DNA from: a virus
Length of the DNA stretch: 27,529 bases
IMG/VR virus record: IMGVR_UViG_3300020419_000071
Location: 1 to 27,529 of that record
Strand: one strand, 5' to 3'
Part shown: in pieces, positions 1 to 27,529 of the stretch
Layout of the letters: the number at the start of each line of letters is the position of its first letter
Numbering within the stretch: the stretch's first letter is position 1
Notes under the pieces: generated by a model
Database searches by the model: none
What the model was told of the DNA's origin: nothing
The model's input: the letters and a program-made list of their open reading frames with translations, nothing else
Program-made: the position numbers and the translations under genes

Positions 1-807
1 CATTGGAAAATCGAAACCTTTGTAATATTGATTTTCGGCATCTGTTAGTGCACCTTGGTTGTAATTCATCATTGAGTCACCAAAGCCACCCATATAATCA
101 TTACCACCTTGCATTAAATTATTACCGTAACCTATGCCACCTTGAGCAAATTGGTTAGCTGACATCATGTTACCAAGATTTGCAGCTTGTTGGTTTACAT
201 TTGTATTAAACTGATTAACACCTTGATTAAACATTTGGCCACGAATATTAGCACCTGTATCTGCCATACGATCTGCTGCACCTCTAGTTGCTACAGCTCG
301 TTCGACACCTGTTCTAGTATTATTTGTACCACCTGCACCTACAGCTGCTCTATCGATACCAGTTAAAGTATTTTCTTCTAAATTTCTGCCTACATCTCTA
401 TTTGCAGCATCAATCATGCCTTGTGTCATATCGGAATTAGCTAAATTATTCCCCATGTTAAAAGCTGCATTAGGATCAGACAAATAATTCTGTAAATCGT
501 TAAATCCTTGTCCGTAACCTGCTGTATTAGCAAAGTTACTACTTGCTGTATCATATATATTTTGACCACCAGTTTGTGCTTGGTTGCCGATACCCTGAGC
601 ATTATCATAGGCTGCTTGCTGATAAGGATCTAAACCTGCGTATGTTTGACCACTATAAGCACCTTGTTCCATAGCATTGTTAAAATAAGGTAACATCTGA
701 TTGTAGACATTTTGCATGCCTGGAAAAGCAAAGTTATAACCTTGTTCTTGCCACGGATCTGCGTATTGCTCGGGCTTTTGTTTAAATAATCCGCCTAGAA
801 AAGCCAT
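1..807 (-). CDS. Q/N/G-rich virion structural protein, 3' end outside window
   Basis: An open frame of 269 codons runs from an ATG at 807 to the window edge with no stop, so the C-terminus is missing. The protein begins MAFLGGLFKQKPEQYADPW and is rich in Gln, Asn, Gly, Ala and Tyr, with many NQ and QG pairs and no membrane segment or catalytic motif that I can see. Such low-complexity proteins occur among the tail, internal-core or ejection proteins of marine T7-like phages, and the gene follows two tail-type genes on the same strand. Its start overlaps the stop of the 56-residue gene by one base (TAATG), which implies translational coupling. I do not recognise the exact family; virion protein is inferred from composition and position. 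Confidence 0.6.
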   Translation of the reverse strand, partial: MAFLGGLFKQKPEQYADPWQEQGYNFAFPGMQNVYNQMLPYFNNAMEQGAYSGQTYAGLDPYQQAAYDNAQGIGNQAQTGGQNIYDTASSNFANTAGYGQGFNDLQNYLSDPNAAFNMGNNLANSDMTQGMIDAANRDVGRNLEENTLTGIDRAAVGAGGTNNTRTGVERAVATRGAADRMADTGANIRGQMFNQGVNQFNTNVNQQAANLGNMMSANQFAQGGIGYGNNLMQGGNDYMGGFGDSMMNYNQGALTDAENQYYKGFDFPM

Positions 808-977
808 TATAAACTCCCTGCTGTTAATCTTGTGTCAATCTCGTCTAAGATCTCTTTAATGCGGCTTAATGTAAGTTCTATCTTTCTAAGTTCTTCGAAA
901 AGGTATAGATCGGTAGACTCTTTGTCCGCAGGTGCTGTTGTCCTTACATAAGGTTCTTGTTTAGTTGTATATGCCAT
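807..977 (-). CDS. 56-residue hypothetical protein between structural genes
   Basis: The ATG at 977 opens a 57-codon frame (MAYTTKQEPYVRTTAPADKE...) ending TAA at 807-809. The second half (YLFEELRKIELTLSRIKEILDEIDTRL) is an amphipathic helix with heptad-like spacing, so a short coiled coil is likely. The start lies two bases after the stop of the 552-residue tail gene and the stop overlaps the next ATG by one base, so it sits inside a tightly coupled structural operon. A small virion or chaperone-like protein is possible, but I do not recognise it. Confidence 0.65.
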   Translation of the reverse strand: MAYTTKQEPYVRTTAPADKESTDLYLFEELRKIELTLSRIKEILDEIDTRLTAGSL

Positions 978-979
978 TA

Positions 980-2638
980 TTACCTCGAGCTAAGCATTGT
1001 TATATCAAAATCAATTCCACTTAAATTGTAGTAGTTACCTGATGTTTCTTCGACCTTATAAGCTATTAGTCTTCCGTTAGCTCTCGCATCTACTTTGTAT
1101 TCACTGCCAGGAGTAAATGTAGTTGATGTATAAGTTGCAGTAGAAGCTGTAGGTAAATCAGTAAATCCTAATTTAATATCTACAGTATGTGCATTATTGG
1201 TAACTCCAATTTGTGGAACTGCACTATTTAATTGTTTCATAGATCGGAGAGGGGCTTGAGTTTCATCAAGATCAACACCTAACCTTTCTACATAAGATGT
1301 TTTAATTGTTTCTGAATGTGGTGTAGTTACAACGGATCCTGAACGTAAAAGGTCAACTGCATAAACTCTTGAGTCAGATAAACTATTAGATGTATTTTTA
1401 ATTCCTACCATTGCAAGTACATCTTTTGTAGCTGAAGACGAATATGTCATAGCTGCACCTGCAATATTCGGAAGATCCATAAATCCCCAAGTATTATTTC
1501 TTACGTTAAAAACTGCTGCTTTATTACAATAATTAGTAGAAGTAAAACCTAGTGAACTATCAGTAGAGACATAACAGAAATATACTAAATCGAGCATAGA
1601 GTCATAAGTCACAAAGAACTTATCAGCTTTAGATCTATCCATTTCACTATATATTTTACGTCTTACTCTATCATCAGCTAGAGATTGTTTCTGAACTCCG
1701 TTATGAGTGTAAATATCATTATAACCAAAAACGTAATGTGTATTACCTATTGCTGCTATACAGTTTTTAGCAATAACACCATCATCATGAAATAAATCTC
1801 TAAATGAGAATATTAGTGATGAACCTGTAAATTCCATTACTATTGATTCAGTCTGCGTATAGATAATAAATACGTTACCCATTGCTAAACCATCTTCAAT
1901 CGCTGTACGAGCATTACCAATAATGTTTTCACCTGCACTATTTGTAGTACTTGTTTCGTCCCAATCTATATTTGATTTAGAAGTTCTGTATTGTACAGGA
2001 TCTGACCATTTGACCATAGTATCGTAAGTTGTGCCTGCTTTTGTTACATTAAGTGCAACAAAGAAATCTTTATAAGATCTTATTGCTTTAGCGTAAGTAG
2101 TTGAGGCCCAACCAGTAGCTGTAGTCATAAGAGCGTAAAGTGTATCACCTTGTATATCTCTTACATACGGTGTTAAACCTGATCTGCATAAGACAGAAAA
2201 ACCTGCAAGTTCTGTGTGAGTCCAAGGTGTTGTATCAGTACCACCTGTCGAAACTGCTGAAGGTGTAACATTAGCAAAAGTACCACCTACATAATCAAAA
2301 GCAGATTTATCAACATTAGCAACAACAAGAGTTGAACCATTAACTGGGTGATTATACGAAGCCATTAACCTAGCATTGTCATCATTCGTGTTTGCAGTAC
2401 CACCATTCCAGGCAAATCCAAAGCTATCCCAACTGCCAAGAGAACCATCAGACCATACCCAATTAGCAGGTGATTGAACTTGGCTATAAAGACTTTTAAA
2501 TGCAGGTGCTCTTACAGCCTTACCTTCATCGAATATAACATTCAATCCATCACTGAATGCAGTTAAAGGTAAATCGTATGCATTACGATCTGTAATTATT
2601 CCTGCGTCTCCTAAATTTCGTAAAGGTAAGTTAACCAT
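980..2638 (-). CDS. Tail tube/nozzle-type structural protein, 552 aa
   Basis: The protein opens with MVNLPLRNLGDAGIITDRN, followed by NVIFDEGKAVRAP. This layout, a short N-terminal strand and then a statement-like 'R-x-P' segment, is typical of tail nozzle or DNA-stabilisation proteins of podoviruses (T7 gp12-like or P22 gp10-like). The rest is rich in Thr, Ser, Asn, Tyr and aromatic beta-strand segments, as expected for a beta-propeller-like virion protein. No signal peptide, membrane segment or enzyme motif is visible. It starts three bases after the stop of the tail-collar gene with no clear Shine-Dalgarno of its own, which suggests coupled translation. The exact homologue is uncertain; a tail or portal-proximal structural role is the best reading. 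Confidence 0.55.
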   Translation of the reverse strand: MVNLPLRNLGDAGIITDRNAYDLPLTAFSDGLNVIFDEGKAVRAPAFKSLYSQVQSPANWVWSDGSLGSWDSFGFAWNGGTANTNDDNARLMASYNHPVNGSTLVVANVDKSAFDYVGGTFANVTPSAVSTGGTDTTPWTHTELAGFSVLCRSGLTPYVRDIQGDTLYALMTTATGWASTTYAKAIRSYKDFFVALNVTKAGTTYDTMVKWSDPVQYRTSKSNIDWDETSTTNSAGENIIGNARTAIEDGLAMGNVFIIYTQTESIVMEFTGSSLIFSFRDLFHDDGVIAKNCIAAIGNTHYVFGYNDIYTHNGVQKQSLADDRVRRKIYSEMDRSKADKFFVTYDSMLDLVYFCYVSTDSSLGFTSTNYCNKAAVFNVRNNTWGFMDLPNIAGAAMTYSSSATKDVLAMVGIKNTSNSLSDSRVYAVDLLRSGSVVTTPHSETIKTSYVERLGVDLDETQAPLRSMKQLNSAVPQIGVTNNAHTVDIKLGFTDLPTASTATYTSTTFTPGSEYKVDARANGRLIAYKVEETSGNYYNLSGIDFDITMLSSR

Positions 2639-2641
2639 AAT

Positions 2642-3421
2642 TTATGTCTTTATAATGTAGTTAAGAATTATTGTTGGCTGCACACTTGAGTGAGCTGAAC
2701 TAGCGTTTGCTGCACTTACTGAACTTACGGAACCTGTAGAAGTTGTGTTTCCAATGCTACCACTAACTTGTACGCTGCTTGTACTTTTTGATTGTCCTGA
2801 AGCAAAGTTACCTGACGGTGTTGATCCTGAGATATCATGGAAGTTATCTAGTCCGTATGACAGTGTGTGACTGTGACTATCACCTGTAAAACTGTGATTG
2901 TGTTGGTTCATAGTAAGCGTATGAGAGTGACCTTTTTCACCTGACTGCGCTCCAGTCAAAGTAACACTTTGTGCACCACCAGTGGCTCCGAGAGTTGAAC
3001 CATCAGGTCCATAGGTTGATGTTAAGTTAGAAGCACTTGACTCTTTACCTGCTATAGTACGCCCACCTATATTAGGGAGGTTGAATGTACTTGAACCATT
3101 ACCTGCACCGTATGTAGTTCCTATAGCAGCAAAGAGAGTTGCATAAGTAGTTCTTGATACTGCTGATCCGTCTGCTAATAGCCAACCTGTAGGAGCTGAG
3201 GATCCTGCGTAAGCAGTTAAAGCACCTGACGGAACGTAGTTAGTAGATGCTGTATTTATGGCTGTGTGAGTAGCCGTGACTGCACCAGTTACGTTAGGAA
3301 ATGATGCTTTAATAGTAGATTTTAGTAGTCTTAAATGATCGTCACCCTGAGCTACGTTATCTGAAGCGGTAGGGTTAGACGCATTTAAGCTATCTATATA
3401 AGTTCCTGTTTCTAATCCCAT
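2642..3421 (-). CDS. Tail-collar-domain short fibre protein
   Basis: Residues of about 60-125 contain the phage tail collar pattern (PTGWLLADGS, then TYATLFAAIGTTYG and STFNLPNIGGRTIAG), which is diagnostic of Tail_Collar proteins that attach fibres or end in receptor-binding tips. The C-terminal half is Gly/Ser-rich with several HxH motifs (GHSHT, QHNHS, DSHSH), like the metal-binding HxH segments of phage fibre tips. I chose the ATG at 3421, giving 259 residues, because AGGA lies 8 bases upstream; an 18-residue upstream extension has no ribosome site. It is the first gene of a minus-strand structural run and lies back to back with the plus-strand accessory block. It probably forms a trimeric adhesin. 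Confidence 0.8.
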   Translation of the reverse strand: MGLETGTYIDSLNASNPTASDNVAQGDDHLRLLKSTIKASFPNVTGAVTATHTAINTASTNYVPSGALTAYAGSSAPTGWLLADGSAVSRTTYATLFAAIGTTYGAGNGSSTFNLPNIGGRTIAGKESSASNLTSTYGPDGSTLGATGGAQSVTLTGAQSGEKGHSHTLTMNQHNHSFTGDSHSHTLSYGLDNFHDISGSTPSGNFASGQSKSTSSVQVSGSIGNTTSTGSVSSVSAANASSAHSSVQPTIILNYIIKT

Positions 3422-3766
3422 GTCTAGATTCCTTTCTATTTGGGGTGAAAATTTGTCATAGAAGACGAACAACAACGCTTTAGCGAAATTTTTAAAAGCG
3501 ATTTATTTTGTTTTTATTGATATTGACGAAAAAAGGATCGTTTAAATTTAAATTTTTATAATATAATGCATTGTTTTTATTATATTTTTTAATTCGTCGA
3601 ATAAATAAATTAGATTATATATCTTATTGAAATGAAATCGAATAAAAGCTTTTCGACGATTGATAAAAATATTTTTTGATAAAATACGATTATAATTTCG
3701 AACGCATATTTTAATATATTATGGAATAAATATAAATTTCGACATTAAACATTGGAGAATAATAAA
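3422..3766. other. AT-rich divergent spacer with inverted and direct repeats
   Basis: This 345-base spacer separates the minus-strand fibre gene from the plus-strand block. I see no gene in it. It holds an 8-bp perfect inverted repeat, TCGTCGAA at 3594-3601 and TTCGACGA at 3652-3659, and two copies of TCGAATAAA at 3597-3605 and 3638-3646. The plus-strand promoter copy A is at its right end. On the minus strand there is an imperfect stem (CGCTTT/AAAGCG) just upstream of the fibre gene, but no copy of the AGACGCA promoter motif was found for the late genes. The inverted repeat could be an operator; that is a guess. Confidence 0.5.
3700..3730 (+). promoter_or_regulatory. Repeated phage promoter motif, copy A
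   Basis: GAACGCATATTT begins at 3700 and ATTATGG follows, with the T of TGG at 3722, exactly 22 bases after the first base as in every other copy. It is the most divergent plus-strand copy (GAACGCA instead of AGACGCA). The predicted start is the GG at 3723-3724, giving a leader of about 44 bases to the ATG at 3767. Assignment to the phage RNA polymerase is inference. Confidence 0.6.
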
Positions 3767-4030
3767 ATGAAATTATCAACGATCGAATATAAAATATTAA
3801 TTAGTGCGATTGAAACATATCAAAATTTAATCGACGATGGATATAATTTAAAATACGATGATGGTTCAGATTTAATCGAAATAAATTCAACGAATTTTTA
3901 TGATAAAGTTCAATATAATAAAATCGATAAATTAAGAGTTGAATTAAATCGAAGAGTTAAAAATAAAATTAAAATCGAAGAAACAAATGAAAAAATCGAA
4001 CAACGTTGGAATAAATTAATATTAAATTAA
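3767..4030 (+). CDS. Hypothetical 87-residue accessory protein, unit A
   Basis: The frame starts MKLSTIEYKILISAIETYQN and ends RWNKLILN. I chose the ATG at 3767 because GGAG lies 9 bases upstream; a longer TTG start would run over that site. The product is charged, mostly helical and rich in Lys, Glu, Asn and Ile, with no membrane segment or known motif. It is the only gene between promoter copy A and a terminator, so it forms a single-gene transcription unit. CpG pairs (ATCGA, ACGA) are unusually common for such AT-rich DNA. Function unknown. Confidence 0.75.
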   Translation: MKLSTIEYKILISAIETYQNLIDDGYNLKYDDGSDLIEINSTNFYDKVQYNKIDKLRVELNRRVKNKIKIEETNEKIEQRWNKLILN

Positions 4031-4040
4031 AAATAAAATT

Positions 4041-4066
4041 GACGACTTAATTGTCGTCTTTTTTTT
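4041..4066 (+). terminator. Rho-independent terminator, unit A
   Basis: The perfect stem GACGAC (4041-4046) and GTCGTC (4053-4058) with a 6-base loop is followed by eight T (4059-4066). It lies 10 bases after the unit A stop and just ahead of promoter copy B. Confidence 0.9.
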
Positions 4067-4078
4067 CGTTTAAAGTTC

Positions 4079-4109
4079 GTACGCAAATTTCAATCTATTA
4101 TGGAAAAAA
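4079..4109 (+). promoter_or_regulatory. Repeated phage promoter motif, copy B
   Basis: GTACGCAAATTT begins at 4079 and TTATGGA follows with the T of TGG at 4101, the standard 22-base spacing. It lies 13 bases after the unit A terminator and 35 bases ahead of the next ATG, with GGAG at 4126-4129. Predicted start at 4102. Confidence 0.75.
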
Positions 4110-4135
4110 TAATTTAATTTATAATGGAGACTTAA

Positions 4136-4633
4136 ATGCCTAAGACTTTAAATATCGAAAATGAATTAATAATCGCAACAGTAACTGGATCAGTTGCTTG
4201 CGACGTTAAAACTCAACGCGAATGGTATAGAAAAAATATTAATAATATTATATCGATTTGTGATGAAGGTTTGAAATATTTTAAACTTGAAAACGAAAAA
4301 ATTAAATTTCATTTTAGAAATATTCGTGGTCGAACTCGTGGCCAATATTTTAATTTAAATAAAAAAGTTGAAGTATGTTTAAAAAGTTTAAATTTAAACG
4401 ATGTTGCGAAAACGATCATTCACGAATTAGTCCATGCCGATCAATATAAAACTGGTCGACTAAAGACTAAAGGCGTAAAATCTGTTTTTAATAAAAAAGA
4501 GTTTAATAATAAAACGAAGACTCATGAAGAATATTTAAATTTGCCATGGGAAATCGAAGCTCGAACAAAAGCCGATGAAATTACGCCTAAAATTTTGGAT
4601 AAATTATTTCCAAAAAAGTCGAAGAAAAAATAA
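4136..4633 (+). CDS. HExxH zinc metallopeptidase-like protein
   Basis: This 165-residue protein has the zinc protease motif H96-E97-L-V-H100 (KTIIHELVHADQYKTG) followed about 40 residues later by LPWEIEARTKADE, which supplies a glutamate (E139 or E141) suited to be the third metal ligand. The arrangement resembles SprT-like and other small gluzincin-type domains of phages. There is no signal peptide, so it should act in the cytoplasm. The C-terminus is strongly basic (FPKKSKKK), which may aid DNA or RNA binding. ATG 4136 has GGAG 6 bases upstream. It is the single gene of unit B, between its own promoter and terminator. The target is unknown; cleavage of a host defence or regulatory protein is a guess. 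Confidence 0.75.
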   Translation: MPKTLNIENELIIATVTGSVACDVKTQREWYRKNINNIISICDEGLKYFKLENEKIKFHFRNIRGRTRGQYFNLNKKVEVCLKSLNLNDVAKTIIHELVHADQYKTGRLKTKGVKSVFNKKEFNNKTKTHEEYLNLPWEIEARTKADEITPKILDKLFPKKSKKK

Positions 4634-4641
4634 ATAAAATT

Positions 4642-4665
4642 GAGCGAGAAATCGCTCTTTTTTTT
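4642..4665 (+). terminator. Rho-independent terminator with GAAA loop, unit B
   Basis: GAGCGA (4642-4647) pairs with TCGCTC (4652-4657) around a GAAA tetraloop, followed by eight T. It begins 8 bases after the stop of the metallopeptidase gene. Confidence 0.92.
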
Positions 4666-4676
4666 CGTTATATTTC

Positions 4677-4709
4677 GTACGCAAATTTCAGCCATTTATG
4701 GACAACTTA
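4677..4709 (+). promoter_or_regulatory. Repeated phage promoter motif, copy C
   Basis: GTACGCAAATTT at 4677 is followed by CCATTTATGGACAACTTA, with the T of TGG at 4699. The tail of this copy and the next 14 bases, up to GGAG, are identical to copy D. Predicted start at 4700-4701. Confidence 0.8.
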
Positions 4710-4727
4710 TTTATAACGGAGTTTAAA

Positions 4728-5030
4728 ATGGATTATTTATATTTTATTACGATTTTAATTACTAAATTTTTAACGTCATTGTTTTTAATAATCGGCACAA
4801 TTTTTATGGGCTATTCAGCGATATATTTTGCAACGATTCCTGATATTCAATGGTTATCATATATCTGTGCGATATTATTTTGTTATTTAGTTTTCGTTAC
4901 GATATGGGCATCAGATAAAGTCCTTGTCGCACCAGTTTATAACGAATATAAATGGACGAATAAACCAGACGTTTTAGATCGATTACAAAAAGAATTTAAC
5001 GAAGCACAAAAAGAATTCGATAAGATATAA
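4728..5030 (+). CDS. Small two-helix membrane protein, unit C
   Basis: The product is 100 residues (MDYLYFITILITKF...). Two hydrophobic segments, about residues 5-32 and 37-62, look like transmembrane helices, and the C-terminal 35 residues are soluble and charged (LQKEFNEAQKEFDKI). ATG 4728 is preferred because GGAG lies 7 bases upstream. An in-frame ATG at 4698 lies inside the promoter core at the predicted transcript start and would add MDNLFITEFK, which is promoter DNA read as protein. It is the only gene of unit C. It may act at the inner membrane, for example in superinfection exclusion, but nothing in the sequence proves that. Confidence 0.75.
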   Translation: MDYLYFITILITKFLTSLFLIIGTIFMGYSAIYFATIPDIQWLSYICAILFCYLVFVTIWASDKVLVAPVYNEYKWTNKPDVLDRLQKEFNEAQKEFDKI

Positions 5031-5044
5031 TCGACTACACTATA

Positions 5045-5074
5045 AGAGGCATCGACGTATGTCTCTTTTTTTTT
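5045..5074 (+). terminator. Rho-independent terminator, unit C
   Basis: AGAGGCAT (5045-5052) pairs with ATGTCTCT (5059-5066), with one G-U pair and a 6-base loop, followed by a run of T to 5074. Confidence 0.85.
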
Positions 5075-5086
5075 CGCTTATAAATC

Positions 5087-5119
5087 AGACGCAGATTTTA
5101 GCCATTTATGGACAACTTA
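5087..5119 (+). promoter_or_regulatory. Repeated phage promoter motif, copy D
   Basis: AGACGCAGATTTT starts at 5087 and CCATTTATGGACAACTTA follows with the T of TGG at 5109. It matches the consensus almost perfectly and sits between the unit C terminator and the GGAGG of the next gene. Confidence 0.82.
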
Positions 5120-5137
5120 TTTATAACGGAGGTCATT

Positions 5138-5398
5138 ATGACGACACCAAAACAACATGTAATAACGAATGTAGCAAATCATTTATATGATGAATTTGAA
5201 CGTACATTAGATAGTTCGTTTAGGCATATCGATAAACTTAACGAATTGTGTGATGATAATGACGAAGAAATAGCAATAATTAAACATTACCAATTAATAT
5301 CGAGAATACAATTAGAATTTATCGAAATATTAAATAATAAGTATAACGAAAATCTTAAAAAAGTAAATCAAATGGAAGACGATTTATTTAAAAACTGA
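5138..5398 (+). CDS. Hypothetical 86-residue acidic helical protein, unit D
   Basis: The product starts MTTPKQHVITNVANHLYDEF and is mainly helical, with an acidic stretch (ELCDDNDEEIAIIK) and a likely coiled-coil C-terminal half. The ATG at 5138 follows GGAGG at 7 bases. As in unit C, an upstream in-frame ATG at 5108 lies in the promoter core and gives the same spurious MDNLFITE lead. Its stop TGA is part of the terminator stem. Single gene of unit D; function unknown. Confidence 0.75.
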   Translation: MTTPKQHVITNVANHLYDEFERTLDSSFRHIDKLNELCDDNDEEIAIIKHYQLISRIQLEFIEILNNKYNENLKKVNQMEDDLFKN

Positions 5399-5419
5399 GC
5401 GATTAGTCGCTCTTTTTTT
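5397..5419 (+). terminator. Rho-independent terminator overlapping stop codon, unit D
   Basis: GAGCGA (5397-5402) pairs with TCGCTC (5407-5412) around TTAG, followed by seven T. The last two bases of the stop codon of the unit D gene are the first bases of the stem. The stem is the same as that of unit B with a different loop. Confidence 0.92.
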
Positions 5420-5430
5420 CGATTAAAATC

Positions 5431-5463
5431 AGACGCAAATTTAAGCCATTTATGGACAACTAT
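5431..5463 (+). promoter_or_regulatory. Repeated phage promoter motif, copy E
   Basis: AGACGCAAATTTAAG starts at 5431 and CCATTTATGGACAACT follows with the T of TGG at 5453. It lies 12 bases after the unit D terminator. Confidence 0.82.
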
Positions 5464-5479
5464 TATGGAGTAATCGATT

Positions 5480-5674
5480 ATGTTTATAGACGATCCAAAA
5501 GCCGAAGAATTTGATAAAAACGGAAGTTATATTCCGAATTATTCAAATAATGTTATGATCGGCAAACAGTTAACTCTCGAAGAAGCTCAAATTATATGGG
5601 ATCGCGATATGCGAAAAGATAAATTGAGAGCGAGTAGAGAGAGAAGAAATTCTAATCGTTACAAAGTCATTTAA
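5480..5674 (+). CDS. Hypothetical 64-residue protein, unit E
   Basis: The product begins MFIDDPKAEEFDKNGSY and ends in a very basic, arginine-rich tail (DKLRASRERRNSNRYKVI). The middle holds a LTLEEAQIIWDRDMRK helix. GGAG lies 9 bases upstream of the ATG. It is the first of three small genes in unit E. The acidic head and basic tail could suit a nucleic-acid or protein-binding role, but I do not recognise a family. Confidence 0.7.
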   Translation: MFIDDPKAEEFDKNGSYIPNYSNNVMIGKQLTLEEAQIIWDRDMRKDKLRASRERRNSNRYKVI

Positions 5675-5675
5675 T

Positions 5676-5864
5676 ATGGACGACGACATTGAGAAGTTAT
5701 TAAATCAAATCCGTATTAAGACTGACAACCTATATTTCGAGTATGATCGAATGTCATCTGATGGCAAAAAAACACTCGATAAACTTGCTGACTTAATATC
5801 ACTTGATAGTGAATCATTAACGAAAGCGATGAAAACAGAAGTATGGGGCAATGACGATGAATAA
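5676..5864 (+). CDS. Hypothetical 62-residue acidic protein, unit E
   Basis: The frame starts one base after the previous stop (TAATATGG) and encodes MDDDIEKLLNQIRIKTDNLY... ending VWGNDDE. It is acidic and helical. There is no good Shine-Dalgarno, so translation probably depends on the gene before it. It overlaps the start of the zinc-ribbon gene by 8 bases. Function unknown. Confidence 0.65.
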   Translation: MDDDIEKLLNQIRIKTDNLYFEYDRMSSDGKKTLDKLADLISLDSESLTKAMKTEVWGNDDE

Positions 5865-5976
5865 TAATAAACACGTATGTTGCAAGTGTAGTAAAACGGC
5901 TACAGTAATTGAATTTGGTAAATATTACTGTAGTCGTTGTGCTTGTATTTTATACAACATCGTAAGAAATCGATAG
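5857..5976 (+). CDS. 39-residue zinc-ribbon protein, unit E
   Basis: The frame MNNNKHVCCKCSKTATVIEF continues to GKYYCSRCACILYNIVRNR. Two CxxC knuckles (C-K-C at about 8-11 and C-S-R-C at about 25-28) make a classic mini zinc ribbon. It overlaps the preceding gene by 8 bases and ends just before a structured RNA segment and terminator. Such small zinc ribbons often bind nucleic acid or RNA polymerase. The role here is not known. Confidence 0.7.
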   Translation: MNNNKHVCCKCSKTATVIEFGKYYCSRCACILYNIVRNR

Positions 5977-6066
5977 GAGTTAAGGCCTCCAGAGTGGTAG
6001 CGCACGAAAGCAATTAAGCCTGACAAACGTAACCTTTAACTGACTCGGCCTGGTCAGATCGTAAGA
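5977..6066 (+). ncRNA. Candidate structured RNA after unit E genes
   Basis: About 90 bases without a credible frame lie between the zinc-ribbon stop and the terminator. Pairing is visible: GTTAAGG (5979-5985) with CCTTTAAC (6033-6040), one bulge; then CTGAC (6040-6044) with GTCAG (6053-6057). GGAG with CTCC at 5987-5990 is an alternative local hairpin. The segment is richer in G+C than its neighbours. It is not a tRNA: no T-arm sequence is present. It could be a processed 3' RNA or a 3' UTR element. Confidence 0.4.
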
Positions 6067-6094
6067 AGAGAGAGCTTCGGTTCTCTCTTTTTTT
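6067..6094 (+). terminator. Strong terminator with cUUCGg loop, unit E
   Basis: A 9-bp stem, 6067-6075 with 6080-6088 (one G-U pair), is closed by a TTCG tetraloop and followed by a T run to 6094. Confidence 0.93.
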
Positions 6095-6104
6095 CGTTTA
6101 ATTA

Positions 6105-6137
6105 AGACGCAAATTTTAGTTATTTATGGACAACTAT
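6105..6137 (+). promoter_or_regulatory. Repeated phage promoter motif, copy F
   Basis: AGACGCAAATTTTAG starts at 6105 and TTATTTATGGACAACT follows with the T of TGG at 6127. It lies 10 bases after the unit E terminator. Confidence 0.82.
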
Positions 6138-6150
6138 ATAGGAGACCGTA

Positions 6151-6282
6151 ATGAAAACAGTACGAGAAGATGTTCGCAGATATGTGGGCATGAAATGGTC
6201 TAATGCAAGACGTAGAACGTGGGGTTGGGGGTTAGATATAATAAATCTAAGCCGTAACAATGGTGTTGCTCTATGGCGATAA
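6151..6282 (+). CDS. 43-residue basic protein with RRRTWGWG motif, unit F
   Basis: ATG 6151 follows GGAG at 6 bases. The product starts MKTVREDVRRYVGMKW, is strongly basic, and contains RRRTWGWGLD. The phage RNA polymerase has RRRNIWGWGIED at residues 44-55, a close match that is unlikely to be a general property of either protein family. The gene overlaps the next start by 10 bases. Function unknown; a partner or decoy of an RNA polymerase contact is a speculative idea. Confidence 0.65.
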   Translation: MKTVREDVRRYVGMKWSNARRRTWGWGLDIINLSRNNGVALWR

Positions 6283-6758
6283 TCAAAAATGTTTATGATT
6301 CAGATACTGGATCAACGAGATCTAATACTTATCGATTTACTGTCGAAAATCTTTTAGATCCGATGTTTTTATCTCTCGTCAAACTTAATAAAGATCAAAA
6401 TAAAGTTTGGCGTAGAAATGTAATAAGAGCGAGACAAGTGAACGAATTATATTATCCTCACAAAGTCACAAGTATGACGAGAGGACCACGTGTCGATGCT
6501 GCAATACAAAAATACGGTAAAAAATATATTAAAGACAATCCTCGAATGAGAAGAGTTTTTGATCAAAATTTACCAACCGAATTTGCAACGAGTTTTGATA
6601 TCTACGTTATGAAAGATCATATCCAATTCCGAAAAATGAAGGAATGGATTGATAGTAACATTAGAGATCGTAAAAATTGGTTAAAAATTGAAAAGTTGAA
6701 ACGTGATATCGATAATATTGAATATTACGATCAAATACTAACTCCAAGCGGAGTATAG
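6273..6758 (+). CDS. Hypothetical 161-residue basic protein, unit F
   Basis: The ATG at 6273 lies inside the last codons of the preceding gene, so translation is probably coupled. The product (MAIIKNVYDSDTGSTRSNTY...) is basic, rich in Arg, Lys and aromatic residues, and mostly helical at its C-terminal end (KNWLKIEKLKRDIDNIEYYD). No membrane segment, signal peptide or known motif is visible. It is the last gene of unit F; no terminator follows, and promoter copy G begins 4 bases after the stop. I do not recognise it. Confidence 0.72.
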   Translation: MAIIKNVYDSDTGSTRSNTYRFTVENLLDPMFLSLVKLNKDQNKVWRRNVIRARQVNELYYPHKVTSMTRGPRVDAAIQKYGKKYIKDNPRMRRVFDQNLPTEFATSFDIYVMKDHIQFRKMKEWIDSNIRDRKNWLKIEKLKRDIDNIEYYDQILTPSGV

Positions 6759-6762
6759 TTTA

Positions 6763-6793
6763 AGACGCATTTTTTAATGCTAAATGGAATAAA
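6763..6793 (+). promoter_or_regulatory. Repeated phage promoter motif, copy G
   Basis: AGACGCATTTTTTAATG starts at 6763 and TAAATGGAA follows with the T of TGG at 6785. No gene follows for 170 bases; instead there is a structured leader and a terminator. Confidence 0.75.
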
Positions 6794-6794
6794 G

Positions 6795-6909
6795 GTTTAA
6801 GTTCGAGTAACAAATAAATGCTCAATGATTTAATCATGAGAATAAAATCGGAGGTTACTCTATCCACCTACTATTCCGATGTAGTCATTTTAGCCTTTTT
6901 ATAAGTTAA
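6795..6909 (+). promoter_or_regulatory. Structured leader, candidate attenuator or riboswitch
   Basis: Several pairings are visible and compete. GAGTAAC (6805-6811) pairs with GTTACTC (6854-6860), enclosing a bulged hairpin CTCA-TGAT / ATCA-TGAG at 6821-6840. Alternatively ATCGGA (6847-6852) pairs with TCCGAT (6875-6880), with AGGT/ACCT inside. TTCCG (6874-6878) can also pair with CGGAG at 6910-6914, the left arm of the downstream terminator. This is the layout of an anti-antiterminator, antiterminator and terminator. There is no open frame that looks real. A trans-acting small RNA is the alternative reading. Confidence 0.5.
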
Positions 6910-6947
6910 CGGAGATCAGTATTAGTTTATTGATCTCCGATTTTTTT
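6910..6947 (+). terminator. Terminator at end of the structured leader
   Basis: CGGAGATCA (6910-6918) pairs perfectly with TGATCTCCG (6931-6939) and a run of T (6941-6947) follows. It lies upstream of two tiny genes that have no promoter motif of their own, so they may be reached only by read-through or antitermination. Confidence 0.9.
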
Positions 6948-6961
6948 AACAGGAGAATTAT

Positions 6962-7051
6962 ATGTTTACACCACAACGAATATTACTCGGTATGGTATTA
7001 GGATTAACAGGCATTATTGTCGTTGAACTTGCAATGATAATGTTATCATGA
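6962..7051 (+). CDS. 29-residue single-span membrane peptide
   Basis: AGGAG lies 7 bases ahead of ATG 6962. The product, MFTPQRILLGMVLGLTG and then IIVVELAMIMLS, is almost entirely one hydrophobic helix after a short N-terminal basic head. It lies after a terminator and overlaps the next start by four bases (ATGA). Peptides like this can act as toxins, holin-like proteins or modulators of membrane proteins; which applies is not known. Confidence 0.6.
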   Translation: MFTPQRILLGMVLGLTGIIVVELAMIMLS

Positions 7052-7158
7052 TCGAGTGGGTTTTTTATTATTTTGGATTAAAAGCCTTACTTTTCTGCTT
7101 CGGTCTATTACTAATGATTATTGGTTTTATCGGATGCAAATGGTTAGGCGTAATCTGA
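7048..7158 (+). CDS. 36-residue single-span membrane peptide
   Basis: The start codon overlaps the stop of the previous peptide gene (ATGA), so the two are translationally coupled. The product (MIEWVFYYFGLKALLFCFG...) is a hydrophobic helix with aromatic residues at the start and a short hydrophilic end (GCKWLGVI). Its TGA is part of the stem of the next terminator. Function unknown. Confidence 0.6.
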   Translation: MIEWVFYYFGLKALLFCFGLLLMIIGFIGCKWLGVI

Positions 7159-7180
7159 GGGCTTCGGCCCTCTTTTTTTT
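7157..7180 (+). terminator. Terminator with TTCG loop, end of unit G
   Basis: GAGGGC (7157-7162) pairs with GCCCTC (7167-7172) around TTCG, followed by eight T. The stop codon of the 36-residue gene supplies the first two bases of the stem. Confidence 0.93.
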
Positions 7181-7191
7181 CGTTTAGACAC

Positions 7192-7224
7192 AGACGCAAA
7201 TTTGAGTCCTTTTTGGACAATTCA
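7192..7224 (+). promoter_or_regulatory. Repeated phage promoter motif, copy H
   Basis: AGACGCAAATTTGAG starts at 7192 and CCTTTTTGGACAATT follows with the T of TGG at 7214. It drives the longest unit of the block, seven overlapping genes. Confidence 0.82.
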
Positions 7225-7238
7225 TACGGAGGTTAATT

Positions 7239-7646
7239 ATGAACGATTCCATGGAAAATAATGAAACTAAAAACGTTCCTTCGGGAGTAGCGTTGCAAAG
7301 TGAATTAGAAAAAATTCGAGATACACTTCAACTCGACACGTCTAATGCTATGCTTGGTCTATTACAGTATATCGATAGATATGTAAAACTAACGATTGCT
7401 GATAAGATCGAGAACAAACTACAAGCTATGTTTGATGTAGCATTCGATCAATATGACAAAGCTCTACAATTCAATCAACTGATTGACGATCGCATAGATA
7501 CTCGCGACTTAATATGTCGTGATGAACTATGGGACGAATGTAAGCAGATAATTGAAGATGACGATCAGCATGTAAGATATGATGATCTCACCAGTCAAGT
7601 CGAAGATACTATCAACGATATGAATTTAAAGGTCGTTGTAGATTAG
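7239..7646 (+). CDS. Hypothetical 135-residue acidic protein, unit H
   Basis: GGAGG lies 7 bases before ATG 7239. The product (MNDSMENNETKNVPSGVALQ...) is highly acidic and helical with a long Asp/Glu-rich C-terminal half. Acidic composition is common in phage proteins that mimic DNA or inhibit host nucleases, but that alone is weak evidence. It is the first gene of unit H and its stop overlaps the GTG of the next gene by one base. Function unknown. Confidence 0.72.
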   Translation: MNDSMENNETKNVPSGVALQSELEKIRDTLQLDTSNAMLGLLQYIDRYVKLTIADKIENKLQAMFDVAFDQYDKALQFNQLIDDRIDTRDLICRDELWDECKQIIEDDDQHVRYDDLTSQVEDTINDMNLKVVVD

Positions 7647-7753
7647 TGCAATTTCTATTTCGAATAATTTTGTTTGTTATCGGTGTAATCATTCTGATTG
7701 CATCGATTTTTCTAATGTTACTTAATTTTCAACGGAGAAGGTTTCATGAATAA
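7646..7753 (+). CDS. 35-residue membrane peptide with GTG start
   Basis: The GTG at 7646 overlaps the previous stop (TAGTG). The product MQFLFRIILFVIGVIILIA plus SIFLMLLNFQRRRFHE has one long hydrophobic helix and a basic C-terminal tail (QRRRFH), so the tail should face the cytoplasm. Its last codons contain the Shine-Dalgarno of the next gene and overlap its start by 8 bases. It is the third tiny membrane peptide in this block. Function unknown. Confidence 0.55.
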   Translation: MQFLFRIILFVIGVIILIASIFLMLLNFQRRRFHE

Positions 7754-7958
7754 TAACGATAATATCAATGTAGATAAGCTAAATCAAGAATACGATGAAG
7801 CTAATAATCACGAATATTTTAATTATCTTAATGAGCTACGTGACAGTGGCGTAACTAATATGTTCGGTGCAACTCCATATCTTATGGACGAGTTTGCTCT
7901 TAGCCAAAACGAGGCTAGAGATATACTCGGTAAATGGATGGAGAGCTTTAATGGATAA
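7746..7958 (+). CDS. Hypothetical 70-residue acidic protein, unit H
   Basis: ATG 7746 follows GGAG with AAGG close by. The product (MNNNDNINVDKLNQEYDEAN...) is acidic. Its second half, TPYLMDEFALSQNEARDILGKWM, looks like a small helical bundle of the kind seen in ubiquitin-associated or DNA-binding folds, but I cannot name a family. It overlaps the next start by 8 bases. Function unknown. Confidence 0.68.
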   Translation: MNNNDNINVDKLNQEYDEANNHEYFNYLNELRDSGVTNMFGATPYLMDEFALSQNEARDILGKWMESFNG

Positions 7959-8169
7959 AGATTATATCTATCACCGTGAAGATGGTGGTACCACATATTG
8001 TTATGGTAAACTCGAAGACGATAGTAATATACATGTCGTTTGCGAAGATGAATATAATGATGGTACGTGGGCTATGCGCAATCCTGTCACGGAGAAATCT
8101 TGGCGAGATGTTTGTAAATATTTAGAGCAAAACTTTGATTCTAAAATCGAAGAACTTTCGGCAGTATGA
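7951..8169 (+). CDS. Hypothetical 72-residue protein, unit H
   Basis: I chose ATG 7951 (MDKDYIYHREDGGTTYCYGK) because GGAG lies 8 bases upstream and the overlap with the previous gene is then short. A longer start would overlap it by 92 bases. The product is a small alpha-beta protein with several Tyr and Trp residues and no known motif. It overlaps the next gene by four bases (ATGA). Function unknown. Confidence 0.68.
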   Translation: MDKDYIYHREDGGTTYCYGKLEDDSNIHVVCEDEYNDGTWAMRNPVTEKSWRDVCKYLEQNFDSKIEELSAV

Positions 8170-8375
8170 GTAAAAAAGATTACGAAGTAATTGCAAGATT
8201 ACTTTCAAATCTCAGACTCGCTGACAGTGCTCGCGAATATGTGATTAAAGAGTTTGCAATCGAGTTATGTAGGCGTCACAAAGGCGCCTACGAATTCGAT
8301 ATTCTTAAATTTTTAAAACGATCTGGATCTAGTTATCCGCATCAAATGCAAATGGAGGTTGAACGTGCTCAATGA
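8166..8375 (+). CDS. Hypothetical 69-residue helical protein, unit H
   Basis: The ATG at 8166 overlaps the previous stop. The product (MSKKDYEVIARLLSNLRLAD...) is helical with a basic middle (ELCRRHKG), ending MQMEVERAQ. The opening, KKDYEVIARLL followed by a hydrophobic helix, is common in small phage proteins of unknown role. It overlaps the next GTG start by 11 bases and carries its Shine-Dalgarno. Confidence 0.68.
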   Translation: MSKKDYEVIARLLSNLRLADSAREYVIKEFAIELCRRHKGAYEFDILKFLKRSGSSYPHQMQMEVERAQ

Positions 8376-8862
8376 TATTTACGTTGATAGTAAAAATAAA
8401 GTTGCTTATACGCTTTCCATTTTTGACCATGCTCAAGAATGGCGATTGTTTAAGCAAGGCGTAGGCGAATACAATCAAATATTCTTTACCGATAATCCTG
8501 GTGAAGGTGGTAATGTTGACGATGATTGGCAAGTCGTAGATCCAAAAGATTGGTACAAGCAAATACCAGTCGAAGTTGTTAAAGATTTAATTGCTCGACA
8601 TAAAAACAATCCCATCTTTAATCAGTATATCGATGAATATAATAATATATCTAAAGTATTTAAATCTTATTATATTCGAGTTAGAAATACTTACGAGGCT
8701 TTTTATAAAGTTCAAGCAGAAAACTACGAACAAGCTCGTTATATAGCTGAAAATCGTATGTTTTCAGAAATGAACGATGAAGTTCAATCGCACATGGATT
8801 TTCTTGAATGGGACGAAGAAACCGCAATAAAGATTACGAAGAAAGAAGGTTTATTCAAATGA
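8365..8862 (+). CDS. Hypothetical 165-residue protein with GTG start, unit H
   Basis: The GTG at 8365 lies 6 bases after GGAGG, better than a TTG six bases upstream. The product begins MLNDIYVDSKNKVAYTLSIF and contains DWQVVDPKDWYKQIPVEVVKDLI, then a helical, aromatic and acidic C-terminal half. No membrane segment or known motif is visible. It overlaps the last gene of the unit by four bases. I do not recognise it. Confidence 0.7.
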   Translation: MLNDIYVDSKNKVAYTLSIFDHAQEWRLFKQGVGEYNQIFFTDNPGEGGNVDDDWQVVDPKDWYKQIPVEVVKDLIARHKNNPIFNQYIDEYNNISKVFKSYYIRVRNTYEAFYKVQAENYEQARYIAENRMFSEMNDEVQSHMDFLEWDEETAIKITKKEGLFK

Positions 8863-9107
8863 GTGAAAAGATCGGACATGGCGCTATTGATGCGTACTTC
8901 GAGTTTGCCGAAGATTGGGGGCATCTCGAAGAAGCTCGTATTGAACAAGCAATTACGGAAGAACATGCAGCGATGACTTTATATCGAATGTGTGATCACT
9001 ACGCTAAATTAAATAAACATGCTTACGAAAAGTATGAAGAATATAACCGCGATTTAAAAGATCGGTTAAAAGATGGTCTTAAGGCACCAATTGCCGAACG
9101 AGATTAA
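8859..9107 (+). CDS. Hypothetical 82-residue acidic helical protein, unit H
   Basis: I chose ATG 8859 (MSEKIGHGAIDAYFEFAEDW) since it overlaps the previous stop (ATGA) and has AGAAGG about 10 bases upstream. The protein is helical and rich in Glu, Ala and Tyr with a probable coiled-coil C-terminus (YEKYEEYNRDLKDRLKDGL). It is the last plus-strand gene, followed at once by a terminator. Function unknown. Confidence 0.7.
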   Translation: MSEKIGHGAIDAYFEFAEDWGHLEEARIEQAITEEHAAMTLYRMCDHYAKLNKHAYEKYEEYNRDLKDRLKDGLKAPIAERD

Positions 9108-9112
9108 CTTTT

Positions 9113-9135
9113 GAGGGCTTCGGCCCTCTTTTTTT
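9113..9135 (+). terminator. Terminator closing the plus-strand block
   Basis: GAGGGC (9113-9118) pairs with GCCCTC (9123-9128) around TTCG, followed by seven T. The hairpin is identical to that at 7157-7172. Confidence 0.93.
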
Positions 9136-9148
9136 CCTGAAAACGAAT

Positions 9149-9207
9149 AAAAAAGTGCCTTAGGAGATTTCTAGACTTACAAAGTCATTTATCTTGGCCT
9201 AAGGCAC
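9149..9207 (-). terminator. Terminator of the minus-strand replication genes
   Basis: The perfect 10-bp stem GTGCCTTAGG (9155-9164) and CCTAAGGCAC (9198-9207) holds a 33-base loop with a second hairpin inside (GACTT, ACA, AAGTC). On the minus strand it is followed by six T (9149-9154). With the plus-strand terminator it insulates the convergent ends. Confidence 0.85.
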
Positions 9208-9239
9208 TAGAGAAGTCATTTCAGTTGTCCTATGGTCTT

Positions 9240-10922
9240 CTATTGGCCACAGGATCCACCCTTCCCAGAAATGTCACATATATCATGTGTTTCTACATTT
9301 TCCTCAAATTCTTTCCCTAATTTATCTATTACTTCGCTGTAAGCAACAGGATTAAGTGGTTGTCCACCACGGCTGCCATCAGCGTAACAAGTGAAGCCAC
9401 GTAATCTCGCGGCATATTTTGCAAGTGTATTAGCAAAGTCATTTACATTATCCACATTATTTTCTTTGGTACCCCAAGCGGGTAAATTAATTGTGCTGCT
9501 TATACTCATATCTACGTAATCTTGTATATCAGCTTGAAACTTTATTCTCTTCTCATAATCAGTAGCTAAATCAATAGCACTGTCGATGTTATCAGGTTTG
9601 GCACCATATACATCTATCATCTCTTGTGCTGTCCCATCAACGACGTACTGGTATTTCCATTTGTCCCCATTAGTGAGGTAGCGTCGTTTGTAAGCAACAG
9701 CGAATAAGGGCTCGATCCCAGTTGTTGTACCTGCCAATATTCCAATTGACCCTGTTGGTGCGATGGCTCGGTTAGCAACAGGAGAAGAAACACTAAGAAA
9801 CTTAGAATACTTAGCACTAACATTATCACTAACTCCTTTATATACGGTAAGCCAATTATGTAGTTCAGGGACCACTTCATATTTATGTCCTCTCTTAATC
9901 AGCCATTCATGTATTCCCATTAAACCAAGACCTAGTCTTCGGTTCTTTTCTCTTACATCATAAACTTTATCATACGGTAACTCAGCTCTTAGTGTTCCAC
10001 ATATTAGGAATTTTGTAGCTAAGTCAGTTATTTCATTTAATTCTTTTAATGTATCTATTCTACCTAGATTTAAACTGCCTAAGTTGCATACATCACTATC
10101 ATCTTCACTAGTTACTTCAGTACATGCATTTCTCAATGTCTCTTTTTCTTTATCAAAGAAATTAAATGAGAAGCCAGGTTCCGAAGTACTAAGTGCTTGT
10201 TCAATATTCTTTTTGAATACTTCACCTACGTCACCAGTCTTATAGTAATTAAGTAACCATTCGGTATCATAATTTACTGATATGTTAGTCATATCGAGTG
10301 GTGCATTGTAGTTAAAATCTTGTGCTTTAACTTCAGCGACTGTTAGTCCTGAAGTACCTATTTTTTGTTCATGCCAATTCTTCCTTGTAAGGAAGTCATT
10401 TACATCTGCGTGCTTCCAATTAATTGAAGCATAGATAGCAGATCTTCTGCTGCCACCTTGCATTACTCTTCTACCTATTTCATTTATCATTTCCATCTTT
10501 GGTATCGGACCTGATGCAAGACCACCAGTGGACTTAAGTCCTTCGTCCTTAGCTCTATAGACACTATAGTCAACACCGATACCACCACCAGTCATCAAAG
10601 CATTTTCAGCTTTCCAACTTAGGTTTGCCCAATCTTGTCTAGTATCTTCTTCAGCTTTTAATAGATAGCAATTGTTGAAATATTTGCGAGGCCGACCTGC
10701 ATAATAAAGGTAGCGACCACCAGGAATAAACTTTAAGTCAGTTATATAGCGAGTAAGAGTATCCTTTTCGTCTTTAGACATATAGTTTTGACATACGTCT
10801 TCTACGAGTACTCTAGCTAAATCTTGCCAACTTTCGCATCCCTCATGTTTGTATTTGTAATTAAAAATGTCTTCGGAGAACTTGCTCCTAAACATTGGAT
10901 TTATATTAGATCTAAAGGTCAT
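9240..10922 (-). CDS. nrdJ: Ribonucleotide reductase, class II (B12-dependent) type
   Basis: The 560-residue product reduces ribonucleotides to deoxyribonucleotides for phage DNA synthesis. It carries the active-site pattern N265-A-C267-T-E269 (the NxCxE thiyl-radical and catalytic residues), a partner cysteine C85 in FNNCYLL, the CNLGSLNLGR segment after it, glycine-rich TGGGIGVDYS, and APTGSIGILAGTTTGIEPLF near the barrel. The C-terminal CDISGKGGSCGQ supplies the redox cysteines C549 and C558. No separate radical-generating subunit is seen nearby, which fits a B12-dependent enzyme as found in many marine podoviruses. AAGGA lies 6 bases before ATG 10922. It is a single gene between its own upstream terminator and a downstream terminator. 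The class II assignment is by sequence pattern, not proof. Confidence 0.88.
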   Translation of the reverse strand: MTFRSNINPMFRSKFSEDIFNYKYKHEGCESWQDLARVLVEDVCQNYMSKDEKDTLTRYITDLKFIPGGRYLYYAGRPRKYFNNCYLLKAEEDTRQDWANLSWKAENALMTGGGIGVDYSVYRAKDEGLKSTGGLASGPIPKMEMINEIGRRVMQGGSRRSAIYASINWKHADVNDFLTRKNWHEQKIGTSGLTVAEVKAQDFNYNAPLDMTNISVNYDTEWLLNYYKTGDVGEVFKKNIEQALSTSEPGFSFNFFDKEKETLRNACTEVTSEDDSDVCNLGSLNLGRIDTLKELNEITDLATKFLICGTLRAELPYDKVYDVREKNRRLGLGLMGIHEWLIKRGHKYEVVPELHNWLTVYKGVSDNVSAKYSKFLSVSSPVANRAIAPTGSIGILAGTTTGIEPLFAVAYKRRYLTNGDKWKYQYVVDGTAQEMIDVYGAKPDNIDSAIDLATDYEKRIKFQADIQDYVDMSISSTINLPAWGTKENNVDNVNDFANTLAKYAARLRGFTCYADGSRGGQPLNPVAYSEVIDKLGKEFEENVETHDICDISGKGGSCGQ

Positions 10923-10990
10923 ATAGTTCCTTAGTTATTCTCTATTAGTTATTATTATAGTTATATCTATAGATAATCCTTAGATCCTAA

Positions 10991-11005
10991 GGTCTCTCTA
11001 TAGTG
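10991..11005 (-). promoter_or_regulatory. T7-like promoter core ahead of the reductase
   Basis: The minus strand reads CACTATAGAGAGACC, which matches 12 of 13 bases of the T7 class promoter core CACTATAGGGAGA. It follows a terminator and precedes the reductase start by about 75 bases. The upstream half of the T7 promoter is not conserved, so recognition by this phage's polymerase is uncertain. Confidence 0.4.
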
Positions 11006-11020
11006 CGGCAATCCGAATGG

Positions 11021-11074
11021 AAAAAAAGAAATGACTACACATTACATTGGAGAATAAATCCCTATGTGTAGCCA
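11021..11074 (-). terminator. Terminator upstream of the reductase gene
   Basis: The 8-bp stem CTACACAT (11035-11042) and ATGTGTAG (11064-11071), extended by TG/CA after one mismatch, is followed on the minus strand by TTTC and seven T (11021-11027). It would end the replication transcript after the 40-residue gene. Confidence 0.7.
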
Positions 11075-11113
11075 TTCCCTGGACAACTCAAAGCATAAAT
11101 GCCTATGCTTGGA

Positions 11114-11140
11114 GTCTATTAGAGTGCTAAATCTGCGTCT
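11114..11140 (-). promoter_or_regulatory. Possible promoter motif inside the 40-residue gene
   Basis: The minus strand reads AGACGCAGATTT from 11140, identical to copy D over 12 bases, and ATAGAC lies where other copies have ATGGAC. The first base and the T are 22 bases apart, as in the family. The TGG is TAG here and the motif doubles as codons, so this is a candidate only. Confidence 0.4.
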
Positions 11141-11241
11141 GAACTAGATTTCTTAATCTTTCTACCTCTGAAGAACACAGTAACATTAATACAGGTGTTA
11201 ATACTTACCATTGTAACAAGCAGCATTTCCCACCATTCCAT
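11119..11241 (-). CDS. 40-residue single-span membrane protein
   Basis: ATG 11241 overlaps the stop of the DUF3310 gene (TAATG). The product MEWWEMLLVTMVSINTCINV continues into VFFRGRKIKKSSSDADLAL: one hydrophobic helix followed by a basic, then acidic soluble tail, so a membrane protein with the tail in the cytoplasm. Too short for most gene callers. Function unknown. Confidence 0.6.
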   Translation of the reverse strand: MEWWEMLLVTMVSINTCINVTVFFRGRKIKKSSSDADLAL

Positions 11242-11603
11242 TATCGACTCTCTAAGAGTTGAATTAGCATTGTACAGTATTGACGAGCTTTTCTTATATC
11301 GTCAGATCTGCCTTTATTTTTATAGCGTGCAGCATACTTAATAATATTACCTGCGTAATAGTCTTCAGCTATATTTAAAGACTCCATAAATTCAACTGGT
11401 TCAATACCACCATTAACGTAGTGTTTAGGTCTTGATATTGGATTAATACCAGTAATTTTAGCATCAGCTAAATCATCATCAATACTCTTTTCAAGTTCTT
11501 TTCTTTTTCTCCAAGCCGATACTCTTTCTTGAGTAATTTCGTCTGGTGGATAAGAACTATCAGTTTCCATTTCTATTATTTTTTTTATATCGTCGGGTTC
11601 CAT
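11241..11603 (-). CDS. DUF3310 protein, T7 gp1.7-related nucleotide kinase domain
   Basis: The C-terminal half carries the DUF3310 pattern: ISRPKHYVNGGIEPVEFMES, then AGNIIKYAARYKNKG, then DIRKARQYCTMLIQLLE. This domain is shared with T7 gp1.7, which has been described as a nucleoside monophosphate kinase, and is frequent in phages near nucleotide metabolism genes. The N-terminal 60 residues are charged and look unstructured. The gene overlaps the exonuclease gene by 19 bases and the next small gene by one base, so it is part of the replication operon. The enzymatic role here is inferred from the family and is not certain. Confidence 0.75.
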   Translation of the reverse strand: MEPDDIKKIIEMETDSSYPPDEITQERVSAWRKRKELEKSIDDDLADAKITGINPISRPKHYVNGGIEPVEFMESLNIAEDYYAGNIIKYAARYKNKGRSDDIRKARQYCTMLIQLLESR

Positions 11604-12322
11604 AAAATAGGCTCTCTCTTTTTCTTATTCCAATCATTAACTGTCAATATTTTGGCTAATTGTGCTTGTATAATTGCATCGTCTTCTGTAAGACCTGCTG
11701 CTTCAAATGCACCAACTACTGTTGGCCATTCACAACTTTTGCTTAATAATACTTCAGCTTTTTTAGGACCAATACCAGGACAGCCTTTGTATCCATCAGC
11801 TGTATCTCCAGTTAATGTTTGTGTGTACCAATTTAATTTTGCCGTTTGTTCATCTATGTCATGAACTTGTCCAAGTCTATAAGTTCGACCAGGTATAGTT
11901 AATAAATCTTTATCATCACTAACTATAATATTATCTTTCTTATCACTTGTTTGTAAAATACCTAATACATCATCAGCTTCAAGATTAGGATATATAACGG
12001 CATCGAATTTATCCATAATCCATTCTTTTAGCTGTGAGTAAGCAAGAGGCTTTCTTGTCTTTTTTCTATTAGATTTATAATCTTCGTGAAGATTTTTTCT
12101 AAAGTTATTTGTGTCACTGAAACAATATACTTTTGTTTTCTTATACGGAGATCTTAATTCTTCTTCTAATCTCTTTTCCCATAAATAAAAACCTGCGATA
12201 GCGTCTTTAAAATCACTATGCAAAGTATGTATTTCATCTTCCCATCTAATCTCTTGTTCAATACCAGAAGTTATTTGGTAAGCGACCATGTCTGCATCAA
12301 TCAGCAGTTTCTGAGTTTTCAT
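11585..12322 (-). CDS. 5'-3' exonuclease, T7 gp6/FEN family
   Basis: This 245-residue flap endonuclease-type nuclease removes RNA primers and degrades DNA from 5' ends. Acidic metal ligands are visible in order: D9 and D11 (LIDADMVAY), E115-D117-D118 (LEADDVLG), D136, D137 and D139 (VSDDKDLL), and D173/D176 (TGDTADGYKG). A helix-hairpin-helix follows (CPGIGPKKAEVLL). I chose ATG 12322 because AGGA lies 8 bases upstream; the longer frame start lacks a ribosome site. It overlaps the winged-helix-like gene by 26 bases and the DUF3310 gene by 19. Order after the DNA polymerase matches T7 (genes 5 and 6). Confidence 0.9.
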   Translation of the reverse strand: MKTQKLLIDADMVAYQITSGIEQEIRWEDEIHTLHSDFKDAIAGFYLWEKRLEEELRSPYKKTKVYCFSDTNNFRKNLHEDYKSNRKKTRKPLAYSQLKEWIMDKFDAVIYPNLEADDVLGILQTSDKKDNIIVSDDKDLLTIPGRTYRLGQVHDIDEQTAKLNWYTQTLTGDTADGYKGCPGIGPKKAEVLLSKSCEWPTVVGAFEAAGLTEDDAIIQAQLAKILTVNDWNKKKREPILWNPTI

Positions 12323-12638
12323 ATAATAAATCCTGTAACAACTGAAGACCACTAGCTGTAACTTTCCATATATTGGACCAGTTATTTAAACCTATTTCAG
12401 TAGTAATAAGTTCGCAGCATGCAAGCATTGCTACTATGTCAGCATGCTTACGAGCGAAATCTGATTTTGTAGTAAAGCTATTGAAGTGAGCATGAGATAA
12501 AACTCGTACTGCTTCTTGATCTAGTTTAGTGGGTTGTAGCCCAGCTATCTCCGATATTGAATTCGGCGTCAATTCTACAACGGAAGTCAAAACTTTCCCC
12601 CGCTTTTTGCGCCGCTCGTGTAAGTTTATTACCGACAT
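12297..12638 (-). CDS. Small winged-helix-like protein overlapping the polymerase gene
   Basis: The frame encodes up to 113 residues. Its second half, ADIVAMLACCELITTEIG then NIWKVTASGLQLLQDLL, has the look of a winged helix (recognition helix, strand with a Trp, then VTxxGLxxL). I placed the start at ATG 12638, with AGGA 11 bases upstream, which overlaps the polymerase end by 113 bases in another frame. Later TTG starts with a purine-rich GGGGGAAAG ahead are also possible, so the N-terminus is uncertain. It sits between polymerase and exonuclease and could be a DNA-binding accessory protein. Not a known T7 gene. Confidence 0.6.
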   Translation of the reverse strand: MSVINLHERRKKRGKVLTSVVELTPNSISEIAGLQPTKLDQEAVRVLSHAHFNSFTTKSDFARKHADIVAMLACCELITTEIGLNNWSNIWKVTASGLQLLQDLLYENSETAD

Positions 12639-14241
12639 CTTCAGCAATTTCCTTTCTGCAAGCTAGTTGCACTTCATCGTGGACCCACGCAGATAATGTA
12701 TAATCTCCGTTCCATCCATATTTATATTCTTTATCCAAGTCATTTCTTGCAATTATTAACCATCGTTTGGCTAACAATGCTCCTGCACTTTGCAGCAATA
12801 CATTAACTGCACTATGACTACTTCTTGGATATAATCTTCTTCCATCAAGTCCTAATAAATAGCCTGTATGGTTTAATTTCTTTTCAACAGCTGTCCTAAG
12901 TGATTTAATAGCAGGAATTGCATTAAAGAATTTATCTCTTATTTCTCTTCCTGCATCTCTTCCTTTACCAATTACTTCACCTAATTTTTGATCACCTGCA
13001 CCATAGATTAAGCTATATATAAATCTTTTAGCGTCATCTCGTGTAGGTAATTGAGCAGCTTTTTGATTAACAGTGTGTATGTCATCATCTAACACTTTCT
13101 TTGCGTAGGCACCGTTATCCCATTTTGCAAGGTAGTGCGCCAAGCATCGTAACTCAAGTCCTGACATGTCAGAACCGACGAGGACGAATGAGCTGGGCAC
13201 GGTAAAACACTCACGAATTTCGGATCCGTAAGGCAACCTAGATGATGGCACCTGTGCCATGTTAGGAGCGAAGTGAGTGGCTCTTCCACTGACAGCTCCA
13301 TTGGGAATATATCTCCCTCTGAGTTTTGAATTTTTATCGACAAGTTTTAAATATCCTTGATTTCCTTCGGCAACCATACCTATCCTTTTATCAAGCAAAA
13401 AGTATTCAGCTAATAGCTGTGCTTCAGGATATTTTAATTCACTTAAAATGGTTTCATCGATTTGTGCTTGTCCACTTTGTGTAAATACTTTTGGTTTCCA
13501 ATTGTATTTTTGTGTGAGTCTGTCTGCAATTTGTTTTCTACTACCTGGGTTGAAGGGTGTGTACTTAGTTTTCGTCTTGAGTACTGTGACGTTTGGATCG
13601 AAAGTTGACTCCATTTCATCTTTAATTTCCTTCCTTCTAGCACTTAATTTACTATATAAACTAGCTGCTTTAATTGTATCGAAGTGGAAACCAGTAGTTT
13701 CTATATCTTTACAAACTGCAGCTATTTCGTGTTCTAAAATAACAGAAGTAGCTGCCATAGGAGTATTAATAAGATATTCATATAATTGATGAGTAACTTC
13801 TACGTCTTGCTTCATATACTCAAGCATCTCGTCACTATAATTTTCCCAACCACCACTGTACTCTGCTTTATTATTTCCTAATCTTTGGCCCCAAGCCTCT
13901 AACGAATGTCTTCCGTATAACTTAGTGTCTAAATTTAAAGGTCTTTGTACAAAGTCTTTATCTTTAAGATTAGGGAATGCTAGTCTTCCTAATACTAGCG
14001 TATCAATTGCTTTCTTTGGTTTGAAATTTGGAAATAACTTTTGTATTGCTGGTATATCAAAACCGACAACATTGTGACCAATGATTTCATCTGCCTTTTC
14101 TAGACAGTTAATACCTTCGGTCACATTGTCAGGAGTAAACCAACTACATTCATTTGTATCAATATCTTTAATACCAATACAATGAATTTTAGTCATTTCA
14201 TCTAGCAAACCATTCGACTCTATATCAAATATTAGTCGCAT
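12526..14241 (-). CDS. DNA polymerase, T7 gp5-like family A with proofreading
   Basis: The 571-residue product replicates the phage genome. The 3'-5' exonuclease part shows D6/E8 (FDIES), D62 (GHNVVGFDIP) and D146 (YMKQDVEVTHQLY). The polymerase part shows motif A with D358 (GSDMSGLELR), motif B (RDDAKRFIYSLIYGAG with K405, Y409 and Y413) and motif C (WVHDEVQL, H521-D522-E523). Y409 aligns with E. coli Pol I F762 and T7 Y526, so tyrosine is at the dideoxy-discrimination position. The protein is about 130 residues shorter than T7 gp5 (704) and the linker between exonuclease and fingers is short, so the thioredoxin-binding loop may be absent. Start at ATG 14241 with AAGGAG upstream. Confidence 0.95.
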   Translation of the reverse strand: MRLIFDIESNGLLDEMTKIHCIGIKDIDTNECSWFTPDNVTEGINCLEKADEIIGHNVVGFDIPAIQKLFPNFKPKKAIDTLVLGRLAFPNLKDKDFVQRPLNLDTKLYGRHSLEAWGQRLGNNKAEYSGGWENYSDEMLEYMKQDVEVTHQLYEYLINTPMAATSVILEHEIAAVCKDIETTGFHFDTIKAASLYSKLSARRKEIKDEMESTFDPNVTVLKTKTKYTPFNPGSRKQIADRLTQKYNWKPKVFTQSGQAQIDETILSELKYPEAQLLAEYFLLDKRIGMVAEGNQGYLKLVDKNSKLRGRYIPNGAVSGRATHFAPNMAQVPSSRLPYGSEIRECFTVPSSFVLVGSDMSGLELRCLAHYLAKWDNGAYAKKVLDDDIHTVNQKAAQLPTRDDAKRFIYSLIYGAGDQKLGEVIGKGRDAGREIRDKFFNAIPAIKSLRTAVEKKLNHTGYLLGLDGRRLYPRSSHSAVNVLLQSAGALLAKRWLIIARNDLDKEYKYGWNGDYTLSAWVHDEVQLACRKEIAEDVGNKLTRAAQKAGESFDFRCRIDAEFNIGDSWATTH

Positions 14242-14249
14242 AGTTCTCC

Positions 14250-15863
14250 TTAAAACGGCATATCACTGAAACTTTGTTCAACTAATCTGCCAGTATCTTG
14301 ATTATAATTTAGTTCTGCAGCTTTACCTGTTTCACCACTAAATCTATTTTTAACTACTCTTACAGTAGTCGTGTTACTATCTTCTCCTTGTTGATCTCGC
14401 TCTAAACCAATAACCATATCTGATAATTGACCAATTGCTTGAGATCCACGAAGTGCATTTAATGACACTTGTAATCCATCTTCAAAACCTTTGTTTCCTT
14501 CAGGTCTTCTTAAATGTGATACAAGCAACATACCTACACCTGTTTCTTCAACTAAAGTGCGGAGTTTTGTCATACATATATCTATAGCTTTCCTCTCATC
14601 AGCCACATCAAGGCCGGAAACAAGAATACTAATATGATCAAGTATAATCCAAGAACATTCGACTCCTTTGGCCAAGTAACGTATTCTAGCAAGAATGTTG
14701 TCGACAGCAGTGCTACCAAAACTATCATAAAGAAAAACGCTATCATTGCCGAATACAGCATCGAAAGCACCACGTAAATCAGCACTCTTTGTATTTTCTG
14801 TACTAATGTGGAGTGGTGAATTAAGTTCAATACCCATGAGACCCAACGCGGTTCTCTTAATATTTTCTTCGAGAGCAATATAACCAATTTTCTCTCCATT
14901 CTTTATTAAATGATGAGCGCATTCACGTACAAAGGCAGTTTTTCCTATTCCTGAACCTGCTGTAACTGTGACAAGTTCTCCTTTGCGCATTCCACGCGTC
15001 ATCGTATTGAGTGCATTGAAAGGATAACCAATAGCAGATGCTGCCTCCTGCTTGCTCACCATATTCCATAAATCTTTGGCAGCAATGATTCCGTCTGGAC
15101 GAAATACAGGCGCATTCCACACACAATTTGTGAGTTCCTTAAACTGATTATTGACCAGCATTTCGTTTGGATCTTTAGCAGGTAAAGTCGCTATATAGGC
15201 TTTACCTGGTGATAATATTTCAGCACATTTCTTAGCGTTTTCTTGACCTGGAGTATCTGTATCAAATACAAACACTACAGCATCAAATCTTTCTAACCAT
15301 TCTAATTCTCTTTTAATGGCTTTAGAAGCGCCTTGTGCTCCACCTGGCACTGATACTACAGGCCAAGTGTTTCCTAATACTTGTGAAAGAGATAATGCAT
15401 CTATTTCACCTTCTGTTATAAATACTCTTTTACCACCATTTTGTAATTGTTGTCCAAATAGTGGTAAGTTAGAGCCATCTCCTACGATGCGAAACTTCTT
15501 ATGTTTATCTCTAGTTTTTAAAGCAACTAAAGAACCATTGCGATAGTAAGGAGCAAGCTGAAGACTATTACCCACTTTATATCCGTATCTACGACATGTG
15601 TCTTCTGCAATACGTCTTGCTTTGAGGGCTTGAATTTCAGCTTTCTCGTATACTTTTTCTTGTTCCGAATTATCCTCTGTTTGTACTTTGGTAAACGGAC
15701 TATTTTCGCTATTGGGTTCACTACCATCTGCTGCTCCATAAGTTTCACATGAAAAGCAATAAGTATGTCCATCAGAGTAAACTGACAATGCATCTGAGGA
15801 GTCACATTTAGGACATGGTGCGTGATGCAAAAATGTCGCTGATGAATCCTGTGTTGTCGCCAT
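14250..15863 (-). CDS. Primase-helicase, T7 gp4-like
   Basis: The 537-residue protein unwinds DNA and makes primers at the fork. An N-terminal zinc ribbon is formed by C17, C20, C36 and C39 (CPKC...CFSC). The TOPRIM primase domain shows E151 (VFITEGEIDAL) and D201-x-D203 (FDTDTPG). The DnaB/RecA-type helicase follows with Walker A at about 301-309 (TAGSGIGKT), IALEENIKRT, WIILDHISIL (Walker B) and LVSHLRRPEG. The acidic C-terminus ends DMPF, like the T7 gp4 tail that contacts the polymerase. Its ATG has AGAGGA 8 bases upstream and overlaps the MazG gene by 56 bases. Confidence 0.94.
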   Translation of the reverse strand: MATTQDSSATFLHHAPCPKCDSSDALSVYSDGHTYCFSCETYGAADGSEPNSENSPFTKVQTEDNSEQEKVYEKAEIQALKARRIAEDTCRRYGYKVGNSLQLAPYYRNGSLVALKTRDKHKKFRIVGDGSNLPLFGQQLQNGGKRVFITEGEIDALSLSQVLGNTWPVVSVPGGAQGASKAIKRELEWLERFDAVVFVFDTDTPGQENAKKCAEILSPGKAYIATLPAKDPNEMLVNNQFKELTNCVWNAPVFRPDGIIAAKDLWNMVSKQEAASAIGYPFNALNTMTRGMRKGELVTVTAGSGIGKTAFVRECAHHLIKNGEKIGYIALEENIKRTALGLMGIELNSPLHISTENTKSADLRGAFDAVFGNDSVFLYDSFGSTAVDNILARIRYLAKGVECSWIILDHISILVSGLDVADERKAIDICMTKLRTLVEETGVGMLLVSHLRRPEGNKGFEDGLQVSLNALRGSQAIGQLSDMVIGLERDQQGEDSNTTTVRVVKNRFSGETGKAAELNYNQDTGRLVEQSFSDMPF

Positions 15864-16209
15864 GCTCTGGTCCTCTCCAATCTTTAGGTTTAATTAAATC
15901 CCATCCGTCGCTTTGTTCACGTCCTTTCTTAACACCACGTTCTTTAGCCATGTTAGCAGCGTGTACTTTGTCCCACGCTTTTTGGACGTCAACTCCCGCG
16001 ATCGCCAGGGTTCCGAGACTGAACACCACAATATCAACCAGGGCATCTACAACTCCTTCTGCATCGCCTTTCGCAAATGCTGTTACTAATTCATCTTGTT
16101 CTTCTTCGATTTGATCTAATCTAAATGCTAGTTTATCACTATCGAGTTTCTCATGGTTAAAACCATATTTCGCTTGTAAAGCATACGAATCTGCTACAAT
16201 GGAACTCAT
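15808..16209 (-). CDS. MazG-like nucleoside triphosphate pyrophosphohydrolase
   Basis: This 133-residue protein shows the all-alpha NTP pyrophosphatase signature: an EExxE cluster (E36, E37, E40 in QIEEEQDELV) followed by a helix with acidic residues (EGVVDALVDIVVF, with D55 and D59), which together bind Mg2+ and hydrolyse NTP or dNTP to the monophosphate. The hydrophobic tail of the domain is LGTLAIAGVDVQKAWDKV. The same fold family includes dUTPase-type and T4 gp56-type dCTPases, so it may act on dCTP. It overlaps the primase gene at its end and the preceding 67-residue gene by four bases. Substrate not determined. Confidence 0.82.
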   Translation of the reverse strand: MSSIVADSYALQAKYGFNHEKLDSDKLAFRLDQIEEEQDELVTAFAKGDAEGVVDALVDIVVFSLGTLAIAGVDVQKAWDKVHAANMAKERGVKKGREQSDGWDLIKPKDWRGPEHGDNTGFISDIFASRTMS

Positions 16210-16409
16210 ATTTTATTACCTTCAGGTATGTAAATACAAGTACTATATCCATTAAGATAATGAGGATCTTGAGTTGTGCTAGATCGTACTTTTTCTATAT
16301 ATTCATAACATCTTTCTTGTGATGTAAATGGGAAATTAACCATTGGAAAATTAACCCATGCAGACGTATTTCCTAACGCCCATAAAATTGTAATTACAGG
16401 AATATACAT
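16206..16409 (-). CDS. Small exported or membrane-anchored Cys-containing protein
   Basis: The 67-residue product begins MYIPVITILWALGNTSAWVN, a hydrophobic signal-like segment, followed by a soluble part with two cysteines (RCYEYIEKV and STCIYIPEG). A similar layout is seen in the 59-residue protein at 22794-22973, so the two may be related. AGGAG lies 7 bases upstream of the ATG. It sits between the kinase and MazG genes in the nucleotide module. Function unknown; a periplasmic role is likely from the signal. Confidence 0.65.
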   Translation of the reverse strand: MYIPVITILWALGNTSAWVNFPMVNFPFTSQERCYEYIEKVRSSTTQDPHYLNGYSTCIYIPEGNKI

Positions 16410-16419
16410 TCCTTCTCTC

Positions 16420-16914
16420 CTATAAGTTCAGGATAAAACGGCAAAACTCATCTCTATTGGTTTCGTCATAATCATAATTATGGTATGTTCCGTAATTTCC
16501 TGTGGCTATCATAGCCAAATATTCTTCTTGGATAGCAGATGCGTTGTGATACATCTCATATCTCTCTTTTTCTAATTTATTAAAATTTCGTTGAACATTC
16601 TTGTTAGTGCAGATTACAAATTTAGGATTGTAAGCATCGATAGCTTCTTTAACTAAAGCCTTTACATCATAAGATGCACTTTCTCTATGTTGTCTTCCAT
16701 ACACTAATTCTGATAGTGCCCAACGATCAATAATAACTGGTACTTTTGCTTGTTCTTCAAGTTTGCCTGCTGTGTGCAGCACTAGTCTGTGATACGCTTC
16801 AATATTCCAATCTTCATGATATGAACAATGGAACATTTGAGAACGGTTTAGACTAGCTAAATGATTTGCAAGCGTTGTTTTGCCTGTACCATCAGCACCT
16901 TCTAAAATTATCAT
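16420..16914 (-). CDS. Deoxynucleoside monophosphate kinase-like protein
   Basis: The 164-residue product has the P-loop EGADGTGKT (residues 5-13), followed by DRW (D63-R64, in IIDRWALSELVYG), like the thymidylate kinase superfamily, which phosphorylates deoxynucleoside monophosphates. The sequence FVICTNKNVQRNF is a probable lid-proximal strand. It overlaps the hydroxymethylase-like gene by four bases (ATGA). In T4, gp1 is a kinase that acts on hydroxymethyl-dCMP next to gp42. A dTMP kinase or a hydroxymethyl-dCMP kinase are the two best readings, and the context favours the second weakly. Confidence 0.75.
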   Translation of the reverse strand: MIILEGADGTGKTTLANHLASLNRSQMFHCSYHEDWNIEAYHRLVLHTAGKLEEQAKVPVIIDRWALSELVYGRQHRESASYDVKALVKEAIDAYNPKFVICTNKNVQRNFNKLEKERYEMYHNASAIQEEYLAMIATGNYGTYHNYDYDETNRDEFCRFILNL

Positions 16915-17723
16915 ATTTTTTTATATCTTTTCGCTAAACTTTCTAGTTTGTGAATTAATTCTTTTAATGTTGATGGTGGATAATTATAAAATACATTATC
17001 TAATTCTCTATTTGTCATAGATGTATACAGTTGTTGATAAGCTACAGGAGTGTAGCCACTAACTGAATTTTTCATTTTATAATATTTATCGTAATCAGAA
17101 TCATATAAATGAAAACTGCCGACATTAACTGTACATGTTCCTAAATCTAAATCTTTTGATCTTGTTTCAAGTAACATCAGTTGCATTGCTCTAGCAATCA
17201 TACTAAAGACAAAAACATCATAACAAAATCCTAATAAAACATCTTGTGATCTCATACCAACAACTAAGTGAAGAGTATTATCTCTTACTAAAAATTGTAT
17301 AGAAGTCGTACAAGGAATGTCTTTTGATTTCGCTGGGCGTTCTCGCCATATATTTAAATATGCTTGCCTAGTATCTTTATCGTTCACGATTTGTTCTTTA
17401 CACCATGATAGTTGATCCACGATTTTAGGACCATACGCACCATTTAAGGTCAAACCATCATCACTATAATTACTATATGATTTCATATACTCAGAAATAT
17501 AATCTAAGTCATTTCTGCCACTTAAAATCCATGCTGCTTCTGCAAACATAAATCCATAATTCATGTTTCGATCAGCTAGAGTTATAACTGGACTAGATAA
17601 ATCATATTTATATTGAATTCCTATATTTTCTCTTACATCTCTACCTCTAGGTCTTGAGAAGTAAGTATAATTACTAGCAAGATCTGATATATTGTCTTGC
17701 CATATTTGATTTATACATTTCAT
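16911..17723 (-). CDS. dCMP hydroxymethylase-like, thymidylate synthase superfamily
   Basis: The 270-residue protein belongs to the ThyA fold. Visible elements: WILSGRND (residues 65-72), the catalytic cysteine C138 in DIPCTTSIQFLVRD, the R158-S-Q-D161 segment of the nucleotide pocket, and NVGSFHLYDSD (H205, Y207). Thymidylate synthases have Asn in the motif after the pocket (GLPFNIA); here the segment is GFCYDVF with D169. T4 dCMP hydroxymethylase has the same Asp (GFRNDYA) and matches in neighbouring positions (CTNTVQYLIRD, MRSNDVVFGF). So the predicted product is 5-hydroxymethyl-dCMP from dCMP and methylene-tetrahydrofolate. Adjacent kinase and MazG genes support this. Misassignment to thymidylate synthase is the main alternative. 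The Shine-Dalgarno lies before a hairpin. Confidence 0.82.
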   Translation of the reverse strand: MKCINQIWQDNISDLASNYTYFSRPRGRDVRENIGIQYKYDLSSPVITLADRNMNYGFMFAEAAWILSGRNDLDYISEYMKSYSNYSDDGLTLNGAYGPKIVDQLSWCKEQIVNDKDTRQAYLNIWRERPAKSKDIPCTTSIQFLVRDNTLHLVVGMRSQDVLLGFCYDVFVFSMIARAMQLMLLETRSKDLDLGTCTVNVGSFHLYDSDYDKYYKMKNSVSGYTPVAYQQLYTSMTNRELDNVFYNYPPSTLKELIHKLESLAKRYKKI

Positions 17724-17732
17724 TTAAATGTG

Positions 17733-17754
17733 AAGGGAGACCGAAGCCTCCCTT
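17733..17754 (-). promoter_or_regulatory. cUUCGg hairpin between Shine-Dalgarno and start codon
   Basis: AAGGGAGGC and GTCTCCCTT form a 9-bp stem (one G-U) around TTCG on the minus strand, with no T run after it, so it is not a typical terminator. GGAG after the endonuclease stop (17758-17761) lies 34 bases ahead of the ATG at 17723 in linear distance but about 12 bases if the hairpin is folded. This resembles the stem-loop that brings a distant ribosome site near the start in T4 gene 25. Confidence 0.55.
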
Positions 17755-17761
17755 ACTCTCC

Positions 17762-18157
17762 TTAAACACTCAACCATTCGGTTGGAATTAACTTATCTGA
17801 AAATGGAAATCCGTATTTATTACACCAATCTCCATAGCTAGTCTTACTACCTTTATTGATTTTCGAAGAGCTTCTTGAAAACACAATTCTAATATCTTTG
17901 TGAGGGTGTTGCTCCTTAACTAAACGCATTTTGCGTCTGTCTTCAGAAGTAAACCTACCCTTACATTCAACAATAATTCCGTTTGGAAGAATAAAGTCTG
18001 GAAGATATGTTGAGTTTATTAAATAAGGAATACGCTCAGTTTCATATTGATACTTTACTTTTTCATCATTTAATTGATTTGCAACATTACATTCTAAACC
18101 ACTTCGAAAACCATTAGCAAACTTAATATGCTTAAAAGTCTTCTGTGGATTCCTCAT
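17762..18157 (-). CDS. Endonuclease I, T7 gp3-like Holliday junction resolvase
   Basis: This 131-residue nuclease resolves branched DNA and helps degrade host DNA. The active-site pattern of T7 endonuclease I is visible: E22 (GFRSGLE), D54 (TYLPDF), E64 and K66 (IVECKGRF), then REQHPHKDIRIVFSR-like and TSYGDWCNKYGFPFSDKLIPTEW at the end. I chose ATG 18157 because the family starts here (MRNPQKTFKHIKFANGFRSG) and the overlap with SSB (26 bases) is then short; a longer frame start would read into the SSB gene. It follows the SSB gene as in T7 (genes 2.5 and 3). Confidence 0.93.
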   Translation of the reverse strand: MRNPQKTFKHIKFANGFRSGLECNVANQLNDEKVKYQYETERIPYLINSTYLPDFILPNGIIVECKGRFTSEDRRKMRLVKEQHPHKDIRIVFSRSSSKINKGSKTSYGDWCNKYGFPFSDKLIPTEWLSV

Positions 18158-18638
18158 TGAATTCTTCTTCCTGAGATACGTGCACATAACCTTCTTCTTC
18201 TTCAAATTCAGCACCGCCAAATTCAACAAGGTCGATAAGTTGTACTGCATTGAGATATGCTGTAACACCTTTAGCGCCTCCTGCATCATAAGTTCCTAGA
18301 ACACCAGAAACTTTAATTGTTGATCCATTTCCTACATTAACTTCATCATTTATTTTCTTGCCTTTGGCATCATAAATAACTGGTTTCTGTTTACTCTTAG
18401 CTTTAAAAGTAACTACATCACCTTCTATGTTAAATGGATATTTTGCTTTATTGAGTTCTTTTTCTCCGAACTCTTCGATAAATAGTGATTTTGCTTTTTT
18501 CATTATTTCACTAGCTTCACCTTTAGAAACTATAACATCAGTTTTGTACTTTCCTTCAGTATCAAAACGTGTATCTGGCTTGTTAAACCAAGGCCAGTTT
18601 GCAGTTCCTTTAGGTGAGACAAATTTGGCTTTTGCCAT
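18132..18638 (-). CDS. Single-stranded DNA-binding protein, T7 gp2.5-like
   Basis: The 168-residue product starts MAKAKFVSPKGTANWPWFNK, the typical opening of the T7 gp2.5-type OB-fold SSB, with beta-rich segments (FNIEGDVVTFKAKSKQ, TIKVSGVLGTYDAGGAKGVTAYLNAVQL). The C-terminal tail is very acidic (EEEEG ... EEEFNEESTEDF) and ends in an aromatic residue, the feature that contacts polymerase and primase-helicase. ATTAGGAGAG lies before ATG 18638. It is followed by endonuclease I and preceded by two small genes after the RNA polymerase gene. Confidence 0.88.
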   Translation of the reverse strand: MAKAKFVSPKGTANWPWFNKPDTRFDTEGKYKTDVIVSKGEASEIMKKAKSLFIEEFGEKELNKAKYPFNIEGDVVTFKAKSKQKPVIYDAKGKKINDEVNVGNGSTIKVSGVLGTYDAGGAKGVTAYLNAVQLIDLVEFGGAEFEEEEGYVHVSQEEEFNEESTEDF

Positions 18639-18650
18639 AATCTCTCCTAA

Positions 18651-18824
18651 TTATTCTATATTGTAAATTGATGGTGTCGTGCTTGCTGCTTCTAAAAACA
18701 GCCAATTTAAACTGACACCAAGTTCATCTAGCTCTGCCAATAAATCTACTGGCAAAGCTATATCATCATTAATCATTGAAATTGCCTTTGCTATTAAATG
18801 ATCGCGCCGATCATCTAAGCTCAT
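18651..18824 (-). CDS. Hypothetical 57-residue acidic protein
   Basis: ATG 18824 overlaps the previous stop by one base (TAATG). The product MSLDDRRDHLIAKAISMIND then DIALPVDLLAELDELGVSLNW ends TPSIYNIE. It is acidic and helical with a clear LLAELDELG turn. It lies between the 77-residue gene and SSB in the early/replication region. Such small genes are common between T7 genes 1 and 2.5. Function unknown. Confidence 0.6.
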   Translation of the reverse strand: MSLDDRRDHLIAKAISMINDDIALPVDLLAELDELGVSLNWLFLEAASTTPSIYNIE

Positions 18825-19057
18825 TAATATTCAAATAAAGTCTTATGTATTAAAGTTGCTCCTGTTTCTCCTGCAACTTTTTTATAGTTATCCATAGCGA
18901 CTTCATATTGCTTTCGAGCAGCGTCTACTTTTTTAGTTTTTCTTTGACCTTCTTCTTCAGTCAAAGCATTTAAATTTTCAACACAATTATTTATAGCTTC
19001 AGTTATTTCATCATCAGACATTTCGCTGATGTTGTTTGTATTACATTTCGTAGTCAA
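18824..19057 (-). CDS. Hypothetical 77-residue protein with TTG start
   Basis: The TTG at 19057 has a near-perfect AGGAGG 5 bases upstream, right after the RNA polymerase stop (TAG is part of TTAGGAGG), so I accept TTG rather than a later ATG. The product is charged and helical, with DDEITEAINNCVENLNALTEEE and a lysine-rich middle, likely a coiled coil. It is coupled to the 57-residue gene. Function unknown. Confidence 0.65.
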   Translation of the reverse strand: MTTKCNTNNISEMSDDEITEAINNCVENLNALTEEEGQRKTKKVDAARKQYEVAMDNYKKVAGETGATLIHKTLFEY

Positions 19058-19066
19058 TTATTCCTC

Positions 19067-21736
19067 CTAAGTAAATGCGTATTGACTTATTTTAATTTCA
19101 TTTAAATCAAGCTCGCCTTTATCTGGAGCATTAATATTATATTTAATTCCTAAATCATTAAAAACATCGTTTTCATCATACATTTCTATAAAGGTGTCTC
19201 GTATAATATTATACCACCTTTGTGTGTTTGCTGCATGTGTACCAAACGAGTCATGAATAAGACAAAAATCATCAATGCCCTGTTCAATGGCTCTTAAAAC
19301 TGTAAACATTAAATGTGATGCATCTAATGAGTGAATAAAGTTTGGTGCAGCTCCGTTGCGTTGTTTAATCTTGTTAATAACGCCAGTTGGTGCACTTCTT
19401 ATATTACACATAATACAGTTATAAACTTCATCTCTATTATTTATTTTGCTATTCTTAGTAGCTTGAGAAGGTAAGATAGTTTTGTCGTACAAAAAGATTC
19501 TTACTCTGCTTATCAACCAAGTCTGATAAAAACTAACTACAGGCAAACCTATTGGACTTGTCCATTGTAGTGGTTCATTACGTTTGTTAGCTTCAACAGA
19601 ACATTGCTGTAAAAACTTCATACCTTCAGCAGCTTTTTTTATAACTTGGTTAACTGCTATCCAAGTTTCGCCTGCTAAGAAAGTGGCAGCAGACCTTCCA
19701 TTATCGACACCAAAAGGATGCGACTTGATTATTCCATCAAGTACCTGATCTTCTAATGGTCTCATTAAGTCTTCAATTAGTTGTTGTCTAAACCCATACT
19801 TTTCCGAAGAATAAGGAAAGGTCATAACATTACGCTTAACAGTCTTTCTATTAATACCATAGCTACGCCAAGCTATAGCTTGTTCACTATTATCATTATT
19901 AATATTATTATTAACATAATCTGCAACTATCTGATAGACATCTTGAGGATCCTTAGTATGTGTTAGATTAACACTAGCTCCTCCCTCTTTATCTCTTAGT
20001 GCGGCACAATAGTGTTGAACACCACTGTTAGTTCCGTCTAAAGAGACTGGTAAATTGCTAATAAAATCTTCACCTTCTTCCATAACTCCTGCAAATTCTG
20101 CACAAGCTGCTAAGAAGCTAAAAGGTTTATCAGCTAATTGCCAAATGTGTTTTGTTAAACCAGGTTTAATACCAACACAATAAATTGCTCTTTGGTTTTC
20201 TTCTACCCATTTAACTCTATCTTCTAATGATCTTTTACTAATCTTATTAAAATCACCACAATTTGCTAAATGAACAGCTAACCAATAAACACCTGCTTTT
20301 CCTATTCTCATTCCTTTAGCAAATGTAAACATTGCACGAATATAATCAGCACGTTGATGATTAAAAGTAGGAACAGGATAAACACGTCCTCTAAAGTCAA
20401 GACTATGAGGTAAATAGAATTTATCAAACTGAAGTAATTCTTCAGCCATATTAAGATCTGTAGTCATATTTACTACATCGGCTTCTATAGTGCGATTTCT
20501 TAATATAACTTTCTCTTTATTCTTTTTTATTCTCTTTCTTTCTTTAGAATCTAGTTCTTCCCAATTGTTAACTTTACCTGGTATTTTTAATTTCTTTTTT
20601 CTAGGAAATTTAGATATTAAATCACCATTTTTATACGATTTGTTAACTTGTTCAAAAACAACATTATTAATTTTAAATTCTGTATCTTGTATTGCATTTA
20701 AAGATTTATAAACTTTAGACATATCTGCATTAGCAATCAGATCTTTTTGTGTATTTGAACTGTGTTTAATTAATGGAACTAAACTCGATAATTTTTTATT
20801 GTGATAACAGCCTGAACTAAATGATTTCCAAGGCTTTGGTTTCTTTAACATTGGTTTAAATACTGGCGACATCCATTTTATAGAACCTTCTAATTCACTA
20901 ATCAGTTGGTGTCCCAATTTTGTCATTCCAAGCATCTTTGAAACATGTTTTCTAGCAGGTTTATTATAAACTTCAAAAAGTTCTGAACCTGCAATAACTG
21001 CATTTAAAACTGCTTGTCCTACACTTAAATATTTTTCACTAGACCATCGATCTAATCCATGACCTTCTCTTTGAGAAACAGCAGATATTGCTTTTAATCT
21101 ATGTCTTCTTGAGTTGTGATTTTTAACAGCCATTTTAAATAATCTGTTGAATAAATCAGGGTTATTTTTCTTAAAATCTTGAGCCCATAATTCAACAGAA
21201 ATAGCTCTACCAATATTAACACAAATATTAGTTACATTTATGTATTGACCTACACCTATAAAAGAGTAATTCAAACCGATAAATGCTATTGTTTCACTAG
21301 GAATATTCTTAAGGCAATAATACCAAAAAGGTCTCCTAGTTATTAATTCTTGTTCTTCTATTGAACTTAAAATTCTTTGTTGTACTAAAGGAAGTGATCC
21401 TTTTGTAAGCTGAGTATCAATAGTTCCTAAGATACCTGCTTGTTTTAGTTGTGATTCTTGTTGTTTAAATCTTTTTTCACCTGAAGCTAATATTGCTTCT
21501 TCAGCTAACTCCATTAATCCTCCTTTGTTAACTAGCGCTACATCTCTTAATTCTGTATTTTTATAAATACCGTCTTCAATACCCCAACCCCAAATATTTC
21601 TTCGTCTATTTTGATAACCTTGGTACATGCCTCTATATTGAGCATCATCACTTTTTTTATTTAAGAATCTTTTTTGTCCTGAAGACGTTTTCGTTCTAAA
21701 TTTATTTAAAATTTGAAGTTGATAAAAAATATTCAT
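19067..21736 (-). CDS. Single-subunit DNA-dependent RNA polymerase, T7 gp1-like
   Basis: The 889-residue protein transcribes phage genes from its own promoters. Motif A is NLPVSLDGTNSGVQHYCA with catalytic D567; motif B is R630-K-T-V-K634-RNVMTFPY642SSEKYGFRQQ; motif C is FCLIHDSFGTHAA with D829. The promoter-proximal elements DFRGRVYPVPTFN (about 447-459) and APNFIHSLDASHLM (797-810) match T7 RNA polymerase. Length is near T7 (883). The N-terminal region has RRRNIWGWG at 44-52. AAGGGGGA lies before ATG 21736. The integrase gene and the attachment site lie just upstream. The repeated AGACGCA motif in this window is its most likely promoter, by inference. Confidence 0.95.
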   Translation of the reverse strand: MNIFYQLQILNKFRTKTSSGQKRFLNKKSDDAQYRGMYQGYQNRRRNIWGWGIEDGIYKNTELRDVALVNKGGLMELAEEAILASGEKRFKQQESQLKQAGILGTIDTQLTKGSLPLVQQRILSSIEEQELITRRPFWYYCLKNIPSETIAFIGLNYSFIGVGQYINVTNICVNIGRAISVELWAQDFKKNNPDLFNRLFKMAVKNHNSRRHRLKAISAVSQREGHGLDRWSSEKYLSVGQAVLNAVIAGSELFEVYNKPARKHVSKMLGMTKLGHQLISELEGSIKWMSPVFKPMLKKPKPWKSFSSGCYHNKKLSSLVPLIKHSSNTQKDLIANADMSKVYKSLNAIQDTEFKINNVVFEQVNKSYKNGDLISKFPRKKKLKIPGKVNNWEELDSKERKRIKKNKEKVILRNRTIEADVVNMTTDLNMAEELLQFDKFYLPHSLDFRGRVYPVPTFNHQRADYIRAMFTFAKGMRIGKAGVYWLAVHLANCGDFNKISKRSLEDRVKWVEENQRAIYCVGIKPGLTKHIWQLADKPFSFLAACAEFAGVMEEGEDFISNLPVSLDGTNSGVQHYCAALRDKEGGASVNLTHTKDPQDVYQIVADYVNNNINNDNSEQAIAWRSYGINRKTVKRNVMTFPYSSEKYGFRQQLIEDLMRPLEDQVLDGIIKSHPFGVDNGRSAATFLAGETWIAVNQVIKKAAEGMKFLQQCSVEANKRNEPLQWTSPIGLPVVSFYQTWLISRVRIFLYDKTILPSQATKNSKINNRDEVYNCIMCNIRSAPTGVINKIKQRNGAAPNFIHSLDASHLMFTVLRAIEQGIDDFCLIHDSFGTHAANTQRWYNIIRDTFIEMYDENDVFNDLGIKYNINAPDKGELDLNEIKISQYAFT

Positions 21737-21801
21737 AGATTGATCCCCCTTTTGAAATTGGACTAATGTAGTCTTGTATACAAGTGCGTGTTTTTAGACA
21801 C

Positions 21802-21830
21802 TTGACAAACATAAGGAATCAATATTTCAT
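21802..21830 (+). promoter_or_regulatory. Candidate promoter reading into the tRNA-like segment
   Basis: TTGACA (21802-21807), a perfect -35-type hexamer, is followed after 17 bases by TTTCAT (21825-21830), a weak -10. Just upstream are a 12-bp palindrome, CTTGTATACAAG (21773-21784), and a 6-bp inverted pair CAAGTG/CACTTG (21781-21804) that could be protein-binding sites. It reads toward the tRNA 5' half at 21871. Purely sequence based. Confidence 0.35.
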
Positions 21831-21857
21831 ATTTACTTTTAACATATCTGTGGATAT

Positions 21858-21926
21858 AAATCAGGAATGCGGCTCCGTAGCTCAACTGGATAGAGCATCT
21901 AGTTGAACTGAGCGAATTCCTGATTT
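21858..21926 (+). other. Putative attP with 5' half of a tRNA gene inside an inverted repeat
   Basis: GGCTCCG TA GCTC AACTGGATA GAGC ATCT (21871-21900) has the layout of a tRNA acceptor strand, U8-A9, D-stem and D-loop with the GG of the loop, and the start of the anticodon stem; the following bases do not pair, so it is not a full tRNA. It most resembles a bacterial tRNA-Arg. It is enclosed by an 11-bp perfect inverted repeat, AAATCAGGAAT (21858-21868) and ATTCCTGATTT (21916-21926). Inside it TCAACT and AGTTGA are a further inverted pair around 13 bases. Position next to a tyrosine integrase makes an attachment core likely. Confidence 0.65.
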
Positions 21927-21931
21927 AATTG

Positions 21932-22717
21932 TTAAGAGTTAACAGCTTCCATAAGATCTTGATCATCTATATGTGCATATCTTAACGTAGTTTCTATTTT
22001 GCTATGACCTAATAACTTTTGAACCATAGCAATATTCTGTGTCTTCTTTAGCAATCTAGTGGCTGTAGTGTGCCTTAAAGTATGTAAGACAAACTGTTTA
22101 TCATGAGTTAAACCCATCATGTCTCTAGCTCTTCTAAAGTAATTCCATAAATCCCAAGGGTGGATTTTAAATGGAACTGATTTTAATAAAAGCTCTTTAG
22201 CTCTAGGTGTTAAAGGTACAGAACGTTGTCTACCAGTTTTTGACTTCCAGATCCTCACCCAATCACCATCAATATTATCTTCTTTGAGGTTGAGTAATTC
22301 ACCACGTCTTAAACCAGTATCAAGAAGTATTTGCACTGCTGCAACTGCCTCTTGATTTCCTAAAGTAGTTAATGCATCAATAAGACGTTTTTCTTCATCT
22401 TGTTTAACCCATCTAATTCTATGCTCACTTTCTCGTTTCCAAGAAAATACAGGCATCTTTTCTATAAGATCTCTGTTTACAGCATATTTTAATAAAGTAT
22501 GTAACGAAGAAAGATACCTATTAATTGTTGATCCACTAATAGACTTCTCTTCAAGAGCGCATATTAAGATGTCGATCATATCAGTATTAATTCTAACAAT
22601 ATTAGGATTGTCTAATATGTTACATATTTTACTTAAATGTGCAGTTACTACTTTGTAACCTGCATTACCTTTCCATAAAGGATCTTTTGCTTTATCAATT
22701 AGTTGTTCAAGTTTCAT
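21932..22717 (-). CDS. int: Tyrosine recombinase, phage integrase
   Basis: The 261-residue enzyme catalyses site-specific integration and excision. The catalytic set is complete: R137 (GLRRGE), K160 (KSKTGRQR), H212-x-x-R215 (HTLRHT), H238 (LLGHS) and the nucleophile Y247 (TTLRYAH). The N-terminal domain contains a SAM-like core-binding helix bundle (SISGSTINRYLSSLHTLLKYA). It is shorter than many phage integrases (330-400), so an arm-binding domain may be small or absent. AAAAGGAG lies before ATG 22717. The putative attachment core is just past its stop and the RNA polymerase follows. Integrase next to RNA polymerase is the arrangement seen in temperate pelagiphage-type podoviruses. Confidence 0.94.
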   Translation of the reverse strand: MKLEQLIDKAKDPLWKGNAGYKVVTAHLSKICNILDNPNIVRINTDMIDILICALEEKSISGSTINRYLSSLHTLLKYAVNRDLIEKMPVFSWKRESEHRIRWVKQDEEKRLIDALTTLGNQEAVAAVQILLDTGLRRGELLNLKEDNIDGDWVRIWKSKTGRQRSVPLTPRAKELLLKSVPFKIHPWDLWNYFRRARDMMGLTHDKQFVLHTLRHTTATRLLKKTQNIAMVQKLLGHSKIETTLRYAHIDDQDLMEAVNS

Positions 22718-22737
22718 TTTATCTCCTTTTTTTAAAT

Positions 22738-22776
22738 TGAAAAAACACCGGTCTACTAATTAGACCAGTGAGTGTT
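22738..22776 (-). terminator. Hairpin with T run overlapping the integrase promoter
   Basis: On the minus strand AACAC (22772-22776) and GTGTT (22744-22748) bracket a second stem, GGTCTA/TAGACC (22761-22766 and 22750-22755), followed by six T (22740-22745). It fits a terminator for the lysis-side transcript, but the GGTCTA arm starts at the predicted transcript start of the integrase promoter, so it may also be a 5' hairpin or attenuator of that mRNA. Confidence 0.7.
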
Positions 22777-22789
22777 AAAAATTGCGTCT
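22763..22789 (-). promoter_or_regulatory. Repeated phage promoter motif, minus-strand copy upstream of int
   Basis: The minus strand reads AGACGCAATTTTTAA from 22789, and CACTGGTC follows with the T of TGG at 22767, the same 22-base spacing as the plus-strand copies. It would give a leader of about 50 bases to the integrase ATG. Its core overlaps a hairpin terminator. Confidence 0.7.
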
Positions 22790-22793
22790 GAAA

Positions 22794-22973
22794 TTATTCT
22801 TTTTGTTTTGGTACACAGTACGCTTTAATATAGATACGATCACCTGCCGTTCTTTGATGATAATTTTGTGATGTAATTTTATTAGAATATTCTAAACAAG
22901 TGTTTAAATCGCTGAAGTATATTTCTTCTTTAATATCAACACCTGCAAGAATAACTATTAACAACCAAAGCAC
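22794..22973 (-). CDS. 59-residue protein with signal anchor and two cysteines, GTG start
   Basis: The GTG at 22973 overlaps the stop of the 13-residue gene (TAGTG). The product begins MLWLLIVILAGVDIKEEIYF, a short hydrophobic segment, then a soluble part with C at NTCLEYS and AYCVPKQKE. The layout matches the 67-residue protein at 16206-16409 (hydrophobic start, C-x-EY helix, then YxxC at the end). A periplasmic or membrane-anchored location is likely. Its stop lies 5 bases before the integrase promoter motif. Function unknown. Confidence 0.55.
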   Translation of the reverse strand: MLWLLIVILAGVDIKEEIYFSDLNTCLEYSNKITSQNYHQRTAGDRIYIKAYCVPKQKE

Positions 22974-23014
22974 TACTTACCGTACTTTTTCTTACCCTTT
23001 TTACCTTTGTGCAT
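22973..23014 (-). CDS. 13-residue lysine-rich peptide (possible)
   Basis: ATG 23014 is preceded by AGGAG at 6 bases and opens MHKGKKGKKKYGK, then TAG overlapping the next GTG. Nearly all residues are Lys or Gly. Such tiny basic frames are easily chance, but the ribosome site and the exact overlap with the next gene argue for translation, perhaps as a leader that couples translation to the next gene. Function unknown. Confidence 0.45.
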   Translation of the reverse strand: MHKGKKGKKKYGK

Positions 23015-23022
23015 AAAAGCTC

Positions 23023-23418
23023 CTATTTCTTTTTTGTAAAACCTGCGACTGCCCACCTAATTCCCATGCTAGCACCAATGGCACCTAAAAATGCATAAGT
23101 ATACCAATCAGGAGCGTAGTCAGTTAAATGTTGCCAACCTTGAGCAACATATTCTTGTGTCCAAGGTAAAAATGATCCAACAAAAGGAGCTAATATAATT
23201 AATAAAGCTACTTCATCTTTATAACTATATTGCGTCTGTCTTAGTGCTTCTAAATCGTAGTCTCTTTCAGTATTCATAGAATTATTTATTCTTGAAATTT
23301 CTGCTTCTACTTTTGCTTGTTGAATTCTAGCATTTTGTGCAGATTTTTCTTTACGTGCATCTATGAAACTTGATGCTACATTAGTTACACCACTTACTAT
23401 TGCACCTATCATTGCCAT
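23023..23418 (-). CDS. Holin-like membrane protein
   Basis: The 131-residue product has a short hydrophobic start (MIGAIVSGVTNVASSFI), a charged helix (ARKEKSAQNARIQQAKVEAE) and two hydrophobic stretches, about residues 68-88 and 108-127 (VALLIILAPFVGSFLP and YAFLGAIGASMGIRWAVAGF), ending in KKK. Holins of the three-helix type in gene-transfer agents and marine phages have a similar outline. It overlaps the lysozyme gene by 10 bases, which supports a role in lysis. A holin call is by topology and context, not by a known motif. An AGACGCAA element lies inside the gene at about 23215-23237. Confidence 0.6.
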   Translation of the reverse strand: MAMIGAIVSGVTNVASSFIDARKEKSAQNARIQQAKVEAEISRINNSMNTERDYDLEALRQTQYSYKDEVALLIILAPFVGSFLPWTQEYVAQGWQHLTDYAPDWYTYAFLGAIGASMGIRWAVAGFTKKK

Positions 23419-23825
23419 TCACCTGTTTTAAATTGTTCTGTTATTTGATTAGCACGTTGACCAACTTGTTCTGCCCATTTGCTATCAAGAAATTCTGCAG
23501 CTGCTATGTCGTAGTTTTCTTGTTTTAGCGCTGCCATTGCGTTTTTGAATTTTTGGGCTGTTCCGATACCAACGTTGAATACAAAATTGATTAAAGCTGC
23601 TTGACGTGGTTCGTTCATCATTCTCCAATGAGGCCACATCTTGTCTATCTGTCTTTGTACTCTTTTGATGTCCGTTTCTAGTAGATTGTAGGCTTCGTCT
23701 TCTGTAATGCCTATGTCTTCGAGGTTTCTCCCAATTCCAATTGTGGTTTTGCCACTTGTGCATTTGTATGGAAATAATCTTAGTCCTTCGTGAATTAATA
23801 ATTGATCTTTAAGTTTATCCAACAT
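23409..23825 (-). CDS. Endolysin, T4-type lysozyme (GH24)
   Basis: This 138-residue muramidase degrades host peptidoglycan at the end of infection. The catalytic Glu is E13 in IHEGLRLFPY, and T28 lies in KTTIGIGRN, equal to T26 of T4 lysozyme. At the position of T4 D20 the sequence has C22 (YKCTSGK). T4 lysozyme with cysteine here is known to stay active, and related phage lysozymes carry this Cys. The C-terminal part includes RQAALINFVFNVGIG and ends TGEWQ. No signal peptide is visible, so it needs a holin. It overlaps the holin-like gene and the upstream membrane protein gene. Confidence 0.92.
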   Translation of the reverse strand: MLDKLKDQLLIHEGLRLFPYKCTSGKTTIGIGRNLEDIGITEDEAYNLLETDIKRVQRQIDKMWPHWRMMNEPRQAALINFVFNVGIGTAQKFKNAMAALKQENYDIAAAEFLDSKWAEQVGQRANQITEQFKTGEWQ

Positions 23826-24279
23826 AATTAACGAACCCTGTTACTGCGAAATAAGATCCACCTACAAATAAGACCGACCCCAATATTATAGCTATCCATA
23901 ATTCTCTCTTTCTTTTAAATTCTGCTTCTTGTTCTAATCTTTTCTTTTTTCTAGCTCTTGCATCGGCTAACTCTTTACAAAATCCTTCCCATGCTCCAGG
24001 AGGGCCAAAAAGCAGCATACATTCACGCAACGTGTCCATTGCTTCTTTATGCTTTTGTTTTGCTTGTGATATAGCCAAAGCCTCTTGTTCAGTTGACATC
24101 AGTTTACCAAAGATGCCTTTGTGTTTACCTGATTCAGCTAATTGAATTTGACTGTCTAACTCTCCTAATTTACCAATTTTTGGCATTAAACTAGATACGT
24201 CTCTACCTGCTTTTATGCTCGCAGATATACTGCTAGAAACAGTAGATACAGCACTAGCGAGAGCCAGTACTTCTATCAT
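23815..24279 (-). CDS. 154-residue membrane-anchored coiled-coil protein, lysis region
   Basis: The product has a hydrophobic start (MIEVLALASAVSTVSSSIS), a glycine/lysine-rich middle, a helical acidic/basic coiled coil (RARKKKRLEQEAEFKRKREL) and one C-terminal membrane helix (about residues 128-148, WIAIILGSVLFVGGSYFAV). It overlaps the lysozyme start by 11 bases and lies next to the small coiled-coil membrane protein. It may belong to the lysis or spanin-like set or to a virion channel; no motif decides this. Confidence 0.6.
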   Translation of the reverse strand: MIEVLALASAVSTVSSSISASIKAGRDVSSLMPKIGKLGELDSQIQLAESGKHKGIFGKLMSTEQEALAISQAKQKHKEAMDTLRECMLLFGPPGAWEGFCKELADARARKKKRLEQEAEFKRKRELWIAIILGSVLFVGGSYFAVTGFVNYVG

Positions 24280-24288
24280 ATTTTTCCT

Positions 24289-24483
24289 TTAATTTATTAT
24301 TAGTGATATTACTAACGCGATTATAGATAATGTAGATACCATGAGCATAGCTTCTAATCGCCAAAGCCTTTTATCTAATTGCTCAAGTTTGTCATTGACC
24401 ATTTCGTATCGGATAGCACATTCCTTTTCATGTTGATCAAGTTCCATTTGGACTTTGAGAGATGGTTCTAAAGATTGCTTCAT
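24289..24483 (-). CDS. Small coiled-coil membrane protein, XhlA-like
   Basis: The 64-residue product has a charged helix (KVQMELDQHEKECAIRYEMVNDKLEQLDKRLWRLEAML) followed by a C-terminal membrane helix (about residues 46-63, MLMVSTLSIIALVISLII). This is the outline of XhlA/haemolysin-type small lysis proteins, which accompany holins and endolysins. It starts just after the 89-residue gene and before the lysis-region proteins. The family call rests on shape only. Confidence 0.6.
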   Translation of the reverse strand: MKQSLEPSLKVQMELDQHEKECAIRYEMVNDKLEQLDKRLWRLEAMLMVSTLSIIALVISLIIN

Positions 24484-24485
24484 AA

Positions 24486-24755
24486 TTAGGCTGGTAATTT
24501 ACTTGCTTCTTCATTACGTTCTTTAGCTGTATTAACAACCTTTAACTCAAATGCTTGTGTAACTTGAGCGTCTTCACCAGTAGCTATGGTAATTCCATTA
24601 GCATTACAATGTGCCATGTTAAGTGCAATGATTTCATCTTTAGCTGAACTAGCTCTTGCTTTAAGAGCATTATCAGCCCATTCTTGTGTAGATAAACAAG
24701 CATAACTCATAGCTTTGTCTTCTGTATCTGTTAATTCAATTTCATATTTTGTCAT
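24486..24755 (-). CDS. Hypothetical 89-residue protein near the fibre genes
   Basis: The product (MTKYEIELTDTEDKAMSYAC...) is a small acidic soluble protein with two helices (TQEWADNALKARASSAKDEI and QAFELKVVNTAKERNEEAS). Proteins of this kind are often found beside fibre genes in marine phages, where they are annotated only as hypothetical. AAGGAAA lies ahead of ATG 24755. No motif or membrane segment. Confidence 0.65.
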   Translation of the reverse strand: MTKYEIELTDTEDKAMSYACLSTQEWADNALKARASSAKDEIIALNMAHCNANGITIATGEDAQVTQAFELKVVNTAKERNEEASKLPA

Positions 24756-24765
24756 TTTATTTTCC

Positions 24766-25839
24766 TTATCCTAATAAATATGCAGTAGCAAACATTGAAC
24801 CTTCACCATTAGAATCAGCTACTGTACTTAAGTTGCTTCCATTGTGCTGATACCCCATAAATTCAAAGTAATCATTTGCTTGTAAGTATAAGCTATGCGT
24901 TACTTGAAGCATTGTATAAACTGGCATAGATTGGTTATAAGTATATGCCTTATATGAACCATTAATATGAACAGTAATCATTGCACCAGTTACAACTACA
25001 TTGCCCCAATATATGGTAGCATGAAGGAAATACCAACCACTTACTGGAACAGTATATCTAGAGTGAGTATTTGATGAAGTAATTCCTTGTATATTATTAG
25101 TCCAATTAGTACCATTATATTGTATTGGTGTTAGTGTGTTGTGAGGAATACTTTGAGAAGAATATTTATAATTACTCATTCTTGGTTGTAATGGTTTAGT
25201 TACATAACCAGCTTGTGATATAGTCATCTTCGCATCAGCAGTAAAGTCTACATCATTTGCATCAGCATTACTATCAACAGCAAAAACCATGTCACCTACG
25301 CCATAATCACTAGCTCTTTTAACACCTATTCCTTGTTTTGGATAAGCTGTATTAGTCGCATGAGAAGCAAAAAGTAATTTTGAAAATTCGCCATTTGTTT
25401 GACCAACATTATTAATAAGAAGACCACCAGAGTTATCACAATTAACTGTTAAGTTAGAAGCATCATTTTGTACTACACCAGTATTAGAACTGTCCATTAT
25501 TGCAACTCTACCATTAGCATCAATGCTCATTCTTGGGGTTGATGAACCAATCCCACCAGTTGATGCACCACTTGTATGAGTATAAAAATTATGTGTTGCA
25601 CCATTTAAAAATAAATTAGAAGCTGCTTTAATAACTGGTTCAGAAGTTAACTCTAAATCAGTTGTAGTATCTTTATTATTTGAACCAATCTTTAAAGTGC
25701 CTAATGTACCAACAGAAGTAATATCTGTTTGTGCTGGGTTTACTTTAGCAGTAGTAACAGCATCATCAGCAATGTCTGCCGTTTCAACTAGACCACTACT
25801 AGATGGTTTGAATTTAGATAAGTTTCTTGCTAAGCTCAT
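24766..25839 (-). CDS. Tail fibre/adhesin protein, 357 aa
   Basis: The product contains phage fibre-type repeats: DITSVGTLGTLKIGSN, TTDLELTSEPVIKAASN, ANGRVAIMDSSN, and later SMYWGNV-type beta segments with many Gly, Ser, Thr and Asn. The C-terminal 140 residues (YSSQSIPHNTLTPIQYNGTNW to FATAYLLG) look like a C1q/TNF-type jelly-roll tip that may bind the host surface. It starts by overlapping the stop of the preceding gene (ATGA) and is followed by the 89-residue gene. Receptor not known. The N-terminal part resembles that of the larger fibre upstream, so they may attach in series. Confidence 0.75.
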   Translation of the reverse strand: MSLARNLSKFKPSSSGLVETADIADDAVTTAKVNPAQTDITSVGTLGTLKIGSNNKDTTTDLELTSEPVIKAASNLFLNGATHNFYTHTSGASTGGIGSSTPRMSIDANGRVAIMDSSNTGVVQNDASNLTVNCDNSGGLLINNVGQTNGEFSKLLFASHATNTAYPKQGIGVKRASDYGVGDMVFAVDSNADANDVDFTADAKMTISQAGYVTKPLQPRMSNYKYSSQSIPHNTLTPIQYNGTNWTNNIQGITSSNTHSRYTVPVSGWYFLHATIYWGNVVVTGAMITVHINGSYKAYTYNQSMPVYTMLQVTHSLYLQANDYFEFMGYQHNGSNLSTVADSNGEGSMFATAYLLG

Positions 25840-26108
25840 AATATTTTTGCTCCTTCAGGTGTATTACCTTCTTGTACTAACTCTTTATCTATAAGAGTTA
25901 CATCACATCTAGTTTCTACCCATTTTTCTAAATCACTAGAGCTTAATGCTTTTAATGCATTGCTTTGTTCTAAAGTTAAAGTTGGTGAAATAGCTACTAT
26001 AGTTGTAAACTCCATTTCATCAGAATTTTTACCACCTCTAATGCCTTGAACAGCATTTACTATTCCAAAGTTTTCATTCATTCCTATATGTTTCCAATAA
26101 TTTGCCAT
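25836..26108 (-). CDS. Hypothetical 90-residue protein between fibre genes
   Basis: The product (MANYWKHIGMNENFGIVNAV...) is soluble and acidic at its C-terminal half (SDLEKWVETRCDVTLIDKEL). GAGG lies ahead of the ATG. Its position between two fibre genes suggests a fibre chaperone or assembly protein, but no motif supports that. It overlaps the downstream fibre gene by four bases. Confidence 0.62.
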   Translation of the reverse strand: MANYWKHIGMNENFGIVNAVQGIRGGKNSDEMEFTTIVAISPTLTLEQSNALKALSSSDLEKWVETRCDVTLIDKELVQEGNTPEGAKIL

Positions 26109-26116
26109 ATCTACCT

Positions 26117-27529
26117 CTAATTTAAAGTGTATCCGTAATAAGTAACGTATGTATAATTGTTTCCAGTATAGCCAGTGGCTGGGTCTAAAGTTACAACTAG
26201 TCTTCTAGTATTGTAACCACCAGTAAGACTTAAAGAAACACTATCTATTATCCCAGTTCCATTATGAGAGTGTTGAGTAGCTACTCCTGAATTATGATAT
26301 TGATTACATATAGTTGCAAAAGTTTCATGCATTAAAGCACTATCACTATTGTAATAAACTTTTACACATACTATTTGAATACCTTGATATGCTAAATAGG
26401 TAGTCATTGTTTGTGCATTAGCTACACCAGAACCAGCATTAGAAAAATTCCCATATTCAGTACCAGTATACCAATGTTTAGCACTACTAAATTGATTAGG
26501 TACATCTGCTGTTCGGTAATTTCCATGAAATACTTCTTGTTGAGCGCTATTATATTCTACAACAGTATGAAAAACATTACTGGTATTTCTAGTTTGTAAT
26601 CTAAGTCCACCACCATACGTTCCATTACTAGAATAAGGTATTATATTAAACCTTCTGTTATTTCCATTACCACCATCAGACCTACCACTAATAGCAACAG
26701 CACCATCTGAACCAGCATTAACTTCTAATTTAACTCCACTTTCTGGAGATGCACCTATTCCAACATTACCACTAGCATCAATTTTAAATCTAGAAGTTCC
26801 ATCAGTTAAAGATGAACTACTTGTTCCATTTTTAAATTCTAAAGATTGATAACTTCTTAATAATAAACTGTTTGCACCAACCTCTCCAGATATACTTTGA
26901 AATGTACCAGTAGAATTATTTTCTCCAAATACTAAAGGTGTAGCACCTCTCAACTTTGCATAAGTGCTTGTAATATGTGCTAAATCACTTCCACCTACTT
27001 TTATATCTATTTGGTCATCAGTATCTGCTGTAATAGATGTGTCAGCATCAGCATCTAAAATAAGTTCATTACCATTTACATCAACAGCACCACTTGTAGT
27101 TAAGCCAGTTAATGTACCAACACTTGTTATATTAGGTTGAGCAGCAGTTGTTACAGTTGCAGCTGTTCCACTTGCATTACCAGTTAAGTTACCAGTAATT
27201 GCACCACTAAAGTTTGCAGTAGTTCCAGTTATACCACCAGTAAACGTACCACCAGTTTTAGGCATAGCATCAGATAAGCTAAAGACATCATACACTACAA
27301 TCATCACTTCATCAGAAGCTGTAGCACCACTTGTAAGAGTTACTTGATTAGCAGTGTTGGTATTGTAATCAGCAGTGTCTAGTAAGACACCATTGAGGTA
27401 TACATCTATAAGTGAACCGCTATCTATCTGAAGTGTCTTTCCATCAAGATCACTGCCAGTAAATGCAGTTTGGCTTCCACTAGCAGAGTAGCGATACCTC
27501 TCTCTTATTCCAAATCCGTTTGCACCTTT
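26117..27529 (-). CDS. Tail fibre protein, 5' end outside window
   Basis: An open frame of 471 codons (470 residues seen) runs to the right edge with no start before it, so the N-terminus is missing. I do not use the GTG at 27307 because the sequence upstream in frame (GSDLDGKTLQIDSGSLIDVYLNGVLLD ... TLTSGATASDEVMIVVYDVF) is itself fibre-like, with the YLNGVLLD and TLTSGA motifs common in T7-like fibre N-terminal regions of marine phages. Downstream are GTFTGGITG, NITSVGTLTGLTTSGAVDVNG and NVGIGASPESG repeats and a C-terminal tip ending YTYVTYYGYTLN. It is probably a trimeric tail fibre that contacts the host. Confidence 0.8.
   Translation of the reverse strand, partial: KGANGFGIRERYRYSASGSQTAFTGSDLDGKTLQIDSGSLIDVYLNGVLLDTADYNTNTANQVTLTSGATASDEVMIVVYDVFSLSDAMPKTGGTFTGGITGTTANFSGAITGNLTGNASGTAATVTTAAQPNITSVGTLTGLTTSGAVDVNGNELILDADADTSITADTDDQIDIKVGGSDLAHITSTYAKLRGATPLVFGENNSTGTFQSISGEVGANSLLLRSYQSLEFKNGTSSSSLTDGTSRFKIDASGNVGIGASPESGVKLEVNAGSDGAVAISGRSDGGNGNNRRFNIIPYSSNGTYGGGLRLQTRNTSNVFHTVVEYNSAQQEVFHGNYRTADVPNQFSSAKHWYTGTEYGNFSNAGSGVANAQTMTTYLAYQGIQIVCVKVYYNSDSALMHETFATICNQYHNSGVATQHSHNGTGIIDSVSLSLTGGYNTRRLVVTLDPATGYTGNNYTYVTYYGYTLN

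Follow-up and report, generated by a model that had tools for sequence, protein, structure and literature searches.

Replacement of cytosine in genomic DNA is best known in large T4-type phages. In T4, the genes of the dCMP hydroxymethylase (gp42), the monophosphate kinase (gp1) and the pyrophosphatase (gp56) are scattered, and gp1 takes both dTMP and hydroxymethyl-dCMP according to its database record. Characteristic of dCMP hydroxymethylases is a water-activating Asp or Glu at position -3 from the catalytic Cys (PMC6400193), and the CMP hydroxymethylase MilA of Streptomyces has Ala and Lys where other residues mark the deoxyribose type (PMC5175136). In MetaGPA phage contigs, enzymes of the thymidylate synthase (ThyA) fold with Asp at position 177 (E. 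coli ThyA numbering) and co-occurring PF01503 pyrophosphatases have been tied experimentally to cytosine modification, and position 147 likewise marks modified contigs (PMC8670742). DNA of the siphovirus AXL3 is reported to be cut by only 2 of 37 enzymes, both with A/T-only sites (PMC7504290).

The window analysed here, a stretch of 27,529 nucleotides, carries a compact cassette on the minus strand. The earlier note had placed its four ORFs at 17723-16911, 16914-16420, 16409-16206 and 16209-15808, and all were found there. The cassette and its surroundings are as follows.

9240-10922, minus strand: ribonucleotide reductase large subunit (TIGR02504, 3e-60)
12526-14241, minus strand: DNA polymerase (homology to annotated phage DNA polymerases)
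14250-15863, minus strand: T7-type primase-helicase, downstream of the cassette (PF21268, PF03796)
15808-16209, minus strand: MazG-like all-alpha NTP pyrophosphatase (PF01503)
16206-16409, minus strand: small ORF with a hydrophobic N-terminus
16420-16914, minus strand: predicted hydroxymethyl-dCMP kinase, a P-loop NMP kinase of the dTMP-kinase fold, 164 aa (TIGR00041, model)
16911-17723, minus strand: predicted dCMP 5-hydroxymethylase, ThyA fold, 270 aa (Pfam, PDB, model)
17762-18289, minus strand: T7-type endonuclease I, directly upstream of the cassette (PF05367, 1e-50)
19067-21736, minus strand: single-subunit phage RNA polymerase, a T7-like hallmark (phrog_414, 7e-199)

The RNA polymerase, primase-helicase and endonuclease I, together with a T7-type SSB, bear out the earlier description of a T7-like phage; its own single-subunit RNA polymerase and T7-type replication genes are those of the Autographiviridae. 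The ribonucleotide reductase, with a role in dNTP supply, matches NrdJ (B12-dependent) best, and an integrase gene is also present. Unlike in T4, the kinase and pyrophosphatase genes adjoin that of the ThyA-fold enzyme. All four cassette genes are kept in a relative (L002, 87% identical), and the cassette is under purifying selection, with dN/dS values against this relative of 0.16 (enzyme), 0.20 (kinase), 0.48 (small ORF) and 0.03 (MazG). The small ORF was matched solely in L002 and a fragment (L014) and has no Pfam or PHROG match.

The ThyA fold of the enzyme is beyond chance. It matches Pfam PF00303 (E 4e-20), and its best PDB matches are MilA (7e-25) and T4 dCMP hydroxymethylase (9e-8). 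The predicted structure (pLDDT 89.8) gave Z 27.5 to MilA, the closest solved structure (2.0 Å over 244 residues, 30% identity), and about 23 to thymidylate synthases. In a tree, T4 gp42 is so long a branch that it does not place firmly relative to the clade of the window enzyme, and no assayed member of this clade was found in the literature.

The motifs quoted in the earlier note (GFCYDVF with D169, MRSQDVLLGF and CTTSIQFLVRD) are exact, and the flanks resemble gp42 in alignment, which reads MRSNDVVFGF and CTNTVQYLIRD. D169 indeed stands where thymidylate synthases have the dUMP-selecting Asn. The key residues are encoded as follows.

17217-17219, minus strand: D169 codon, the cytosine-selecting Asp (by alignment the counterpart of D179 in T4 and of N177 in E. 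coli ThyA)
17241-17243, minus strand: D161 codon, the folate-pocket Asp (alignment)
17307-17312, minus strand: C138-T139 codons, the catalytic Cys and the following Thr (T4 C148; E. coli ThyA H147)
17319-17321, minus strand: D135 codon, Asp at position -3 from the catalytic Cys (T4 D145; Leu in thymidylate synthase)

We read position -3 from the Cys, position +1, E. coli position 177 and the folate Asp as a four-residue code. Thymidylate synthase reads L/H/N/D, dUMP hydroxymethylase D/N/N/D, the D-type enzyme of the Xp12 genus N/P/D/D and the 5-hydroxy-dCMP enzyme E/T/D/N, whereas the window enzyme reads D/T/D/D, as does T4 dCMP hydroxymethylase, with which it agrees at every tested residue separating the five known chemistries of the fold. 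Asp occupies the D169 position in 158 of 158 related viral sequences aligned. The folate Asp is retained in folate enzymes and is Asn in the FAD-dependent 5-hydroxy-dCMP enzymes; D161 and G165 are accompanied by equivalents of the T4 folate contacts Glu60 and Tyr96 (E62 and Y97). MilA shares the D/T/D code but has ribose-type Ala176 and Lys133, where the window enzyme has, by alignment, deoxyribose-type Ser159 and Arg119; dCMP is therefore the predicted substrate, and a CMP hydroxymethylase was rejected.

The likeness to gp42 thus comprises the fold, the catalytic Cys, the D/T/D code, the folate Asp and Gly, and the deoxyribose-type Ser and Arg, at about 23% identity and in a T7-like phage. 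One proposed hydroxymethylase signature differs: the Ser or Thr at position -2 from Tyr96 (T4 Ser94) is Gly95 before Tyr97 in the window enzyme, and Gly in 156 of the 158 relatives as well. SPO1 dUMP hydroxymethylase has Ala there, so the signature is not universal for hydroxymethylation, and the T4 S94A mutant retains about 25% activity. Because of this residue we class the enzyme as a dCMP-type pyrimidine hydroxymethylase, gp42-like in its working, not as a strict member of the gp42 signature. The D/T/D/D code supports the prediction of a dCMP hydroxymethylase and speaks against a thymidylate synthase.

The two partner enzymes had been likened to T4 gp1 and gp56, a parallel that holds for predicted function but not for family. 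The kinase has the P-loop, DR motif and overall fold of dTMP kinases, with invariant GxDxxGK and DRxxxSE motifs; it matches TIGR00041 (7e-11), scoring as a dTMP kinase, and its model (pLDDT 94.8) gave Z 16.4 to YorR and about 15 to dTMP kinases. PF21448, which T4 gp1 matches at 3e-107, is not matched by the window kinase. T4 gp1 is absent from the kinase's 50 best structural matches, which is evidence neither way. The MazG-like protein matches PF01503 (1e-10) and not the gp56 domain PF08761, both of which we take to be among the all-alpha NTP pyrophosphatases. MazG-like genes are widespread in marine T7-like phages, also without the cassette, and this member is therefore weak evidence by itself.

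Linkage between kinase and enzyme was assessed in both directions. Since the patterns used to choose the 79 enzyme-first loci include the Asp, their Asp content is not independent, and the Asp was tested in 77 loci found with the kinase alone as query. A ThyA-fold gene adjoins the kinase in 72 of these, and all 71 such genes long enough to score carry the dCMP-hydroxymethylase code (70 DCTD, 1 DCSD, none with the thymidylate-synthase Asn). Starting from the enzyme, the kinase adjoins it in 77 of 80 loci, and each of the three kinase matches among 50,697 phage records comes from a genome with this enzyme next door. Its occurrence solely beside this enzyme makes the kinase a candidate for selective action on hydroxymethyl-dCMP. 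MazG accompanies the pair often but not always, lying near the kinase in 74/77 kinase-first loci and within 4 kb in 49/80 enzyme-first loci.

These observations suggest a pathway. The MazG-like enzyme would convert dCTP to dCMP, both clearing plain dCTP and supplying substrate. The ThyA-fold enzyme would then put a hydroxymethyl group on dCMP, with Cys138 attacking C6, Asp169 recognising and protonating the cytosine, methylene-tetrahydrofolate as carbon source and water activated by Asp135. The dTMP-kinase-fold enzyme would raise hydroxymethyl-dCMP to the diphosphate, a host kinase would complete the triphosphate, and the T7-type polymerase (12526-14241) would incorporate hydroxymethylcytosine into phage DNA. 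The analysis itself shows the fold, the residues, the gene linkage and the purifying selection; which substrates the three enzymes use, and that the base occurs in DNA, we infer, with least certainty for the specificities of the dCTPase and the kinase. That the cassette makes 5-hydroxymethyl-dCTP, and that the base guards the DNA against restriction, is in our judgement probable. The earlier identification of a dCMP hydroxymethylase agrees with the residue codes set against five alternative chemistries, the independent co-occurrence with the kinase, the lack of DHFR at related loci and the restriction resistance of the relative AXL3 (PMC7504290). Counting against the pathway are the Gly at Ser94, the lack of a recognised glycosyltransferase, the MazG-like genes without a cassette and AXL3's other modification-gene candidates.

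The alternative that survives best, although unlikely, is an FAD-dependent 5-hydroxy-dCMP synthase (RB69/AfhB type), which would hydroxylate C5 directly and leave 5-hydroxycytosine in DNA. RB69 and its kin were long mislabelled as hydroxymethylases (PMC13390438), and the solved phage relatives 9iqc and 9iqu resemble the window enzyme in fold (Z 23.9 and 23.1) and share its Asp at position 177 and the Thr that follows the Cys. However, MilA is the better fold match (Z 27.5), and four 5-hydroxy-dCMP members (34-100% identity to RB69) have Glu at -3, Asn in place of the folate Asp and Val in place of Gly165. At these three positions the window enzyme and 158/158 related viral sequences carry Asp, Asp and Gly. 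Genes for sugar modification were not recognised around the window cassette.

A dCMP methylase like those ascribed to the genus of Xp12, a phage with 5-methylcytosine, is very improbable; it would leave 5-methylcytosine in the DNA. Asp at 177 alone converts thymidylate synthase to a dCMP methylase, a result cited in PMC8670742. Yet the enzyme of DoCa10, a presumed dCMP methylase from a phage of the same genus that represents Xp12 here, has, like its relatives, an N/P/D code (Asn-x-x-Cys-Pro) and a DHFR neighbour, expected because reductive methylation consumes tetrahydrofolate. A DHFR gene neighbours 4 of 9 comparison enzymes (all Asp177 but not D/T/D) and was found at 0/79 related loci and in none of the window contig, two near-complete relatives and HTVC119P.

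Current annotations of HTVC119P, HTVC200P and AXL3 imply an ordinary thymidylate synthase whose dTMP goes to a thymidylate kinase, a reading that scarcely fits. Pfam, PHROG and NCBIfam all give the enzyme this name and the kinase scores as a dTMP kinase, but the NCBIfam score (54 bits) is far below the cut-off (327 bits), Asn177, His147 and Leu143 are replaced by Asp, Thr and Asp, DHFR is lacking, and AXL3 owns a separate ThyX. Equally implausible is a dUMP hydroxymethylase making hydroxymethyl-dUMP for the kind of thymidine hypermodification known from reports on HTVC023P-type pelagiphages; such hypermodification is proposed in other pelagiphages (PMC9599517). This enzyme type shares Asp135, but in SPO1 and two more presumed dUMP enzymes it has Asn at 177 and Asn after the Cys, a combination seen in 0/71 kinase-linked enzymes.

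Several T7-like lineages, the pelagiphages HTVC119P and HTVC200P among them, carry the predicted dCMP hydroxymethylase cassette, as do siphoviruses such as AXL3. It appears to move between T7-like podoviruses and siphoviruses, and the trait may be more widespread, and more readily gained, than annotations imply, because public records label the enzyme thymidylate synthase. The four-residue code could serve as a simple guide for correcting the annotation of ThyA-fold phage genes. We consider it somewhat likely that several marine T7-like lineages, cultured SAR11 phages among them, replace cytosine with 5-hydroxymethylcytosine through this compact cassette, in which a dTMP-kinase-fold enzyme not recognised before would act specifically on hydroxymethyl-dCMP, and that the modification may be unglycosylated; as two carriers are cultured SAR11 phages, the claim is directly testable. 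Unglycosylated 5-hydroxymethylcytosine is exposed to modification-dependent restriction. No glycosyltransferase was recognised in a sampling of the unknown genes: judged by their length, order and sequence, the large ORFs of two 39-40 kb contigs resemble structural or replication genes, and the few mid-sized unknown ORFs scanned gave no modification enzyme. A scan of bacterial genome contigs for homologues matched 15 stretches, none encoding a relative.

Gene content varies among the carriers. HTVC119P and HTVC200P (Votkovvirus) are likewise marine and T7-like, with kinase and enzyme as neighbours between endonuclease I and primase, but have the reversed gene order, an intervening lysozyme gene and no detected MazG. 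MetaGPA contigs share the Asp177 enzyme and PF01503 pyrophosphatase and often add a dCMP deaminase or carbamoyltransferase, whereas the window has the dTMP-kinase-fold kinase and no deaminase. In AXL3, PW916 and ct3Et533, whose virion types differ from that of the window phage, MazG, kinase and hydroxymethylase are again adjacent, with a methyltransferase and dCMP deaminase added; the kinase of AXL3 and PW916 is larger, and the AXL3 enzyme has the same code at 41% identity. AXL3 also bears other candidate modification genes. Across the related loci a methyltransferase occurs at 47/79 and a dCMP deaminase at 44/79, both at 0/19 of the T7-like loci.

The 27.5-kb record of this uncultivated virus encodes a single-subunit RNA polymerase, a T7-type primase-helicase, a T7-type SSB and endonuclease I, together with a DNA polymerase, a 5'-3' exonuclease, an integrase and the ribonucleotide reductase large subunit. 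Pelagiphages and roseophages are the isolates closest to it in DNA sequence, with mostly 65-68% identity in partial alignments. A four-ORF cassette lies between endonuclease I and the primase, and the motifs and coordinates that the earlier note gave for it were exact when the window ORFs were re-checked:

17723-16911, minus strand, ThyA-fold enzyme
16914-16420, minus strand, P-loop kinase
16409-16206, minus strand, small ORF with a hydrophobic N-terminus and a cysteine pair
16209-15808, minus strand, MazG-like pyrophosphatase

This gene order is kept, with purifying selection, in an 87%-identical relative (L002). The fast-evolving small ORF (dN/dS 0.48) has matches only in L002 and in a fragment, L014. 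A second small ORF (22794-22973, minus strand) likewise combines a hydrophobic N-terminus with a cysteine pair.

The ThyA fold carries out at least five phage reactions, distinguishable by active-site residues. The 270-residue window enzyme was aligned with E. coli ThyA, T4 Td, T4 gp42, SPO1 gp29, MilA, a Bosavirus enzyme (the 5-methylcytosine phage Xp12 belongs to this genus), the 5-hydroxy-dCMP enzyme of RB69 (with about 98% identity to solved 9iqc/9iqu) and others. Four positions were read: the residue at -3 from the catalytic Cys, that at +1, E. coli 177 and the folate Asp.

Four-position code of ThyA-fold enzymes
Thymidylate synthase: L/H/N/D
dUMP hydroxymethylase: D/N/N/D
Xp12-genus enzyme: N/P/D/D
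5-hydroxy-dCMP enzyme: E/T/D/N
T4 dCMP hydroxymethylase: D/T/D/D

In this alignment the window enzyme reads D/T/D/D, as does T4 dCMP hydroxymethylase, in which the roles of Asp179 and Asp145 are biochemically established (PMC6400193). At the position of Ser94, a signature residue in T4, the window enzyme and nearly all its relatives have Gly, a caveat rather than a refutation, since the T4 S94A mutant retains about a quarter of its activity (PMC6400193) and SPO1 dUMP hydroxymethylase has Ala there. The best structural match of the AlphaFold model (pLDDT 89.8) is MilA (Z 27.5, 2.0 Å over 244 residues), which however has Ala and Lys in place of the deoxyribose-type Ser159 and Arg119 (PMC5175136); lower scores were obtained for the FAD-dependent phage dCMP hydroxylase (Z about 23-24) and for thymidylate synthases (Z about 23). 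Phylogenetically, the enzyme falls in a clade (support 96/94) with those of the pelagiphages HTVC119P and HTVC200P and of phages AXL3 and ct3Et533, separate from thymidylate synthases and dUMP hydroxymethylases; the T4 gp42 branch is too long for placement. The ThyA of cyanophage S-TIM66 (L111 3983-4819) has Asp177 with Cys at -3 and His after the catalytic Cys, which matches none of the other classes tested.

Patterns used to collect loci by the enzyme contain the Asp and are thus no test of it; viral contigs were therefore searched with the kinase alignment as sole query. This gave 77 new loci, with kinase identity down to 28%; in 72 of them a ThyA-fold ORF is encoded on the kinase's strand no more than 2.5 kb away, and in four of the five exceptions the kinase is at a contig edge. 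All 71 scorable enzymes have Asp at both positions (70 DCTD, one DCSD) and none has the thymidylate-synthase Asn, although common descent and contigs shared by both searches mean that these are not 71 independent events. Conversely, of 80 enzymes collected by the enzyme patterns, 77 have the kinase no more than 2 kb away, and the only three kinase matches in 50,697 phage records all adjoin this enzyme. The kinase is probably a dedicated partner of the ThyA-fold enzyme.

Thymidylate-synthase-type methylation converts tetrahydrofolate to dihydrofolate and requires DHFR, a need that hydroxymethylation does not share. No DHFR profile match was found in 79 related loci, and searches of the window, two 39-40 kb contigs and HTVC119P detected no DHFR, ThyX or dCMP deaminase. 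By profile search, DHFR adjoins four of nine comparison enzymes, all four with Asp177 outside a D/T/D context. Together with the code and the invariant Asp of the kinase-linked enzymes, this upholds the earlier assignment: the enzyme is very probably a dCMP hydroxymethylase, not a thymidylate synthase.

From this we infer hydroxymethylated cytosine in virion DNA. Asp177, and likewise the co-occurrence of thymidylate-synthase and PF01503 families, are associated in published work with cytosine-modified phage contigs (PMC8670742). Of 37 restriction enzymes, only two, each recognising an A/T-only site, cut DNA of the siphovirus AXL3, whose ThyA-fold enzyme has the identical code (PMC7504290); other candidate genes in AXL3 make this support indirect. 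Its enzyme is annotated as thymidylate synthase alongside a ThyX.

The earlier parallel of the kinase and pyrophosphatase with T4 gp1 and gp56 is plausible in function, but the families differ: T4 gp1 belongs to PF21448, which the window kinase does not match, and T4 gp56 to PF08761, the window pyrophosphatase being PF01503. Modelled with a pLDDT of 94.8, the kinase is structurally similar to SPBc2 prophage YorR (Z 16.4) and to dTMP kinases (Z about 15). As T4 gp1 is recorded to act on dTMP, dGMP and hydroxymethyl-dCMP, not dCMP, a hydroxymethyl-dCMP kinase could plausibly have arisen from a dTMP-kinase fold. A dCTPase role for the MazG-like enzyme is plausible by analogy, since hydrolysis of both dCTP and dGTP has been reported for a cyanophage MazG (cited in PMC11092137). 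Even so, MazG-like genes are common in marine T7-like phages, including all ten roseophages of that study, which carry ThyX.

Pelagiphage HTVC168P has a lysozyme and no cassette between endonuclease I and the primase, whereas kinase and enzyme genes occupy this interval in HTVC119P and HTVC200P; the cassette is thus an accessory module at this junction. The D/T/D enzymes of these two cultured phages (L003 8493-9341 and L007 5902-6720) are annotated as thymidylate synthase. No glycosyltransferase was recognised among the large ORFs of two near-complete relatives, making unglycosylated hydroxymethylcytosine the simplest prediction. Siphovirus and freshwater phage cassettes come with a methyltransferase and dCMP deaminase, neither found in 19 T7-like loci. 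The SAM methyltransferase, which could act on the modified base, adjoins MazG in those cassettes (L004 3644-4468, L005 7372-8268) and occurs in 47 of 79 related loci.

Elsewhere in the window, a 99-residue ORF (8808-9107, plus strand) matches the type I Thoeris inhibitor Tad4 weakly and below cut-off (E 4e-4). A 165-residue ORF (4136-4633, plus strand) with a HELVHADQ motif weakly matches SprT/M76-like metallopeptidases and resembles ORFs in two other loci (L021 16868-17371, L205 1038-1595). Between integrase and RNA polymerase, L021 also encodes a 163-residue protein (1797-2288, plus strand) that weakly matches the pyrimidine-dimer glycosylase family PF03013.
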